From Oscillospiraceae bacterium (lineage in GTDB: Bacteria > Bacillota > Clostridia > Oscillospirales > Oscillospiraceae), in NCBI GenBank assembly GCA_009787625.1, contig WQSX01000002.1:186001-250000 (forward strand): a stretch of DNA of 64,000 nt, in the 5' to 3' direction. Within the stretch, counting starts at the first letter, position 1; every line of letters begins with the position of its first letter. This document shows positions 1 through 64,000 of the stretch, piece by piece. The translations under genes were made by a program, and so were the position numbers. The notes beneath the pieces were generated by a model. That model ran no database searches. It was not told the DNA's origin and worked only from the letters and a program-made list of their open reading frames with translations.

Positions 1-1
1 G

Positions 2-736
2 ATTGCTCTTGACGTGCCGCTTCCGAAAAAGGTTCTTGGTACAGGGTGGTTGCTTTTTGACGGAGAAAAGATGGGCAAGTCAAAAGGCAACTCAGCAGAC
101 CCAATAGCGCTCTCTGAGCGTTACGGAGTGGATGCTCTACGCTTTTTCCTGCTCCGTGAATACAATTTGACATTCGGTTCTGACGGCCCCTTTAGTGTCG
201 AGCTGTTAATTTCGCGAATAAATCAAGACTTAGCCAATGACCTTGGAAACCTCGTGTCCCGAACTGTTTCAATGGTGGAGAAGTATTTCGGCGGAACTTT
301 GCCGAGCGAGCATGTTGCTCAGCCTTTGGACAACGAACTCATTGCAGTGGCTGAAAACTTGCACAAAGTATATGCAGAGCATATGGATAATTTTGATTTT
401 CAGAATGCTTTTTCTGAAGTTTTAAAGGTCACGTCCCGTGCAAACAAATACATAGACGAGACAACACCTTGGGTTTTAGGCAAAGATGAGTCCGAGTTTC
501 CGAGACTTGCGGCAGTTTTGTATAACTTACTTGAAGCTATACGCATATGTACTGTTTTGCTTATTCCTGCAATGCCCGATTCCTGTGAGAAAATTCTCGG
601 CTTCATTGGCGCCGCTGAGGAGATGAAAACTTTTGACAGCACTATATCTTTTGGACATCTCTCTAAAAATGTCACAGTCAGTAAAGGGGAGATACTATTC
701 CCTCGACTTGATATTAAAAAAGAGTTGGAAATTTAA
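2..736 (+). CDS. metG: Methionyl-tRNA synthetase, C-terminal part (5' truncated by window)
   Basis: Charges tRNA-Met with methionine in the cytoplasm. The reading frame is open from base 2, so the gene begins before the window; a GTG at 14 is internal. The visible 244 residues start in the catalytic domain (LPKKVLGTGWLLFDG) and carry the class I signature as GEKMGKSKGN, i.e. KMGKS rather than KMSKS. The alpha-helical anticodon-binding domain follows (TPWVLGKDE, a typical MetG stretch). The protein ends at about the end of that domain (PRLDIKKELEI), so the C-terminal EMAPII/Trbp111-like tRNA-binding extension of many Bacillota enzymes is absent. It lies 52 bp upstream of uppP. Identification is secure; the N-terminal HIGH region cannot be seen. 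Confidence 0.95.
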   Translation: MALDVPLPKKVLGTGWLLFDGEKMGKSKGNSADPIALSERYGVDALRFFLLREYNLTFGSDGPFSVELLISRINQDLANDLGNLVSRTVSMVEKYFGGTLPSEHVAQPLDNELIAVAENLHKVYAEHMDNFDFQNAFSEVLKVTSRANKYIDETTPWVLGKDESEFPRLAAVLYNLLEAIRICTVLLIPAMPDSCEKILGFIGAAEEMKTFDSTISFGHLSKNVTVSKGEILFPRLDIKKELEI

Positions 737-788
737 ATCCGTTTTAGTTTAGAAAATAGGTCATGCAAAGAAAGGAATGGTCATTTTT

Positions 789-1625
789 ATGAATGTGCTC
801 ATCGCGTTGTTTCTGGGGCTTGTTCAGGGGATAACTGAGTTTCTCCCCGTTTCCAGCTCAGGACATTTAGCCGTGTTGCAAAATCTCATGAATGTGCAAG
901 AGCCTGATTTACTGTTTGAACTACTGCTTCACATGGGAACGCTGATTTCCATACTGGTTGTATACAGGACTGAAGTCAAAGAAATGCTTAGAGATGGCAT
1001 AGAATATGTCCGCTTCAAGTCCGACTCAAACGCTGATGAACCTGTCACGTTAAAGCCACCCGGCAGAGCGCTACTACTCGTGATTGTTGGCACACTGCCA
1101 ATGTTGATAGGGGTTTTCTTCATAGGAGCTATTGAACGGCTGTTTTTTAATACTTTTTTCATCGCCTTCGCGTTTTTAGTCACAGGTGGTCTTTTATTCG
1201 TTTCATCGAGATTCATTGCACAGGGAAATAAGACAGAGAAGACAATGACAATCGTTGATGCGCTACTAATTGGACTATCTCAGACAGTGGCACTCCTTCC
1301 CGGATTGTCGCGCTCCGGCACCACTATAGCAGTCGGCTTGGCTCGTGGATTATCAGGACAATTTGCGGTAAGGTTTTCCTTACTCTTGGCAATTCCTGCA
1401 ATATTGGGCGGCTTTGTGGTTACACTTTTCAGGGCAATCACCGGAGGTGCCGACTTCGCAAACCTACACGCATACCTCGCAGGATTTGTTGTAGCGGCAG
1501 TCGTCGGTTACTTTGCGATTCAGCTTATCCGCATGTTGATGGCAAAAGGTCGCTTTGGTAACATTGCATACTATTGTTGGGGTGTTGGTATTCTAACGCT
1601 GATTTGGTCGCTAATTGCAATGTGA
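789..1625 (+). CDS. uppP: Undecaprenyl-diphosphatase UppP (BacA family)
   Basis: Integral membrane phosphatase that recycles undecaprenyl pyrophosphate to the monophosphate carrier for peptidoglycan and other envelope polymers; it also gives bacitracin tolerance. The two family signatures are present: an N-terminal GxxQGxTEFLPVSSSGHL and a mid-protein PGLSRSGTTIA, with about eight hydrophobic segments. An ATG at 777 abuts the Shine-Dalgarno AAAGGA (771-776) and cannot use it, so the in-frame ATG at 789 (MNVLIAL) is preferred, giving about 278 residues. The leader reads AAAGGAATGGTCATTTTTATG, the extended ribosome-binding motif that recurs in this window. It lies between metG and ftsK on the same strand. 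Confidence 0.95.
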   Translation: MNVLIALFLGLVQGITEFLPVSSSGHLAVLQNLMNVQEPDLLFELLLHMGTLISILVVYRTEVKEMLRDGIEYVRFKSDSNADEPVTLKPPGRALLLVIVGTLPMLIGVFFIGAIERLFFNTFFIAFAFLVTGGLLFVSSRFIAQGNKTEKTMTIVDALLIGLSQTVALLPGLSRSGTTIAVGLARGLSGQFAVRFSLLLAIPAILGGFVVTLFRAITGGADFANLHAYLAGFVVAAVVGYFAIQLIRMLMAKGRFGNIAYYCWGVGILTLIWSLIAM

Positions 1626-1670
1626 CAGGGGATACTGAACAGTTCTGTTATTTAAAGTTAGGAGTTTTAC

Positions 1671-4505
1671 GTGGCACAGGCTAGAGGGAAAAAAAAGGCT
1701 TCTACGAGTTCGAGAGCCTCTACAAAAACAACAAAAACTGAGCCGGCGGTCACCACATCGACTGAGCGCGCAGAGCGAAGCCAAACACCGCGCAGGCGGG
1801 GAATTATGGCTATCGTCTGTTTTGCGTTGGGTTTGTTCGCTTTTATCGGATATTTTGACAATGAGCCAATCTTTATAAGCTTTTTAACAGGTTTTATCAT
1901 GAGACTTATCGGGAGCGGATTTTATGCCCTGCCGCCTGCACTCATAATGTGTTCGGTGATTTTGGTGTTCCACAAGGGACGCCCCATACTTTTAAGAACT
2001 GTCTGCACACTTGTTATACCTGCCGTCATAGGCGCTCTGGCACATTTATTTTCAAGCACCATAGTGTTTGAAGCAGGTTTTGCTATGATTCCCGCACTTT
2101 GGAGAACAGGCGCAACACTTGAATCCGGCGGCATAATCAGCGGCACTTTTACGGAACTGTTAATGTGGTTGCTCGGAAACATCGGAACGGCAATAACAAT
2201 TATTTTGGGGCTTGGTGTGCTCGTATTTATAGTTTTTAAAACAACAATATTAAGAATCATAGAGACCTATAAAAACCGCCAAAGACTTGAATACGTCCCC
2301 AAGCCTGAGCCGGAACATGAGAACCAAGCAACAATGCCTCTGCAAGCACAACCCGCACAAAGCGCTGTTTCAAGTGTTCCTTACACGCCACCGCAATCAC
2401 CACCGCCATACGCATTTGAGGACAAAAAAAAGTATAAGCACCCGCTCACTCCTGCGTGGAAGAAAAAGAAAATTGACATTCCCTTTGACGAGAACAGTGT
2501 ACCCGGTCGTGACCACTTTGAAGATGACGATGGAGAAATACCGGATTATGGTTATTTTAAGCGTCAAGTTGACAAAGATAAAAACGACATGCGTGAAAGT
2601 GCTGTAAACGACATAAATAAATCCACATATGACGAAAAGGGCTTAGACGATTCAAAGGAAGATGAAAGAACCACCGGTGCGACTAACGAAGATATGCCGC
2701 TCGACATTCCGTTTATGGATGGCAGAATACGCCGGCCTCCACCCCTTATCCCGCCGATTTTGCGAGAACAGCTCATACCCGCAGATGAACACCATATTGA
2801 ACCCGAACGTGACCCTCGCGACATAATTCTACCCGACCTGCCGGAAGATTCCCCGCATGAGCCTTTTAACAACTCCGAACCGGCGCCACCCGACGCGTTT
2901 TCGTCAACAAAATCCAAAAGAGAAGCTAAGCCTGAATCTACAAAAAAAATTTCAACTCCGACCCACTCTGCACCGGCAGATTTCTCACCCGCCGGTGGTG
3001 CATCCGATTCCTACGCATTTCCTCCACTATCCCTGCTTTCAAAAGGCGAGCCTATATCCGGTGCGGGAGATGGTGAAGTTAAGTTAAATACAGAACGTCT
3101 AGAGTCTGCGTTTCGCAGTTTTGGCGTAAACGTAAATATCTCAAACGCCACAAGAGGACCCTCGGTCACACGCTACGAAGCGGAGCTGGAAGCGGGCGTT
3201 AAGCTCAGTAAGCTCACAAACCTTGCAGATGATATTGCACTTTCACTCGGCACTATCGGCGTCCGCATTGCCGCAATGCCCAACCGCATCTCGACAGTCG
3301 GCATCGAAGTTCCGAACAAAGACATCAGCAAAGTTCACCTGCGTGATGTTCTGGAGACAAAAGAGTTCAGCGGTGCCGCATCAAAGCTGAGTTTTGCAAT
3401 TGGCATGGACATAACAGGTGACCCCATAATCGGAGATATTTCAAAGCTTCCGCATATGCTCGTTGCGGGGACAACAGGCAGCGGTAAGTCCGTCTGCCTC
3501 AACTCAATAATTCTCAGCATTCTATATAAATCCTCACCCGATGATGTCCGTTTTATAATGGTTGACCCTAAAATGGTTGAGTTTAAAGCATACAACGACA
3601 TTCCGCACCTCTTGGTGCCTGTTGTCACCGACGCAAAAAAAGCCGCCGGGGCTTTGCAATGGGCAACTTTTGAGATGATGAAACGTTACACATTATTCGC
3701 AGAAACCAATGCCAGAGACCTCGCAGGGTATAATAAAATTGCCCGTAACTCAGCAGGCAGCGACGATGAGCGTGATCCTCTGCCGCAAGTGGTTGTGGTC
3801 ATTGATGAACTTGCAGACCTCATGATGCTCGCCGCAAAAGAAGTTGAAGAATCCATCTGCCGCGTAGCTCAGATGGGACGTGCCTCAGGCATTCATCTAA
3901 TTATAGCCACGCAGAGCCCCCGTGCCGACGTTATAACAGGTCTCATGAAAGCGAATATCCCGTCTCGAATTGCATTTAAAGTTTCAAGTGCGCTTGAATC
4001 TCGCATAATCCTAGACTCAGGAAGCAGTGCCGATAAACTTGTAGGCTATGGAGATATGCTCTACGCCCCGACAGGAGCGGCAAAACCTCTGCGCTTGCAA
4101 GGAACATGGGTAACAGACAATGAGAGGGAATCTATCATTGAATACATAAAGGGCAACAGCGGTCAAACTCAATACTCCGAAGAAGTAATCGGAGAAATTG
4201 AAAAAGCCATGGTTGAAAAATCATCAGGCGGCGACAAATCTTCCGCTGACGCAGGGGCAAACGGAGACTTTGACGAGCTGTTGCCGCAAGCTGTTGATGT
4301 AATTTTAGAAACAGGGCAAGCGTCCACGTCATTATTACAACGCAGGCTAAAATTAGGCTACGCACGCGCAGCCCGCATAGTTGACCAAATGGAAGACTTA
4401 GGTGTAGTAGGTCCGCACGAGGGCTCAAAGCCAAGACAAATACTGGTAACACGCGAAGAGTGGCGGCAAATGCAATACGTAAGCGGAGTAGCCCCGGAAG
4501 ATTGA
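1671..4505 (+). CDS. ftsK: FtsK/SpoIIIE-family DNA translocase
   Basis: Membrane-anchored, septum-located hexameric ATPase that pumps chromosomal DNA across the closing septum in division or sporulation. 944 residues from a GTG start with AGGAG at 1660-1664. The N-terminus is basic (KKKASTSSR), followed by about four membrane spans (roughly residues 45-190), a long charged and proline-rich linker (roughly 200-460), then the motor: Walker A AGTTGSGKS near residue 600 and Walker B VVVVIDELADLMM near 710. The C-terminal gamma winged helix (SLLQRRLKLGYARAARIVD) recognises orienting DNA sequences. Sequence alone does not separate division FtsK from sporulation SpoIIIE. The next gene converges, and the repeat hairpin at 4535 separates them. 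Confidence 0.95.
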   Translation: MAQARGKKKASTSSRASTKTTKTEPAVTTSTERAERSQTPRRRGIMAIVCFALGLFAFIGYFDNEPIFISFLTGFIMRLIGSGFYALPPALIMCSVILVFHKGRPILLRTVCTLVIPAVIGALAHLFSSTIVFEAGFAMIPALWRTGATLESGGIISGTFTELLMWLLGNIGTAITIILGLGVLVFIVFKTTILRIIETYKNRQRLEYVPKPEPEHENQATMPLQAQPAQSAVSSVPYTPPQSPPPYAFEDKKKYKHPLTPAWKKKKIDIPFDENSVPGRDHFEDDDGEIPDYGYFKRQVDKDKNDMRESAVNDINKSTYDEKGLDDSKEDERTTGATNEDMPLDIPFMDGRIRRPPPLIPPILREQLIPADEHHIEPERDPRDIILPDLPEDSPHEPFNNSEPAPPDAFSSTKSKREAKPESTKKISTPTHSAPADFSPAGGASDSYAFPPLSLLSKGEPISGAGDGEVKLNTERLESAFRSFGVNVNISNATRGPSVTRYEAELEAGVKLSKLTNLADDIALSLGTIGVRIAAMPNRISTVGIEVPNKDISKVHLRDVLETKEFSGAASKLSFAIGMDITGDPIIGDISKLPHMLVAGTTGSGKSVCLNSIILSILYKSSPDDVRFIMVDPKMVEFKAYNDIPHLLVPVVTDAKKAAGALQWATFEMMKRYTLFAETNARDLAGYNKIARNSAGSDDERDPLPQVVVVIDELADLMMLAAKEVEESICRVAQMGRASGIHLIIATQSPRADVITGLMKANIPSRIAFKVSSALESRIILDSGSSADKLVGYGDMLYAPTGAAKPLRLQGTWVTDNERESIIEYIKGNSGQTQYSEEVIGEIEKAMVEKSSGGDKSSADAGANGDFDELLPQAVDVILETGQASTSLLQRRLKLGYARAARIVDQMEDLGVVGPHEGSKPRQILVTREEWRQMQYVSGVAPED

Positions 4506-4534
4506 GGCTAAATATCTGTCTTTCCCAAAGATTA

Positions 4535-4628
4535 GCAGGTGGTGGGCAGTTTGTGGAGTCGTTTTGTGAGAACAGCGGTGTAGATCCCGATGGCTCGCAA
4601 AACGCGGAACAAACTGCCCACCACCTGC
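4535..4628. repeat. Long-hairpin repeat family A, copy 1
   Basis: The left arm 4535-4554 (GCAGGTGGTGGGCAGTTTGT) and right arm 4609-4628 are perfectly complementary over 20 bp. An inner stem pairs 4561-4570 with 4594-4603 with one G-T wobble. The 23-nt loop at 4571-4593 begins AACAGCGGTG and ends ATCCCGATGG, and is identical in the copies at 16268 and 63428, whereas the inner stem differs. It lies in the 161-bp gap between the convergent ftsK and GH43 genes. There is no T-run, so it is not a classical terminator. Function unknown. Confidence 0.9.
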
Positions 4629-4630
4629 GG

Positions 4631-4656
4631 CAAACAGAGGAACGGCCTATGTCTTA
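4631..4656. repeat. Degenerate family B palindrome fragment
   Basis: CAAACAGAGGAACGGCCTATGTCTTA resembles one strand of the family B element (AGACAGAGGAACCGTCCCCC) seen intact at 43747, but is shorter and has several differences. It directly follows the family A hairpin, so two repeat families sit side by side between ftsK and the GH43 gene. Confidence 0.45.
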
Positions 4657-4666
4657 ACCCCGCCTG

Positions 4667-5542
4667 TTACTTAACTCGCAGACCATCGTCAGTCTCTTCG
4701 AGCTCTACGAACATCGCACGTTCATTCGGGGTTTTGTTCGGGGTGTGTACGGTGAGCAATAATCTCCCATCATATGCCCTAAATATCATGCCGTGCCCAC
4801 CATCTTTGCCAAAAAGCGGCTCAGGGCTTTGTTTCCATGGACCTAGAATGTTTCCGCTATCTGAAATAGCATAACCTGAGCAATATCCCCCATCTCCAAT
4901 ACAAGACCATAATAAGAGCAATTTTCCGCTTTTCAGACGATATAGGAATGGACCGTCCGTGACATATCCTACTACATCGTTCGACTTTGACGGAATTTCT
5001 ATGCTCCAGCTTGCAGATGACGATGAAAAGAGAACAGTCGGATCTGTTATGGTTTTAATTAAATCATCACTAAGCCTAGCTGCGCTTATCGTGCCATCTC
5101 CTATTTGCTTCCACTCGTGACAAAATATTATCCAGGGAGCATTTTCATCATCGACAAAAAGGGTTCCGTCCAGACAATCCCAATCATTTGGTGTCACAGG
5201 GCCATTGCTATGAGGAGTATACGGTCCTTGAGGATGATAGGCCTTTAAGATTGCAGTTCCGCGCAGACGGTTTTCAGCTCTTGTGAATGTGGCAAACATA
5301 TAAAAACCACCCTGGTACTCATAAACTTCAGGTGCCCAGAAATTATGTGTACCCCAGAACCCGGCAGGTGGGAGAAATGCAGTAACAGGGGGCTCCCAAT
5401 TTAAAAGATCCGAACTCTTATGTACATTAAAACCTACGCCCGGAGCTTTCCATATGTCCTTATCTGTTGAGCCGAACATATAGTATAAGTTATCATGCTT
5501 GAAGATAAATGGGTCTCTAATTTGAATTTCAGAGGTTAACAT
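4667..5542 (-). CDS. Glycoside hydrolase family 43 enzyme
   Basis: Five-bladed beta-propeller glycosidase, probably an exo-acting xylosidase, arabinofuranosidase or galactosidase; substrate not predictable. 291 residues, no signal peptide, hence cytoplasmic. Expected residues are Asp10 (IRDPFIF, general base) and Asp125 (CLDGTLF, pKa modulator). At the general-acid position, where the family usually has Glu in an E-G-P context, this protein has TDGPFL with Asp197. I recall related GH43 subgroups with DGP, so this may be a subfamily trait. It is the last gene of a minus-strand cluster with a sugar ABC transporter and a second glycosidase, 24 bp after the latter, suggesting import and cytoplasmic trimming of an oligosaccharide. 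The upstream AAAGGAAT is a clear ribosome binding site. Confidence 0.88.
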   Translation of the reverse strand: MLTSEIQIRDPFIFKHDNLYYMFGSTDKDIWKAPGVGFNVHKSSDLLNWEPPVTAFLPPAGFWGTHNFWAPEVYEYQGGFYMFATFTRAENRLRGTAILKAYHPQGPYTPHSNGPVTPNDWDCLDGTLFVDDENAPWIIFCHEWKQIGDGTISAARLSDDLIKTITDPTVLFSSSSASWSIEIPSKSNDVVGYVTDGPFLYRLKSGKLLLLWSCIGDGGYCSGYAISDSGNILGPWKQSPEPLFGKDGGHGMIFRAYDGRLLLTVHTPNKTPNERAMFVELEETDDGLRVK

Positions 5543-5566
5543 TTTTACGCTTATTCCTTTCCTTTA

Positions 5567-7618
5567 CTATATTGCCCGCCCGATGCATTCGTACTCAATT
5601 TCCCACATACCGTTCTTTGGGATACCCGGCATTTCTTCTGACCCGCCATAACCTGCTGTCATCATAGCGAGTGCAAGCAAGAGTGAGCCATTTCCTGGGA
5701 GATAGAGCGGTAAATCATCCCTTGTTCTCTGAAAATTGTTGCCGCTTGCTACATAGTTGTTTTTTGGCGAATCCATCAAAATCAAGTCTATTGCAAGTTC
5801 AGGCAACCCCAATCTCGTAGCGGTCATCGCCATCATCGCAAAGTCCCAACCCCACATGGTCTCCTGCTTCCAACAATCAAGTACCTTATTAAGTGTCTTT
5901 AGCATAAAGTCTTTGTCTACATATTCGCCGGAGAGTAACCCAAAGGCTCCCACCATCGACGGGTGGTCGCGATTGAACTTTTCAAATGTATCGGGGCAAT
6001 TCTCGTGCGCCAAATACAAACCATTTTTTGTGGGTAACTCGGCTATGTTATCGTGAATATCTATCCACTCTTTTGGAGGGGTGATATTCATTCTCTCAGA
6101 CCACTTCAAGCCGGTACTTATGCCAAAGCGAAAATACTCAAGTTCAAAACAAGGGTTTTTCACATCTTTCGGGTCATGCTCTTCTTGGGCGGGTATAACA
6201 GGGGCAATGATGTGATACTTGCCATCGTTATCATCATAATAAAGGAAATCACAGATAAAGTCTATAGTTTCTCTCACAACTTCCCAATAATCTTCCAAAA
6301 GTGTATGGCTCTTTGTCTGTCTGTAAATCAGTTCAAGCATGTATAAAATATGTGGTTGTTGCCAAATAAGCAGCGTAGCAATGGGTGAGGGACAATCTAT
6401 TCCTTCGGGATCTACCATTTTTGGCCAGCGAGCGCCTTTATAACCGTTTCTTTCGGCATTTTCTCGTGCCTGCGGAAGTATATCTTTGTACCATCTGAGA
6501 CTCTTCTCAAGGAGTTTTGCGTTGTTAAATAGCGGCAAATATGCTGAGTGCCAAGCGTGCATTTCGAGGTGAAATCGTCCATACCAACTGTTTAGTGTGA
6601 GACCTGTCTCCGCAGGAGGCAAATAACCACATTCTTGAATTCTGGAGAGATAGAGGGATAAAACCATTCGCCGTTCAAGTTCAAAAGCTCTCGCGTCTTT
6701 CGCTTTAGAAAAATCTATGATGCCGGTATTACTCCAAAAATCTTTCCAAAATGTTTTGCTGCTGTTTACGCAACTTGAAAAAGCCAAATCTGTTGCAGGG
6801 GGCTGTGAGGTGGTAGTTTTTGCAAATGATACTGAAAAACTAAAATCTTTTCCGTTATTTGGGATTACTTCAAAGAGATGCTTTTTTTTGTTGTCTGCAT
6901 GGGGTCTTAGTTCTCCGCTATCAACTTGAACAAGAACATTGTAGTCTATATCGTCCATAGTTCGATTAATTAGCCATAAATTGTGTTCTTTTTTTGTGAG
7001 CTTGCTTATGTGGTCGTCCTCTCTCGCCCAATCAGCTCCGGGCATGTCGTGATGACCATATGGGAATGAAATTAATACCGATGCATTTGCCTCGCCCTTT
7101 ACGTGAAAACCTAAAGTATCGCTTTCGCTGTTGCATACCGTTACAACTTCGAAAGCCTTTCCTTTTGCGGAAAACCGGCTTACAAGCATACCTTCGTTTA
7201 AGTGAAGAACTTGCTGAATATCAGCTAAATCATGAGGGAGTATTCCCTCATTTTCAATATTTAGGGATATACGCCCCAGGCTGAATTTGTGGGCGTTGTG
7301 TCTGAGTTTGTCATAGATGTGACCATTACCGGGTCTCCTGTCTACAGCATAATAGACCTTTCTGCCGGCATGGTCATACTCGGTCATTTCCAAGTCTTTT
7401 AATGTAAAGGTTCCGCCTTTAGGGTCTACGTGCCAACCCCACTCGCTCATAGTGCAAAGAGGAGTATGCTTTTCTGAATATAAATCATAAAGGCTCTGCA
7501 TCCCTGTAATATCTGCTGTAAAAGCAAAGCCCCCATTCCCGACGCTTAAAGGCGAATCCGTTTGTATTGCATTTAAGCATGGGTTGTGGCGGCTCACCAA
7601 CTTATTACGGTCTATCAT
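5567..7618 (-). CDS. Probable (alpha/alpha)6-barrel glycoside hydrolase (GH65/GH95-like)
   Basis: 683-residue cytoplasmic protein without signal peptide. The N-terminal third is beta-rich (SPLSVGNGGFAFTADITG, SEWGWH), followed by an alpha-helical region with aromatic and acidic motifs typical of (alpha/alpha)6 glycosidases (LNSWYGRFHLEMHAWHSA, GARWPKMVDPEG, TMWGWDFAMMAMTATRLG). I recognise it as the type often annotated 'glycoside hydrolase family 65-like' in Paenibacillus and Clostridia sugar loci, but cannot assign family or substrate with confidence. GAGGTG precedes the ATG. It lies between the ABC binding protein gene (82 bp upstream, with a stem-loop in the gap) and the GH43 gene, consistent with degrading the imported sugar. 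Confidence 0.75.
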   Translation of the reverse strand: MIDRNKLVSRHNPCLNAIQTDSPLSVGNGGFAFTADITGMQSLYDLYSEKHTPLCTMSEWGWHVDPKGGTFTLKDLEMTEYDHAGRKVYYAVDRRPGNGHIYDKLRHNAHKFSLGRISLNIENEGILPHDLADIQQVLHLNEGMLVSRFSAKGKAFEVVTVCNSESDTLGFHVKGEANASVLISFPYGHHDMPGADWAREDDHISKLTKKEHNLWLINRTMDDIDYNVLVQVDSGELRPHADNKKKHLFEVIPNNGKDFSFSVSFAKTTTSQPPATDLAFSSCVNSSKTFWKDFWSNTGIIDFSKAKDARAFELERRMVLSLYLSRIQECGYLPPAETGLTLNSWYGRFHLEMHAWHSAYLPLFNNAKLLEKSLRWYKDILPQARENAERNGYKGARWPKMVDPEGIDCPSPIATLLIWQQPHILYMLELIYRQTKSHTLLEDYWEVVRETIDFICDFLYYDDNDGKYHIIAPVIPAQEEHDPKDVKNPCFELEYFRFGISTGLKWSERMNITPPKEWIDIHDNIAELPTKNGLYLAHENCPDTFEKFNRDHPSMVGAFGLLSGEYVDKDFMLKTLNKVLDCWKQETMWGWDFAMMAMTATRLGLPELAIDLILMDSPKNNYVASGNNFQRTRDDLPLYLPGNGSLLLALAMMTAGYGGSEEMPGIPKNGMWEIEYECIGRAI

Positions 7619-7653
7619 TCGTTCACCTCGTTTGGTACTGTTTTTTGAAAAGA

Positions 7654-7687
7654 CCCTCCCCCTTAAGGTAGAAGCGTAGGGGGAGGG
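7654..7687 (-). terminator. Intercistronic stem-loop after the sugar-binding protein gene
   Basis: CCCTCCCCCT (7654-7663) pairs perfectly with AGGGGGAGGG (7678-7687) around a 14-nt loop. Read on the minus strand it follows the binding-protein stop codon and is followed by TCTTTTC, a weak T-run. It is probably a partial terminator or 3' stabilising hairpin that lets the binding protein be made in excess over the downstream glycosidases. Confidence 0.75.
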
Positions 7688-7699
7688 CTGGGTGCTACT

Positions 7700-9064
7700 T
7701 TAGTTGCCGATCAAAAACTGAATCAAGTCGTAGATATCCTCAGCGGCTTCACGACGAGTCATTACACCAAAGCCTACACTTTCACCAATGAGGCGCAAAG
7801 TGTCTACAAACTCGCGGTCATTCGGCAAGTTTGGTCCTTGTGGTATGGTGCGAGGTGCCGCTATGCTGAGATATTCATAGAGCATAGAATCAATCGCTCC
7901 TGCTTGAGGTGCCACGATATTGCGCACCACCGGTGATGAAGGAATACCGCGATCGGTTCCGAGAATTGCACCTGCTTCAGGGCTGTTTACGAAAAAGTCA
8001 ATAAACGCTGCTGCGGCCTCTTGGTGAGGAGATGCAACATTTACAGCAAGATATTGACTTACTTGAATTACAAGTGCGTCATGCTCACCGAGCGGCAGAT
8101 GTGCAAGTGCAAGCTCATCTGTCATTGCTCCTTGGAATGCTGCCACTTGGTTACTCCACATCAGCCCAAATAGTGCTGTGCCCGCTACAAGGGCTGAGTT
8201 TTCAACGCCTGTCTCAGGGAAACTCGCAGTTATATCCATTGGAGGTATGAGCCCTAAATCGCGCATGTCTTCCCAAAGATTGATCCAAGCATATGCGCCC
8301 TCTACAGTTGCAAATGTTTCGTAGTCTGCTGTCCAAAGTGGTTCGTCTCTTTGGTTGAAGAAATATGAAATGTAGTTCGCTTGATTTGCGCTATTGTCAA
8401 CAAATGGGAACACACCGCTTGGAAGCAGTGGCAATATTTCTTGTCCATATGCGATGAACTCATCCCATGTCCAGTCTGTTGGAGGCATTGGTGCGCCTAC
8501 TTCTTCCAGAACCGTTCTGTTAAATGCTAACACAAGGAAGTTTGTTCCGAGGCTGATTCCATAGAGATCACCGCCGATTGTGCCTGTTTGAATAACGGCT
8601 TGGTCAAATAAATCTGATGAGCCTACATTTAGGATTCCGTCGCTCACAAAACCTTGTAGTGGCTGCAAATGATGTGTAAAATCGGGCAAGTTGCCACCGA
8701 ACTGCATGATGTCAGGTGCTGCGCCGCCCTCCAGTTGAACCGCAAGCACATCCCAGTATGCATCGGATGGACGTGGCTCACCTTCGATTGTTATGTGAGG
8801 ATTGTCTGCCATGAACAGATCCATGACTTCCATGGTGCGTTGCGCACGCTCGTCGCCTCCCCACCATGTAAAGCGTAGCGTGATGTCTTCGTCTGCTGCA
8901 GCCGGCTCATCTGCCGGCTCTTCTGTGTCGTCTGTAACTGCGGGTTGTTCGGGTGCAGGGGTTGCGGCAGGTGCTGCGTCCTGTACGACGGTGTCGTCTG
9001 CACATGCAGCCACTAATGCGAAGAGCATTACTGCGGCGAGTAAGATTGCCAGTTTTCTTTTCAT
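7700..9064 (-). CDS. Sugar ABC transporter substrate-binding lipoprotein (CUT1 type)
   Basis: Extracellular solute-binding protein family 1, 454 residues. The signal peptide ends in a lipobox (LVAAC, lipidated Cys21), followed by a Pro/Ala/Glu-rich tether to about residue 60 and then the periplasmic-binding-protein fold (LRFTWWGGDERAQRTMEVMD, AFNRTVLEEVGAPMPPTDWTWDEF, typical of oligosaccharide binders). It captures an oligosaccharide at the outer membrane leaflet for the two permeases encoded just upstream (9221-11064). No ATPase of the MsmX/MalK type is in the locus, so the system probably uses a shared ATPase encoded elsewhere, as is common in Bacillota. RBS GGAGG precedes the ATG. Confidence 0.93.
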   Translation of the reverse strand: MKRKLAILLAAVMLFALVAACADDTVVQDAAPAATPAPEQPAVTDDTEEPADEPAAADEDITLRFTWWGGDERAQRTMEVMDLFMADNPHITIEGEPRPSDAYWDVLAVQLEGGAAPDIMQFGGNLPDFTHHLQPLQGFVSDGILNVGSSDLFDQAVIQTGTIGGDLYGISLGTNFLVLAFNRTVLEEVGAPMPPTDWTWDEFIAYGQEILPLLPSGVFPFVDNSANQANYISYFFNQRDEPLWTADYETFATVEGAYAWINLWEDMRDLGLIPPMDITASFPETGVENSALVAGTALFGLMWSNQVAAFQGAMTDELALAHLPLGEHDALVIQVSQYLAVNVASPHQEAAAAFIDFFVNSPEAGAILGTDRGIPSSPVVRNIVAPQAGAIDSMLYEYLSIAAPRTIPQGPNLPNDREFVDTLRLIGESVGFGVMTRREAAEDIYDLIQFLIGN

Positions 9065-9220
9065 TGATTTAATTCCTCCATTTTTGTTTTTATTTTAGTC
9101 GATTGTATCTGCAAAGGTTGCCAAAGGTGCCGATAACACAGCACCTGCGAAAGCAAATTCAATCGGCTATTTCTGAAAATTTAAATCGGCGGTCAGTTAA
9201 CGTTATGCCTTTTGGAAATT

Positions 9221-10099
9221 TTAGCCCTTAATACCCGAGGTGGCTATGCCTTGGACAAAGTACTTCTGAAGTGCGAAAAACAGAATAAATACCGGAAGGA
9301 TTGAGAGTGTGGACATGGCTAATACCGCACCCCAGTTTGCCGCCCCGGTTGCATCAACAAAAGAGCGTAGTCCGAGCGGAACCGTAAATAATGAAGTAGA
9401 GGCGATAAATAAAAGCTGGTTAAAGAAGTCATCCCAGCTCCAAAGGAATGTAAATAGCGCAACGGTCACAAGCGCAGGTTTTGACAGTGGCAGAATGATT
9501 CTGGTATATACACCAAACGGTCCGCATCCGTCAATAGTTGCCGCCTCATCAAGTTCCTTTGGCAAACTTCGCACAAACTGCACGAGCAAAAATACGAAAA
9601 ACGCTTCTGTTGCCAATAACCTCGGAACAATGAAAGGATAATATGTGTTAATCCACCCAAAGCTGTTATACATAACAAACCTTGGAATTGTGGTAACATG
9701 AGCCGGGAGCATCAAGGTAAGCATCATAAGTGTAAACATGATTCTTTTTCCTGAGAATTTAAGCCGCCCGAAAGCAAAAGCTGCAAGCGAACATGCCACT
9801 ACGTTAGCCAGAACCGCCATACTTGATATGAATATCGAGTTTATGAAGAATCTACCAAAGTTTACTCCTGCAAATCCGCGCCATCCTATTCGATAATTTT
9901 CAAATGTAATTTCAGTGGGTATGAGGTTAGGGTTGCTGAAAATTTCTGCATCAGACTGAAATGAACTCAAAAACATCCATAACACGGGGTAAAGCATCAG
10001 AAACCCAAACGCTATGATTAAAAGGTGAAGAAAAAATCTTCCAATTAGCGATTTAACGCGCGCTTTCTTTTTCATAGCTATCAAAGTTGCACTACTCAT
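9221..10099 (-). CDS. Sugar ABC transporter permease (MalG-like)
   Basis: Inner-membrane permease of a CUT1 carbohydrate importer, 292 residues with six predicted spans. The cytoplasmic EAA loop that contacts the ATPase is clear (ELDEAATIDGCGPFGVYTRI, then ILPLSKPAL). The N-terminus MSSATLIAMKKKARVK is cytoplasmic and basic. The leader GAAAGGAACGATCATTTTTATG is a variant of the recurring extended ribosome-binding motif. It lies 35 bp after the partner permease and 156 bp before the binding protein gene. That gap holds an imperfect palindrome (AATCGACT near 9100 against AGCCGATT near 9170) but no gene. Confidence 0.93.
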   Translation of the reverse strand: MSSATLIAMKKKARVKSLIGRFFLHLLIIAFGFLMLYPVLWMFLSSFQSDAEIFSNPNLIPTEITFENYRIGWRGFAGVNFGRFFINSIFISSMAVLANVVACSLAAFAFGRLKFSGKRIMFTLMMLTLMLPAHVTTIPRFVMYNSFGWINTYYPFIVPRLLATEAFFVFLLVQFVRSLPKELDEAATIDGCGPFGVYTRIILPLSKPALVTVALFTFLWSWDDFFNQLLFIASTSLFTVPLGLRSFVDATGAANWGAVLAMSTLSILPVFILFFALQKYFVQGIATSGIKG

Positions 10100-10134
10100 A
10101 AAAATGATCGTTCCTTTCAGAAATTTCAGCTAAC

Positions 10135-11064
10135 TTACTCGCCGCTACCATAACTGACCCATGTTCCTGATGTTTTGAATATGATTCCCGTTATGATGGC
10201 AATCATTATGAGCAATACCCACGCCATAGCTGAAGCATAACCCATTTCAAAATAAGTAAAGCCGCGGTTATAGAGATGCAGTGTAAAAAATAGCGTGGAG
10301 TTAATCGGACCTCCGCGTCCGCCGCTTATGATATATGCCTGTGTGAAAGCTTGGAATGCGCCTATTATTTGCATGATGAGGTTAAATAGAATCACCGGTG
10401 TCAGAAGGGGCAATGTGATATTGAAAAACTGCCTGGGTTTACTTGCACCGTCTATAGCTGCCGCCTCGTGATATTCAGGGGATATATTTTTGAGCCCTGC
10501 AAGGAATATTATCATCGAAGAGCCAAACTGCCAGACAGCCAGAATGATGAGTGTTCCGAGCGCATAGTTTGGATTTGAAATCCAACCGGGTAAATCTTCA
10601 ATCCCTGTCAGAGTGGTTATTATAAGGTTGATTGTGCCGTCTCGGGCAAAAAGTTGTCTCCATAAGACAGCGATAGCCACCGAACCACCGAGCAGTGTCG
10701 GAATATAGTATATTGCCCTATAGATTCCGAGGAATCTGAGTCCGCGGTTGAGCAACATCGCCACACCCAGCGCAAAAATAAGCCTGAGAGGGACGCTCAC
10801 AAACACGTAGGTAAATGTGACTATGAGTGATGGCACGAATTGTGGGTCGCCCGTTCGCCTGTCGCTTGACATCATGCGCCGGAAATTGTCAAAACCTATA
10901 AATCCCCAATCTCTACCCAAGCTGTAGTCTGTGAAACTTAGATACAGTGACTGTATCATAGGGTATATTGTCAGAACAAGAAACCCTGCAATCCACGGTG
11001 CCAAAAATAGGTATGCAATCCAATTTTTCTTTACAAATCCTTGAACTTTAATCAAAATCATCAC
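10135..11064 (-). CDS. Sugar ABC transporter permease (MalF/UgpA-like)
   Basis: Partner permease of the CUT1 importer and first gene of the minus-strand sugar operon. About 309 residues, six spans, with EAA loop EYHEAAAIDGASKPRQFFNI followed by TLPLLTPVI. The start is uncertain: the AGAAGG Shine-Dalgarno lies immediately before GTG 11064 and ATG 11061, while an in-frame TTG at 11055 has better spacing. It is divergent from the AraC regulator gene at 11206; the 141-bp gap contains a very AT-rich stretch around 11108-11128 where the promoters and operator probably lie. Confidence 0.92.
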   Translation of the reverse strand: MMILIKVQGFVKKNWIAYLFLAPWIAGFLVLTIYPMIQSLYLSFTDYSLGRDWGFIGFDNFRRMMSSDRRTGDPQFVPSLIVTFTYVFVSVPLRLIFALGVAMLLNRGLRFLGIYRAIYYIPTLLGGSVAIAVLWRQLFARDGTINLIITTLTGIEDLPGWISNPNYALGTLIILAVWQFGSSMIIFLAGLKNISPEYHEAAAIDGASKPRQFFNITLPLLTPVILFNLIMQIIGAFQAFTQAYIISGGRGGPINSTLFFTLHLYNRGFTYFEMGYASAMAWVLLIMIAIITGIIFKTSGTWVSYGSGE

Positions 11065-11205
11065 CTTCTCTAGTGAATTTCATAGATATTTGTAGTGATA
11101 CAATCACAAATTATATATATTATATACAAAAAATAGTTGCTTTTCTAGGACAATCGTTGTAAGATGTAAGACAATATTTGCTCTTTATGCAATATTTCAG
11201 GAGAA

Positions 11206-11979
11206 TTGTATATGCAGTATTTCTTTGAACATTACGGTATGGAAAACGATGAAACCTTTCAGATACTCCCGATGCATAATCAGGCATTTCCTGCACATGT
11301 GCATCGTGCATATGAATTGATATGTGTCTATGAGGGTTCTCTCAACTTGCATATAGATCAAAAGAGATACGTCATAAATTCGGGTGAGTTTGCGTTTGTT
11401 TCAAACTACCAAGTTCACAGCTTTGCCCCGATAGGGACATCAAAAAATGATGTACTCATTTTTTCTCCGGAAATAATCGAGGACTTTTACAGACCAAATA
11501 AAGGGCTTTCTCCTGTAAATAACATTCTTAAAATGCCAAGTTGGCTTGATATAAACAACTTAGAAGGTGTATATAAGAGAAAAGCAGCACTCTATAATAT
11601 ATGCGACCTATTGCTGACCAACACCTCAATGGAAAAACTTTCGAGCATACACCAAGCTACTGCATTGCAACAGATTTTTGGCTACATTGCCAATAATTAC
11701 GGTGAAGATTGTTCACTAAGAACAGTAGCCAAAGTGCTGAAATATGAGTATACATATGTTTCAAAGCTGTTTAGCAAGTTTACGGGAGTTAGCTTTACGG
11801 AGTACTTAAATAGTCATAGAATTTCACAAGCTTGCGCAATCTTACGCAGCGAAAACATGAAAGTGACCGTCTCTGAAGCTGCTGACCGCTGCGGATACGA
11901 AAACTTGCGAACATTCCACCGCAACTTTCGCAAAATTATGGGCTGCTCACCTCAAGAGTACCGAGAGACAGGGGAGTAA
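11206..11979 (+). CDS. AraC-family transcriptional regulator
   Basis: 257 residues: an N-terminal cupin-type ligand-binding domain (PAHVHRAYELICVYEGSL, residues about 25-45) and a C-terminal AraC double helix-turn-helix from about residue 155 (LRTVAKVLKYEYTYVSKLF, then VSEAADRCGYENLRTFHRNF, ending MGCSPQEYRE). It is divergent from the sugar-import and glycosidase operon, the usual position for its local activator. RBS CAGGAG precedes the start. Its last codons (RETGE, stop) run into a family B palindrome, suggesting that the extreme C-terminus was shaped by that repeat. Confidence 0.92.
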   Translation: MYMQYFFEHYGMENDETFQILPMHNQAFPAHVHRAYELICVYEGSLNLHIDQKRYVINSGEFAFVSNYQVHSFAPIGTSKNDVLIFSPEIIEDFYRPNKGLSPVNNILKMPSWLDINNLEGVYKRKAALYNICDLLLTNTSMEKLSSIHQATALQQIFGYIANNYGEDCSLRTVAKVLKYEYTYVSKLFSKFTGVSFTEYLNSHRISQACAILRSENMKVTVSEAADRCGYENLRTFHRNFRKIMGCSPQEYRETGE

Positions 11980-12020
11980 GACAGGGGGACGGTTCCTTTG
12001 TCTTGCTTGCCCCTGTCTTG
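11978..12020. repeat. Family B palindromic element
   Basis: AAGACAGGGGGACGGTTCCT followed by TTGTCTTG, then CCCCTGTCTTG on the opposite strand at 12010-12020. The same core occurs at 27816, 43747 and 56339. It overlaps the stop codon of the AraC gene. The family is REP-like: short, extragenic and imperfectly palindromic. I have seen near-identical sequences in other clostridial genomes; mobility by a RAYT-type enzyme is possible, but none is encoded here. Confidence 0.8.
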
Positions 12021-12030
12021 ACGATTTTTG

Positions 12031-12058
12031 TTGACTTTGCAGGGTTTTGATGTATAAT
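12031..12058 (+). promoter_or_regulatory. Predicted sigma-A promoter of glyS
   Basis: TTGACT (12031-12036) and a perfect TATAAT (12053-12058) are separated by 16 bp, with a TG one base before the -10. It is 47 bp upstream of the glyS start, so the leader is short and I see no T-box there. Confidence 0.7.
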
Positions 12059-12104
12059 ATATGTTGAATATGTATGAAATATTTTCGGAGGGCTAACGAA
12101 ACAT

Positions 12105-13487
12105 ATGCTTAATAATACAGAAAAAACAATGGACAAAATCACTGCGCTTTGTAAAGGTAGGGGTTTTGTTTTTGCGGGTAGCGAAATCTATGGCGGGCTC
12201 GCAAACTCTTGGGATTACGGGCCGCTCGGAGTTGAGCTGAAAAACAACATCAAGCGCGCTTGGTGGCAAAAATTTGTACAGGAAAACCCACACAATGTCG
12301 GACTGGACAGCTCGATACTGTTAAACTCAAAGGTTTGGGAAGCATCAGGTCATGTTGTCAGCTTTAACGACCCGTTGATCGACTGTAAATCATGTAAAAT
12401 GCGCCACAGGGCAGACAACTTGCTTGAAAACCTTGGAGTCACCCCTGTCGGTTGGACTAATGAGCAGATGAGCGAATATATCGCCGAAAACAAAGTCGCT
12501 TGTCCGCATTGCGGAAAGTCTGACTTCACACCCATCCGCAAGTTCAACATGATGTTTAAAACATTTCAAGGTGTCACTGAGGACAGCTCTACAGAACTAT
12601 ACCTGCGCCCCGAAACAGCGCAAGGCATATTTATAAATTTCAAAAACGTCCAGCGCACAACGCGCAGAAAAATCCCATTTGGAGTGGCACAAATCGGCAA
12701 ATCATTCAGAAATGAAATAACACCGGGCAACTTCATCTTCAGGACAAGAGAGTTCGAGCAAATGGAAATGGAATTCTTCTGCAAGCCCGGAACGGAAATT
12801 CAGTGGTTTGACTACTGGCGTGACTTCTGCAAAAAGTGGCTTCTATCACTTGGGCTCCGCGATGAAAACCTACGCCTGCGCGACCACGATAAAGAAGAAC
12901 TGTCACATTACTCAAATGCAACATCAGATTTTGAATATCTGTTCCCATTTGGTTGGGGAGAGCTTTGGGGAGTTGCTTCACGCACAAACTTTGACCTCAC
13001 AGCCCACACAAATGCGAGCGAAGAGCAGATGGAATACTTCGACCAAGAGACAAACGAGCGCTATATCCCCTACGTCATTGAACCGGCACTCGGCGTAGAG
13101 AGATTGCTCCTTTCGATATTAGTAGACGCATATGACGAAGAAGTTGTAGATGCCGAGAAAAACGATGTACGCACTGTTTTGCGATTACACCCGGTTTTAG
13201 CACCGTTTAAATGCGCTATTCTACCCCTGTCAAAAAAATTAGCGGAAGATGCCGATAAAGTCTATACGACACTTTGCAAGCATTTTTCGGTGGACTATGA
13301 CGACAGCGGCTCTATCGGCAAGCGTTACAGAAGGCAAGATGAAATAGGCACACCATTCTGTTTGACATTTGACTTTGAATCCATCGAAGATGGCTGTGTC
13401 ACAGTACGTGATAGAGATTCTATGACACAGGAACGTGTTGCGATATCAAATTTAGTCCCATACTTAACCGAAAAACTAGTATTTTAG
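12105..13487 (+). CDS. glyS: Glycyl-tRNA synthetase, single-chain (eukaryotic/archaeal type)
   Basis: Class II synthetase that charges tRNA-Gly; 460 residues, alpha2 type rather than the alpha2beta2 GlyQ/GlyS form. Visible landmarks are the N-terminal [13 protein letters not shown], a zinc-like pair CKSC and CPHC (around residues 89 and 129), motif 2 region RPETAQGIF and [10 protein letters not shown], motif 3 ([15 protein letters not shown]) and a C-terminal anticodon-binding domain ([11 protein letters not shown], ending in GTPFCLTFD and VTVRDRDSM). Its promoter lies just upstream. It is followed after 11 bp by the split transketolase genes; that link is probably incidental co-transcription. 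Confidence 0.95.
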
Positions 13488-13498
13488 GAGTGTGATTT

Positions 13499-14362
13499 AT
13501 GAGTATTGAGAAAGATACACGAGATCTGCGGGTCGTAGCTGAGGGAATTCGCCTGGTTACGCTCCAAACTTTTGCCAACATTGGTTTTGGCCATGTTGGT
13601 GGTGCGATGTCCATAATTGAAGCACTGGCGGCGCTCTACGGTGGGGAAATGCGTGTAGACCCCCACAACCCGCAGTGGGAAGAGAGAGACAGACTTGTCA
13701 TGTCTAAAGGTCATGCAGGACCCGCACTCTATTCGACTCTGTGCCTGCGCGGATTTTTCCAAAAGGAAAAATTGCTTGAACTGAATCAGGGCGGTGGCAG
13801 TATGCCCAGCCACTGCGACATGCACAAAACTATCGGCATCGACATGACAACAGGTTCACTCGGACAAGGTATGTCAACCGCAATTGGACTCGCTCTTGGT
13901 GCAAGACTGAACAATATCGACAACTACACCTATCTTGTACTGGGCGATGGAGAATGTAACGAAGGTCAAGTTTGGGAAGGCGCAATGTTTGCAGCTCACC
14001 AAAAACTCGACAGGCTCATAGTTTTCATTGACTGGAACAAACAACAACTTGACGGGTTCACAAACGATATAATCGACATGGGAGATTTTGTCGCAAAGTT
14101 TGAAGCATTTGGATTCAATACACAACTTGTTGACGGTCACGACCCCGGCAAAATAAAGGCTGCAATTCTTGAAGCTAAAACTCATCAAAATGTTCCAAGC
14201 GCAATTATCCTCGACACAATAAAAGGGTATGGTTGCGACTTTGCAGAGGGTGTCGCAAGCAATCACCACATGAACTTCACTCAGGAGCAAATAAACGGTG
14301 CGATTGAGAAGGCAGAACTAAAGCTTGCAGAAGTCCGCGAACTTGCAAAGCAGAAAGATTAA
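13499..14362 (+). CDS. Transketolase, N-terminal (thiamine diphosphate-binding) subunit
   Basis: Moves two-carbon ketol units in the non-oxidative pentose phosphate pathway, together with the C-terminal subunit encoded next. 287 residues cover only the TPP domain: GHVGGAMSIIEALAALYGG, DRLVMSKGHAGPALYSTL, GSLGQGMSTAIGLALG, and the diphosphate/Mg motif GDGECNEGQVWE followed by an Asn-containing WNKQQLDG. AGGAG precedes the ATG. The two-gene layout is a normal family variant in Clostridia and archaea, not a broken gene: each half has its own Shine-Dalgarno and intact ends. Confidence 0.95.
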   Translation: MSIEKDTRDLRVVAEGIRLVTLQTFANIGFGHVGGAMSIIEALAALYGGEMRVDPHNPQWEERDRLVMSKGHAGPALYSTLCLRGFFQKEKLLELNQGGGSMPSHCDMHKTIGIDMTTGSLGQGMSTAIGLALGARLNNIDNYTYLVLGDGECNEGQVWEGAMFAAHQKLDRLIVFIDWNKQQLDGFTNDIIDMGDFVAKFEAFGFNTQLVDGHDPGKIKAAILEAKTHQNVPSAIILDTIKGYGCDFAEGVASNHHMNFTQEQINGAIEKAELKLAEVRELAKQKD

Positions 14363-14378
14363 GGGGGGAGTACATAAT

Positions 14379-15344
14379 ATGTTTACTATACATGATGTCT
14401 TTGAGAAAGACCCCAAGATGATGCGTGAGGTCTATTGTGACACACTTATTGAACTTGCACTCGTAAATGACGATATCGTTGCGTTAGACGCCGACCTTGT
14501 AAGCTCATCAGGCATGAAACCATTCTTCCAACGCTTTCCGGACAGAGCATTTAACTGTGGCGTCGCTGAAGCGAACATGATAGGCATTGCATCCGGACTT
14601 TCAGCGATGGGGAAAATTCCTTTTGCTCATTCATTTGGTTGTTTTGCGTCGCGCCGAGTGTGCGACCAGATTATGATTTCTGCTGCATATGCCAAGCAAA
14701 ATGTACGCATTCTCGGCTCTGACCCCGGCGTCACTGCCGCTTATAACGGCGGAACTCACATGCCTTTTGAGGATATGGGAACTCTGCGTTCCATACCGGA
14801 AATCAACCTCATAGAACCTGCTGATAACGTAATTTTAGAAGATGTCGTAAGACAACTTGCAGAACTTCATGGAGTGTTTTATATCCGCATGGCTCGCAAA
14901 AATGCAGTTTCTGTCTATAAAGAAGGCTCAAAATTCCATATCGGAAGAGGAAACACCTTGATTGACGGCACTGATGTAACCATATTTGCAAGTGGTATCA
15001 TGGTCCATGAAGCTCTAAAGGCGGCATCTATCCTACAAGTCGACAGCATTTCTGCAAGAATTGTCGATATGTTTACTTGGAAGCCGATTGACACTGAGCT
15101 TGTCGAAAACTGCGCGCGCATTACAGGTGCTTTTGTCACAGCAGAAAATCACAATATAGTCGGTGGTCTTGGTAGCGCAATTGCCGAAACTGTAGCTCAA
15201 ATGCGTCCGGTGCCGATTGAGATGGTCGGTGTTAAAGACCGTTTCGGTCAAGTTGGCACTGAGGACTTCTTGCGAGGCGAGTATGAATTGACCGCTGCGG
15301 ACATTGTAGAGGCGGCAAAACGTGCTATTGGACGTAAGGGGTAA
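14379..15344 (+). CDS. Transketolase, C-terminal subunit
   Basis: Supplies the pyrimidine-binding and C-terminal domains of the split transketolase. 321 residues from ATG 14379, chosen because a strong GGGGGGAG (14363-14370) lies eight bases upstream; an upstream in-frame start at 14325 would overlap the previous gene by 38 bp without its own site. Landmarks: REVYCDTLIELALVNDDIVALDADL, the catalytic-glutamate region FNCGVAEANMIGIASGLSAMGKIPFAHSF, and GVKDRFGQVGT near the C-terminus. The end overlaps the start of the EamA gene by one base. Confidence 0.95.
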   Translation: MFTIHDVFEKDPKMMREVYCDTLIELALVNDDIVALDADLVSSSGMKPFFQRFPDRAFNCGVAEANMIGIASGLSAMGKIPFAHSFGCFASRRVCDQIMISAAYAKQNVRILGSDPGVTAAYNGGTHMPFEDMGTLRSIPEINLIEPADNVILEDVVRQLAELHGVFYIRMARKNAVSVYKEGSKFHIGRGNTLIDGTDVTIFASGIMVHEALKAASILQVDSISARIVDMFTWKPIDTELVENCARITGAFVTAENHNIVGGLGSAIAETVAQMRPVPIEMVGVKDRFGQVGTEDFLRGEYELTAADIVEAAKRAIGRKG

Positions 15345-16237
15345 TGGAAAACAACCTCGAAACAAAACAATCTAAACAATCGCTCATATATTTATCGGCA
15401 CTGCTTGCCATATTTCTTTGGGCTTCAGCGTTTCCGGGCACTAGGTATGCTTTGCAATATTATAGCCCGGTTTCGCTCATGACACTCAGGTTTGTTGCGG
15501 CATCTTTGACCTTGGGTATTGTCGGCTTGTTCAAAAAAATCAGTCTGCCAAAGATTCGTGACTTGCCGATGTTTGCTATCAGCGGGCTTTCGGGAGTTTT
15601 CCTGTATTCCCTACTCTTTAATCTCGCCTCGGTGACTCTTCAAGCGGGAGTTACCAGTTTTGTTGTAGCATCATCACCTATTTTCACAATGATATTGGTT
15701 CGTATTTTTCTCAAAGAAAAAGTCAAAACTATTTGCTGGGTAGGTGTGTTTGTGAGTTCTGTTGGGCTTGCGGCTATTACGCTCACTGAGGTTACGGATT
15801 TTGCTTTAAACTCCGGCATGGTTTTAATAATCCTTGCGGCTGTTTGCAGCGGAGTCTATAGTGCTGTCATGCGTGGACTTACACGAAAATATACCGCTCT
15901 CGAAGCCACCACATACACAATCATTTTCGGGACTCTCGGTATGCTGTTTTTCTTGCCTGAGGCTATCTCTGAGATTCCAAACGCAACTTTTTTTGCCAAT
16001 ACCGTTGTTTTATTTATGGGAATTTTCCCGGCGGCACTGTCATATCTGGCTTGGGGATATGCCTTGGCTAAAGCAAAAAAGACAGCCCATGTGACTGTCT
16101 TTTCGTATTTGATTCCCTTTATATCGTCGGTGCTTGGATTCTTATGGCTCGGAGAAACTCTCTCAGCAATTACCATTGTCGGCGGAATTATAATAATCGG
16201 CGGAATGCTAATGACCAACGTGTTTGGCAGAGACTGA
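15344..16237 (+). CDS. EamA/DMT-superfamily transporter
   Basis: Ten-span membrane protein of the drug/metabolite transporter superfamily, 297 residues, made of two EamA repeats (first: LLAIFLWASAFPGTRYAL; second: LILAAVCSGVYSAVMRGLTRK and LGFLWLGETLSAITIVGG). Such proteins export metabolites or amino acids; substrate unknown. The start codon overlaps the stop of the transketolase C-subunit (TAATG), implying translational coupling; the GGGG two bases upstream is too close to act as a normal site. A convergent histidine kinase gene follows, with a family A hairpin between. Confidence 0.9.
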   Translation: MENNLETKQSKQSLIYLSALLAIFLWASAFPGTRYALQYYSPVSLMTLRFVAASLTLGIVGLFKKISLPKIRDLPMFAISGLSGVFLYSLLFNLASVTLQAGVTSFVVASSPIFTMILVRIFLKEKVKTICWVGVFVSSVGLAAITLTEVTDFALNSGMVLIILAAVCSGVYSAVMRGLTRKYTALEATTYTIIFGTLGMLFFLPEAISEIPNATFFANTVVLFMGIFPAALSYLAWGYALAKAKKTAHVTVFSYLIPFISSVLGFLWLGETLSAITIVGGIIIIGGMLMTNVFGRD

Positions 16238-16267
16238 TGTAGCAGACCCCGCACCAAAGATTATCAA

Positions 16268-16354
16268 CGGAATGGCGGTTTGCGGAGCGTTTTTGCGAGA
16301 ACAGCGGTGTAGATCCCGATGGCTCGCAAAAACGCTCCGCAAACTGCCATTCCG
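16268..16354. repeat. Long-hairpin repeat family A, copy 2
   Basis: The left arm 16268-16299 (starts CGGAATGGCGG) pairs with 16323-16354 over 32 bp with a single G-T wobble. The 23-nt loop 16300-16322 is identical to those of the other two copies. It sits between the convergent EamA and histidine kinase genes, 7 bp from the kinase stop codon. It is the best-paired copy of the family. Confidence 0.9.
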
Positions 16355-16360
16355 CTGCGG

Positions 16361-17797
16361 CTACCCAGATGTATTTTTTAGCGAAAAACTAAATGTTGTT
16401 ACACCGTCTTTACTCGCCGCTGTTATGTCTACGTTGTGGTTATCAAGAATTTGCTTTACTATATACAGACCCAGCCCCACACCATCTTTATCCGAACTGC
16501 GGGCTTTATCTGCCTTATAAAATCTGTTAAATATATGCGGGAGATCCTCTTCGGGGATTGTCTCGCCTTTGTTTGTCACAGATATGTGAACTCTTCCGTC
16601 CTGTTGCCGAACATTTAGGTCAAGCGTTCCGCCATCGACAGAAAATTTGATGGCGTTGTCTATGAGGTTGTAGACAACTTGAGTTATTGCATCTTTGTCG
16701 CCGCTTGCTATCATTTCATCGTCAGGCAAGTCAGCTTGAACTTCAAGTTTTTTTGTATCTATCTTTCCGCCGAGACTGAGAAGGGCTATGCGAACAACTT
16801 CTGCAACATCAAAATTTGACTCAAACAATGTACTAGGTGCCGCTGATTCGAGAGTGGAAACCTCCAGCATACTTCTCACAAGCCTCGTCATTCTTCTTGT
16901 TTCAGATGAGATAACACCTAAATAATGTGTATCGTCTGTGCGCGGCAGTGTGCCATCGAGAAGCCCTTCCGCAAAACCCGAAATGACCGTCATGGGTGTT
17001 TTGAGTTCATGAGAAAGATTTGTTATAAGTTCACGCTTGTGTTTTTCAGAATTTTCAAGTGATTCTGCCATGGCGTTAAATGCGTGAGTGAGCTGACCTA
17101 TCTCATCGTCTCTGCCCGTGTCTTTGACACGCTCTTCAAACTCACCGCGAGCAAAACGCAGAGCAGCGTTAGCCATTTCAATAAGCGGCTCTGTTTGTTT
17201 TTTCGCAGCTATAAACGAAACAAGAAAAGCAAGAACCATAACTCCAAGGGCGATTGACACAAAACCACCGGAAATACTGAACCACTGCTGTCTAAAAGCT
17301 TGTAAGTCGCTGGTCACGAACAGATACCCAAAAACTTCGTAAATATCGCCCTCTGCAAGCACTATAGGTAATGCCGCTACTTGCCTTGTGCGAGCATATA
17401 AATCTCCCATCTCCGAGCGGAGAATCTCATAATTACTCAGGTTTGCGAAATCCAGCAGATAGTGGGGTAAGCTCATGCCTATGTGATGTGGCAAAATTTC
17501 CGAACATGCAATTACCATTCCGTCAGAGTCAGTTAAAAGCAAGTCAAAGCCTGTCACTCCGGCGGTCATTGTAAGCCAAGGATCCAAGCTTTCATCGTTA
17601 ATTTGAATCCCGTGATGATGAATCTGCTCTCTGATATACACGGTAGTCTCACGCAATGTGGAAAACATTAAAGTTCTGTTTTCATTGTGTGTGCGATTGT
17701 AACTCAGCGCAATAAAAAGCCCACCCAGAAGCGAAAAGCTAATGAATACAATAAGTGCAGTAGCCAAAAATATTCTAAAATAAATACTTTTTCTCAT
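16361..17797 (-). CDS. Sensor histidine kinase
   Basis: Membrane sensor of a two-component system, 478 residues. Order: TM1 (about 8-32), an extracellular sensor of roughly 140 residues, TM2 (FVSIALGVMVLAFLVSFIA, about 178-197), HAMP linker (ALRFARGEFEERVKDTGRDDEIGQL), HisKA dimerisation helix with the phosphoacceptor in ELITNLSHELKTPM, then a HATPase domain with N-box NLIDNAIKF and G-box GVGLGLYIVKQ. It is transcribed after the response regulator gene, with a 114-bp gap. Signal unknown. Confidence 0.95.
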   Translation of the reverse strand: MRKSIYFRIFLATALIVFISFSLLGGLFIALSYNRTHNENRTLMFSTLRETTVYIREQIHHHGIQINDESLDPWLTMTAGVTGFDLLLTDSDGMVIACSEILPHHIGMSLPHYLLDFANLSNYEILRSEMGDLYARTRQVAALPIVLAEGDIYEVFGYLFVTSDLQAFRQQWFSISGGFVSIALGVMVLAFLVSFIAAKKQTEPLIEMANAALRFARGEFEERVKDTGRDDEIGQLTHAFNAMAESLENSEKHKRELITNLSHELKTPMTVISGFAEGLLDGTLPRTDDTHYLGVISSETRRMTRLVRSMLEVSTLESAAPSTLFESNFDVAEVVRIALLSLGGKIDTKKLEVQADLPDDEMIASGDKDAITQVVYNLIDNAIKFSVDGGTLDLNVRQQDGRVHISVTNKGETIPEEDLPHIFNRFYKADKARSSDKDGVGLGLYIVKQILDNHNVDITAASKDGVTTFSFSLKNTSG

Positions 17798-17911
17798 GCA
17801 GGGCTTACCTCTTTTAATGTTTTCATAGGAAAAATGGGGTTACGAACCAAAGCTAATCCAATTTTAGGCGCAATTACCAAAGCAATGCCGCAAAATTGCT
17901 TTTTGTACTGA

Positions 17912-18601
17912 TTAGTCAGCAGAGACTTCAAATTTGTAGCCCACGCCCCAAACTGTTTTGAGTGACCATTTACTGCTAATGCCCTCAAGCTTCTCGCGAA
18001 TTCGCTTGATATGTACATCAACAGTGCGTGAATCTCCGAAGTAATCAAATCCCCAAACCTCATCAAGAAGCTGATTTCTTGTATAGACTCTGTTTGGTGA
18101 TGATGCGAGGTGGAACAGTAGCTCCATTTCTTTTGGCGGAGCATCCATGCGTTGACCTTTGACAAGAAGTTCGAATGAATCCATGTCGATGATGAGGTTG
18201 TCGAAAGTGAGCCGTTTTTCACCGGGCTCCTCTGTGACTTCAAAGCGGCGCATAACAGCGTGTATGCGTGCCATCAGTTCACCGACCTCAAATGGTTTGA
18301 CGATATAGTCGTCTGCGCCCATTTCAAGGCCTGTTACCTTGTCGATTGTCTCACCCTTTGCCGTGAGCATAATGATTGGTACATTTGAGAGGGCTCTGAT
18401 TTCTCTGCAAACTGCCCAGCCATCGAGCACCGGCATCATGATGTCGAGCAAGACAAGATTTGGGTTAAAGGATTTAAACGCACTTATCCCTTTTGCTCCA
18501 TTCTCTGCTATCTCCACTGTGAATCCGTCTTTTTCGAGATATAGGCGCAGCAATTCTGCGATATTGTCGTCATCTTCGACTATTAGAACTTTTTTTGACA
18601 T
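17912..18601 (-). CDS. OmpR/PhoB-family response regulator
   Basis: 229 residues: a receiver domain (VLIVEDDDN acidic pocket, phosphoacceptor Asp in LVLLDIMMPVLDGW, Thr/Lys switch in MLTAKGE and VKPFEV) and a C-terminal winged helix (RVYTRNQLLDEVWGFDYFGDSRTVDVHIKRIREKL). An ATG at 18619 lies inside the Shine-Dalgarno region (GAAGGATGG), so ATG 18601 (MSKKVLIVE) is the better start. It is the first gene of a two-gene operon with the downstream kinase and is divergent from phosphofructokinase. Confidence 0.95.
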   Translation of the reverse strand: MSKKVLIVEDDDNIAELLRLYLEKDGFTVEIAENGAKGISAFKSFNPNLVLLDIMMPVLDGWAVCREIRALSNVPIIMLTAKGETIDKVTGLEMGADDYIVKPFEVGELMARIHAVMRRFEVTEEPGEKRLTFDNLIIDMDSFELLVKGQRMDAPPKEMELLFHLASSPNRVYTRNQLLDEVWGFDYFGDSRTVDVHIKRIREKLEGISSKWSLKTVWGVGYKFEVSAD

Positions 18602-18696
18602 CTTTTTACCATCCTTCATTTTTCTTCTTATTTATTATTATCTATTCTACATATAGACACCCGCCTATGCATGAACTTTTTGAAAACAAAAAATAC

Positions 18697-18725
18697 TTGC
18701 GCTTTTTGCTTCTTTTATATAGAAT
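18697..18725 (+). promoter_or_regulatory. Predicted promoter of the phosphofructokinase gene
   Basis: TTGCGC (18697-18702) and TAGAAT (18720-18725) with 17-bp spacing, about 68 bp upstream of the preferred start. Moderate match to a sigma-A promoter. Confidence 0.45.
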
Positions 18726-18793
18726 ATCTATTATCAAGTGATATATCGCTCACGTCTATCAAAATAAACAACATATTCGGAGGAAATTATATC

Positions 18794-19855
18794 ATGAAAA
18801 TAGGCTTTCTTACAAGTGGCGGAGATTGTCAAGGCTTAAATGCGGCATTAAGAGGTGTTGCAAAGACGCTGTTTGGTGCTGTTCCCTATGTTGAAATTTA
18901 CGGCATTCAGGGGGGGTATCGGGGGCTAATTGACTGCAACTGGCGAAAAATGGATATCAGCGAATTTTCAGGTATCCTGCGTGAAGGAGGTACTATTTTA
19001 GGTACTTCACGCCAACCATTCAAGACGATTCGCGATTCTGACGACAGCAGTGCTGCGGATAGGTTGACAACCATGGTCAAAAATTATCACAGTGAGTGTC
19101 TTGATGCGTTGGTTGTTTTGGGCGGCAATGGTACTCACAAGACTGCATATGCACTTAGCCAGTACGGAATAAATATTGTTACTCTACCTAAAACCATTGA
19201 CAATGACTTGTATGGCACGGATTATTCCTTTGGGTTCGACAGCGCAGTGGCTAAGGCTACCGATGTGCTTGACACTCTCCATTCAACTGCTGCGGCACAT
19301 GGGCGTATCTTTGTCTGTGAGCTGATGGGGCGTAAGGCAGGTTGGGTTGCGCTGTATGCGGGTATAGCAGGGGGAGCTGATGTCATATTGTTGCCTGAAA
19401 TCCCATACACATTTGAGCGTGTGCTTGAAGTTATCGAAAAACGAAATCAAAGCGGTAAAAACTTTTCTATAATAGCTATTGCAGAAGGTGCCGTGACCAA
19501 AGATTCAGCAGGTCAAACTAAAAAGAAAGAGCGTAAAGTGAGTGATATTTCTCCCGGCATGGAGCTTGTACGCCGCATTGATGAAAGCCTGAATCAGGAT
19601 GTAAGACTAGTTATTCCGGGACATTTTCAGCGCGGTGGCGATCCAACTCCTTCGGACAGGGTTTTTTGCTCTCGCTTGGGTGCCATGGCGGGTGAGCTTG
19701 TGTTAAAACGTAAGTTTGGGTGTATGGTAGCTCTGCAGGGCAATTCCATTGGAGCTATTCCGCTTAGCGAGGTCGCAGGAAAGCTCAGAATGATTCCGCA
19801 AGACAATGAAGTCTTGAAACAAGCGCGTTTGCTGGGCATATCACTGGGAGAGTAA
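18794..19855 (+). CDS. pfkA: 6-phosphofructokinase (group III-like)
   Basis: Phosphorylates fructose 6-phosphate in glycolysis. 353 residues from ATG 18794 (GGAGGA at 18779-18784). Family motifs: GGDCQGLNAALRG, VVLGGNGTHKTAYAL, PKTIDNDLYGTDYSFGFDSA (catalytic TIDND), ELMGRKAGWVALYAG, and PGHFQRGGDPTPSDR. The phosphoryl-donor site is unusual: the usual GGDGS is GGNGT, so the Mg-ATP-contacting Asp is Asn, Gly is kept next to it as in ATP enzymes, while the Lys of PKTIDND is the residue of PPi and group III enzymes. From known families Gly plus Lys favours ATP, but donor use is unproven. It converges with lysC after 21 bp. Confidence 0.9.
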   Translation: MKIGFLTSGGDCQGLNAALRGVAKTLFGAVPYVEIYGIQGGYRGLIDCNWRKMDISEFSGILREGGTILGTSRQPFKTIRDSDDSSAADRLTTMVKNYHSECLDALVVLGGNGTHKTAYALSQYGINIVTLPKTIDNDLYGTDYSFGFDSAVAKATDVLDTLHSTAAAHGRIFVCELMGRKAGWVALYAGIAGGADVILLPEIPYTFERVLEVIEKRNQSGKNFSIIAIAEGAVTKDSAGQTKKKERKVSDISPGMELVRRIDESLNQDVRLVIPGHFQRGGDPTPSDRVFCSRLGAMAGELVLKRKFGCMVALQGNSIGAIPLSEVAGKLRMIPQDNEVLKQARLLGISLGE

Positions 19856-19876
19856 GGAAATCCTTACCGACTATAC

Positions 19877-21082
19877 TTAGTCAAAAAACTTCTGATGCAG
19901 TGCTGTTACAGCCCTGTCTGCGTCGTTTTCATTTACAAGCACGGTGATTTTTATTTCGCTTGTAGCTATCATATTTATATTTATTTTTACATCATACAGT
20001 GCTTCAAACATAGTAGCGGCAATCCCGGGTGCTGACATCATTCCTGCGCCGACGATGCTCACTTTGGCGACATTGCCGCTCGTTTTTATTTCGGTAAACC
20101 CTATGACGGACTTGTTTTTCTCCAAAACCTCAACAACTGAATCCAAATCATCTGCAGCAACTGTGAAGCTGATGTCATTTAGGTTGTTGTGGTTGACCGA
20201 TTGCAAAATAATGTCAATATTTTTCTTAGCATTTGCAATAACTCTAAACACTTTGAATGCTACACCGGGTTCATCTTTGACCCCGACTATTGATATTATT
20301 CCAATGCTCGTATCTTTCGCTACTCCACTTATTTTTGTGTGTTCCACTTTATTTACTCCCTTGACTTTTGTACCGGGCCTATCGACAATGCTTGAAAGCA
20401 CTTCCATTTCTATCCCGTAACGCTTTGCCATCTCAACGCTGCGGCTGTGCAGCACTTGCGCGCCGAGTGATGCGAGTTCTATCATCTCATCATAGGTTAT
20501 CTCATCGAGCTTTCTTGCATCTTTAACGAGCCTTGGGTCTGCTGTATACACTCCCTCAACATCGGTGTATATCTGACAGAGGTCTGCATTTAATGTCACA
20601 GCAACTGCAACCGCGGTTGTGTCTGAGCCACCTCGCCCGATTGTTGTGATGTCGTCAAATTTGTTTACCCCTTGGAATCCTGCAACCAGAACTATTCTTC
20701 GGCGGTCAAGCTCCGCTTTCATACGCTCTGTAGCAACTGACTTAATCCTTGCACTGCCATAGTCGGAGTCAGTGTTCATGCCTATCTGCCAACCGGTGAG
20801 TGATACAGCAGGCAGCCCCATGTTGTCAAGAGTCATTGCCATTAGGGCGGCGGAAGCCTGTTCTCCCGTGGAGAGAAGTACATCCATCTCACGTTTTGAG
20901 GGAGTATCGTTTATTTCCTTTGCTTTTTGTATGAGGTCGTCTGTAGTGTCGGCTTGTGCTGAAAGGACAACAACAACACTGTTTCCCTCTGAATACGCCT
21001 TTGCTATAGTCAGAGCGACTCGTTTCAGGCACTCAGCGTTAGCAAGTGAGCTTCCTCCAAATTTTTTGACAATAAGCGCCAT
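19877..21082 (-). CDS. lysC: Aspartate kinase
   Basis: Catalyses the first step of the aspartate pathway (Lys, Thr, Met, diaminopimelate). 401 residues: N-terminal amino-acid kinase domain (VKKFGGSSLA at residues 4-13, GRGGSDTTAVAVAVTLNADLCQIYTDVEGVYTADPR) and two C-terminal ACT domains (from about residue 265) that mediate allosteric feedback. It lies 20 bp downstream of the homoserine dehydrogenase gene on the same strand, so the two are probably co-transcribed for threonine/methionine supply. No lysine riboswitch is visible. Confidence 0.95.
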   Translation of the reverse strand: MALIVKKFGGSSLANAECLKRVALTIAKAYSEGNSVVVVLSAQADTTDDLIQKAKEINDTPSKREMDVLLSTGEQASAALMAMTLDNMGLPAVSLTGWQIGMNTDSDYGSARIKSVATERMKAELDRRRIVLVAGFQGVNKFDDITTIGRGGSDTTAVAVAVTLNADLCQIYTDVEGVYTADPRLVKDARKLDEITYDEMIELASLGAQVLHSRSVEMAKRYGIEMEVLSSIVDRPGTKVKGVNKVEHTKISGVAKDTSIGIISIVGVKDEPGVAFKVFRVIANAKKNIDIILQSVNHNNLNDISFTVAADDLDSVVEVLEKNKSVIGFTEIKTSGNVAKVSIVGAGMMSAPGIAATMFEALYDVKININMIATSEIKITVLVNENDADRAVTALHQKFFD

Positions 21083-21102
21083 TTAATGGTCTCTCCCGGT
21101 AT

Positions 21103-22320
21103 TTAATAATCTCCAAGAATGCGAAATTTTGACATTGCCGTAATATCACGGCTGAGCAGGTAATCCAGTTTCTTTTCGTTTATTACAGAAGTTATAAAAG
21201 CGATTTCGGCAGAGGGGTGCTGGTTGAATGGGGCGAAGATCACCGACCCGAATTCGCGCTCAACTTTTTCTTTTGGGGCGTCTGTTCTGACATACCATGC
21301 GGATTCTAACAGCTTATGGTCACTCAGATTTTCTTTTCCGCCCTCTGACCAGCCAATCCACCTGCGTGCATGCATGTGGCGCACTGCATCTATTATATCT
21401 GCCACAACCGCACTTGCTGTGGGGAGTTTTCCTGCTCCTGCTCCGCACAGAACTATGTCTCCCGAAGCGTTACCTCTGATAACAGCCGCATTCATGACAT
21501 CGTCTATATCGGAAAGTACGCTGTGGTCACTAACCAGATGAGGTGCAACGAATACCAAAATTTTATCGCCTGTCAGGCGGGATCTGCCGAGCAGTTTTAT
21601 CCTGTAGCCGAGAGACTTTGTCATATGCATGTCGGCTATCTCAATTTCTTTAATGCCTTGCGTTTGGATATACTTTGGGTGTATGTGCTTGCCAAAGGCT
21701 ATTGATGAGAGTATGCAGATCTTGCGGCATGTGTCGTGCCCCTCTACATCGGCTGTTGGGTCACTTTCTGCATAACCTTTCTTCTGTGCTTCAAGCAGTG
21801 CGGCACTGTACTTCGCATTATTTTTCTCCATGCTTGTGAGAATGTAATTTGTTGTGCCGTTCAGTATGCCGTATATTTCGCTTATGATGTTTGCAGTCAT
21901 ACACTGCACAAGTGGTCTTATGATGGGGATTGCACCGCCCACGCTCGCCTCAAAAAGATAGTTGACTCCTTTTTCCGCAGCAATGTTCATAAGTTCGTTG
22001 CCAAACTCAGCGACGAGTTCTTTGTTTGAACTTATAACGCTTTTGCCTGCATTTAAACTTTTGCGAGTGTAGTCAAGAGCCGCACCTGTCCCACCGATGA
22101 CTTCAACAACGATTTTCACTTCGGGGTCATTTAAGATCTCATCGAAGTGTGCTACAAACAAAACCTTGCGTGGGCTATCGGGGAAATCTCTGATGTCGAG
22201 TATGTACTTGACATGTATTTCGTGACCCGCATTTTGCGTGATTAGTTCTCTGTTTCTTTCAAGAACAGCGGCAACACCTGTGCCGACGACGCCGTAGCCG
22301 AGTATAGCGATTTTTATCAT
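21103..22320 (-). CDS. hom: Homoserine dehydrogenase
   Basis: NAD(P)H-dependent reduction of aspartate semialdehyde to homoserine. 405 residues: N-terminal Rossmann motif AILGYGVVGTGVAAVL, catalytic and substrate region (EIYGILNGTTNYILTSME, YAESDPTADVEGHDTCRKI), and a C-terminal ACT-like regulatory domain. The upstream ATG at 22332 overlaps the AAAAGGAATGG Shine-Dalgarno, so ATG 22320 (MIKIAILG) is preferred. The gene carries the recurrent leader motif in its 5' region and is followed by lysC. Confidence 0.95.
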   Translation of the reverse strand: MIKIAILGYGVVGTGVAAVLERNRELITQNAGHEIHVKYILDIRDFPDSPRKVLFVAHFDEILNDPEVKIVVEVIGGTGAALDYTRKSLNAGKSVISSNKELVAEFGNELMNIAAEKGVNYLFEASVGGAIPIIRPLVQCMTANIISEIYGILNGTTNYILTSMEKNNAKYSAALLEAQKKGYAESDPTADVEGHDTCRKICILSSIAFGKHIHPKYIQTQGIKEIEIADMHMTKSLGYRIKLLGRSRLTGDKILVFVAPHLVSDHSVLSDIDDVMNAAVIRGNASGDIVLCGAGAGKLPTASAVVADIIDAVRHMHARRWIGWSEGGKENLSDHKLLESAWYVRTDAPKEKVEREFGSVIFAPFNQHPSAEIAFITSVINEKKLDYLLSRDITAMSKFRILGDY

Positions 22321-22324
22321 ATTT

Positions 22325-22368
22325 ATGACCATTCCTTTTCGTTACGCTATAAGGCAGAAAACGACAAT
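22325..22368 (-). promoter_or_regulatory. Partial leader element before hom (right half)
   Basis: On the minus strand ATTGTCGTTTTCTGCC (22353-22368) followed about 13 nt later by AAAAGGAATGGTCAT (22325-22339) aligns with the second half of the full leader element before phnI (ATGGTCGTTTTGTGC ... AAAGGTATGGTCATT). The left arm is not recognisable, so no switch is predicted here. Confidence 0.5.
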
Positions 22369-22393
22369 GTGCACGATATAACATGGTATTCTA

Positions 22394-23119
22394 TCACAAT
22401 GACATCAAATGTGCAATGAGCATTGTAATACTAAATAAGATTGGCTGATGGATTATATATACGGCTAGGGCTTTTCTTCCAATTGCAGGGAATATCGGAA
22501 ATTTTTTCTCGTAAAACCATTTTGGGAACTTCCCATCTTTTATGTATGTCCCCGCCCATGTGCCGAAGAGGAATACAAAAATTCCCGGAAGTATCGGCTG
22601 GTAGTCAAAACTCACAAAACCAACCTGATGCCATCCGAGCACAGATAATATGTCTCGCATTACGAGATTATCTGATGTGGGAGATAAAAAAACTCTTGCA
22701 GCGATACTTGAGAGAATCAAAGCTATGTACAACGCAGGTGCAACTTTTGCAGGCAACTTATCCCAGAATTTTCTTGTGAGTCCGTAAAATATCATAAGTA
22801 GACCAAGTTTATGCAGAATTCCGAAAGTTATTGGCATTTCCATTCGTGTTGTAACATACGTAACTATTACAGCAAACACTATGCAGATTGCCCCTCTTTC
22901 AATATTTCCTTTAGAAAATCGTGAGGAAATGCCTGAGACAAGTACAAACAAGCCTACAAAAAAAGGTTGCAAAACATCAAATACCGGATTTCTGTATACC
23001 CACCACGGTGCACCCAAAAATGCGGCGGAGTTGTAAAGGGCATGGTGTGCGACCATCATCACTACGGCAAAGCCGCGGACAGCATCAATTATTTCGATTC
23101 GTCTTTTTGTATCACTCAT
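22394..23119 (-). CDS. DUF1624/HGSNAT-like membrane acyltransferase family protein
   Basis: About 241 residues with roughly seven membrane spans. The start MSDTKRRIEIIDAVRGFAVVMMVAHHALYN is typical of the DUF1624/heparan-alpha-glucosaminide N-acetyltransferase catalytic family: an RxxxIDAxRG motif before the first span and a conserved His in the AHH sequence. The family acetylates glycans or other acceptors across membranes, but most bacterial members are uncharacterised. A longer frame reaches 23248, but the segment before 23119 does not look like protein. Role unknown. Confidence 0.75.
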   Translation of the reverse strand: MSDTKRRIEIIDAVRGFAVVMMVAHHALYNSAAFLGAPWWVYRNPVFDVLQPFFVGLFVLVSGISSRFSKGNIERGAICIVFAVIVTYVTTRMEMPITFGILHKLGLLMIFYGLTRKFWDKLPAKVAPALYIALILSSIAARVFLSPTSDNLVMRDILSVLGWHQVGFVSFDYQPILPGIFVFLFGTWAGTYIKDGKFPKWFYEKKFPIFPAIGRKALAVYIIHQPILFSITMLIAHLMSL

Positions 23120-23256
23120 GATTAATATTTTAACAGAAAAGCAAGTCGGTTGCAAGAGGCGTGTCACACTATGTGCGAAATTGCAAAAACATGTGACTTT
23201 TTGTGTTGTAAAATAAATAGAAATGTGATAACATAACACAATCGGCAATTAGTAGG

Positions 23257-23305
23257 GGAATGGTCATTTTGTGCATGAGCAGCTTCGAAAGGAATAGTCA
23301 TTTTA
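23257..23305 (+). promoter_or_regulatory. Partial leader element before the GGDEF gene (right half)
   Basis: GGAATGGTCATTTTGTGC, then 18 bp later GAAAGGAATAGTCATTTTA directly before the ATG. This aligns closely with the second half of the leader before phnI. The left arm that would pair with either segment is missing; the preceding 100 bp hold nothing recognised. Confidence 0.55.
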
Positions 23306-24976
23306 ATGGAACTTAGCGATGATCTCATAGAGCTAAACAGGCAGATTGATGTCTTAATTTTCGAGGAAATGTTGCTGAGTGTGATTGCATACTGGCTACT
23401 TGGCATCATGTGCTTAGTATTCTTTATAGTATCAATTGTAAAATTTGCACGCAAAAAGTGGAACAGCTATTACCTTATTTTTATAAATCTGTTAGTATTA
23501 CTGTGGTCAATTTCATCTCTTTTTGCGCTCTACTCATATCAGCAATTTACAATTGACTTCTACAACGCATTGAGGCTTATCTTATTTGTGCCGATTCCGG
23601 CACTGCTTGTCATGCACATCCACAAGCAGGTTTCATATAAGCCTGTGCGATTGATAGCTGCGATGTTTTATATTGCAGCCCCTTTCGTCGTAGTCTCTGT
23701 TCTCACTTTACGCTTTTATAATGCATTTATATACAGTAGCGTTTCCCAAAGCATTGCGGAGGGGTGGATATCGCACTTTTTCTTCCTGTATGCCGTTATA
23801 TCCGTTATAAGCTCCTACCTGCTGTGCTTTAATGTGTTTTACCAAATGCCACCGCGAGCAAGGCGGTCTACTCGGTCTATTTTGGCAAGTGTAATTACAC
23901 TCACCATATTGCTGATTTTTTACATAATTTGGCCGTATGGATTAGTTGAAAATCTCATATCAGACATCATACCTCTTGATGTGATTGTGTCTGCTGCAGT
24001 GCCTTTTGCCCTTATAACTTTCATATATCCCCTATATGATTCAATCTCCATTATGCCCGCTTCCGATGTCATTGTCACATCGCGTGAGTTTGTAATGAAA
24101 GGCCTGAGTACAACAGTTTTAGTTCTAAATAAAAGACAGCTTATTTTGGACTGGAACCGCAGGGATTGGACTGAAAACAATCTGCTTCCGAAACCCATGT
24201 ATAAAGAAAACTACTGCAACTATTTAAAGCGTGTTCTGAGTGCGACTTCAGGCAGGGTTTCCAGGCACAGCAACGACATTTTCATTATTAAGACCGACGA
24301 CAACAATGAGTCTCACCTTATGCAGCGAGTTCATGAGGTCGGAAATAAAAAGCACATGATGGGATATATTGTCGAAATTGCTGATGTGACCCACCTTTAC
24401 ACAAAACTGAGATATTTTGAAGAGATTGCACTCATTGATACGCTTACAGGGCTATACAACCGCAACGCCTACATAGAATATTCCGAAAAAGCCATACAAA
24501 GCAACAATCTTCCTCTTTTAGTGATAGTTGGAGATATAAATAAGCTCAAACAGACAAACGATTTATACGGTCATATTGAGGGTGATAACCTAATCAAAAA
24601 TATAGCAAAAGCACTAGCCGGCATAAAACCGGACAACTCATTTCTTGCTCGTGTTGGTGGTGACGAATTTGTCCTGTTAGTTCCCGACGGTAGCGAGGAG
24701 TTTGCCGAAGAATTCATCAGTAGAGCAATTGAGGAATGTGGTTCTGTGCCTAATTCTGAGGAGTTTATTCCGAGTGTCTCATGGGGATACGCCGTTATGG
24801 CATCAGCTGACCAGACCTACAACGATGTATTTTCGGAGGCAGATAAGATGATGTATGAATTTAAAAAATCTCGTGTCGAGTTCTCGTCAAGCGGAACTCT
24901 CCCACCAAAAAACGAAACACAAGAGTGTGAAGTCCCTAAAGAGAGAAATTACAAAAGAACGGAAGCCAAACATTAG
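23306..24976 (+). CDS. Membrane-bound GGDEF protein (probable diguanylate cyclase)
   Basis: 556 residues. The N-terminal 230 residues form about seven spans resembling the histidine-kinase N-terminal 7TM sensor, then a PAS-like segment (about 255-360, with STTVLVLNKRQLILDWNRRDWTENN), then a GGDEF domain from about 370 (DTLTGLYNRNAY, GDINKLKQTNDLYGH, ARVGGDEFVLL). The intact GGDEF signature predicts synthesis of c-di-GMP. The RxxD inhibitory site that should sit five residues before it is absent. Its stop overlaps that of the convergent ABC permease gene by four bases. It could supply the ligand of the c-di-GMP riboswitch at 41190. Confidence 0.9.
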   Translation: MELSDDLIELNRQIDVLIFEEMLLSVIAYWLLGIMCLVFFIVSIVKFARKKWNSYYLIFINLLVLLWSISSLFALYSYQQFTIDFYNALRLILFVPIPALLVMHIHKQVSYKPVRLIAAMFYIAAPFVVVSVLTLRFYNAFIYSSVSQSIAEGWISHFFFLYAVISVISSYLLCFNVFYQMPPRARRSTRSILASVITLTILLIFYIIWPYGLVENLISDIIPLDVIVSAAVPFALITFIYPLYDSISIMPASDVIVTSREFVMKGLSTTVLVLNKRQLILDWNRRDWTENNLLPKPMYKENYCNYLKRVLSATSGRVSRHSNDIFIIKTDDNNESHLMQRVHEVGNKKHMMGYIVEIADVTHLYTKLRYFEEIALIDTLTGLYNRNAYIEYSEKAIQSNNLPLLVIVGDINKLKQTNDLYGHIEGDNLIKNIAKALAGIKPDNSFLARVGGDEFVLLVPDGSEEFAEEFISRAIEECGSVPNSEEFIPSVSWGYAVMASADQTYNDVFSEADKMMYEFKKSRVEFSSSGTLPPKNETQECEVPKERNYKRTEAKH

Positions 24977-25812
24977 AGTTCTTTGTCATCTCCGGAGTTA
25001 TCAATTCTTCGGGCATTTTGGGCGAACAATGCGACTAAGAATGTTATTACCATTATGCCTTTTGCAAAAATAAGTGTGAATATTATATCCAGAACTTGAC
25101 CGCCTAAAAGGTGCCCGCTAAGTATTGTTTGACCTGCAATTAAATTCATTGCGAATGGATTAAAAATGACTTCTGCTCCGACAGTGCCGAGTGCTGTCGG
25201 CATTAAGACTGCGGCGACTATGCATATTGCGGCGCTGAGTCCCGACCTTCCCGTCGATGTGCCGAGTGTCAGGTGGAAACAGATATACAGTGCGAGATTT
25301 GAACCTATGAGCAGGCCTGCCATAACAATATTGAGCGGCAGAACATCATTTGTGTCAAAAAGCAGTATCGATATTCCGTGTGATGCAAGCATACCTAAAA
25401 AACCAAGGAGTAAACCTGTTATCGGATAAATTATATATTTCGGGAAGAGATAGCCAAAGCCACGCAGCCCGGAGCTTTTTGGGATTATTATAGTGCGACG
25501 TTTTTGCTCACCACCCGCTGCTCTGTTTAGAAATATCAAGAAAACGATAAGCCCTATTTCCGCCACACCACTAATCGACATTGTGACTCCGGTGGATGAA
25601 TATGATGTAATCATGCCTGTCATATTGCCCACATCCATGCCGATATCACTGTAAATTCCCGCTTCGTCAGCAGCATCAATAAAAGCCGCCATTCCTGCAA
25701 GCAGCAGGGGCAAAAACAGAGCAAGGCCTATTATGACCCCTGCAATTATATAAAACCGACCTGTGCGGAAAAATGAAAGAATTTCTTTTTTGAAACTTGC
25801 TTTAGTTTGCAC
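24973..25812 (-). CDS. ABC-2 type transporter permease
   Basis: 279-residue membrane protein with about six spans and a short basic N-terminus (MQTKASFKKEILSFFRTGRFY), typical of ABC-2 export permeases. A GTG start lies four bases after the ATPase stop, preceded by AAAGGGGG. It pairs with the ATPase at 25816 to form an exporter; substrate unknown, with peptides, lipids or drugs possible. It is the last gene of the CPBP protease-ATPase-permease cluster. Confidence 0.85.
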   Translation of the reverse strand: MQTKASFKKEILSFFRTGRFYIIAGVIIGLALFLPLLLAGMAAFIDAADEAGIYSDIGMDVGNMTGMITSYSSTGVTMSISGVAEIGLIVFLIFLNRAAGGEQKRRTIIIPKSSGLRGFGYLFPKYIIYPITGLLLGFLGMLASHGISILLFDTNDVLPLNIVMAGLLIGSNLALYICFHLTLGTSTGRSGLSAAICIVAAVLMPTALGTVGAEVIFNPFAMNLIAGQTILSGHLLGGQVLDIIFTLIFAKGIMVITFLVALFAQNARRIDNSGDDKEL

Positions 25813-25815
25813 GGT

Positions 25816-26745
25816 TCACCGCCCCCTTTCACTGTAGTCTGGCGCCATAGAGCCATTTGTGATGCCTAAATATATTTGTTCTAAGCTCAGCCGCCTGAAC
25901 CACACGCCCTCAGGAACTATCTGCTTTGCGGCGAGTGTTGTGACTATCTTATAAAACAGCTCTGCTTCGGCAACCCCCTCTTTTGCATAAAATGTTATAT
26001 CGCCATCAAATTCCACCAGTTGAGATTCGATTATATCAACACCTTGCAGTGCCGCACCGATATCACTTCCAAATCCGGGACGAACTGTAACGGCATTGTC
26101 CACACCAAAAGCTCGCTTCATATCATCAAGCGCACCCTCATACGCCATAACGCCTTTACTTATTATGCCTATCTTATTTGCCACACGCTCAACATCCGTG
26201 AGTATGTGCGTGCAGAGAATAATTGTTGAACCTGCCTTGGCTAATTTGCTTATTATCTCCATAACCTCCGCTCTGCCCTCAGGATCAAGAGCTGAAGTTG
26301 GCTCGTCAAGAATCAGCAAATCCGGGTCTGAGTAAATTGCAGCGGCTATTCCGACCCTCTGGTTCATGCCTCGCGAATAGGTTTTAATTTGCCTACTTGC
26401 ACTGTCATACATACCGGTAATCTGCAAAACTTCGGCGGTACGTTTTTTTATGTCCCCCTCATATTCGCAACATGCCGCTATGAAATCAAGATATTCAAAG
26501 CCGTTCATATAGCCGTAGAGGGCAGGGGCTTCAGGCAAGTAGCCGATTTTTATATCCTCTTTACCAAACGTAATTTCGCCCGTATCCTTTTTGAGTATGT
26601 TGCAGATAATATTCATGGTTGTGGTTTTTCCACAGCCGTTTGTACCGAGAAAACCATAGACATCACCCTTGCGCACTCTCATGTTAAGTCCTCTGAGTAC
26701 GGGAAAAACCCCGTAGCTTTTTTCGAGGTTTTGTATATACAGCAT
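25816..26745 (-). CDS. ABC transporter ATP-binding protein
   Basis: 309 residues. Walker A GTNGCGKTT (around residue 34), signature YSRGMNQRVGIA, Walker [14 protein letters not shown], and an H-loop in ILCTHILTDVERV; the C-terminal 80 residues form the accessory domain common in ABC-2 exporter ATPases. AAAAAGGAG precedes the start. It lies 18 bp downstream of the CPBP protease gene and is followed by the permease. Confidence 0.92.
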   Translation of the reverse strand: MLYIQNLEKSYGVFPVLRGLNMRVRKGDVYGFLGTNGCGKTTTMNIICNILKKDTGEITFGKEDIKIGYLPEAPALYGYMNGFEYLDFIAACCEYEGDIKKRTAEVLQITGMYDSASRQIKTYSRGMNQRVGIAAAIYSDPDLLILDEPTSALDPEGRAEVMEIISKLAKAGSTIILCTHILTDVERVANKIGIISKGVMAYEGALDDMKRAFGVDNAVTVRPGFGSDIGAALQGVDIIESQLVEFDGDITFYAKEGVAEAELFYKIVTTLAAKQIVPEGVWFRRLSLEQIYLGITNGSMAPDYSERGR

Positions 26746-26763
26746 TTAAGTTACTCCTTTTTC

Positions 26764-27804
26764 TTAATCGATTAATAAACTAAGCAACATTCCTTGTGAA
26801 AGTTCGTTAGCGGCAAGTATCAGCATTACAATTACAGGGATTGACACGAAGAATATCCCCATTTTTTTCCATGGGCCAATCTCAGTCCATGGATTATCTA
26901 TTTTAAATTTATGCATGGAGCGAATTTTTGAAATAAACACGCAGATGCCCACAATTACTGCGATGAACACAGTTATCAGAAATATAGTGTAAATGGTATT
27001 TACAGCTCTGTTTTCTTCGTTTGTTACGGTGACAAGAGATGTGAGCACGAGTGTTGTTGCACCTATTGCATTTACAATTGCGTGAAGTACGGTGACGACA
27101 TATAACGAGTTTGTCGCATAACGCACGTAACCGAGTGCAAAGCCGTATGCAGTCGTGTAAAAAAGCATGAACAGACTGCCGTGCATAAGCCCGAACAGCA
27201 GTGAACTGATGATTATAGCTATGCCGGCACCAAAGGGAGCCAAGGCATCATACATAATTCCTCTGGTGAGAAATTCCTCAAAAACCGGAGCAACCACAAC
27301 AATCATGAAAACCATTGCAATGAGGTGTACAGCACCCGTTGCCGGTTGAAGCGCAGTCGGCTGAAACAGTTGCTCTATAAGTGTTTCTCCACCTGTAAAT
27401 CTGCCGATTATGTAGGCTAAAAGAAGAGTAAGTAGTGCCGTGCCGTGCCCGAGTCCAAAAGTAGCAGGAAATGTGCCAAGCGCTCTGGCGTGGCGTTTGG
27501 GGATTTTATAAAGAGCGGCGAGCTTGCCTTTATAGAACACACGGCTTTTGAAGATAACCATTGCAAAAAGCAGGGGAAGTACATAGATAAATATAAGCAG
27601 TATCGTATACTGCAAAAGGAAAACTATGTTATTGTCCACAGCGGTCATAAACCTGCCAATTAAGCCGGCAAATTCTCCGCCAACAAACCTGCATATGAAA
27701 TAGACACACATGGTAAGCCCAAGTTTTGTGCATACTATTCGGTAATCACGCCTATTCGGCTCCCACGGTTGTTGTGGCTCTACGGGTTGTTCAATGCTAT
27801 CCAT
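26764..27804 (-). CDS. CPBP-family intramembrane protease (CAAX/Abi type)
   Basis: 346-residue polytopic protein with the CPBP motifs: EEFLTRGI (EExxxR) near residue 173, FGLMHGS near 205, and a later HAIVN. The family cleaves or processes peptides in the membrane; bacterial members often accompany bacteriocin or peptide exporters, and here the ABC exporter is directly downstream, so a peptide substrate is plausible but no precursor gene is visible. AAAGGAG precedes ATG 27804. A family B palindrome lies 11 bp upstream. Confidence 0.88.
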   Translation of the reverse strand: MDSIEQPVEPQQPWEPNRRDYRIVCTKLGLTMCVYFICRFVGGEFAGLIGRFMTAVDNNIVFLLQYTILLIFIYVLPLLFAMVIFKSRVFYKGKLAALYKIPKRHARALGTFPATFGLGHGTALLTLLLAYIIGRFTGGETLIEQLFQPTALQPATGAVHLIAMVFMIVVVAPVFEEFLTRGIMYDALAPFGAGIAIIISSLLFGLMHGSLFMLFYTTAYGFALGYVRYATNSLYVVTVLHAIVNAIGATTLVLTSLVTVTNEENRAVNTIYTIFLITVFIAVIVGICVFISKIRSMHKFKIDNPWTEIGPWKKMGIFFVSIPVIVMLILAANELSQGMLLSLLID

Positions 27805-27815
27805 GGCACTCCTTT

Positions 27816-27835
27816 AAGACAGGGGGACGGCTCCT
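27816..27835. repeat. Family B element, half copy
   Basis: AAGACAGGGGGACGGCTCCT matches the first half of the family B palindrome with one change; the returning arm is missing. It lies immediately upstream of the CPBP gene's Shine-Dalgarno. Confidence 0.6.
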
Positions 27836-27855
27836 ATTTATTCTCGCCTATAATG

Positions 27856-27885
27856 GAAAACCCCTGCTAATGTGTATAGCAGGGG
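27856..27885 (-). terminator. Rho-independent terminator of yajC
   Basis: On the minus strand CCCCTGCTA, a 7-nt loop and TAGCAGGGG (27861-27885) are followed by TTTTCC. It lies 24 bp after the yajC stop and separates yajC from the CPBP-exporter cluster. Confidence 0.85.
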
Positions 27886-27908
27886 AAGATTTGTGTCTCT
27901 ATGGCGCT

Positions 27909-28208
27909 TTATCGCGGGGCATTTGAGGGGTCTTCTTCGCCCGTTTGCTTGCCAACTGTAGAGATTGCCCATTTTGCAACTTGAACGCGCACCCTGTCCT
28001 CGCTGGTTTCAAATGTGATTTTTTCGTCTTTTATAGACACAACTTTTCCAATGATTCCGCCTATTGTTGTAATTGTGTCGCCGACTGCAAGAGATTCTCT
28101 CATCGCAGCAAGTGCTTTCTTCTTCTTGCTCTCAGGTCTAATCATAAAGAAGTAGAAGATAGCTACCATAACTACTAACATTACAATTAATTCAATGCCG
28201 CCACCCAT
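27909..28208 (-). CDS. yajC: Preprotein translocase subunit YajC
   Basis: Small accessory subunit of the Sec translocase (SecDF-YajC). 99 residues: one N-terminal span (IELIVMLVVMVAIFYFFMI) followed by the hallmark RPESKKKKALAAMRESLAVGDTITTIGGIIGKVVSI. Monocistronic: its own promoter lies at 28249-28277 and a terminator at 27856. GGAGG precedes the ATG. secD/secF are not in the window. Confidence 0.95.
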   Translation of the reverse strand: MGGGIELIVMLVVMVAIFYFFMIRPESKKKKALAAMRESLAVGDTITTIGGIIGKVVSIKDEKITFETSEDRVRVQVAKWAISTVGKQTGEEDPSNAPR

Positions 28209-28248
28209 ATGTATTCCTCCAATATTTAAAATATTCTACCGCTATGGT

Positions 28249-28277
28249 ATTATACAAGCATTACCAAGAAATTGCAA
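28249..28277 (-). promoter_or_regulatory. Predicted sigma-A promoter of yajC
   Basis: On the minus strand TTGCAA (28272-28277), 17-bp spacer, perfect TATAAT (28249-28254), about 40 bp upstream of the yajC start. The remainder of the 230-bp gap to the HAD gene shows nothing else recognised. Confidence 0.75.
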
Positions 28278-28438
28278 GGAAAATTTGTTGCATTTATTTC
28301 ACTAATGATGTATATTGTACAGAGCTTTACTTGCTCGAAAAAGCGAAAAACAACCAACAAATTACAAAATGCAAATAAGCGCTGGTTTCGGCACTTTAAG
28401 GCACTTACAACAAGAAAGTAAGGAAAAAAGGAAAGTAT

Positions 28439-29167
28439 ATGGTCAACACAATACTGTTTGATTTAGACGGAACGCTATTGAGAATGGGTCAAAAAGAGTT
28501 TTTGTCTGCATATATCTCAAAATTGGCAAAAATCTTTGACCGATTAGGTTATGAGCCTAAGCCGGGTATTGATGCTCTGTGGGCGGGTACTTATGCAATG
28601 GTCAAAAATGATGGGTCGAAACTCAATAAGGAGCGTTTTTGGAATACTTTTTCAAAAAGTTTGAATCTTTCAGAAGAAGATGTCGTCCGTGCCGAAGCGG
28701 CATGTGACAGCTTTTATACAAAAGAGTTTGATGAAGTGAGAGCCATCGCAGAGCCTAGCGATATTTCGGCAAAGCTCGTGAAAGATATGGCAAAAAAAGG
28801 CTTTCAAGTAGTGTTGGCGACCAACCCGCTATTCCCGGAGTGTGCTGTGGAAACTAGGTTGAGTTGGATAAATCTTTGTATCTCGGACTTTTCACATGTG
28901 ACACATTATGGAAACAGCTCATTTTGCAAACCAAGTCTTGGGTATTATGAGCAAGTGCTCAAAATCATCGATCGTGAGCCTAATGAGTGCCTGATGGTTG
29001 GAAACAACCCATCAGAGGACATGATTGCCTGTTCACTTGGCATTGAGGGGTTTTTGGTTAGCGGCTATGTTGAGGGCGACCCACCATCGGAAAACTTTGA
29101 GTACAAAGAAGGTACACTTGAGGACTTAGCAGGCTATTTTGATAGTTTTTCGACTAATCACACATGA
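28439..29167 (+). CDS. HAD-superfamily hydrolase
   Basis: 242-residue phosphatase of the haloacid dehalogenase superfamily. Motif I is FDLDGTLLR at residues 7-15, the helical cap spans about 20-110, motif II/III lie in VLATNPLF and SSFCKPSLGYYE, and motif IV is VGNNPSEDMIA. Cytoplasmic; substrate not predictable. It stands alone between the yajC promoter and the amino-acid ABC operon. Confidence 0.88.
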   Translation: MVNTILFDLDGTLLRMGQKEFLSAYISKLAKIFDRLGYEPKPGIDALWAGTYAMVKNDGSKLNKERFWNTFSKSLNLSEEDVVRAEAACDSFYTKEFDEVRAIAEPSDISAKLVKDMAKKGFQVVLATNPLFPECAVETRLSWINLCISDFSHVTHYGNSSFCKPSLGYYEQVLKIIDREPNECLMVGNNPSEDMIACSLGIEGFLVSGYVEGDPPSENFEYKEGTLEDLAGYFDSFSTNHT

Positions 29168-29206
29168 AAGTGCATAAATATTCAGTCTTTTTGTAAAGTT
29201 TGCCGA

Positions 29207-29235
29207 TTGATAAATATTCGCATTTGCTGTATGCT
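29207..29235 (+). promoter_or_regulatory. Predicted promoter of the amino-acid ABC operon
   Basis: TTGATA (29207-29212), 17-bp spacer, TATGCT (29230-29235), 32 bp upstream of the binding-protein start. Confidence 0.5.
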
Positions 29236-29267
29236 TATTCAAATTTAAAATGTGGAGGCATACAAAA

Positions 29268-30041
29268 ATGAAAAAAGCAAGTATTCTTATTCTTATTTTG
29301 GCTTCGGTTCTACTAATTACTGCATGTGCAGACGACACTGATTCAATTACATCAATTGACGATTTGGCGACCGCCGTTATCGGTGTTCAGCGCGACACCA
29401 CAGGACATATCTTTGTAGATGACAATTTCCCTGATGCAACAGTTGACGCATTTCCCGAAGGTGCTGACGCTATCATGGCGCTTCTCAATGGCTCCGTTGA
29501 CGCTGTGGTTATCGACAACCTTCCTGCCGCAAGATTTGTCTTTCACAATGAAGGGCTTGTGATTTTGGGAGACTATCTGACTACCGAGCAATATGGAATC
29601 GCATTTGCGCTGGGCAGTGAATATACCGCTCTGTTTAATGAAGCACTTGATACTCTGCGAGATAACGGTACGCTTGCCGCTATCTACGACTACTGGATAA
29701 CCGAAAACCCTGATGCATCTCGTTACGTTAGCCCTGCCGGGACTACACATCCTAACGGAACGCTGCGTATGGGCACTTCAGCAGGCTTTGAACCTTTTGA
29801 GTTCTTTGAGGGTGGAGTAATTGTCGGGTTCGATGTCTGTCTGGTAAACGCCATCGGCGACTTGATAGGTTACGAAATTGAAATTATTAACATGGATTTC
29901 GGTGCCATCATTCCGCACGTCCAAACAGGACAAGTTGACTTTGGGCTTGCAGGCATGACCATCACTGAAGAACGCCGTGAATTTGTAGATTTCTCGCAAG
30001 GGTATTTTACGACAGGACTTGTAACTATTGTCAGGGGTTAA
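29268..30041 (+). CDS. Amino-acid ABC substrate-binding lipoprotein, circularly permuted
   Basis: Binding protein of a polar amino-acid importer (SBP_bac_3 family), 257 residues, start ATG 29268 after GGAGG. The signal peptide ends at lipobox ITAC (Cys20). Domain order is inverted relative to the family. Residues about 27-155 correspond to the usual second half (SIDDLATAVIGVQRDTTG, LLNGSVDAVVIDN, then the closing helices up to IYDYW). Residues about 163-257 correspond to the usual first half (GTLRMGTSAGFEPFEF, GFDVCLVNAIG, GMTITEERREFVDFS), and the protein ends where the family normally crosses to lobe 2. Both halves are complete and in one frame, so this looks like natural circular permutation rather than a frameshift. 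A permease and ATPase follow. Confidence 0.88.
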   Translation: MKKASILILILASVLLITACADDTDSITSIDDLATAVIGVQRDTTGHIFVDDNFPDATVDAFPEGADAIMALLNGSVDAVVIDNLPAARFVFHNEGLVILGDYLTTEQYGIAFALGSEYTALFNEALDTLRDNGTLAAIYDYWITENPDASRYVSPAGTTHPNGTLRMGTSAGFEPFEFFEGGVIVGFDVCLVNAIGDLIGYEIEIINMDFGAIIPHVQTGQVDFGLAGMTITEERREFVDFSQGYFTTGLVTIVRG

Positions 30042-30049
30042 TGAGTTGT

Positions 30050-30085
30050 TCGGTCAGACGTAGCAAATTATCTACGTCTGACCGA
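30050..30085 (+). terminator. Intercistronic stem-loop after the binding protein gene
   Basis: Perfect 14-bp stem TCGGTCAGACGTAG (30050-30063) with CTACGTCTGACCGA (30072-30085) and an 8-nt loop, 9 bp after the stop codon. There is no T-run, so it is more likely a 3' stabiliser or processing hairpin favouring the binding protein over the permease than a full terminator. Confidence 0.75.
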
Positions 30086-30121
30086 GCAAGCAGAAATACA
30101 TCGGAAGGTTAATTCTCCCTT

Positions 30122-30883
30122 ATGTTTGATTTGATAGACACCATTACATCTGCATTTTATCGTAATATGATTCATGATGAGCGGTGGCGGCTTTGGTTGT
30201 CAGGCTTGGAACTTACACTCACAGTGACGTTCTTTGCACTCCTCATTGGTCTGCTGCTTGGGCTTACTATCGCCATCATTCGCGTTACTTATGACAGTAG
30301 CGCAAAACCCAACCCAATACTCATTATATTAGATCGCCTGGCTAAGCTGTACATCTCTGTTATCCGCGGGATTCCTATGGTTGTACAGCTATTAGTTTGG
30401 GCGCTTGTAATTTTGGCATCTTCCCGAAATTCTGTGCTCATCGCGTCTATCGCTTTCGGAGTAAACTCCGGTGCCTATGTCTCAGAGGTCTTTAGAGCAG
30501 GTATTGCAAGCATTGATAAGGGACAGTCCGAAGCAGGGCGAAGTTTGGGACTCTCGTATGCTCAGACCATGATTAAAGTTGTTCTGCCGCAGGCTATAAA
30601 GAGTTGTCTGCCTGCTTTTGGCAATGAGTTTATTGCCCTGCTGAAAGAGACATCAATTGCCGGCATGGCGGCAATCACCGATGTCACCCAAATAGGTAAC
30701 ATAATCAGAGGTCGCACCTTTGACCCAACGCCTCTGTTTTTCGTAGCGGCTATATATCTGATTTTAGTATTGTTCTTGGAGTTTCTTATTCGCAAAATGG
30801 AAAAATCTCTCAGCAAGAGTGACCGTAGCACGGGCAGACCTGTTGCGAAACTAAAGAGGAAAGGGATTGCGAGAGATGATTAA
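30122..30883 (+). CDS. Amino-acid ABC transporter permease (HisM/GlnP type)
   Basis: 253-residue inner-membrane permease with about five spans. Family landmarks: [37 protein letters not shown], and the EAA loop [29 protein letters not shown]. It forms the channel for the permuted binding protein encoded upstream. Its stop overlaps the ATPase gene by eight bases. Confidence 0.93.
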
Positions 30884-31604
30884 AGTTGTTGGTTTAACTA
30901 AATCTTTTGATGACCTTGAGGTGCTTCGTGGAATAGACGAGGAAATATCTTTGGGCGAAAAGGTCGTTGTTATCGGCCCTTCGGGGAGTGGAAAAAGTAC
31001 ATTTTTGCGATGTCTGAACCTTATGGAGTTCCCCACAGGCGGCGAAATTTGGTTTGAAGATGAAAACGTCGCAGGATATAGAAAAGGGAAACAGCTAAAT
31101 GCGTACCGCCAAAGAATAGGCATGGTGTTTCAGCATTTCAATCTGTTTCCGCATTTGTCTGTTGTTGAAAATATAACGTTAGCTCCAATAACGCTCAAAA
31201 AAAACTCGAAAGCAGAGGCAATTGAAACCGCTAAACGCCTGCTGGACAGAATTGGGCTTGCCGATAAAGCGGAGAGCTATCCCTCAACACTTTCAGGCGG
31301 GCAAAAGCAAAGAGTCGCAATTGTCAGAGCGCTTGCAATGGAACCAAAGGTTATGCTTTTCGATGAACCAACCAGTGCTCTGGACCCTGAGATGGTAGGT
31401 GAAGTTTTAGATTTGATAGGTGACTTGGCAAATGAGGGCATGACAATGGTTTTGGTCACACACGAAATGGGGTTTGCCCGTGAGGTAGGAAATCGCATAT
31501 TATTCATGGACGAGGGCGTAATTGTGGAACAGGCAGAGCCAAAAACGTTCTTTACAAGCCCGGAAAGTCCAAGATTACAAGAGTTCTTAGCGAAAGTCGT
31601 ATAG
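30876..31604 (+). CDS. Amino-acid ABC transporter ATPase (GlnQ type)
   Basis: 242 residues from ATG 30876 ([11 protein letters not shown]); an in-frame TTG at 30867 is too close to the AAAGGG site. Walker [11 protein letters not shown]-loop region [14 protein letters not shown], signature [11 protein letters not shown], Walker [15 protein letters not shown]-loop [11 protein letters not shown], all as in GlnQ/HisP. It drives import with the permease it overlaps. A carboxypeptidase gene follows after 16 bp. Confidence 0.95.
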
Positions 31605-31620
31605 TGCCGAGGAGAAAAAC

Positions 31621-32601
31621 GTGCAAAGAAAACGTAAAATTAAATTTGTTTACATATACCTCGTATTACTATTGATGTTGGTGGTAGGGGTATTCGTTTA
31701 TTCTTTTTCGACACGTGAAGCGGAACCTTACGATGAAGTGCGAAACATTAATAACGGAGCTTCACTAAATGTGCAGGGTGGCGAAGCCATTGATTACAGT
31801 GAAGGAGAGGAGCATTCTGAACCATCGCTCGGTTACATCTTTTTTAGCATGAATGAATCCGACATATTCGCCGGGTCTCTTATCTTAGTAAATCACGAGC
31901 ATCCATTTGAATTTCCCGTAGACGACGGGCTTGCAAGCCTATTGACCGAAAGCACCGGAACCTATGGTGTTCTGGGTGCAAATCACTATCTATACCATGC
32001 CATAATCCCGACGTTGGATGCAATGATGGCGGCATACACCGAGGAAACAAGTGACGAAACAGTTGTAATAATCAGCGCATTTCGCGGCTTGGAAGCACAG
32101 CAGGCAGTTTTGACGGCAAGAATTAATTTATTGGGACGCGAAGAAGCCCTGCGTTGGGTCGCCGAGCCGGGACACAGCGAACATCACACAGGGCTCGCAA
32201 TAGATTTGGGAATTTATGTAGGGTATCAGAGAAACTTTACAGGAACAGGTGTAAGCGCGTGGTTTAGCGAAAATGCCCACAGATTCGGTTTTATCCTGAG
32301 ATATCCGCAAAACAGTTTCGACACAACAAGAGTAGCCTACGAGCCATGGCACTTTCGCTACATAGGTAAACCGCATTCCTTTATAGTGTTTCAAAATGAG
32401 CTGTTACTTGAAGATTACATAGACTATATCAGGGGATATTCTTTCTACTCACCCTTAACTTTTGAGCTGGCTGGCGCAATTTATGAAATATTCTTCACAG
32501 ACGAACTAGACATACGCATACCAAGCGGCGTATCCCATGAAATTTCAGGAAACAACATAGACGGGTTTATCGTAACCTTGCGGCGGACTGCGGGAAACTA
32601 A
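31621..32601 (+). CDS. D-alanyl-D-alanine carboxypeptidase, M15B (VanY/DacB-like)
   Basis: Zinc peptidase that trims the terminal D-Ala from peptidoglycan stems outside the cell. 326 residues from a GTG with GAGGAG upstream; a single N-terminal signal anchor (VYIYLVLLLMLVVGVFVYSF). The catalytic domain spans about residues 95-265: SAFRGLEAQQ, zinc motif GHSEHHTGLAIDLG (SxHxxGxAxD), WFSENAHRFGFILRYP and EPWHFRYIG, completing the His/Asp/His set. It is last in the amino-acid ABC operon, perhaps linking released D-Ala to uptake (inference). A paralogue with a different C-terminus is at 58166. Confidence 0.92.
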   Translation: MQRKRKIKFVYIYLVLLLMLVVGVFVYSFSTREAEPYDEVRNINNGASLNVQGGEAIDYSEGEEHSEPSLGYIFFSMNESDIFAGSLILVNHEHPFEFPVDDGLASLLTESTGTYGVLGANHYLYHAIIPTLDAMMAAYTEETSDETVVIISAFRGLEAQQAVLTARINLLGREEALRWVAEPGHSEHHTGLAIDLGIYVGYQRNFTGTGVSAWFSENAHRFGFILRYPQNSFDTTRVAYEPWHFRYIGKPHSFIVFQNELLLEDYIDYIRGYSFYSPLTFELAGAIYEIFFTDELDIRIPSGVSHEISGNNIDGFIVTLRRTAGN

Positions 32602-32658
32602 GAGTCCCCACAGAAGCTGGGCAGTTTGCTCCGCTGACATGGTGCGTGCGACAAGAGC

Positions 32659-32679
32659 GGGCGACCGAGACGGTCGCCC
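32659..32679. repeat. Family C palindrome (GTAGGGG type)
   Basis: GGGCGACCG, loop AGA, CGGTCGCCC; on the minus strand it is preceded by GTAGGGG-like sequence (CCCCTAC at 32677-32683 on plus). It lies between the convergent VanY-like and cysS genes and may help terminate cysS. Just upstream, at about 32617-32630, GGGCAGTTTGCTCCGCTG resembles the outer arm of a family A hairpin without its partner. Confidence 0.6.
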
Positions 32680-32687
32680 CTACATAT

Positions 32688-34094
32688 TTATCCGCGTTTC
32701 CATTTTACTCCCTGAGGCGTATCCTCAAGGGTTATTCCCATTTCTGTGAGCTTACCTCTTATTCTATCCGCCGCTGCCCAGTTCTTTTCGCTTCTGGCAA
32801 CCGTTCTCGCTTCAATTAACGCTTCGACCTCGGCGTCAGGCTCTGCACTTGCACTGTCGGCGTCGCCGTACAGTAACCCCAAAACATCGGTGAGTTCTGT
32901 TAACATGGAGAGTGCGGCCTTGGCAAACTCTTTTGAAGGCTCGGTTAATGCACCGAGCGTGTTAGCCTCGCGTACAAGCTCAAAAATCACAGAGATTGCA
33001 TCTGCGGTATTTAGGTCGTCGTCCATAGCGTCACAGAAACGCTCTTTATACTGCGAAAGTGACGAAATAAATTCCTGCTCCTCGCCCTTGATGGAATCCG
33101 TGCCGTTGATTGCGAGAAATTCCAGATGCTCTTTTGCGTTTTTGATTCTATCCAGTGCAGTTTGAGAGGAAACCAAAAGGTCACTCGAATAGTTGAGCGG
33201 ACTTCTGTAATGACTCATAAGCATAAACATTCTGATACTCTCATAGCTGTGGGCATCGGAAGCTTCACGAACTGTGAAAAAGTTGCCGAGTGATTTAGAC
33301 ATCTTCTTACTGTCGATGTTGATAAATCCGTTGTGTAACCAATAACGAACAAACTGAGCACCGTTTGCCCCCTCAGATTGAGCGATTTCATTCTCATGGT
33401 GTGGGAAGATCAAATCCTGCCCGCCGCAATGAATATCTATGGTTTCTCCGAGATACCTCTTTGCCATTGCCGAACATTCGATATGCCAGCCCGGTCTGCC
33501 ATTCCCCCAAGGGGATTCCCAGAAGGGTTCACCGGGTTTTGCTGATTTCCAAAGGGCAAAGTCCATCGGAGTTTCTTTAGTTTCAGTGACATCAATGCGC
33601 GCACCCGCTCTGAGCTCGTCCATATCCTGCCTTGAGAGTTTGCCGTAATCAGCAAAACTGGTCGTGCGGTAATACACATCACCGTCGAGCTCATAGGCGT
33701 GACCCTTTTCAATCAAAGTCTCGATCATAGCGATAATTTCAGCGACATTTTCCGTAGCCTTTGGGTGAATGGTAGCTTCACGCACTCCGAGCCCTTTGGC
33801 ATCAATAAAATATTCGGAAATAAACTTCTCGGTAACGCTTTCAATGCTCGTACCATCATTATTCGCGCGGACTATAATTCTATCGTCGATATCCGTGAAG
33901 TTCTGAACCAGTGTTACATCATACCCCCGGTACTCAAAATAACGGCGTAGAACGTCAAATATAATAAGCGGCCTGGCGTTGCCGATGTGAAAGTAATTAT
34001 AGACAGTAGGCCCGCAGGCATAGAGCTTGACTTTTCCATCTTCCAAAGGCACAAAGTCCTCTTTACTCATTGTCATTGTGTTATAGAGTTTCAT
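32688..34094 (-). CDS. cysS: Cysteinyl-tRNA synthetase
   Basis: Class I synthetase charging tRNA-Cys, 468 residues, the usual length. HIGH motif in [13 protein letters not shown] (residues about 33-45, following CGPTVYN whose Cys binds zinc), zinc ligands in WHIECSAMA and HHENE, KMSKS motif [12 protein letters not shown], then the DALR helical domain. The leader GAAAGGATGTGTCATAATTTATG is a variant of the recurring ribosome-binding motif. It is the last gene of the minus-strand run from prfA, 129 bp after lepA. Confidence 0.96.
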
Positions 34095-34203
34095 AAATTA
34101 TGACACATCCTTTCAAGCTGTGATTATACTCCCAATGCCCAACATATGCAACCCCACCGGGTTACATATAAACAATCTCCCAAGAACCCTCCTGTGGTAT
34201 TGC

Positions 34204-34223
34204 GGGACGATTGCCATCGTCCC
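34204..34223. repeat. Family C palindrome
   Basis: GGGACGAT, loop TGCC, ATCGTCCC, flanked on one side by CCTAC (GTAGGGG on the minus strand). It begins directly after the lepA stop codon region, in the lepA-cysS gap. Confidence 0.6.
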
Positions 34224-36023
34224 CTACTCATCTAACTTCAACACCGCCATGAACGCCTCTTGCGGGACGTTTACACTGCCTAGGCTGCGCATACGTTTTT
34301 TACCCTCTTTTTGCTTTTCGAGGAGCTTTTTCTTACGGGTAATGTCACCGCCATAGCATTTTGCGAGAACATCTTTACGCATCGCCCTGATAGTCTCACG
34401 TGCAATGATTTTTCCGCCTATAGCCGCCTGCACCGGCACCTCGAATAGCTGGCGTGGAATGTTTTCTTTTAGCTTTTCGACAATCTTGCGCCCACGCGCA
34501 TACGCCTTGTCCTTATGCACGATAAACGAAAGGGCATCAACAATCTCACCATTGAGCAGAATATCAAGCCTGACCAAGCTCGAAACACGATAGCCGAGAA
34601 AATCATAATCAAGCGAAGCATACCCGCGACTGCGGGATTTTAAAGCATCAAAGAAATCATAGATAATTTCGTTGAGCGGCATGTCATATCTAAGCTCAAC
34701 CCTCGAAGTGTCGAGATAAATCATCTCCTTATAGTCGCCGCGCCTGTCTTGGCACAAATCCATAATACTGCCGACAAAATCAGGCGGGCAGATGATAGAC
34801 GCACTAATAAACGGCTCTTCAGCTTCAGCGATGATGGACGGCTCAGGATAGTTGAGCGGATTGTCAACCATAATGACAGTTCCGTCGGTTTTTGTGACCC
34901 TGTAAATGACACTCGGCGCAGTCATTATGAGGTCTAAATTATATTCACGCTCAAGCCTTTCGCCGATAATTTCCATATGCAAAAGACCGAGGAAGCCGCA
35001 ACGAAAACCAAACCCAAGAGCCGCTGATGATTCAGGCTCATAGGTGAGCGCGGCATCGTTGAGCTTTAGCTTTTCAAGCGCATCTCGCAGGTCGGGATAT
35101 TTAGCCCCATCAGACGTATACAGCCCGGAAAAAACCATAGACTGCACCGCCTTATACCCCGGCAAAGGCTCACTCGCAGGGCTATCAGCGTCAGTAACAG
35201 TATCGCCGACAGTCGTGTCAGCGACATCTTTAATACTTGCCGTCAGATACCCGACATCACCGGCAGATAGGATATCACAAGGCTCCATGCCGATAGGGCG
35301 CAGATGCCCAATTTCCACAATCTTATATTCAGCGTCAGTCGCCATAAACTTAACATTCATTCCCGTTTTGAGCTGACCATCAAGCACTCTGAGATAGACA
35401 ATAACGCCTTTATAGAGGTCATATTGACTGTCAAAAATAAGCGCTCGGAGCGGTGCATTGGAGTCACCCTTAGGCGGGGGAATCTCAGTGACGATTTTCT
35501 CAAGCACGTCGTCGATTCCGATACCCTTTTTTGCAGAAATTTCAGGAGCATGGTCCGCAGGAATTCCGATTATATCCTCAACCTCTTTTTTGACTCTGGC
35601 AGGGTCGGCGGCGATTAAGTCGATTTTGTTTATGACAGGCAAAATTTCAAGGTTGTTGTCAAGTGCCAAGTATGTGTTTGCCAAAGTTTGCGCTTCAACA
35701 CCCTGCGCCGCATCGACAACTAAAATAGCGCCCTCACACGCCGCAAGCGAGCGAGAAACCTCGTAGTTAAAGTCCACATGCCCCGGTGTATCAATCAAAT
35801 TGAGTTTATAAACTTCCCCATCGGGAGCGGTATAATTCATACCGACAGCTCGCGCCTTAATAGTTATCCCGCGCTCTTTTTCCAGTTCCATATTGTCAAG
35901 AACTTGCTCTTCCATATCGTGCTGATCTATTGCACCGCAACGCTCAAGCAACCTGTCGGCAAGTGTTGACTTTCCGTGGTCTATATGTGCAATAATTGAA
36001 AAATTACGAATTTTATCTTGCAT
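34224..36023 (-). CDS. lepA: Elongation factor 4 (LepA), ribosome back-translocase GTPase
   Basis: Ribosome-associated GTPase of the EF-G class. 599 residues from ATG 36023 ([20 protein letters not shown]), chosen because GAGGAGA lies seven bases upstream and the family has about 600 residues; a frame open to 36080 adds a non-homologous tail. G1 [10 protein letters not shown]2/G3 in [10 protein letters not shown] and DTPGHVDF, G4 NKIDL, G5 SAKKG; the unique LepA C-terminal domain ends in [23 protein letters not shown]. It lies 67 bp after the XRE gene, with a family C element in the gap. Confidence 0.96.
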
Positions 36024-36045
36024 CTGTGTTCTCCTCATATCTTCA

Positions 36046-36095
36046 CGTAGGAGCAACATTCGTGTTGCCTGCGGCGGCAAAATGCCACCCCTACG
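36046..36095. repeat. Family C element, composite
   Basis: Flanked by CGTAGG (36046-36051) and CCTACG (36090-36095); inside are GCAACA-TTCG-TGTTGC and a second smaller GGC/GCC hairpin. On the minus strand it reads CGTAGGGGTGGCA and contains the stop codon of the XRE gene. It belongs with the other GTAGGGG palindromes at 32659 and 34204. Confidence 0.6.
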
Positions 36096-36429
36096 TCTCT
36101 GTCTGTTCTTTGCATAAAGATATTAATCCATCAATGATTTGTTTCTCTTGAGCTCTCAATTCTTCAAGCGTACTGATTTTATCACAAATCATGTCTGAAA
36201 GTCTAGTAGTGGCGTCCGCACGCTCGTCACTGCGTCCGAGGAGATAATCGGACGTAACATCGTAATATGAGCAAAGCTTTAATACAAACTCAAGTTTAGG
36301 CTCACGCAAACCATTCTCATAATGCGAAAGCACAGCCTGCGACACACCGAGATCCCCCGACACCTGCCGCTGATTCATGCCCCGCTCAACACGTAGTTCA
36401 GCTAGTCTAACAGCAAAAATCGTTTTCAT
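36091..36429 (-). CDS. XRE-family helix-turn-helix regulator
   Basis: 112 residues with a Cro/CI-type HTH at about 7-62 ([36 protein letters not shown], then [14 protein letters not shown]), followed by a short helical tail that may dimerise ([19 protein letters not shown]). The leader GAAAGGAATGGTCATTTTTCATG is a strong copy of the recurring motif; its internal ATG is out of frame here, which supports the downstream ATG as the true start. Target unknown; it lies between an MFS gene and lepA. Confidence 0.9.
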
Positions 36430-36480
36430 GAAAAATGACCATTCCTTTCGCCTCGCTACACTTCGGCTTACGCCAACCCT

Positions 36481-37701
36481 TTACACATTTCGGTTAAAAA
36501 TCGGAATAACATGCCTACGCCCGCGCCACATTATAAAGATTGCCGCCATCAAAACAATTGTTCCGTAAATCACAACAACAGCCCGAATCGGAATCACCTC
36601 AGCGAGTGCTCCGGCGATAAGTTGACCCGAAACTGTACCAAGGGTCATAATCATTTGGAAAGCGCCGTTGTACCTTGCACGCGTTTCATCGGGGATATAA
36701 TCTTGCGTAGAGGACATTCTGATATTAAAGCTCGTCACAGTCAAAACACCTGTAGTAAACATTAAAATCGCCATAATTACCACAGGAGTAAACAAAAAAC
36801 CTATCTCAACAAAACTTGATACGATGTAAACAGTCATCGCAATCATAAACTTTTTTTCTTTAGGCAGTTCAACCTTGTACTGAATAGCACCGCCGACAAA
36901 ACGCCCGAAAACAGCCGCTCCCATAACAAGTGTATAGAGCATGACGCTGAGACCAGGAGTCTCGTTAAAATAGGGCAAGAGAAGCGAGTGTGACGAAAAT
37001 GCAAACATCGCCACAAAAAAGTAAGCAGTTATAACCTGCAAACCTTTTTCCTTTTTAATATAGGCAATTCCCTCACGGAGACTTGTAGTAAACTCAGAAA
37101 ACCGATACTTTTCGCCATCTTCACGGAGATGAGTTTCATCGACACGAATCTGCGTCTCCAAAACAGCCGCAACTAAAAACGCAATCGAAGAGTAGAGCAG
37201 AATCTGAGCTACCCCAATAGTATCATACAAAAACGCCGCAACAGGCATCATAACAGCAGAAAGCGGCATTATCATCGACGAGACGGAATAAGCTTTCCGA
37301 AAATTCCCCTTAGCGACCAAAACAGGATAAAGGCTCTCATAAGCCACAAAATAAATACTATCGACAGTACCCTTAAAAAACGTCAAGGCGAGCAAGAGCG
37401 GATAGTTGAAAAAACCGCCGGAAAGCAGGAAGAACAGAAAAATAAAAAGCCCCGCCGAAACAAAGTCCATAGTATAAATCGTCTTACGCCGAGAAAAAGC
37501 ATCAAGCAAAGGCCCCGCAAGCAGAGGAGCAAAAATCCGAGGGAGATTAAAAGTCACCATAAAAAGGACAAACAAAAAAACAGACTCACTATAATCAAGC
37601 ACCATCAAGCTAATAGCAAAGCTTGCCAACGCATTCCCGAAAACAGAAACCACTGACCCAAAAGTCAAAATTGTAAAATCGCGAGTCCAAAGCTTATCCA
37701 T
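36481..37701 (-). CDS. MFS transporter
   Basis: 406 residues with about twelve predicted spans, resembling the MFS_3/enterobactin-exporter-like and macrolide-efflux-like group (RDFTILTFGSVVSVFGNALASFAISL at the N-terminus, loop 2-3 motif LAGPLLDAFSRRKTIYTMD). Probably drug or metabolite efflux; substrate unknown. It starts 15 bp after pepV with no obvious Shine-Dalgarno, suggesting coupling to it. Confidence 0.88.
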   Translation of the reverse strand: MDKLWTRDFTILTFGSVVSVFGNALASFAISLMVLDYSESVFLFVLFMVTFNLPRIFAPLLAGPLLDAFSRRKTIYTMDFVSAGLFIFLFFLLSGGFFNYPLLLALTFFKGTVDSIYFVAYESLYPVLVAKGNFRKAYSVSSMIMPLSAVMMPVAAFLYDTIGVAQILLYSSIAFLVAAVLETQIRVDETHLREDGEKYRFSEFTTSLREGIAYIKKEKGLQVITAYFFVAMFAFSSHSLLLPYFNETPGLSVMLYTLVMGAAVFGRFVGGAIQYKVELPKEKKFMIAMTVYIVSSFVEIGFLFTPVVIMAILMFTTGVLTVTSFNIRMSSTQDYIPDETRARYNGAFQMIMTLGTVSGQLIAGALAEVIPIRAVVVIYGTIVLMAAIFIMWRGRRHVIPIFNRNV

Positions 37702-37716
37702 TACTTATCTCTGTTC

Positions 37717-39138
37717 TTATCCGCAAACGTCAACAATAGCCTTTGCGAACATCTTCGCATTCATGAGAAATCTATCCTTGCGGATGTATTCGCCTGCGTT
37801 GTGTACATTATTATGGTCAGGAGTGTCGGGCATGACCATACCAAAAGCGACACCACCGTCAATCTCATGCACATACGTCTGCCCACCGATGGCAAGGCAT
37901 TTGCGTTCCTCGCCTGTGTAATCTTCGTAGATACTGAGAAGCTTTTGCACAAAAGGAGTCTCCTCAGGAGTGTGGTGACAACCATTTATCTGATGCATGG
38001 AAATCGCAATACCCTCTTTATCGAGAGCTGCCTTAGTCAGCCCAAACAAATCAGCATCATCGGCGGCACTGGGTGTGCGAGAATCAAAGTTTCCGGAAAA
38101 CTCATACTCGGTAAAGCGCAGAACACCAAAATTGACAGTTATCTCCCCGGTCTTATCATCCTTGAAATAAATTCCGATAGCCTTGCCGACATTGTCCCCG
38201 TGTGGGAACAGGCGATTTAGTTTACAGAGATATTCAAAGCCATCACTCTTTGCAAAAGGCATAGCCGCAAGCATTTCAATGAGAGCTGTTTGAGCATTAT
38301 TTCCAAGATGCGGCAAACTGGCATGAGCCGCAGTACCATCGGCAGTGATAGAGATGAGTCCACCGTCAGCACAAGCTGTCAAAGTCGCACCTGTCTTTTC
38401 TGAAAACTCAGCACAAAAACGCTGTGTATCTTCCAAAGATAGGCCCTCGATAGTCGCCACCGCTCTATTGGGAACAATATTTGGTGTTGTTCCACCGGTT
38501 ACGGACACCACGCGTGGCAGAGAAGTATCTTTTTCCCACTTTGCGCCAAAAACAGGCATAAAACGACCTTTTTCAATGTTAACAATCGGGAACTCAGCGT
38601 CAGGAGTGAAAACATTTGGCGGAGTAGTGTTCTTTTTCACATACTGCTTAATATCATCCCAGCCTATTTCCTCACCTGAGCCGAAAATGAGTTGAACACC
38701 GTGCGTAAGATTCGGACAAATATCACGCACGCAACAAACCGCGTAAATAGCGGCAACAGCAGGACCTTTGTTATCTACAACACCTCGAGCATAGAGAATG
38801 CCGTCTTTTTCTGTTAACTTAAACGGATCTGTTTCCCAGCCCTCACCCGCTGCGACAATGTCAAGATGTGCAAGAATTCCAAGCTCAGGAGGGTTCGGAC
38901 CGAAAGTTGATGTGATGACCATATCTTCAAACACATTGACATCAAAGCCCTTGTCTTTAAGCATAGACTCAGCAACAGTGAGTGCCTTGCGAGACTCCGT
39001 ACCGTATGGCGCACCTTCCTCTTTTTTACCTGCGACACTGTTGATTTCAATTAGTTTTCCAAGGTCGTTGAGCATATTGCTTTCGTTTTTGTTGAACCAC
39101 TCGTCGATTATTGTCTTCAGTTCTTGATTGTTTGACAT
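37717..39138 (-). CDS. pepV: M20-family dipeptidase (PepV-like)
   Basis: Cytoplasmic dinuclear zinc dipeptidase. 473 residues from ATG 39138 (MSNNQELK); the ATG at 39150 lies inside the AAAGGAATGG site. Metal ligands and catalytic residues: LAHLDIVAAGEGW (His/Asp), GVVDNKGPAVA (bridging Asp), FGSGEEIGWDD (Glu-Glu), TPDAEFP (Asp), and a C-terminal VHEIDGG (His). A lid domain occupies about residues 180-360. Its leader carries the full two-state hairpin element, placing it under the same putative control as phnI. Confidence 0.92.
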   Translation of the reverse strand: MSNNQELKTIIDEWFNKNESNMLNDLGKLIEINSVAGKKEEGAPYGTESRKALTVAESMLKDKGFDVNVFEDMVITSTFGPNPPELGILAHLDIVAAGEGWETDPFKLTEKDGILYARGVVDNKGPAVAAIYAVCCVRDICPNLTHGVQLIFGSGEEIGWDDIKQYVKKNTTPPNVFTPDAEFPIVNIEKGRFMPVFGAKWEKDTSLPRVVSVTGGTTPNIVPNRAVATIEGLSLEDTQRFCAEFSEKTGATLTACADGGLISITADGTAAHASLPHLGNNAQTALIEMLAAMPFAKSDGFEYLCKLNRLFPHGDNVGKAIGIYFKDDKTGEITVNFGVLRFTEYEFSGNFDSRTPSAADDADLFGLTKAALDKEGIAISMHQINGCHHTPEETPFVQKLLSIYEDYTGEERKCLAIGGQTYVHEIDGGVAFGMVMPDTPDHNNVHNAGEYIRKDRFLMNAKMFAKAIVDVCG

Positions 39139-39141
39139 TTT

Positions 39142-39207
39142 AAAATCCATTCCTTTCAGTAATCTTTAGGCACAAATTATCCATGAAAAGGCATGGATTT
39201 TTTGTGC
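39142..39207 (-). promoter_or_regulatory. Two-state leader element before pepV (full copy)
   Basis: Minus strand. Hairpin 1: GCACAAAAAATCCATG pairs with CATGGATAATTTGTGC (39170-39207, two mismatches), its inner 7 bp ATCCATG/CATGGAT perfect. The alternative: the left arm plus loop AAAATCCATGCCTTT (39187-39201) pairs with AAAGGAATGGATTTT (39142-39156), 14 of 15 positions, which contains the Shine-Dalgarno. The pairings are mutually exclusive. The same architecture with different bases precedes phnI. It sits in the coaE-pepV gap. Confidence 0.7.
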
Positions 39208-39242
39208 ATCACTTGCTCCCTCAAATTTAATTGCTTTTATTA

Positions 39243-39875
39243 TCAGCGTTGCTTAGACGGTGAAAACGCAGTTTCCCACACATAACCACCCAAGAGTTTG
39301 CTAAAAAACTCGTCGCATTTCGCTGCAAATTCGATTTGATCTTCATAAGTGTTTTCTAAAATATATTCGCAGTTTTCTATGTAAAAACTATCATCTTGTT
39401 GCGCTGAGACCCTCGTCTCTGCCTGCTCTCTTGTTAGATCATCACGCTCCATAATTCGAGATATGCGTAGCTCCTTAGGAGCCAGAATTCCGATTACGAT
39501 GTCGCATTCTTCATTAAAAGAGCTTTCAACCAGAGCAATAGCATCAATGGCGACAATCTCTCCGCCACGTTTGTTAAACGTTGAAATTTCAAGATTCAGA
39601 GCATTCCACACAAATTTATGTGTAATAGCATTCAGGTCAGAAAGTGCAGCGGGATCTTTAAACACTATCTCCCTAAGTTTCTTACGGTCAACTTTGCCAT
39701 CAGTTAAAACACCGGGAAAACGTGAATCTATCTCAGCCGTCATCTTCTCATTACTGTAAAGGAGTTCATGATAAATCAAGTCACAGTCAAGCGGCAGAGC
39801 GCCCATCTTTTCAAGCGAAAGTAAAGCCATTGTTTTACCCGCTCCCGACGGGCCGGTGATTCCTACAATATACAT
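39243..39875 (-). CDS. coaE: Dephospho-CoA kinase
   Basis: Last step of coenzyme A synthesis. 210 residues: P-loop GITGPSGAGKT (residues 5-15), LPLDCDLIYHELL (substrate Asp), HKFVWNAL, and the lid region ISRIMERDDLTREQAETRVSAQ. It lies 17 bp after prfA on the same strand and ahead of the pepV leader. Confidence 0.93.
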   Translation of the reverse strand: MYIVGITGPSGAGKTMALLSLEKMGALPLDCDLIYHELLYSNEKMTAEIDSRFPGVLTDGKVDRKKLREIVFKDPAALSDLNAITHKFVWNALNLEISTFNKRGGEIVAIDAIALVESSFNEECDIVIGILAPKELRISRIMERDDLTREQAETRVSAQQDDSFYIENCEYILENTYEDQIEFAAKCDEFFSKLLGGYVWETAFSPSKQR

Positions 39876-39892
39876 ATGCCTTATCTATCCCC

Positions 39893-40954
39893 CTATTCTC
39901 CCGAAGCCTTCAAGGCTTCGGCCCTATCAGCCATAATAAGAGCATCAATGACCTCATCAAGCGCACCATTCATAATCTGCTCAAGTTTATATAATGTAAG
40001 GCCTATCCTGTGATCGGTGACTCGCCCCTGCGGATAATTGTAAGTCCGAATCCTCTCCGAGCGGTCGCCCGTACCAACCTGACTCTTCCGCTGTGCCGCC
40101 TGCTCAGCCTCCTGCTTTTGCCGCTCAACCTCATAGAGCCGCGATGCGAGAATTTTCATTGCCCTATCTTTGTTTTTATGTTGACTGCGCTCATCTTGGC
40201 ACTCAACAACAGTGCCTGTGGGCAAGTGAGTTATGCGTATGGCAGACTCAGTCTTGTTGACATGCTGACCACCTGCGCCGCTTGCCCTGAAAGTGTCGAT
40301 ATTGAGGTCAGTAGGATTAATTTCAAAGTCAACCTCCTCAACTTCAGGTAAAACAGCAACAGTCACCGTACTCGTGTGAATGCGCCCCGAAGTCTCAGTC
40401 TCAGGCACTCTCTGTACACGATGCACACCACTTTCAAATTTAAAGCGGGAATAAGCACCGTCACCTTCAATAATGAAGCTGACTTCCTTTACACCACCAA
40501 GCTCGGTTTCATTGAGATTGGCAATCTCGGCTTTCCACCGCTTAGTCTCCGCATACATCGTATACATACGGTAGAGCGAATGGGCAAACAGAGCCGCCTC
40601 ATCACCACCTGCGCCGCCACGAATTTCTATGATAACATTCTTATCATCGTTTGGGTCACGGGGTAACAGCAAGAATTTAAGCTCCTCTTCAAGCCGCTCT
40701 TTATCGGATTCGGCAGCTGAAAACTCCTCTTGTGCCATCTCCTTAAAATCAGGGTCATTCATGAGTTCCCTAGCGCCATCCATATCCCGAATGGACTTTT
40801 CATAGAGCTTAAAAACATCAACAACAGGCTGAATTTCCTTTTGCTCTCTCGCAAGCTTTGCATAAAGCGCAGGGTCAGAGTAGACCTCTGAATCCTCCAT
40901 GCGCTTCTGTAACGCATTATATTTCTCTTCAAGTTCCTTCAGCTTTTCCAGCAT
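39893..40954 (-). CDS. prfA: Peptide chain release factor 1
   Basis: Recognises UAA/UAG and triggers peptide release on the ribosome. 353 residues: [12 protein letters not shown], codon-recognition domain, GGQ loop in [18 protein letters not shown], followed by [14 protein letters not shown] and [13 protein letters not shown]. Length and the lack of a programmed frameshift place it as RF1, not RF2. The methylase gene prmC is not adjacent. First gene of the long minus-strand run; AGGG precedes the ATG. Confidence 0.96.
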
Positions 40955-41189
40955 AAATTATCCCTCGTTAACATTTTACACAATATTCACAATATGTCTA
41001 ATTGCTAAATAATATCACAAAATCAAGGAAAAGTAAAGAAATGAAGACACTCAAAAAAAATGTTTCTTCACAAATTATTATTATTTTGTTCTCAGTATAG
41101 ACATTGATTTTTCTTTCAAACTAAGTTAGGCTATGTTTATTGTACCGAGTGTACATTGATTTTTGTATCAGCAAAATACCATCTCAAAA
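40955..41189. other. AT-rich intergenic region ahead of the riboswitch
   Basis: Shared 5' region of prfA (minus) and the riboswitch transcript (plus). No ORF, RNA or repeat recognised. AT-rich stretches and several TTGATT-like hexamers are present, but no promoter with good boxes and spacing could be chosen. Confidence 0.4.
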
Positions 41190-41272
41190 ATCGATAAAGG
41201 CAAACCTGACCGAAAGGCAGGGACGCAAAGCTAGGGGTCTAAGGCAAAAAGCTATGACAGCCCGGCCGCCGA
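41190..41272 (+). ncRNA. c-di-GMP-I (GEMM-I) riboswitch
   Basis: Contains the class signature in order: AAAGGCAAACC, the GAAAGG tetraloop-like segment, GGGACGCAAAGC, GGGTCTAAGG, and the closing AGCCCGGCCGCCGA, which corresponds to AGCCGGGUUGCCGA in known members. It binds cyclic di-GMP. It sits about 170 nt upstream of the chemoreceptor gene at 41442 on the same strand, so it should make expression of that receptor depend on c-di-GMP. Confidence 0.92.
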
Positions 41273-41302
41273 AATTTTAGAGGAACTTCCTCTTCTTCGG
41301 CG
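41267..41302 (+). promoter_or_regulatory. Candidate riboswitch expression-platform hairpin
   Basis: CGCCGAA (41267-41273) pairs with TTCGGCG (41296-41302), with an inner AGAGGA/TCCTCT stem (41279-41293). The left arm overlaps the 3' strand of the aptamer's closing helix, so the two compete. A T-rich stretch (ATTTTTATTT) follows only about 14 nt later, so it is either a weak terminator or an antiterminator partner; ON versus OFF cannot be settled by eye. Confidence 0.6.
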
Positions 41303-41441
41303 TGCCGAGAGAGAGGATTTTTATTTGCTCCAAACATTCACCTCTCCATCGGCGCAAGTGTCAAGGTGCAAGGTGCACCACATGCTCCGGCTGCAACAGA
41401 AGTGGCAGCAAAATAAATAAATAGAAGAGGAGACCCACACA

Positions 41442-43652
41442 ATGAAAAACATGAAAGTATCGAAAAAACTACTGGTAAGTTTTATGATAGTTATAGCTTT
41501 AGCCGTAACTGTCGCCGCATTCGGCATCTTCGGAATGATGCAAATTAACGATGGCTCGCAAACCATGTACGAGCACCAAACTGAGCCGCTGGCTGACCTA
41601 GCGGCAGCGCGCGAGTACTTCCAAAGATTGCGCGTACAACTGCGTGAGGCGCAATTATCAACAACGGTCGCAGAACTAAATGCAGTAGAAAATGAAATCA
41701 ATCAAAGGGTAGAGACTTTCGAGAGCAGTATGGCCGAATATGAGGGAACCCTTATAAATCCGAGATACAGAGAAATTTACTACAACACAATGGAAATATA
41801 CGCTCAGTTTAAATCATATGTTGAAGACATCATAAGAGAGACATATGTAATTATTGACACACAAGCAGAAATCCAACAATTTTTACCGCTTGCCGCAGCA
41901 ACATCTAACTCCGCAGCAGACTATATCACCGACCTGATGAACAGACGTGTTGAACAAATTCACGCCGCAGGGCCATATGATGATATAGCTATGTTTATTG
42001 ATTCACTCATATACATCGCCTATGCTTCAGAATATATGCAACGCCTGCGCGTACAATTGCGGGAAGCAATACTCGCCACATCAATGGATGGCTTTGAAGC
42101 AGTATTGGCAGAAGCGAACCAACGCGAAGAAATGTTTCGCTCAAGCATGGCATCTTTCAACGCAACGATAGAAACTGCAGCAACTCAAGCAATCTTTGAC
42201 AGCGCAATGAGTGAATTCGAACAGTACAGCTTGTATGTCGCCGATATATTTGAAGATACGCGCCATAGAATAGCACTGCAATACACCGTAGATGAAATTC
42301 GCCCGGTAGCGGCTTCGACATCAAACGTGGTTTCAGACGGTCTCGAAGAGCTAATGCTTATCCGTATCGGTCAAGCTGCCGATCAAAACGTTGCCAATAC
42401 AGCTACATTCAGCACAATGCTGGTAACAATCATAATTGTCATAGTTGTTGCAGTGGCAATAGCACTATTCTTCGCAGTTTACATCTCAAAACTCGTAGCG
42501 AAACCAATGGTAACACTCGACGAGTGGATGCAATCTACAGCAAAAGAAGGCAATATATCATTGACAGCCGAGAAAGGTGCAATCCTCAACGGATATAAAG
42601 TCCGCAAAGATGAAATTGGAAGACTGTTTAGCTCTTACCTAGACATAATTAAAGGTCTCGAAGTGGTTGACTCAGAACTCAAAGAAATCGCAAGCGGTAA
42701 CCTAAACCTTGATGTAAATGTAAGGTCAGACCTTGATACAATTTCATTATCACTCAAGCAAATGGTAGAGGACCTAAACAACATGTTCGGGGAAATCAAC
42801 ACCGCAACAGGGCAAGTCGCATCAGGTTCAAAGCAAATTGCAGAAGGATCTCAATCGCTCGCGCAAGGAAGCACAGAGCAAGCCGCATCAGTACAGCAAC
42901 TCTCAGCATCAATCGGAGAAATCGCAGAAAAAACCAAAAATAATGCGGCGATGGCAGAAGAGGCGGCAACGCTTGCCGAGACAATCATGGTCAACGCAGA
43001 AAAAGGAAGTCAGCAAATGGGTGAAATGACCGAAGCGGTCAGAGAAATCAACGAAGCCAGCCAAAACATAAGCAAAGTCATCAAAGCAATAGATGATATC
43101 GCATTCCAAACAAACATTTTGGCACTAAATGCCGCAGTAGAAGCCGCAAGAGCAGGTCAGCACGGTAAGGGATTTGCAGTGGTAGCAGAAGAAGTCCGCA
43201 ACCTCGCATCGAAGAGTGCAGAAGCAGCAAAAGACACAGGCGACCTGATTGCAAACTCGATTCAAAAAGCAGAGTTAGGCGCACGCATAGCTGAAGACAC
43301 AGCAACAAGCCTTGGCGAAATTGTAACAGGCATAGGCGAGAGCAGTCAACTCGTTGGTAAAATAGCGGAATCATCCGAGGAGCAAGCTGCAGGAATCTCC
43401 CAAATCAACGAGGGTATAGACCAAGTGGCATCAGTAGTTCAACAAAACAGCGCAACCGCAGAACAATCCGCAGCAGCATCAGAAGAAATGAGTGGTCAAT
43501 CGCTGATGTTAGAAGAGCTGGTTTCTCGCTTCAAACTAAAAGTAGGTGAAGGTCTTGCAAAACTACAAGCTCCAGTGGACGCCGAGCGATTTGAACTGGC
43601 ACCGGCAACAGCAAGCACGGACACAAACGACTCAGACTTCGGAAAGTATTAA
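41442..43652 (+). CDS. Methyl-accepting chemotaxis protein with duplicated extracellular sensor
   Basis: Transmembrane chemoreceptor signalling to CheA/CheW. 736 residues: TM1 ([22 protein letters not shown], about 10-31), a large extracellular helical region (about 32-325), TM2 ([24 protein letters not shown]), HAMP-like linker, and a cytoplasmic signalling domain with hairpin tip [23 protein letters not shown] and flanking methylation helices. The sensor contains an internal duplication: [18 protein letters not shown] recurs as [18 protein letters not shown] about 140 residues later with the helices around it. Expression should be set by the upstream c-di-GMP riboswitch. GAGGAG precedes the ATG. 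Confidence 0.95.
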
Positions 43653-43700
43653 AGCACCACACGCGCCAAAGAAGCTACAGTAACTATATAGTTGTCCTAA

Positions 43701-43740
43701 GGGCGATATCTTGGAGCAGATATCGCCCGCATTTTTTTTG
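43701..43740 (+). terminator. Rho-independent terminator of the chemoreceptor gene
   Basis: GGGCGATATC, 8-nt loop, GATATCGCCC (43701-43728) followed by GCATTTTTTTT. Perfect 10-bp stem, 48 bp after the stop codon. Confidence 0.95.
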
Positions 43741-43746
43741 CGACAA

Positions 43747-43785
43747 GGCGGCAAGACAGAGGAACCGTCCCCCTGTCTTGCCGCC
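43747..43785. repeat. Family B palindrome, intact copy
   Basis: GGCGGCAAGACAG (43747-43759) pairs perfectly with CTGTCTTGCCGCC (43773-43785); the 13-nt centre is AGGAACCGTCCCC. This is the most symmetrical copy of the family and lies just after the chemoreceptor terminator. Confidence 0.85.
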
Positions 43786-43894
43786 GTCCTGCCCCCTCAT
43801 TTCTTACAGGACTTTTACTAAACATTGATTTCAGATTTTACATAAAAAACTTATAATTACTCACAAAAACAATCAGTTTTGTGAGGAGAAAACT

Positions 43895-44638
43895 ATGTAC
43901 AGAAAATTTATTGCAATAATTCGAGTTGTGGCAATGGGCATGCTGATTTCAGGTGCCTTTTTATTTGCACCTACACATGCTGAAAGTGCTGCTTTCTTTG
44001 AAGTCCGAAGCCAAGGCGGAGGATGTGAAGATTGCGACTATGATGAATATTCGATGGAGCAGGAGCTTGAAACGGCAGTGAGACAAGTGCCGTACATGCC
44101 GGAGGGGGCAGTAGTATCTCCGAGAGATGACCGCCCCTATGACAACATATCCATTGGAGACAGCGTAGTTTTGTACTTTTATACACCATGGTGCCCATTT
44201 TGTTATGAAATATCACCAATAATGAACAATCTGCCTGAGTATGTGATGGTCGACGGACAAAAAAGCTATGTCCGCCTTATCAGCTACAACCGTGACGTTG
44301 ATGCAGACCGTGAAATAATCAGGCGCTATCACGATATGCTAAATATTGCAGAAGAAAGACGCTTAGTGCCACTGGTGATAATTGGCTACAGAGACCTTTT
44401 TCTGTACGCAGAACTACGCGAAGGGCTTATAGCCGCGCTTGAGGCAGGGGAAGGTTTGGTGACACCACTGCTAAGCGATTACACGTCCTTGCCGGAAACT
44501 ACCTTGATGCCGTATATATTAGTAGTAACTGCGCTTGCTGCTTCGATTTTGCTCTTCATAATCCGTTGCCGCAAAAACGCAATAAGAAACAGCTTTCCAA
44601 AAGCTACTGCAAACCGCTTGGAAACTGTCTCGGAGTAA
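43895..44638 (+). CDS. Membrane-anchored extracellular thioredoxin-like protein
   Basis: 247 residues. Signal peptide (about 1-31, ending THAESA), then a short segment with a CEDC pair (GGGCEDCDYDEY), a thioredoxin fold with active site YTPWCPFC (about residues 105-112) and a cis-Pro candidate in RRLVPLVIIG, a C-terminal span (YILVVTALAASILLFII) and a basic tail. It is therefore exported, tethered by its C-terminus, and probably acts in thiol-disulfide exchange outside the membrane. The second CxxC before the domain is not part of the standard fold. GAGGAG precedes the ATG. Stand-alone gene; partner unknown. Confidence 0.8.
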   Translation: MYRKFIAIIRVVAMGMLISGAFLFAPTHAESAAFFEVRSQGGGCEDCDYDEYSMEQELETAVRQVPYMPEGAVVSPRDDRPYDNISIGDSVVLYFYTPWCPFCYEISPIMNNLPEYVMVDGQKSYVRLISYNRDVDADREIIRRYHDMLNIAEERRLVPLVIIGYRDLFLYAELREGLIAALEAGEGLVTPLLSDYTSLPETTLMPYILVVTALAASILLFIIRCRKNAIRNSFPKATANRLETVSE

Positions 44639-44796
44639 CACATTACTTACCATAATTTTACAGAAGGGGTTATCTCAAAATAATTAATTACTATATTTTT
44701 ACAGCTTGACGATTATAGATTTTACATTGCATGGATACAATCGTTTTGTGGAAAGAATCATCCATAAATATTAATTTAAGTATGAGGTACAAGAAA

Positions 44797-45849
44797 GTGA
44801 GAAAGCAAAAAATGATTAAGAAATTAATTTCAACCATGCTCCTTGTGTCAATGTTTACCCTATTAGCCATAGGCGTTGTGGGGTGCGCTGATGACGCAGG
44901 TGCAGCAAACGGCGGAAACACAGACCCAATAGTATTCGTGTGGTACCCAAATGAATCTTCAGCGATATACACGGATGCCCGCAACGAGTTCGGCAGGATT
45001 ATCTATGAAGCCACAGGCAGACCCGTAGAACATATGCTCACAACAGACTATGTAATCGCAATAGAGGCGATAGCGGGTGGGCAAGCAGACCTCGCAACAA
45101 TGGGACCTGTTGGCTATATCATGGCGCGCGACCGCAACCCCGCCGTCAATATTCTGGTGGTGTCCTCCGGACCATCCGGTACGCTCGACGATGCTGTTTA
45201 CTTCGGCTGGCTTGCAGTAAATAGAGACATTGAAGATGAGTTCCGTGATGGCGACGGCTGGTGTATACAAAACATTCAAGGGCGCAGCATGTCATTTGTA
45301 TCAGCGGCTTCCACATCAGGGTTTGTTGTTCCCGTAGGAACAATCATCGAGGAATTTTCAGATTCATGGCCGGGCATTGACGAGGATATAATTCTCGATG
45401 CCGGACCGAACGGATTCTTTAGTCAGCAAATATTCGGCGTATCTCACCAAGGTGCAATGTTTAACTTGCTTGATGGGCGCGTAGAAGTTGCTACATTCTG
45501 CGACACCTGTGTACAAGCCTATGTAGAACTTGTGTATGGCGAAGAAAACGCTACAGGCTCGATTTACGCACTGCGTCAAGGTGTAGAAGCTCCCTTTACA
45601 GGAATGGACGGTATGGAATTCAGAATAATCCGCTCAATTGCGGTACCAAACTTCCCCATCGCATATAATGGCGACAACTTTACGCCTGAAGAAATAGCCG
45701 CTATTACGCAAGCGCTCTTATCAGACTCTACAACCATGAATCCACTCATATTTACACCCGACCCCGAAGTTTATCGTGCGACTTTCAGACGCACACGTTA
45801 TGAGCGATTCATAGATGTGGACGACTCTTTCTACGACGTAATGAGGTAG
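44797..45849 (+). CDS. phnD: Phosphonate ABC transporter substrate-binding lipoprotein
   Basis: Captures phosphonates outside the membrane for the PhnC-PhnE transporter encoded at 52418-54859. About 350 residues from GTG 44797, chosen because GAGG lies at 44784-44787; ATG 44812 (MIKKLIS) is the alternative. Lipobox IGVVGC, then the PhnD fold (IVFVWYPNESSAIYTDARNEFGRIIYEATGR, GQADLATMGPVGYIMARDR, SMSFVSAASTSGFVVP). First gene of the plus-strand phn operon, four bases ahead of phnG. The 158-bp region upstream shows no Pho box or clear promoter that I can defend. Confidence 0.93.
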   Translation: MRKQKMIKKLISTMLLVSMFTLLAIGVVGCADDAGAANGGNTDPIVFVWYPNESSAIYTDARNEFGRIIYEATGRPVEHMLTTDYVIAIEAIAGGQADLATMGPVGYIMARDRNPAVNILVVSSGPSGTLDDAVYFGWLAVNRDIEDEFRDGDGWCIQNIQGRSMSFVSAASTSGFVVPVGTIIEEFSDSWPGIDEDIILDAGPNGFFSQQIFGVSHQGAMFNLLDGRVEVATFCDTCVQAYVELVYGEENATGSIYALRQGVEAPFTGMDGMEFRIIRSIAVPNFPIAYNGDNFTPEEIAAITQALLSDSTTMNPLIFTPDPEVYRATFRRTRYERFIDVDDSFYDVMR

Positions 45850-45853
45850 TATC

Positions 45854-46303
45854 TTGGAAAAAAAACGTCTTACTAAAATTTTAGCGAAAGCGGACAGGGC
45901 TGTTATTGCAGCCCTGTCTGCGAGAGTTATAAAGGCTCACCCGATTGTGGTTATTAAAGAGCCCGCAAAAACCCTTGCGATGATAAAAATGCGTGACCCC
46001 GTGAAGCAGGGCATGTTTTACATAGGTGAAGTAATTGTATGCGAAGCAATTGTTGAGCTTGATGGTGCAAAAGGCATGGCTGTGAACATGGGCGACGACA
46101 CGGACAAAACACTGAATATGGCAATAATCGATGCGGCAATAAACAAAGGAGTGTTTGACGATATGGACGAGCTTTTATCGCTTGAGAAAAATCAGGAAAA
46201 CGTCCTCCGCCGTGAAAACGCCATGCATTTGAAAACAATGGTCAATTTTAGCTCAATGGACGAGGAGGTGCCGCAAGATGACAGTTCTTTCAAAAAAACA
46301 TAG
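45854..46303 (+). CDS. phnG: C-P lyase core subunit PhnG
   Basis: 149 residues from a TTG with GAGG (about 45843-45846) upstream. With PhnH, PhnI and PhnJ it forms the carbon-phosphorus lyase core complex, which couples methylphosphonate-type substrates to ATP ribose. Recognised by the PhnG landmarks VVIKEPAKTLAMIKMRDPV and FYIGEVIVCEAIVELDGAKGMAVNMGDD. It overlaps phnH by 26 bp. Confidence 0.92.
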   Translation: MEKKRLTKILAKADRAVIAALSARVIKAHPIVVIKEPAKTLAMIKMRDPVKQGMFYIGEVIVCEAIVELDGAKGMAVNMGDDTDKTLNMAIIDAAINKGVFDDMDELLSLEKNQENVLRRENAMHLKTMVNFSSMDEEVPQDDSSFKKT

Positions 46304-46865
46304 CTTTGATATGGTTTTTGACTGCCAAGAGGTCTTTAGACTCATTTTAGAAGCAATGGCAAACCCGTCGCGGATTGTCGACCTTGGAAAATTTGTGGAA
46401 AAGCTATATGGAAACTATGCTGTGTGTTTGGCGGTAGCTTTCGCTCTTTTGGATAACGAAGTGAGTTTCCACGTATGCGGAGAACAGAGCCTGTCAAGCG
46501 AAATAATATCATACACCCTGGCGGCGGAGGCGAGTCTAGAATCGGCGGACTTTGTGTTTGTCTGTCAGTCTGATGAACTACAAAATGCTATGGAGACAGC
46601 AAAATGCGGCACGCTTATAAATCCGCATAAAAGTGCAATGCTTATTATCTCAGATAATGGTCAGCCGCTGATTCCGCTGACTCTCTACGGTCCCGGCATT
46701 GACGGACGCTCAGAGGTTCATGTGACGCAAACAATGAGAGACGCAATCGCTATTCGTGATGCTCAACATTACGAATACCCTCAAGGTATTGATTTGTTAT
46801 TCATATCAGGGGAAGGGAAACTGACTGCAATTCCCCGCCTGACTAAAATGGAGGTGGTAGTTTGA
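46278..46865 (+). CDS. phnH: C-P lyase core subunit PhnH
   Basis: 195 residues, PLP-transferase-like fold without catalytic lysine in the family, structural subunit of the core complex. Landmarks: FDCQEVFRLILEAMANPSRIVDL, SADFVFVCQSDEL, LIPLTLYGPGIDG, PQGIDLLFISGEGKLTAIPR. GAGGAGGTG precedes the ATG. The stop codon lies in a perfect palindrome TTTGAATAAATTCAAA (46861-46876). A 128-bp gap with two more hairpins separates it from phnI, unlike the tight spacing elsewhere in the operon. Confidence 0.92.
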   Translation: MTVLSKKHSFDMVFDCQEVFRLILEAMANPSRIVDLGKFVEKLYGNYAVCLAVAFALLDNEVSFHVCGEQSLSSEIISYTLAAEASLESADFVFVCQSDELQNAMETAKCGTLINPHKSAMLIISDNGQPLIPLTLYGPGIDGRSEVHVTQTMRDAIAIRDAQHYEYPQGIDLLFISGEGKLTAIPRLTKMEVVV

Positions 46866-46887
46866 ATAAATTCAAACTACTGGGAAT

Positions 46888-46928
46888 GTGCGATTTGCTC
46901 CCCCTGCGGGGAACCGCAAATGATGCAC
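46888..46928 (+). promoter_or_regulatory. Imperfect hairpin in the phnH-phnI gap
   Basis: GTGCGATTTGC (46888-46898) faces GCAAATGATGCAC (46916-46928) with a CCCC-TGC-GGGG stem inside. Its right arm shares GCAAATGATGCAC with GCAAGTGATGCAC upstream of the pepV leader element, so it may be an extension of that element. Confidence 0.5.
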
Positions 46929-46990
46929 GTTAATGACCATACCTTTGCATGGTCGTTTTGTGCTTAAAGTTTTTGAAAGGTATGGTCATT
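46925..46990 (+). promoter_or_regulatory. Two-state leader element before phnI (full copy)
   Basis: State 1: GACCAT (46935-46940) pairs with ATGGTC (46949-46954), extended by GCAC (46925-46928) with GTGC (46960-46963). State 2: AATGACCATACCTTT (46932-46946) pairs perfectly over 15 bp with AAAGGTATGGTCATT (46976-46990), burying the phnI Shine-Dalgarno four bases before the ATG. The states are exclusive. Relative to the pepV copy, GGTCATT/AATGACC replaces GGATTTT/AAAATCC on both arms, i.e. pairing is kept while sequence changes. Confidence 0.75.
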
Positions 46991-46993
46991 ATT

Positions 46994-48052
46994 ATGGCAT
47001 ATGTGGCAGTTTCCGGAGGAAAGGAAGCAATCGAAGAGAGCATACGGCTCTTGGAATTTTATAAAAGTGGAACAGACCTTGAAATTGAAGTGGAAGCAAT
47101 TGAGCATAAACTCTCATTATTGGTTGAGCGTGTAATGAGCGAAGCCGGGCTTTACGCAAAATCCTATGCAGCGCTTGCGCTCAGGCAGTGCGAGGGTTGC
47201 GTGGAGGAGGCAGTTTTTTTACTGCGCGCCTACCGCTCAACGCTTACTCGAAATTATTACACTAAAGTGGTTGACACCGCCAACATGCGGGTTACTCGGC
47301 GCATTTCCGCAGCGTTCAAGGACATTGAGGGCGGTCAAATCTTAGGGGCAAGCTACGATTATACCCATAGGCTGATACGCTTTGCCGAAGATGAAAGTGC
47401 AGTGAATCTGCGGCAACATATGCAGCGAGACTTGGACTCACAAACGCCGGAAGAAATAACTCCCTGCCCGCGCATATCCGATGTGCTGCGCCGCGAGGGG
47501 CTTATTGACGAGTGTGATACGGACGACAGCACACCACACGACGTAACCATGAATATGCTGGAATTCCCGGCAAAACGCAGTGCTCGCTTGCAGACCTTGG
47601 CACGTGCAGACACAGGCTTTATTTCAGGGCTTGCATATTCTGCGTTGCGGGGCTTCGGACAGGTTCACCCAACAGTGGGCGAGCTTCGAACAGGATACGT
47701 CGAACTCGCTGTACCATACACATTTGACGAGGACGAATCAATTTATATTGGCGAAATACTGCTCACCGAAGTGGAGTGCTTTAGTACTGCGGATGATTCC
47801 GATAAATTAAAACTTTCCGTGGGATATGGTGCGGTGTTTGGGCGAAACGAAACTAAAGCAATAGCAATGGCAGTATTAGACAACGAACTTAATCGGGAAG
47901 GTCCCTATCCCCCACAGGACGAAGAATTTGTGCTAACCCACAGCGACAACCTGGAGATGAGCGGCTTCATATCGCACCTGAAAATGCCGCATTATGTTAC
48001 ATTCCAATCAGTGCTGGATGTGGTTCGAAAAACACGGAAGGAAGCAACATGA
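46994..48052 (+). CDS. phnI: C-P lyase core subunit PhnI
   Basis: 352 residues from ATG 46994 (MAYVAVSGGKEAIEES, the canonical PhnI start); in-frame ATGs at 46949 and 46982 lie in the leader hairpin. In the core complex PhnI displaces adenine from ATP and attaches the phosphonate to C1 of ribose 5-triphosphate. Landmarks: VMSEAGLYAKSYAALALRQCEGCVEEAVFLLRAYRST, RRISAAFKDIEGGQILGASYDYTHRL, ARADTGFISGLAYSALRGFG. It overlaps phnJ by four bases. Confidence 0.95.
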   Translation: MAYVAVSGGKEAIEESIRLLEFYKSGTDLEIEVEAIEHKLSLLVERVMSEAGLYAKSYAALALRQCEGCVEEAVFLLRAYRSTLTRNYYTKVVDTANMRVTRRISAAFKDIEGGQILGASYDYTHRLIRFAEDESAVNLRQHMQRDLDSQTPEEITPCPRISDVLRREGLIDECDTDDSTPHDVTMNMLEFPAKRSARLQTLARADTGFISGLAYSALRGFGQVHPTVGELRTGYVELAVPYTFDEDESIYIGEILLTEVECFSTADDSDKLKLSVGYGAVFGRNETKAIAMAVLDNELNREGPYPPQDEEFVLTHSDNLEMSGFISHLKMPHYVTFQSVLDVVRKTRKEAT

Positions 48053-48882
48053 ACGAAAATTACAATTTTGCCTTCCTTGACGAAGGCTCTAAACGAGAAA
48101 TCCGCCGTGCCACATTAAAGGCTGTCGCAATTCCGGGCTATCAGGTGCCGTTCGGCTCTCGTGAGTTGCCAATAGGCAGAGGCTGGGGAACCGGCGGCAT
48201 TCAATTGACGCTTTCCCTCTTAGGTCCAAAAGACGTTTTGAAAGTCATTGATCAGGGTAGCGATGAAAGCGTAAACGCAGTAAACATAAAGTCATTCGTG
48301 GGACTCTGTGCAGACATAGAGACCACAACGGACACACGTGAGGCTACGTTGATACAAACTCGGCACAGAATCCCGGAGATTCCTCTGACAAATAAGCAAA
48401 TACTCGTGCTGCAGGTGCCAATCCCCGAGCCACTCAGGATAGTGGAGGCGAGAGAGGAAGTCACAAAAAAAATGCACGCAGAACAGGACTACGCACCTGT
48501 GTGGTTAAATCTCTACGAAAGCCTGATAAAATATCAAAAAGTGACATTGGGGAGCGAATATCCATGCATGGTAGAAGGCAGGTACATGATGAATCCAAGC
48601 CCGATACCACGCTTCGATAACCCGAAGCTGCATAACGCCGAGTGCCTATATTTGTTTGGTGCGGGACGTGAAAAAAAGATATATGCGATCCCACCGTATA
48701 CCGATGTTGTGTCCTTGGCATTTGAAGATGTACCCTTTGAACCTGAAAATTTTGAGGGGAAATCCTGCCGCCTGTGCCAAAGCACCGGCACATATCTAGA
48801 TGAAATGATGGCCTCACAAACCGGGGAGAAACTCTATCAATGCTCCGATACATCGTACTGCAAGGAGGTGCAAAATGGCTGA
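48049..48882 (+). CDS. phnJ: C-P lyase PhnJ (radical SAM, bond-cleaving subunit)
   Basis: Radical-SAM enzyme that breaks the C-P bond of ribose 1-phosphonate 5-phosphate. 277 residues. The C-terminal cysteine set is complete: CRLC (Cys240, Cys243), QCSDTSYC (Cys265, Cys271), matching the spacing of the E. coli enzyme's 4Fe-4S ligands and radical cysteine. N-terminal landmarks FAFLDEGSKREIRRATLKAVAIPGYQVPF and PIGRGWGTGGIQLTLSLL. It overlaps both phnI and phnK by a few bases. Confidence 0.96.
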   Translation: MNENYNFAFLDEGSKREIRRATLKAVAIPGYQVPFGSRELPIGRGWGTGGIQLTLSLLGPKDVLKVIDQGSDESVNAVNIKSFVGLCADIETTTDTREATLIQTRHRIPEIPLTNKQILVLQVPIPEPLRIVEAREEVTKKMHAEQDYAPVWLNLYESLIKYQKVTLGSEYPCMVEGRYMMNPSPIPRFDNPKLHNAECLYLFGAGREKKIYAIPPYTDVVSLAFEDVPFEPENFEGKSCRLCQSTGTYLDEMMASQTGEKLYQCSDTSYCKEVQNG

Positions 48883-49702
48883 AAGCTCTGTGCTGAACGT
48901 GAAAAACCTAACAGTGCGCTATGGGAACGGCTGTCCGCTCTGTGAGCATTCCATGGAAAAAAACCGCTGCACAGTTTGCAAGAGTATCTGGGCGCTGAAT
49001 GATATTTCATTGGAGTTGTATCCGGGTGAGGTGCTCGGAATTGTGGGCGAAAGCGGCTCGGGAAAAACCACGCTTATGCGCTCGCTCTATTTCGATTTTG
49101 TACCAACTGTGGGTACAGCAACTCTTCGCGATTACTGTAGTGGCGAAGAAAACATTTGGGACGCAAGCCCTGCCAAACAGAGAATGATAAAAAATAATCT
49201 GATGGGCATGGTTTACCAAAATCCGGTTATGGGACTCAGAATGAGTCATTCCGCCGCCTCAAACATTGCGGAAAAATTAATTTCAGCGGGCAATCGCAAT
49301 GCCGGCGAAATGACTGCTCGTGCCTCGGAACTGCTTGAGTCTGTGGAAATCCTAACCTCACGCATGAAAGAAGCACCAAAGCATTTTTCCGGCGGAATGC
49401 AACAACGCGTGCAAATTGCAAAAGCATTATCGATGTATCCGGCACTTCTTCTGCTCGACGAAGTTACAACAGGCCTTGACTTATCAGTGCAGGCAAAGGT
49501 CTTGGACTTAATCCGCAATATTAAAGCACGTTTCGGCATATCTATTTTGCTGGTATCGCACGATTTGGCGGTTATACGTATGCTTGCGGACAGAACAATT
49601 GTTATGCTCGACGGCAAAATAGTGGAAAGTGGTCTGAGCGACCAAATTTTAGAAGACCCACAGCACCCATATACACAACAACTTGTACATTCACTTATTT
49701 AG
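48875..49702 (+). CDS. phnK: C-P lyase system ATP-binding protein PhnK
   Basis: ABC-type ATPase that docks on the PhnGHIJ core. 275 residues: Walker A GESGSGKTT, Q-loop VYQNPVMGLRMSHSAASNIAEKL, signature FSGGMQQRVQIAK, Walker B ALLLLDEVTTGLDL, H-loop LLVSHDLAV. Near the N-terminus a Cys-rich insert (GCPLCEH, then RCTVCKS, residues about 17-37) could bind zinc; this insert occurs in a subset of PhnK proteins and is absent from the E. coli one. No membrane permease partner is expected. Confidence 0.95.
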   Translation: MAESSVLNVKNLTVRYGNGCPLCEHSMEKNRCTVCKSIWALNDISLELYPGEVLGIVGESGSGKTTLMRSLYFDFVPTVGTATLRDYCSGEENIWDASPAKQRMIKNNLMGMVYQNPVMGLRMSHSAASNIAEKLISAGNRNAGEMTARASELLESVEILTSRMKEAPKHFSGGMQQRVQIAKALSMYPALLLLDEVTTGLDLSVQAKVLDLIRNIKARFGISILLVSHDLAVIRMLADRTIVMLDGKIVESGLSDQILEDPQHPYTQQLVHSLI

Positions 49703-49719
49703 GAAGGAATGATTTTTAA

Positions 49720-50886
49720 ATGACTGCTATAAAAAACGGGAAAATAGTAACACCGAATGAAGTGATAGAAAACAGTATATTACTCATTGAAAATGATAGA
49801 ATTCAAGGCATTTCAGATAATACGGGCAACGCCGAAACCATAATTGATGCGGGTGGCAGCTACGTACTGCCGGGCTTGATTGATGTCCATTCGGACAGAT
49901 TGGAGCAATTTATTCAGCCGCGCCCGTCGTCGCAGATGGATTTTTCGTTCGCTCTGAAAATGTGCGAACGGGAAATGATAAGCGCAGGAATCACAACAAT
50001 TTTCCACAGTATTGCGCTGTATAACGATGATTATTTCAACGTATCTCCTCTGCGAACAAAGGAGAATACAGAAAAAATCGCAGATCTAATAGAGGAAAGC
50101 CGCTCATGCGCGCGACTTATACGAAATAGAGTACATCTCCGTATTGAAATAGACAATTTAGAAGCCTTTGATATTGCAAAAAACGTGATTTCGCAATCCA
50201 AGGTGCATTTGATATCTTTCATGGATCACACACCGGGGCAGGGGCAATACAGCGACCTCAACGTATATTACAAAAACGTTTTGGAAATGGGCGCATTTAA
50301 AATGGAAAACATGACCGCTCAGAGCTTGGCAGAGCACCATGAAAATAAGTCAATGCTATCACTTGAACAGCTTAAAGAGCTTGCCTCTTTCGCTCGTGAA
50401 AAGAAAATAGCGACTGCCTCTCACGACGACACGGTTGAAAACTTTGACGTAAACCGAGAGATAGGTGTGAGCATAAGTGAGTTTCCGATAACAATGGAAG
50501 CTGCAAAAAAAGCCAAGGAATACGGATTTTCAACAGTGGTGGGCGCGCCCAACATACTGCGGGGCAACTCACATTGTGGCAACCTTTCAGGGGCACACGC
50601 TATTTTAGAAGATGCTGCGGACATCATTTGTTCCGACTATTATCCTGCGGCAATGCTGAGCAGCATATTTCGAATGCATACGAAACAAGGCGTACCACTG
50701 GAGCAAATGGTCAATCGTGCGACCTTAAATCCCGCGAAAGCTCTGGGTATTCAGGACGACTACGGCAGCATAGAGCAAGGGAAAAAAGCCGACATTATTT
50801 TTGTGAACACACGGGAAAATGCGCCTGAAATCACTGATGTTTTTGTAAATGGAAATCGTGCACTTAGTATGCAATATTGGAGTTAG
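49720..50886 (+). CDS. phnM: Triphosphate diphosphohydrolase PhnM
   Basis: Amidohydrolase-fold enzyme that removes pyrophosphate from ribose 1-phosphonate 5-triphosphate before C-P cleavage. 388 residues: metal motif LPGLIDVHSDRLEQFIQPRP (family HxD-like site), SFMDHTPGQGQY, TASHDDT, GAPNILRGNSHCGNLSG, ICSDYYPAAML, all typical of PhnM. AGGAAGGAATG precedes the ATG at 49720. It lies 17 bp after phnK. Confidence 0.95.
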   Translation: MTAIKNGKIVTPNEVIENSILLIENDRIQGISDNTGNAETIIDAGGSYVLPGLIDVHSDRLEQFIQPRPSSQMDFSFALKMCEREMISAGITTIFHSIALYNDDYFNVSPLRTKENTEKIADLIEESRSCARLIRNRVHLRIEIDNLEAFDIAKNVISQSKVHLISFMDHTPGQGQYSDLNVYYKNVLEMGAFKMENMTAQSLAEHHENKSMLSLEQLKELASFAREKKIATASHDDTVENFDVNREIGVSISEFPITMEAAKKAKEYGFSTVVGAPNILRGNSHCGNLSGAHAILEDAADIICSDYYPAAMLSSIFRMHTKQGVPLEQMVNRATLNPAKALGIQDDYGSIEQGKKADIIFVNTRENAPEITDVFVNGNRALSMQYWS

Positions 50887-50899
50887 GAATGGTCATAAA

Positions 50900-51571
50900 A
50901 TGGAAACCACAATTTTGGAGATAAAAAACCTCACAAAGAAATTTGTAATCCACAACCCCGGATTAGAAATTGAATCATGCAAAAATGTAAATCTCAGCCT
51001 TGAACAAGGGAGTTTTTTAGGCATTGTTGGACGTTCGGGCGCGGGGAAATCCACCATCTTAAAGTGCATCAACCGTAGCTACGTTCCCGGAGAGGGGGAA
51101 ATTCTATATCAGAGTCGTGCCTTTGGGAGAATAAGCTTGGTCACGGCGACCGAGCGGGAGATCCTTTTTCTGAGGAGGCACGAAATAGGCTATGTTTCGC
51201 AGTTCTTGAATATCATGCCACGCACCACATCAAAGGAGCATGTTATGAACGCTCTCACAGATTCGGGCGACGACCCCGAAACTGCGGCAAAGGAAATGCT
51301 TGCGTATTTTTGCTTACCTGAAAGCCTTTGGAACATTTATCCCTCAACTCTTTCAGGAGGTGAGCGGCTCCGTTTGAACTTAGCCCACGCCATGGTTAAA
51401 AAACCACGGCTTCTGATGTTGGACGAACCCACAGCTTCCCTTGACGATGCAACAAAAATTCTTGTGCGTGACATGCTGGTAAAGCTAAAAGCCACCGGAA
51501 CAAGTATGATAGGGATATTCCACGATATCGCTTTTATGGAGGGCGTGTGTGATGCAGTATATGAAGTGTGA
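50900..51571 (+). CDS. phnL: C-P lyase system ATP-binding protein PhnL
   Basis: ABC-type ATPase of the C-P lyase accessory set, 223 residues. Walker A GRSGAGKST, signature TLSGGERLRLNLAHAM, Walker B LLMLDEPTASLDD, H-loop IGIFHDIAF. Start ATG 50900 follows TTAGGAATGGTCATAAA; the ATG inside that motif (50889) is out of frame and would encode only an 11-codon peptide overlapping the start. It overlaps the PHP gene by 20 bases. Confidence 0.93.
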   Translation: METTILEIKNLTKKFVIHNPGLEIESCKNVNLSLEQGSFLGIVGRSGAGKSTILKCINRSYVPGEGEILYQSRAFGRISLVTATEREILFLRRHEIGYVSQFLNIMPRTTSKEHVMNALTDSGDDPETAAKEMLAYFCLPESLWNIYPSTLSGGERLRLNLAHAMVKKPRLLMLDEPTASLDDATKILVRDMLVKLKATGTSMIGIFHDIAFMEGVCDAVYEV

Positions 51572-52367
51572 TTTCCATATACATTCTTCCGTATCTGATG
51601 GAAGCGACACAATTTTGCAGCTCATAGAAAAAGCGAAAGCGAGAGGCCTTTACGCTATCGCAATCACGGAGCATGACACACTTTCCCATGTGGGACAAAT
51701 ACCCGTAAGCACCGAGCTGAATGTTGTGGCGGGCATAGAAATATCTGCCGTACACAAGCAAAGCGGCACTAAAGCACATATACTTGGCTACAACATAGTT
51801 AAGCCGGAAATAATTACTGAGTTGGTAGAACCCATATTAGAAGCACGAAACAAGCTATCCGAGAAACAGGCAGGGATCATAGCGAAGCTGGGATATAAAA
51901 TCGATATGAGCCTCCTGCCACGTGCAGATGGCAAATACCTGTACAAACAGCACATTATGTCATGGTTATGTGAAACAGGGCAAGTTTCTGAGATGTTCGG
52001 TGGATTCTATAAAAAAATATTCAAAGGTGGCGGCTTGTGCGACTTTGAAATTGAATACCCAAGCGTATTCTACGCAGTACGTACCATCAAGGAGGCAGGA
52101 GGGGTTGCCGTTCTCGCCCACCCGGGTCAGCAGGCAAATTTTTGGCTGATCCCAGAACTTATTGATGCAGGTTTGGATGGTCTGGAACTGGGCCACCCTT
52201 CCAACACTGAAAACGACAAGGAAAAAATTCATGCCTATGCCAATGAGCACAATTTGTTCCTGACGGGTGGGAGCGACTACCATGGAAGATTTAGCAACCA
52301 CCCCTATAAAATTGGAGATATTTTATCTGAAGAAAGCGGAGTAAAAGTAATTTTAGGGATTTCATGA
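51552..52367 (+). CDS. PHP-family phosphoesterase, probable PhnPP (cyclic phosphate hydrolase)
   Basis: 271 residues from ATG 51552 (GGAGGG eight bases upstream). PHP metal motifs: CDFHIHSSVSDGS (HxH), ITEHDTLSH, AGIEISAV, VLAHPG, GGSDYHG. PHP enzymes linked to phn operons (PhnPP of Eggerthella lenta) open 5-phosphoribosyl 1,2-cyclic phosphate and then remove the second phosphoester, giving ribose 5-phosphate. Its position as last gene of the C-P lyase operon and the absence of phnP and phnN here fit that role. Substrate is inferred from context and family only. Confidence 0.82.
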   Translation: MQYMKCDFHIHSSVSDGSDTILQLIEKAKARGLYAIAITEHDTLSHVGQIPVSTELNVVAGIEISAVHKQSGTKAHILGYNIVKPEIITELVEPILEARNKLSEKQAGIIAKLGYKIDMSLLPRADGKYLYKQHIMSWLCETGQVSEMFGGFYKKIFKGGGLCDFEIEYPSVFYAVRTIKEAGGVAVLAHPGQQANFWLIPELIDAGLDGLELGHPSNTENDKEKIHAYANEHNLFLTGGSDYHGRFSNHPYKIGDILSEESGVKVILGIS

Positions 52368-52388
52368 GAAATCCCTAAAATTGCTTTT
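52349..52388 (+). terminator. Terminator of the phn operon overlapping its last stop codon
   Basis: AATTTTAGGGATTTC (52349-52363) pairs perfectly with GAAATCCCTAAAATT (52368-52382), followed by GCTTTTAT. The loop ATGA contains the TGA stop of the PHP gene, so the last codons form the 5' arm. Confidence 0.85.
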
Positions 52389-52417
52389 ATATAAACTGTG
52401 CAAAACAGCAGCAGGAT

Positions 52418-53287
52418 TTATTTTAGTCCTGCTTTAATTTTGGTTGCCATTAACTCCACCAAAATTACTGCAACAACCACTATTATGGTAATAAATCCAA
52501 GTTCACGTAAATCAAAATACAGCGAGCCTGCCATAAACAAGTCAAAGCCTATACCACCAATGCCGGCAGCTGCACCGACCGCTATGGCACTTACAAAGTT
52601 TACTTCAAAGCGCACAAAAGTCCAGGCCAGTAAATATCTGATCGTCGATGGAAGAACAGCTCCAAAAACTATCGCCCAAAACCCTGCACCACAAGCACGA
52701 AGAGCCTCGATTGAACCTTTGTCCATTTCCTCTATTGACTCAGCATAAACTTTAACTAAAAACGATGCGCTACTGAGTGTAAGTGCTGTTACGGCGGCGG
52801 TTCCGCCAAGCCCTGCGGCTATCACAAAAACCAGCACCCACAATATTTGAGGAATGGCACGTATCGCAGCAATTATGCCTTTCATAATACTTGCGACTGT
52901 TGGATTTGTGATGTTTTTTGCACAGAAAACCGCAATAAAAAATGCGAGAATAGCACTCAAAACAGTGGCGAGTACACCTATTGAAAACGTCACGAACAAC
53001 TGATACATAGCCGCACCAAAAGTAAGCTGAGATAATGCGGCTTCCCCAAACATTACCCGCATATTTGCAATTGTGCGCGATACCTCACGCATGAAATCAA
53101 TATTGCCATAATCAAATGTAAGCATTCCGAAAAGCGTAAGCGCGGCAAGCATAAAAAGAGTTAAACGCACAACTTTTGCGCTCTTGCACTTTGCGGCTGT
53201 TTTTATCTTTCCGCTGCGACCTTTTTTTATATGCACCTTGAAATTGCCGGGTACAGCCATATTTCTGATGAGTAAGGAATTATTCAT
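52418..53287 (-). CDS. phnE: Phosphonate ABC transporter permease PhnE (second copy)
   Basis: 289 residues; a basic cytoplasmic N-terminus of about 40 residues and six predicted spans, with the permease loop SIEEMDKGSIEALRACGAGFWAIVFGAVLPSTI. Partner of the PhnE at 53284, overlapping it by four bases, as in many two-permease PhnCDEE systems. A stem GCAGGA/TCCTGC spans its stop codon (52411-52432) and may terminate the operon. Converges on the phn lyase operon. Confidence 0.92.
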   Translation of the reverse strand: MNNSLLIRNMAVPGNFKVHIKKGRSGKIKTAAKCKSAKVVRLTLFMLAALTLFGMLTFDYGNIDFMREVSRTIANMRVMFGEAALSQLTFGAAMYQLFVTFSIGVLATVLSAILAFFIAVFCAKNITNPTVASIMKGIIAAIRAIPQILWVLVFVIAAGLGGTAAVTALTLSSASFLVKVYAESIEEMDKGSIEALRACGAGFWAIVFGAVLPSTIRYLLAWTFVRFEVNFVSAIAVGAAAGIGGIGFDLFMAGSLYFDLRELGFITIIVVVAVILVELMATKIKAGLK

Positions 53288-54096
53288 TTTAATATTACCT
53301 TTCTGATTTGGTTTGCCGTGGTTTCTATAATAACTACAAGTACCGCCGTCGAAGCTATCACAAGCATCGCTGCGTTGAAGTTCATGCGGCTGTAAAACAT
53401 ATGGAATAGCGCTCCTATTCCGGTGCCGGTGAGCAGACCTATGAGCGTTGCGGCGCGGATATTGGTTTCAATCATGTATAACACCCAAGTAATGATTAAG
53501 GTGATGGACGAAGGCCAAATGCCCTGAAATACAAGCTGAAGCGTAGTAGAACCTGTGGCTTCCAGTGCCTCCACGCAATCAGCACTCACCTCATCAATTG
53601 CCTCAATAAATGCACGGGTAAGCATACCGTATGTGGTGAAAAACAGCGCGAAAAATCCCGTCATTATATTTTGCCCGAACGAAAACAGTAAAAGAATTGC
53701 CCAAACAACCTCAGGAATACTGCGAAAAATAGCGGCAATCATGCGCACACTTTTTGCGAGTAAAAAATTGAATTTGAGGGTTTTTGTGCCAAGTAAACTT
53801 GAAAAAAACGCAGCGATTGCGGCAAATATGGTTACAGCTACCGATAAAAGTGCAGTTTCAATCAGCCGATCAATAATATTTGGAAATTGCTCCATAGAGC
53901 TTTCGTTGGGAATTATATTGTTTCCAAGCCACGCAAAAGCCGCAGGTATAGACAAAACTGCACCGCCAAAATCAAAATTTACAGCACCGGCGGTAACTAA
54001 GTAAAGCACAAGACAAACTGTGAAAACAACGGCGACATTTCTCTTTCGCTTAAAGAACACTGAGGTTTGCTTTTTTGCAACAGTTTCAGCCGACAT
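53284..54096 (-). CDS. phnE: Phosphonate ABC transporter permease PhnE (first copy)
   Basis: 270 residues, about six spans, with permease loop AIDEVSADCVEALEATGSTTLQLVFQGIWPSSI. It overlaps phnC by 11 bases and the second permease gene by four. With PhnC, the second PhnE and PhnD (encoded 8 kb away on the opposite strand) it imports phosphonates. Confidence 0.92.
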   Translation of the reverse strand: MSAETVAKKQTSVFFKRKRNVAVVFTVCLVLYLVTAGAVNFDFGGAVLSIPAAFAWLGNNIIPNESSMEQFPNIIDRLIETALLSVAVTIFAAIAAFFSSLLGTKTLKFNFLLAKSVRMIAAIFRSIPEVVWAILLLFSFGQNIMTGFFALFFTTYGMLTRAFIEAIDEVSADCVEALEATGSTTLQLVFQGIWPSSITLIITWVLYMIETNIRAATLIGLLTGTGIGALFHMFYSRMNFNAAMLVIASTAVLVVIIETTANQIRKVILK

Positions 54097-54859
54097 CGGT
54101 AATCAACTCCCCTTCATCTGATTGGTAGATCTCATATATTGTGGATTTATCAAGCTTATCCGGGGGACCGTCGTACACTACTTTCCCCGCCGCAAGACCT
54201 ATTATCCTGTCTGAATAACGCAGAGCAACGTCCACTTGATGCAGGTTAAGTATGCAAGTATATTTCATAGTACGACTTATATCATGAAGTTGATCCATAA
54301 TTATTTTGGCAGAACTCGGATCTAATGAAGCAATAGGCTCATCACACAAAAGTAGTCTCGGCTCCTGCATTATTGCGCGTCCAATGCCCACCCTTTGCTT
54401 TTGCCCACCTGACAATTCATCACAGCGTTTATATGCTTGATCGGTAAGATTAAGTTTTTCCAAAATTTGGAAGGCAAGCTCCTTCTCCTCTTCGGTGTAA
54501 TGCCCCAGTGCACCGGCTATGTTGCGCTTAGAACCCAGGCGGCCATGAAGAACATTTTCAACAACGCTGAGTCTATATACCAAATTGTAATGTTGAAAAA
54601 CCATACCTATCTTTGTGCGAATTTGACGGATTTCCTTTTTCCCTGCTTCTATTACATTATGTCCATCAAAGGTAATATCCCCACTGCTCGCATTCACCAG
54701 ACGGTTAATGCACCGCAAAATAGTAGACTTACCCGCACCCGACGGCCCTATGATAGAGATAATTTCCCCCTCACTCACTTCAAACGAAACATCTGATAGT
54801 GCTGTTGTCATCTTGTCGTAAACCTTGCTAACATTCTTAAACTCTAAAACAGACATCAC
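54086..54859 (-). CDS. phnC: Phosphonate ABC transporter ATPase PhnC
   Basis: 257 residues: Walker A GPSGAGKST, Q-loop region MVFQHYNLVYRLSVVENVLHGRLG (typical of PhnC), signature [14 protein letters not shown], Walker B LLLCDEPIASLDP, H-loop CILNLHQVDVAL. First gene of the minus-strand phnC-phnE-phnE operon. AAAGGA precedes the start. The 95-bp stretch upstream before the corA terminator shows no clear promoter. Confidence 0.94.
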   Translation of the reverse strand: MMSVLEFKNVSKVYDKMTTALSDVSFEVSEGEIISIIGPSGAGKSTILRCINRLVNASSGDITFDGHNVIEAGKKEIRQIRTKIGMVFQHYNLVYRLSVVENVLHGRLGSKRNIAGALGHYTEEEKELAFQILEKLNLTDQAYKRCDELSGGQKQRVGIGRAIMQEPRLLLCDEPIASLDPSSAKIIMDQLHDISRTMKYTCILNLHQVDVALRYSDRIIGLAAGKVVYDGPPDKLDKSTIYEIYQSDEGELITDVG

Positions 54860-54954
54860 TCTATCCTTTCCTCGACTTTTTACACTGCTACCATTATATA
54901 TTCATACTTGTAAAATCTGATAGCAGGGCATTGTAATTATTTAGTAAAACGCAC

Positions 54955-55005
54955 AAAAAGAAAAAAGCCCCATACGCAACTCTGCAAGGAGAGCGCTTAT
55001 GGGGC
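54955..55005 (-). terminator. Rho-independent terminator of corA
   Basis: On the minus strand GCCCCATA...TATGGGGC (54967-55005), with an additional GCGC-rich inner part, followed by TTTTTTCTTTTT. Strong intrinsic terminator separating corA from phnC. Confidence 0.92.
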
Positions 55006-55069
55006 GGTTTGGTATGCCAAGTGGCGTCAAATACGAACTTTTTTGTTTGGGGTGGTGGGCTTTAAGCTG

Positions 55070-56011
55070 TCACAGCCATTTTTTTAGCTTTAAAAAGCCA
55101 TAAATAACAATGCCGGTTGCGAACATAATGAGCAAAGACATGGGATAACCGAAGTTCCACTTCAGTTCCGGCATGTTGATGAAATTCATTCCGTATATGC
55201 CTGCAATTACAGTCGGAGGCCCGAAAAAAAGCGTGATCATGGTGAGCTTTCGGACGGATTCGTTCACCTGTGCGTTGAATTTGCTGTCATACAAGTTGAG
55301 CAGGTCGTTCGACATGACATAAAGGCTGTCGGCAAAGTCATGTAACTTTGCAAGGCGTGTATCTACATCACGAAAATAGCGGTGTTGAGAACTATCTAAG
55401 AAATTATGCTCGTCAATCAAAACCTGGTCGCCGACATAAGAAAGCGCCCGCAAGAGTTTTTTATAGGTATACGCCTTTTTTCGCATGGGCATGATTTCAA
55501 GCAGCTGCTCTTTGTTTACCGTCATCTCTATGGAGTCGGTCAAAGCTTCGATTTTATTTTCCAAAACTTCGAGTGAATCTGAGTAATACGAAGTGAGATT
55601 GTCAAAAATTACGTAATAAAGATAGGCGAGAGGAAAAGGACGACCGGCTGCCACAGGGATAGCTGACCACAGTTTTTCTGCAAGCTTTGTGAGAGAAGCC
55701 CCGGGAGTTTCGGGCAAAACGAGTGTCAGATAGTTGTTTGAAAAAAACAAGTTGACCTCTCGCTGCACTATCCCTTTGACTCCAAGCTCTGCGTAGATTA
55801 TGCTTATGAAGTCGAAATCCTCATAGTTGGTAAAACGCACCTTTTCATCAAGATTGGTGCATTCATCAACAGTATCATTATCCCACCCGAAAACATCAAG
55901 CAAGTCGTTTAACTCTCCTGCATTACACATCAAAAGAAATCTCGACTTATCTGTCAAGGTGGGAATGTGTGTGTCAAATGATTTTTCAGAGACAAAGTCA
56001 AAGCCTTTCAT
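55070..56011 (-). CDS. corA: CorA-family magnesium/divalent cation channel
   Basis: About 313 residues: a cytoplasmic N-terminal funnel domain and two C-terminal spans, with the selectivity signature YGMNFINMPEL (GMN) between them and the basic KLKKWL tail. ATG 56020 overlaps the AAAGGA site, so ATG 56011 (MKGFDF) is preferred; the leader AAAGGATGCCCATTATG again resembles the recurring motif. Single gene with its own terminator. Mg2+ is the usual substrate; Co2+ or Zn2+ cannot be excluded. Confidence 0.93.
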   Translation of the reverse strand: MKGFDFVSEKSFDTHIPTLTDKSRFLLMCNAGELNDLLDVFGWDNDTVDECTNLDEKVRFTNYEDFDFISIIYAELGVKGIVQREVNLFFSNNYLTLVLPETPGASLTKLAEKLWSAIPVAAGRPFPLAYLYYVIFDNLTSYYSDSLEVLENKIEALTDSIEMTVNKEQLLEIMPMRKKAYTYKKLLRALSYVGDQVLIDEHNFLDSSQHRYFRDVDTRLAKLHDFADSLYVMSNDLLNLYDSKFNAQVNESVRKLTMITLFFGPPTVIAGIYGMNFINMPELKWNFGYPMSLLIMFATGIVIYGFLKLKKWL

Positions 56012-56139
56012 AATGGGCATCCTTTTTTACGTACAGTATACCTCAAACACCTTGAAAATAGATGAATAATGTGTAAAGTTGCAGCCTCTATAGATTATAC
56101 ACTAAAAACAATGGCCTCGCCCACCAGGCTCTTCACAAC

Positions 56140-56199
56140 AAAAGCACTAATCCGAAACAATCACCGATAACTTTTATATCGAGTGAATGGTTCGGATTA
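56140..56199 (-). terminator. Probable terminator of tRNA-Arg
   Basis: TAATCCGAA (56148-56156) pairs with TTCGGATTA (56191-56199), with TCAC/GTGA and GATA/TATC inside. On the minus strand it follows the tRNA by about 8 nt and is followed by GTGCTTTTGTTG. Confidence 0.65.
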
Positions 56200-56207
56200 T
56201 TACTGTT

Positions 56208-56284
56208 TGGTATGCCCGATGCGATTCGAACGCACGACCTTCAGAGTCGGAGTCTGACACTCTATCCAGCTGAGCTACGGGCAC
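56208..56284 (-). tRNA. tRNA-Arg (anticodon CCG)
   Basis: 77 nt on the minus strand. Acceptor GTGCCCG/CGGGCAT (G-U closing pair), D-arm TAGCTCAGCTGGATAGAGT, anticodon stem TCAGA/TCTGA with loop CTCCGAC giving anticodon CCG (reads CGG), T-arm with TTCGAAT loop, discriminator A and an encoded CCA. No duplicated 3' end is visible nearby, so there is no sign of an integration site. Confidence 0.96.
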
Positions 56285-56303
56285 TCGCGTACAATATGTT
56301 AGC

Positions 56304-56418
56304 ACATCACGCCAAAAAACGCAAGAGCGGGGTGATCCAAGACAGGGGGACGGTTCCTGTGTCTTATGCAGGGGACACATACCGGACGGTCCTCACGCTC
56401 CGCCCACATCACGCCAAA
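56304..56418. repeat. Family B element between 14-bp direct repeats
   Basis: The core AAGACAGGGGGACGGTTCCT starts at 56339, returns as GTGTCTT, and is followed by a second GGACGGTCC segment. The whole 87-bp block is bracketed by CACATCACGCCAAA at 56304-56317 and again at 56405-56418. The right-hand repeat supplies the stop codon of the truncated GNAT gene. This is the pattern expected of an insertion with target duplication. Confidence 0.7.
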
Positions 56419-56630
56419 GAGGGTACAGTGCCACTTTCTTCAGCCACATAAATATGTGCACCTTCAGTCCTCAAATACGCCTTGTAATACTCCGCAACAA
56501 CAGGAAGCCGCTCCGAATCAGGAGGCACAACCCACTTAAAAAATATATCATCAAAATAACCCGTAGAAATAAATGCAGCTACATGCTCAAGCTCTTCAAA
56601 TCTCATAGACCTTATATCTATATTTTGCAT
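56409..56630 (-). pseudogene. N-terminal fragment of a GNAT-type acetyltransferase
   Basis: About 73 residues from ATG 56630 (MQNIDIRSMRFEELEHVAAFIS), resembling the first two beta strands and helices of a GNAT N-acetyltransferase up to HIYVAEESG, where the acetyl-CoA-binding core should begin. The frame then stops after TVPSLA at the edge of the repeat block at 56304-56418. The acetyl-CoA motif is missing, so it should be inactive. The family call rests on the general pattern only. Confidence 0.5.
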
Positions 56631-56692
56631 AGAAAATCCCCCTAATATTTGAGTTCTCACATTGAGTTTCTTACTTACTTAAATTGCGCCCC

Positions 56693-58012
56693 TCATCGGC
56701 AAAGAATACGCGGATAAACTGGACTGTCGCCACATTCGCACCCTACATCAACAATGGAAACATACCCGTCGTCGTAGTATTCAGGCGGATTCAGATCATT
56801 ACTCAGCCTGCGAATCAGATCTCTAATTCTGTCGTAGTCAGCACCCTCGGCTAATGTAGGCTGAAGATTATTATAAGCAGGTGTGGACGTTGTCCTAACG
56901 GGTATAATCTCCCTGTCGTTGGTATCTTGCAACACGCCATCAATAAATGTAAACGTCTGCCTAAAAATAAACGAATCCATGTCAAACGGATGCCTGTTCC
57001 CGCCAAAACTGAAGTTACCGAGCGAATACACGATATTGCGCCCATTGTATATCTCAATCCCCTGAACAACATGAGGATGTGCGCCTAAAACCAAATGCGC
57101 CCCGCTATCAATGGCAAACCGTCCAAGCGGTTGCTGGCTGGGGTGCAGGTGATACCACTTCTCACGCCCCCAATGAAAATATGCAATAATAAGCTGCGCC
57201 TCATTCTCAAGCAGTTCATCAATAGATGAAGTGATATTAGCCCTCATCTCTGCGCTGTCATGCCAAGCGAGGAACCCAAAAAGACCGACGCGTATGCCGT
57301 TTATCTCCATAATAGTATTAAATTCATTGCCGAAGTAAGCGACCCCAACAGCCGATAGAGCCTCTCGTGTATCATCAAAACCCTGCCGGAAGTAGTCAAA
57401 AGTATGGTTATTTGCAAGGGAAACAACATCTATTGCGCCTTCTACAAGAGCTTGAGCAAAAGAAGGAGCTGCACGAAAATTAAACTCCGCACCTCTATTG
57501 CGAGTCTCGTAAGTAAAAACACCCTCATAGTTTACAATAGTCAGGTCGTCTTGCTCAAAAATATGCAAAACATTACGGAAAAAATAACCCATATCATAGT
57601 CATTTTGCGAGAAAACATTCCTGAAATGTACAGAACTGGGGCGCACATGGTCGCCGCCAAACACAACATCTCCTGCAGCAGAAACTGTTATAGTGACAGG
57701 AGGTTCAGGCGTTGGCTCCGGAACAGGGGTCGGTGTAGGCACAGGAGTCGGCTCGGGAGTGGGGGTCGGCGTAGGTGTCGGCGTAGGTGTCGGCGTAGGT
57801 GTCGGAGTTGGTGTAGCGGGTATATCCGATGTGACAACGAGAGTTTGCGGCGGCACAGCTTCATAGTCATTGGAAGAATTGCTTTGCATAAGCTCGGTAA
57901 AATACCCATCTGCAACAAACGTAACAATAGCAGGTGGCATAACAATTACGAGAGCAATCATGGTAATCAAAATGAGAATAAATATGCGAAACCTCTTCAA
58001 ATTAATCAACAC
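56693..58012 (-). CDS. CapA-family metallophosphoesterase-like surface protein
   Basis: Up to 439 residues: an N-terminal membrane anchor (RIFILILITMIALVIVMPPA), a Thr-Pro/Pro-Glu-rich linker of about 45 residues, then a CapA/PGA_cap domain (SAAGDVVFGGD, IVNYEGVFTYETR, VVSLANNHTFDYFRQGFDDT, IAYFHWGREKW, LVLGAHPHVVQGIE). The family has the calcineurin-like fold and accompanies poly-gamma-glutamate or capsule synthesis, but here no capB/capC genes are nearby. Extracellular. Start uncertain: GTG 58012 overlaps GAGGTG, while TTG 58000 is better spaced. The linker is encoded by 12-bp tandem repeats. Confidence 0.88.
   Translation of the reverse strand: MLINLKRFRIFILILITMIALVIVMPPAIVTFVADGYFTELMQSNSSNDYEAVPPQTLVVTSDIPATPTPTPTPTPTPTPTPTPTPEPTPVPTPTPVPEPTPEPPVTITVSAAGDVVFGGDHVRPSSVHFRNVFSQNDYDMGYFFRNVLHIFEQDDLTIVNYEGVFTYETRNRGAEFNFRAAPSFAQALVEGAIDVVSLANNHTFDYFRQGFDDTREALSAVGVAYFGNEFNTIMEINGIRVGLFGFLAWHDSAEMRANITSSIDELLENEAQLIIAYFHWGREKWYHLHPSQQPLGRFAIDSGAHLVLGAHPHVVQGIEIYNGRNIVYSLGNFSFGGNRHPFDMDSFIFRQTFTFIDGVLQDTNDREIIPVRTTSTPAYNNLQPTLAEGADYDRIRDLIRRLSNDLNPPEYYDDGYVSIVDVGCECGDSPVYPRILCR
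57768..57803. repeat. 12-bp tandem repeat in the CapA-like gene
   Basis: Three perfect copies of GGCGTAGGTGTC, with degenerate copies on both sides, encode the Thr-Pro repeat linker on the minus strand. Copy number probably varies by slippage in steps of four residues, changing linker length without shifting frame. Confidence 0.9.
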
Positions 58013-58165
58013 CTCGCAATGTACATTAATACGTAGTATACTATATCACAAGTCAAGAAAAAAGCATATAGCCAAATTTTGAAGTCTCTATTGACATAGC
58101 AAGGCATTATGAATTACACTTGCAGAGTATTCTAGCAAGTAAAATGATAGGCGACAAAGAAAATT

Positions 58166-59410
58166 ATGTATTTTAAACGCACAGCACTTTGCCTTTTGGC
58201 AATAATTTGCATATTAAGTATCCCGCACATGGCACTTGCAAACGTGTACGATTTGGACGACGAACAGGTGGGTTATAACACCCATGGAGAAACGCCGCAA
58301 CACATGAGCCTAGATTACTTCCTATATAACACAGGGCTGAGTTTTTGGGAATATATCGAATTGATGACAGAACTGTTCAGTATGGGCGAATACCTCCATT
58401 ATTTGCCCGAAAACAGCTCAAGATATGCGGCATTTTCAGAACTCCACCCTGAGATACCATTCGGTGCAATAGTTGCATATGTGAATGTCAATGTAGATTT
58501 AGGAGAATTTAATTACATTGAGCCTGTTCCCGACCCATATTTCGTTGGGGCATTAGTCAACAAAAACTTTATTTTACCCTCAGGCTGGACGCCGAGCGAT
58601 CTCTTAACCATACAGGGTGGACACATGCTCAGAGAGGAAGCTGCCGAGCAGTTCAATGAAATGAGAGAAGCAATGCGAGAAGAGGGACTGCCGTTGCAAA
58701 TAATGTCAACATTTCGCTCATATGAAAGACAAAGATATAACCACGCAAGAGGGGTGCGAAGATTCGGACAAGAGTCGGCAGACAGAAATTTCGCCCGCCC
58801 CGGACACTCAGAACACCAAGCAGGGTTGGCTGCCGATGTTCTGCACAGGGGCGGATTCGACACCCTGACATCAGCAAGATTTTACACAACCGACTCATTT
58901 GCATGGCTTGAGGAAAATGCGCACAACTTCGGATTTATTCTAAGATACCCATTCGGCTACATGCACATTCACGGCTTTGTATATGAACCATGGCACTGGC
59001 GCTTCGTAGGCATAGACATAGCCACAGCCATGTACGAGCAGGGAATAGTGGTATATGAAGAATTTTACGGAAGTTTCCTAGAATCGAATGTGCTAAAAGC
59101 CGTGCAACGCTATCTTCAAAACTTAATAGAATACGAGTACGCCGTAGCGGTAGCGGCGGCAGCAGCGGAGGCAGAAGCAGCAGCCGAACCGCCACCCGCA
59201 CCGGAAGAACCCGGTGAGCTATATATTTTAGAGCCTGATTTGCCCGTTGCACCCGCAATCTCAGAAGTGATTTACATCGAATATGAAACCACAAACCGGG
59301 AATCTATCACTGAATTGGTTCTACTAATTTTATTTTCCATAGCAATAATAACCGCAATAGTCTGCATAGTGATAGTTATAATCAAGTACCGCAACAAAAA
59401 ACCGGAATAA
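58166..59410 (+). CDS. D-alanyl-D-alanine carboxypeptidase-like protein, M15B, C-terminally anchored
   Basis: 414 residues. Signal peptide (LCLLAIICILSIPHMALA), an N-terminal region of about 120 residues containing tandem short helices (YFLYNTGLSFWEYIELM), then an M15B domain: MSTFRSYERQRYNHARG, GHSEHQAGLAADVL (SxHxxGxAxD), WLEENAHNFGFILRYP, EPWHWRFVG. After an Ala/Glu-rich helix and Pro linker, a C-terminal span (LVLLILFSIAIITAIVCIVIVI) and basic tail anchor it. It should trim peptidoglycan stem peptides at the outer face. It resembles the gene at 31621 in the catalytic domain but has the opposite anchoring. Confidence 0.9.
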   Translation: MYFKRTALCLLAIICILSIPHMALANVYDLDDEQVGYNTHGETPQHMSLDYFLYNTGLSFWEYIELMTELFSMGEYLHYLPENSSRYAAFSELHPEIPFGAIVAYVNVNVDLGEFNYIEPVPDPYFVGALVNKNFILPSGWTPSDLLTIQGGHMLREEAAEQFNEMREAMREEGLPLQIMSTFRSYERQRYNHARGVRRFGQESADRNFARPGHSEHQAGLAADVLHRGGFDTLTSARFYTTDSFAWLEENAHNFGFILRYPFGYMHIHGFVYEPWHWRFVGIDIATAMYEQGIVVYEEFYGSFLESNVLKAVQRYLQNLIEYEYAVAVAAAAAEAEAAAEPPPAPEEPGELYILEPDLPVAPAISEVIYIEYETTNRESITELVLLILFSIAIITAIVCIVIVIIKYRNKKPE

Positions 59411-59485
59411 GTGTAACAAACTCCACACCCTCTGCGGCAACCACCCGAAGCCAAATCCGAAAAATTTGACATTTCCGAACATTTT

Positions 59486-60508
59486 ATGTATGATTTTATC
59501 ATGAATAACGAGAAAGGCACGATAAACCCACTGAAAAAACTAGACGCAAAAAAAGCAGTCTCGCTTGCCGGCTCGGTTTTGATGATAGTAGCGCTGGTTT
59601 TCGTAGCCATGCGGTTAATCGACATGCGCGAAGAATTAGACCTTTCAATACTGACAAACACAGGAGTTTTGACACTCCTGCTTTTAATAGTCATATTTGA
59701 AGGCATTATAGTCATATGCTCATCGCTCAACTATCGAAAAATAGTAATAGAGGTCTCAGGAGTCAATGTCCTCAAACGCGTGGGCGTGAAAGTGTACAAC
59801 AACGCAAACATCTACAAATACATCCCCGGCGGAGTGATGTTGGTGCTCGGACGCAACCAAATCGCCGTGGAAACCGAGGGCATGAGCCACGCCAAAGTGG
59901 CAATTTCAACGCTGGTTGAGGGAATATTATGGGCAATATCGGCACTTATTTTATCCGCCATATTTTCATTTGAATTTCTGGTGATATATATTCGCCAATT
60001 GGAATTTGAATATATATGGCTCGTACTGGGCGGGATTATTCTGGCGGCATCGTTTGTACTCTACATACTGTACCGATTTAGGCACAAAATACTAAAAAGC
60101 GCATTTAACATTGATAGTAAATCAGATGAAAAACCAGCAAACATTAAAATAACAAAACTACTTAAACGCATACCAATCATGATTGCCATTGTGAGCCTGT
60201 GGGGATTTTCATTCACGGCAACAATGGCAATTTTAGGACAACCCATGACACTTTACCTCGTAGTAACATTAACAGGGTTATACATATTGTCATGGCTTAT
60301 AGGATTTTTAACCCCCGGTGCACCAAGCGGCTTGGGAATACGTGAAGTCCTGCTACTGATGTTCTTGGGTGGGTTGGTCAATGAGGATCTGCTGTTATCT
60401 GCAGTAGTAATCCATCGCGCAATCCAAGTCATAAGTGACATCTTAGCCTTCGCAATAGCAAGAACCTATGCAGCTATAGGATCATCATCGCATAAGGTTT
60501 CAAACTGA
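59486..60508 (+). CDS. Flippase-like integral membrane protein (UPF0104/LPG-synthase TM family)
   Basis: 340 residues with about eight spans. Landmarks of the AglD/MprF N-terminal flippase domain: YKYIPGGVMLVLGRNQIA and the late GFLTPGAPSGLGIREVLLLM. It lacks the MprF C-terminal aminoacyl-transferase domain, so it is not a lysyl-phosphatidylglycerol synthase; the family is linked to moving lipids or lipid-linked sugars. Start uncertain: ATG 59486 or 59501, neither with a good Shine-Dalgarno. It follows the carboxypeptidase gene by 75 bp. Confidence 0.82.
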   Translation: MYDFIMNNEKGTINPLKKLDAKKAVSLAGSVLMIVALVFVAMRLIDMREELDLSILTNTGVLTLLLLIVIFEGIIVICSSLNYRKIVIEVSGVNVLKRVGVKVYNNANIYKYIPGGVMLVLGRNQIAVETEGMSHAKVAISTLVEGILWAISALILSAIFSFEFLVIYIRQLEFEYIWLVLGGIILAASFVLYILYRFRHKILKSAFNIDSKSDEKPANIKITKLLKRIPIMIAIVSLWGFSFTATMAILGQPMTLYLVVTLTGLYILSWLIGFLTPGAPSGLGIREVLLLMFLGGLVNEDLLLSAVVIHRAIQVISDILAFAIARTYAAIGSSSHKVSN

Positions 60509-60542
60509 TTTTGACATCACCTGCAAGCTCGCCCGCCTGTCG

Positions 60543-60576
60543 CGGTCAAAATAAGAGGACGGCATTTTGACCGTCC
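60543..60576. terminator. Hairpin pair between the flippase-like and GH1 genes
   Basis: CGGTCAAAAT (60543-60552) pairs perfectly with ATTTTGACCG (60564-60573). Alternatively GGACGG (60557-60562) pairs with CCGTCC (60571-60576). On the minus strand it is preceded by GTAGC-AAAGGGGACGG and resembles family C. It lies between convergent genes and could act as a shared terminator. Confidence 0.55.
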
Positions 60577-60594
60577 CCTTTGCTACGCTTCAAA

Positions 60595-61935
60595 TTAATC
60601 AAGTCCGTTGTTTTTTATAACCTCACGGAGCCAGTATGCGCTCTGTTTAGGAGTTCTTTTAAGTGTATCGTAATCGCAAAAGACAATGCCAAACCTTTGG
60701 AAATATCCGTGCGCCCACTCAAAGTTGTCAAAAAGTGACCAAGCCAGATAGCCGCGAATGTCCACGCCTTTTTGGATAGCCGAATGAACAGCTTTAAGGT
60801 GGCGTGAGAGATAATTGATGCGGCTGTAATCCAAAACTTCACCGTTTTCATTCATAACGTCGTTATATGCACAACCATTTTCGGTTATGTACATTTTAGG
60901 CGCATTATATTCATCTTTTAATCTGACAAACAGTTCCTCAAATGCCTCAGAATGAATCGGCCATCCAATGTCAGTTTTTGGGACAGCCTGATTGACAATT
61001 TCCGCATAAAACGGCCAGGAATTTTCGTTATAGCGATAAGTATATGAATTATAAAAATTCACACCAAGGAAATCAAGTTTCTCAGCGGCTTTGTTAAGCT
61101 CTGAAAAATCGGGTAATGTAACGCCTCTTTCCTTAAATAATTCAAGTAAATCCTGCGGGAATGTCCCCTTAAAAACAGCATCGGCAAACCAGCGCACATC
61201 ATAACCGTCTATGTACGTAGAGGCAAGCTTATCTTCCTTAGAATCTGTCAGCGGATAAGACGGCGTAAAATTGAGAGTAATACCTATTTCACCCGGAATA
61301 TTCATTTTCCTAAAGAGCCGCACAGATGCCCCATGCGCCAGCATAAGATGATATGAAGCTAAAATTGCACCACCGAGGTCACGATAACCCGGCGCATGTA
61401 CTCCCAAATAATAGCCTAAAAATGCTGCGCAATATGGCTCGTTTAAAGTGCACCAAAACTTCACTCGGTCACCGAACTTTTCAAAAAGAACTTTACTGTA
61501 CTCTTCAAACCACATTACGCTGTCAGGGTTTTGCCATCCGCCTTTCTCTTGCAAAATCTGCGGTAAATCCCAGTGATAAATTGTGATAAAAGGCTCAATC
61601 CCTGCTGAAATAAGCTCATCAACGAGGTCAGAGTAAAACTGAAGTCCTTTTTCATTGACCTTCCCGACACCATCGGGTAAAACTCGTGACCAAGAGACAG
61701 AGAACCGGTATGCAGCATGACCCAGCTCTTTCATCAGCGCAACATCTTCTTTGTACTTATTATAGTGGTCAATGGAAACATCGCCGTTGTCAGAGTTCAA
61801 AACGTTACCGGGTGTCTGACAAAAGCGATCCCAAATACTATCAGTACGCCCATCCTGTTTCGCTGCTCCCTCAATCTGATAAGAAGAAGTAGCACTACCC
61901 CACGTAAAGCCCTTAGGAAATTCATATTTCGGCAT
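60595..61935 (-). CDS. Glycoside hydrolase family 1 beta-glucosidase
   Basis: 446-residue cytoplasmic (beta/alpha)8 enzyme, normal length for the family, hydrolysing beta-glucosides or related beta-glycosides. N-terminal signature FTWGSATSSYQIEGA (residues 10-24), acid/base Glu166 in TLNEPY, nucleophile Glu352 in YITENGCAYND. No phospho-beta-glucosidase partner (PTS) is present, so the unphosphorylated sugar is the likely substrate. It has its own promoter at 61993-62021 and the leader GAAAGGAATTAAACTTTATG. Confidence 0.95.
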   Translation of the reverse strand: MPKYEFPKGFTWGSATSSYQIEGAAKQDGRTDSIWDRFCQTPGNVLNSDNGDVSIDHYNKYKEDVALMKELGHAAYRFSVSWSRVLPDGVGKVNEKGLQFYSDLVDELISAGIEPFITIYHWDLPQILQEKGGWQNPDSVMWFEEYSKVLFEKFGDRVKFWCTLNEPYCAAFLGYYLGVHAPGYRDLGGAILASYHLMLAHGASVRLFRKMNIPGEIGITLNFTPSYPLTDSKEDKLASTYIDGYDVRWFADAVFKGTFPQDLLELFKERGVTLPDFSELNKAAEKLDFLGVNFYNSYTYRYNENSWPFYAEIVNQAVPKTDIGWPIHSEAFEELFVRLKDEYNAPKMYITENGCAYNDVMNENGEVLDYSRINYLSRHLKAVHSAIQKGVDIRGYLAWSLFDNFEWAHGYFQRFGIVFCDYDTLKRTPKQSAYWLREVIKNNGLD

Positions 61936-61992
61936 AAAGTTTAATTCCTTTCAAGATAGATTCATAATTTTCGCAATTGGAAACTAAGTACG

Positions 61993-62021
61993 AGATTATC
62001 AGCATTCGTTTAGTTTGTCAA
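61993..62021 (-). promoter_or_regulatory. Predicted sigma-A promoter of the GH1 gene
   Basis: On the minus strand a perfect TTGACA (62016-62021), 17-bp spacer, TAATCT (61993-61998), ending 57 bp before the GH1 start. It lies right after the GH30 stop, so GH1 can be transcribed independently of GH30. Confidence 0.78.
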
Positions 62022-62027
62022 GACACA

Positions 62028-63356
62028 TCACCGAATAACGAATGTATGTAGGCTGTGTGGTTCAATTACAGCTGAAAAACTACCTTTTTGATGGCTAAAA
62101 CTAAACACTCGTTCACGATTCATGCTGCTGCATACAATCAACACAATACTTCCGTCCGGATTTTCAAAAGCAATAGTATTTGCACTCCAAGAACCTTTGA
62201 CCTCCACATAGGTAGCATTTGGGTCAACAAAATGGGAAAAATGTTTTATCAAGTAAAATTCAGGATTGTACTGAATTTTACCATCCTCGGATGTTGCCAG
62301 TGAGTTTTGTTGCCAGCCCCAAGTAGATTCTCCGTTTTTGGGTAAAATACAATTCCAGTATATGTACCGCTCTGTGCCATATTTGAAATACTGCCACATC
62401 AAACCCCAGATATATTCCATTTGCTCCCATGTGTTGGTCCCTGCACCGCATTCACTTTCAGTTTGCATAATTCTGAGATCGGGATAAGCCGCTGAAATTT
62501 GACTGAGTTGGTGCTTGCCGCCCCATTGCAGCCCCACACCGGAAATATAAGAGCGTGCCTGCGCGTCTGATAATATGGTATTTGTCCATTGGTCAAAAAA
62601 CTCTGAGAATGGACTGCAAAATCCCGGCATATCGCGATAATCGCTAAACGGCCCATTGATAGTGCCTAACCACAGCTCGGTGTTTGGTGCATCGGATTTT
62701 ATTGCAGGTCCCAAGTAATCGCGTATAAAGACCAGCATATCTTCACCACTCCACAGGCATGAGGGGAATTTTTGGTCAGCCATAGGCTCATTTTGCGGAT
62801 GAACTTGGTCTACGGTGACGCCTTGCTCGCCATATGCTTTAATAAACTTCACAAAGTACTGTGCATATGCCTTTAAATATGGCTCTTCCATTTTAAAACG
62901 GCCATAATTATAAGCCATCTTTGTTTTCATCCATATAGGAGGGCTCCAAGGGGATGCAAACAAAGAAAAATCTTTTTGCCGACTCAAGGCTTCCTTTACA
63001 AAAGGTATGGTATATTTTTTATCACGCTCAATATTAAAATGCTCAAGCGAGAAGTCATCACGCACATCGTCGCAACTGTACCACTCCAAACTGTAATCAT
63101 TAGCCCCAATCGGCACACGCCCTGAGTTGAATCGACAGCCGTCTTCTCCGTACAGTTCATTTAAAAATTCATTGCGTGTGGTTTCGGGCAAACCGCTGAG
63201 AGTGTCCCAACTTAGCTCATTGAAACAGTTTCCGAATCCCAATATTTTTTGCCTTCTGACACCGGTAAGCTCAAGTTTATCATCATGTTGCTCTGAAGTG
63301 ACAGCTGAGCTCTCCCAGCAAGCGCCCTCTACACTTTTTATGTGAATAATCGCCAC
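62028..63356 (-). CDS. Glycoside hydrolase family 30 enzyme (glucosylceramidase-like)
   Basis: 442 residues, no signal peptide. Catalytic (beta/alpha)8 barrel with side beta domain: GFGNCFNELSWDTLSG near residue 40, SPWSPPIWMKT, acid/base Glu190 in HPQNEPMADQ, probable nucleophile Glu300 in MQTESECGAG, and a C-terminal all-beta part (NPDGSIVLIVCSSMN). GH30 members act on beta-glucosides, beta-1,6-glucans or beta-xylosides; the exact one is not predictable. Intracellular, like its GH1 neighbour. It probably belongs with the upstream GH172 gene, though a family A hairpin lies in the 192-bp gap. Confidence 0.92.
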   Translation of the reverse strand: MAIIHIKSVEGACWESSAVTSEQHDDKLELTGVRRQKILGFGNCFNELSWDTLSGLPETTRNEFLNELYGEDGCRFNSGRVPIGANDYSLEWYSCDDVRDDFSLEHFNIERDKKYTIPFVKEALSRQKDFSLFASPWSPPIWMKTKMAYNYGRFKMEEPYLKAYAQYFVKFIKAYGEQGVTVDQVHPQNEPMADQKFPSCLWSGEDMLVFIRDYLGPAIKSDAPNTELWLGTINGPFSDYRDMPGFCSPFSEFFDQWTNTILSDAQARSYISGVGLQWGGKHQLSQISAAYPDLRIMQTESECGAGTNTWEQMEYIWGLMWQYFKYGTERYIYWNCILPKNGESTWGWQQNSLATSEDGKIQYNPEFYLIKHFSHFVDPNATYVEVKGSWSANTIAFENPDGSIVLIVCSSMNRERVFSFSHQKGSFSAVIEPHSLHTFVIR

Positions 63357-63427
63357 ACTTTTTACCTCCTCAAAATAAAATCACTCATGTGTTATTTGTT
63401 TGTATTTTGTAACTATTCACCAGGCCG

Positions 63428-63522
63428 GCAGATGATGGACAGTTTACCCTGATTTTTCGGGAGAACAGCGGTGTAGATCCCGATGGCTCCCGAAAAATCA
63501 GGGTAAACTGCTCATCATCTGC
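63428..63522. repeat. Long-hairpin repeat family A, copy 3
   Basis: The left arm 63428-63463 (starts GCAGATGATGG) pairs with 63487-63522 over 36 bp with one wobble and one mismatch. The loop 63464-63486 is identical to copies 1 and 2. Outer arms share the pattern GCAGxTGxTGGxCAGTTT with copy 1, while the inner stem (CCCTGATTTTTCGGGAG) is unrelated. It lies between the GH172 and GH30 genes, which are transcribed in the same direction. Confidence 0.9.
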
Positions 63523-63548
63523 GGGGGTACTGAACAGTTACTGCATTT

Positions 63549-64000
63549 TTACATGAAAGGAAAATTGATGTTTTCCAAATAATCCTTGTCCGGTAATGTT
63601 GGGAAATTAACCGTTGGCAATGTCTGATACCAGTACGCCACGGAGGCGATATCATCTTGCAACGGGAGATAACGCCCATCTTCGCGCCAACCGAGAGCCT
63701 GAATGGTCACTTTCATGTCTTTCTCAAAACGAATGGGGTCCACTATGTGCCAGCGGTACATTCCAAAGCGCTGTTGGCTCTGATATAACCCATCAGGACG
63801 CAGAATCTGGTGCAGCCCCGCATAAGCTGTGGAGAACTCTTCATATTGATGTTTTCTGTGGTTCTCAAAGTTATAGGAGCCACAAAAATAATCCTCTGTT
63901 CCCGTGCCGCAGATTGTTGGAAAATCAGTATCCCCATCCATATAAAATTTAATTTCGCCTTCGCCCCACCAGCCAACGCTGTTTGACTGCCAAGCCATGA
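63549..64000 (-). CDS. GH172 (DUF2961) glycosidase, C-terminal part (5' end outside window)
   Basis: The last 150 residues of a DUF2961 protein, recognised by GWWGEGEIKFYMDGDTDFPTICGTGTEDYFCGSYNF and the later GLYQSQQRFGMYRWHIVDPIRFEKDMKVTIQALGW. Characterised GH172 enzymes act on alpha-D-arabinofuranosides and difructose anhydride; the family includes many gut and soil bacterial members. The Met at 63998 is internal; the gene continues beyond the window. It is upstream of GH30 on the same strand. Confidence 0.88.
   Translation of the reverse strand, partial: MAWQSNSVGWWGEGEIKFYMDGDTDFPTICGTGTEDYFCGSYNFENHRKHQYEEFSTAYAGLHQILRPDGLYQSQQRFGMYRWHIVDPIRFEKDMKVTIQALGWREDGRYLPLQDDIASVAYWYQTLPTVNFPTLPDKDYLENINFPFM

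Follow-up and report, generated by a model that had tools for sequence, protein, structure and literature searches.

A hairpin element family with a constant tip on covarying stems, in part with IS66-type ends, in an Oscillospiraceae genome and, with other tips, in congeners

The attC sites of integrons are recognized as a folded strand and have poorly conserved stems, and insertion sequences of the IS66 family generate an 8-bp target duplication. Two classes of short dispersed palindromes are closest to the elements described here. Palindromic MITEs (Correia/NEMIS, ERIC, RUP, and YPAL) are approximately 100–200 bp long, mostly intergenic, and characterized by terminal repeats, target duplications, and transcripts predicted to form long stem-loops (PMC2229807). 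REP/REPIN sequences, which are associated with RAYT transposases (see also PMC3116915 and PMC8266576), occur as many short palindromes per genome, and their stem changes preserve pairing (PMC3733652); G-T pairs in the stems were taken by their authors as a hint of an RNA function (PMC3733652). The terminal sequences reported for IS66 open with GTAAGCG or GTAACCG (PMC12888890).

The hairpins analyzed in this study resemble palindromic MITEs in size, mostly intergenic location, and predicted folding, and a part of them (group B, defined below) also has terminal repeats and target duplications. However, palindromic MITEs mostly end in TA (PMC2229807), whereas group B has GTAAC..GTTAC ends with 8-bp duplications; TA ends of the ERIC/NEMIS/RUP type were not found in group B, the group with defined ends. 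For palindromic MITEs, the consulted part of that review (PMC2229807) does not describe a constant, lineage-specific tip carried by diverged, covarying stems. The abundance of palindromes and the pairing-preserving stem changes are shared with REP/REPIN sequences, but the present hairpins are several times longer, have 8-bp duplications in group B, lack a conserved GTAG or CGTC tag, and reside in a genome without a Y1/RAYT domain. They resemble attC sites in poorly conserved stems and putative folded-strand recognition, and differ from them in being scattered over the genome, without arrays, and in having a constant tip. Neither the hairpin family nor a lineage-specific constant tip on covarying stems was found described among the listed titles and abstract openings of the open-licence PMC literature, which is weak evidence of absence; the nearest accounts in print, judged from the consulted parts of each, are the MITE review (PMC2229807), the REP survey (PMC3733652), and a survey of stem-loop families (PMC2267715).

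The window, i.e., the whole analyzed stretch of 64,000 nucleotides, corresponds to positions 186001-250000 of contig C2 in genome G000 (3.02 Mb, 94 contigs, completeness 95.03, contamination 5.53). It contains three hairpin copies and a solitary arm remnant:

1671-4505 and 4667-5542, open reading frames flanking copy 1, both with Pfam matches
4535..4628, + strand, copy 1, group A hairpin (sequence, predicted fold)
4571..4593, + strand, constant 23-nt tip of copy 1 (pattern search)
15344-16237 and 16361-17797, open reading frames flanking copy 2, both with Pfam matches
16268..16354, + strand, copy 2, group A hairpin (sequence, predicted fold)
16300..16322, + strand, constant 23-nt tip of copy 2 (pattern search)
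32616..32634, + strand, solitary left-arm remnant GCTGGGCAGTTTGCTCCGC (sequence)
62028-63356 and 63549-63998, open reading frames flanking copy 3, both with Pfam matches
63401..63408, no strand, left 8-bp target duplication of copy 3, TGTATTTT
63409..63421, + strand, left terminal inverted repeat of copy 3, GTAACTATTCACC, IS66-type end
63428..63522, + strand, copy 3, group B hairpin (sequence, predicted fold)
63464..63486, + strand, constant 23-nt tip of copy 3 (pattern search)
63530..63541, + strand, right terminal inverted repeat of copy 3, CTGAACAGTTAC
63542..63549, no strand, right 8-bp target duplication of copy 3, TGCATTTT

An earlier reading of the window from its letters alone (the sequence-only reading) had reported three intergenic hairpins with the same 23-nt loop on different but complementary stems. 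Indeed, the segment AACAGCGGTGTAGATCCCGATGG is identical at 4571, 16300, and 63464 (0 matches in 100 shuffles), all three copies lie between the listed open reading frames, and their arms differ while complementarity is kept, the predicted folding energies of the tip strand being -63.0, -67.1, and -65.6 kcal/mol for copies 1, 2, and 3, respectively (the opposite strand of copy 3 folds slightly better, -66.9 vs. -65.6 kcal/mol). Two points of this description were revised: the stems are not unrelated but represent divergent members of one family with a common outer consensus, and the constant segment is not entirely a loop, since part of it is predicted to pair (CA.CGG / CCG.TG) around an 8-nt apex. 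In copy 1, the constant tip sits on an inner helix, which is separated from the 20-bp outer helix by a 3x3 internal loop (GGA/GGA) with a bulged T; copy 2 has 32 consecutive pairs below the tip, one of which is G-T. The duplications flanking copy 3 are alike at 7 of 8 positions. Other details of the reading also held, namely the right edge CTGCGG of all three copies and the half-arm near 32617, which is located about 25 bp from an unrelated palindromic repeat of the GTAGGGGC type. An intrinsic terminator was rejected for the three window copies, as a T-run directly after the hairpin is lacking on both strands in all of them (read by eye), in agreement with the same reading; a T6 is found 18 bases beyond the stated end of copy 2.

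The loop matches no Rfam family above the gathering threshold, as had been surmised. In the window, only a c-di-GMP-I riboswitch and a tRNA scored above threshold, and five loci gave 14 sub-threshold matches, mostly to generic hairpin (microRNA) models. The riboswitch (76.9 bits) occupies window positions 41189-41273 (+), upstream of the open reading frame 41442-43652. A further family of palindromic repeats in the window, GTAGGGGCGACC..GGTCGCCC, has complementary stems of variable sequence (positions 32683 and 34227, minus strand); at L032:5200-5280, one of the present hairpins has a repeat pair of this type instead of its apex.

The genome-wide loop search proposed by the sequence-only reading revealed 135 places in G000 (66 forward and 69 reverse, up to 2 mismatches), versus 0 for the reversed pattern; at least one of these copies is apparently counted twice, the end of contig C35 and the start of C19 having the same arms. 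Six contigs (C11, C12, C19, C33, C35, and C70) start or stop within a hairpin copy; thus, the repeats break the assembly, and one copy can count twice. With up to 3 mismatches, 126 distinct copies were collected from the stretches retrieved, 112 of them with the exact consensus loop. The anatomy of the element was deduced from 100 copies with complete flanks (5 of 105 were dropped for incomplete flanks). Twenty-five of these were assigned to group B by the string GGGAGAACAG, a rule that takes in locus L056 although its arms resemble group A, and the remaining 75 constitute group A. The exact tip is present in 74 of the 75 group A copies and 22 of the 25 group B copies. RNAalifold predicted 36 pairs for the 100 copies, 23 of which are changed on both sides in at least one sequence. 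Outermost lies a 20-bp helix whose sequence varies (GCAGATGATGGGCAGTTTG, with many compensated variants). In most group A copies it is followed by a 3x3 internal loop, both sides of which read GGA or GTA, and a bulged T; the T-rich inner helix and the constant segment come next. The left edge is a conserved AGCAG preceded by variable bases, GTAG being found in some copies only. A further closing helix beyond the group A hairpin was rejected, as the copies' own flanks pair no better than swapped flanks. Two damaged group B elements were observed: at L108:973-1060 the outer arms are kept and the whole inner helix and tip are missing, as expected from deletion between palindrome arms, and at L111:1210-1560 the right arm is interrupted by another repeat with ends TATACTAGCGAGCGAAAACATTT.

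The mismatches left in the stems are strongly asymmetric. In the outer arms (100 copies by 19 pairs, 1900 cells), G·T/T·G combinations occur on the tip strand in 177 cells and A·C/C·A in 13, or 89:13 without the single mostly-wobble column, where cells count copies rather than events. The same asymmetry was observed in six congeners (69 elements, 17 pairs; the contig-end copy L179 was excluded from the G018 counts), with G·T:A·C ratios of 66:5, 38:1, 13:1, 12:2, 10:0, and 9:0; without columns with more than 30% wobble, these become 21:5, 5:1, 5:1, 6:0, 5:0, and 4:0, or 46:7 in sum. Since a G·T on one strand would be an A·C on the other, equal counts are expected without strand selection or strand-biased mutation. 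The repeated excess of G·T therefore suggests that one strand is selected to fold and, together with the pairs changed on both sides, supports the selection of the folded form proposed by the sequence-only reading, although strand-biased mutation could in principle imitate such a bias.

The earlier suggestion that the copies spread is supported for group B by terminal repeats and duplications. These elements have the ends GTAACTATTCA / GTAACTGTTCA, seen as GTAACTATTCACC and CTGAACAGTTAC at a distance of 19 nt from the helix; the left end is at least 8/11 alike in 19 of 25 copies, and 8-bp duplications at least 7/8 alike at one fixed offset flank 10 of 25 copies, versus 0.2 expected. Of the 19 genus genomes searched with PF03050, 7 gave IS66-type matches. 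A candidate full-length partner was found in congener G006, where the element L101:1371-3266 has the ends GTAACTATTCA and GTAACTGTTCA with the same left/right A/G difference as in group B and is flanked on both sides by CTTTTTCA, a perfect 8-bp duplication; with 259.9 bits, its open frame of 514 aa exceeds the NCBIfam cut-off for IS66 (180 bits). Group B thus matches this single-gene element in ends and duplication length, whereas the hairpin carries no gene and has only about 11 terminal bases at each end in common with it. In G000 (assembly about 95% complete), PF03050 finds only a 207-aa transposase remnant (L114). The elements of G018 have the ends GTTACACTTCAC, with 8-bp duplications recognized by eye in at least 4 of 20 listed loci (L178, L183, L184, and L185); PF03050 gave no match in G018, although this genome carries many elements. 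A second, more distant IS66-type gene (562 aa) was observed in G001 (L104:82-2431) between the repeats GTTACTGTTCACTCCC / GTTACAGTTCACTCCC, which resemble the hairpin element ends of G018 and lack a target duplication. The sequence-only reading held that a match to a known insertion sequence family would remove the novelty, which applies in part, to the IS66-type ends of group B.

For group A, no target duplication was detected above chance, the best z of 3.2 among 1,156 offset pairs being judged no more than so many tests give, and the left terminal repeat was found in 4 of 75 copies against a background of 1.0. Support for IS66 transposition is consequently confined to group B. Group A most likely comprises older insertions with eroded ends and duplications and a retained hairpin, and a separate route of spread is possible for it. 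When the 80-nt flanks of 100 copies were joined and compared with a set of collected loci, no filled/empty pair was recognized.

The covariance-model search of relatives, also proposed at the outset, recovered the architecture and not the tip. The G000 tip is absent from 59 other genomes, including 18 congeners, at up to 3 mismatches. The covariance model matches 10 of the 19 genus genomes, G000 included; its match numbers (e.g., 101 and 46) are capped at 150 per genome and inflated about twofold, since near-perfect hairpins match on both strands. Reading of the loci demonstrated the same architecture with other tips in 7 of 18 congeners (G004-G009 and G018), whereas the matches in G002 (L123) and G003 (L121) are unrelated hairpins and were not counted. 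G005, the nearest relative of G000 by FtsK identity, has at least five tips, AACAGTGGCGCAATGCTCTCTGG and AACAATGGCGACAAGACCGTTGG among them, carried by inner arms that are almost the same as in group A; the apex GGGCGAYAAGACCC is found in most listed copies of G006, G007, and G018 and in the single G004 copy; and G008 and G009 have tips other than GGGCGAYAAGACCC. The tip is thus characteristic of each lineage. The pattern of the second tip type occurs in 34 stretches of the genome collection, all from Oscillospiraceae bacterium MAGs with isolate names starting with Co191 or Emb289, which, in the consulted part of the source, designate gut genomes of the termites Cornitermes sp. and Embiratermes neotenicus (PMC7024585). 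The host of the G000 elements is presumably a gut member of the Oscillospiraceae, probably of termites, judging by its genus. Beyond the genus, 1 of 120 family genomes was positive, namely G000 itself; this is a weak result, as 29 candidates per genome were scored and G000 was the sole known carrier in the draw. A phage origin was rejected, the tip patterns giving 0 stretches in viral contigs (near records were possibly left out there). Altogether, a hairpin element that appears to be selected for its structure and in part to be mobilized in the IS66 manner is present in at least 8 of the 19 genus genomes.

It is quite improbable that the fold is kept by mutation alone, with arms copied by template switching at replication, no selection of the folded strand, and tips uniform because the copies are young. 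Arm copying in both directions does seem to occur: in L036 and L056 a left-arm segment is found on the right, and in L051 a right-arm segment is found on the left. Template switching, which in the consulted part of the source is proposed to give rise to compensating changes (PMC8794818), accounts for the near-perfect palindromes; however, it does not predict the excess of G·T over A·C, which speaks against it as a full account, and the outer arms vary in many compensated ways while the tips hardly do so (mean diversity 0.0116 per tip site in 126 copies). Movement of the loop strand as single-stranded DNA, cut and joined by an HUH enzyme or a tyrosine recombinase as in IS200/IS605, REP, or attC-like systems and leaving group A as its products, would agree with the strand-specific fold, the scarcity of terminal repeats and lack of detectable duplications in group A, and the orientation of the tip strand, which coincides with the C-rich strand in 82 of 119 copies (p = 4.5e-5; 7 of the 126 copies were left out for short flanks) and in 18 of 25 in G005 (p = 0.04). 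Nonetheless, the Y1 transposase domain (PF01797) gave 0 matches in G000, which is about 95% complete, while 5 of 14 control genomes were positive, and the ends and duplications of group B and G018 are of the DDE type. For group B, these features point to an IS66-type DDE transposase and not to the HUH/RAYT route suggested by the sequence-only reading, and such single-stranded spread is unlikely as the explanation of the family.

Domestication as a regulatory element, with copies acting locally, e.g., at transcript 3' ends or in leaders, and kept by host selection, is very unlikely, even though the location of the copies gives it some appeal. Outside genes called by a simple script lie 104 of 105 copies, and among the 96 with both neighbors called, 88 face at least one stop codon, at a median distance of 27 bp (112 facing stops). 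However, orientation relative to genes is mixed (43, 27, 18, and 8 copies in the four arrangements), and the frequencies of the neighbor classes are similar to those seen for gene junctions throughout the window. In 64 of 105 copies, the tip lies on the strand opposite to most genes of its locus. This is unusual for a cis-acting mRNA element and does not agree with a simple sense-strand one; together with the preference for the C-rich strand, it would be in line with strong hairpins being avoided in mRNA or in the template of the lagging strand. Adjacent copies in G000 mostly have the same orientation (53 of 84 pairs, p = 0.01). Most insertion sites differ between species. A copy just upstream of mnmA is common to G008 and G009, with 93 of 94 element bases identical, and is absent by the covariance model from the other 16 genomes with a located mnmA; it is no clear outlier, as the surrounding 100-base windows are 81-100% identical.

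Candidate sites shared by G000 and G005 were collected by gene neighbors (L035/L159, L039/L154, and L008/L214); L039/L154, at a contig end, is uncertain, and L008/L214 was rejected because its flanks do not align. L005/L127 (G018) and L044/L147 (G007) have the element in one orientation and on one side of the same gene, but the surrounding sequence aligns poorly. The potA-potB spacer carries the element in the same orientation in G000 and G005 and lacks it in all 13 further genomes whose potA match reaches at least 78% identity; in G006 and G010 this spacer has other repeats, that of G010 (L267) being a different long inverted repeat with ACTATAAAATATAG arms. The insertion is probably shared, the alternative being two independent insertions into the same short spacer. 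The G000 copy has the G000 tip, and the G005 tip differs from it at 9 of 23 bases. Should the insertion be shared, its tip has been exchanged in place for one that agrees with the other copies of the genome, and the difference between these nearest species hints at genome-wide tip replacement. A tentative and rather doubtful extension is that the tip is an exchangeable identity tag, rewritten genome-wide and read by a trans-acting partner co-evolving with it; hairpins at old sites would receive the current tip with outer stems untouched, either from a folded single-stranded RNA or DNA that is copied or by tip-to-tip conversion between dispersed copies.

The explanation that we favor, and consider reasonably probable, is that the three hairpins belong to one non-autonomous, IS66-type mobile family, a palindromic MITE with one strand selected to fold and a tip read in trans. 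Its full form, of about 130 bp, would comprise the terminal repeats, about 8 unpaired nucleotides, the 20-bp outer helix, the T-rich inner helix, and the structured 23-nt tip, with a small internal loop between the outer and inner helices in many copies. An IS66-family DDE transposase would recognize the GTAACTATTCA / GTAACTGTTCA ends, spread the element, and leave 8-bp target duplications; such ends and duplications are present in group B, and the enzyme is suggested by the congener element with the same ends. The stems would need only to pair and could thus drift by compensating changes and arm-to-arm copying, while one strand would be selected to fold, as supported by the wobble bias. The prevalence of tip strands opposite to the neighboring genes and the slightly better fold of the other strand in copy 3 weigh against this explanation. 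Both what the fold is used for and why the tips are uniform are inferred: the constraint on the tip sequence most likely comes from recognition of the folded strand in trans, probably as RNA. Group A would then represent older insertions with the ends and duplications eroded and the hairpin retained.

A hairpin MITE is linked here to an IS66-type partner. The genome contains more than 100 copies of a structure whose stem and tip evolve by different rules, and its relatives use other tips. This makes it testable whether bacterial hairpin MITEs are kept because the folded strand is used, and how dispersed repeats can stay alike over a short inner stretch when the sequences around it diverge.
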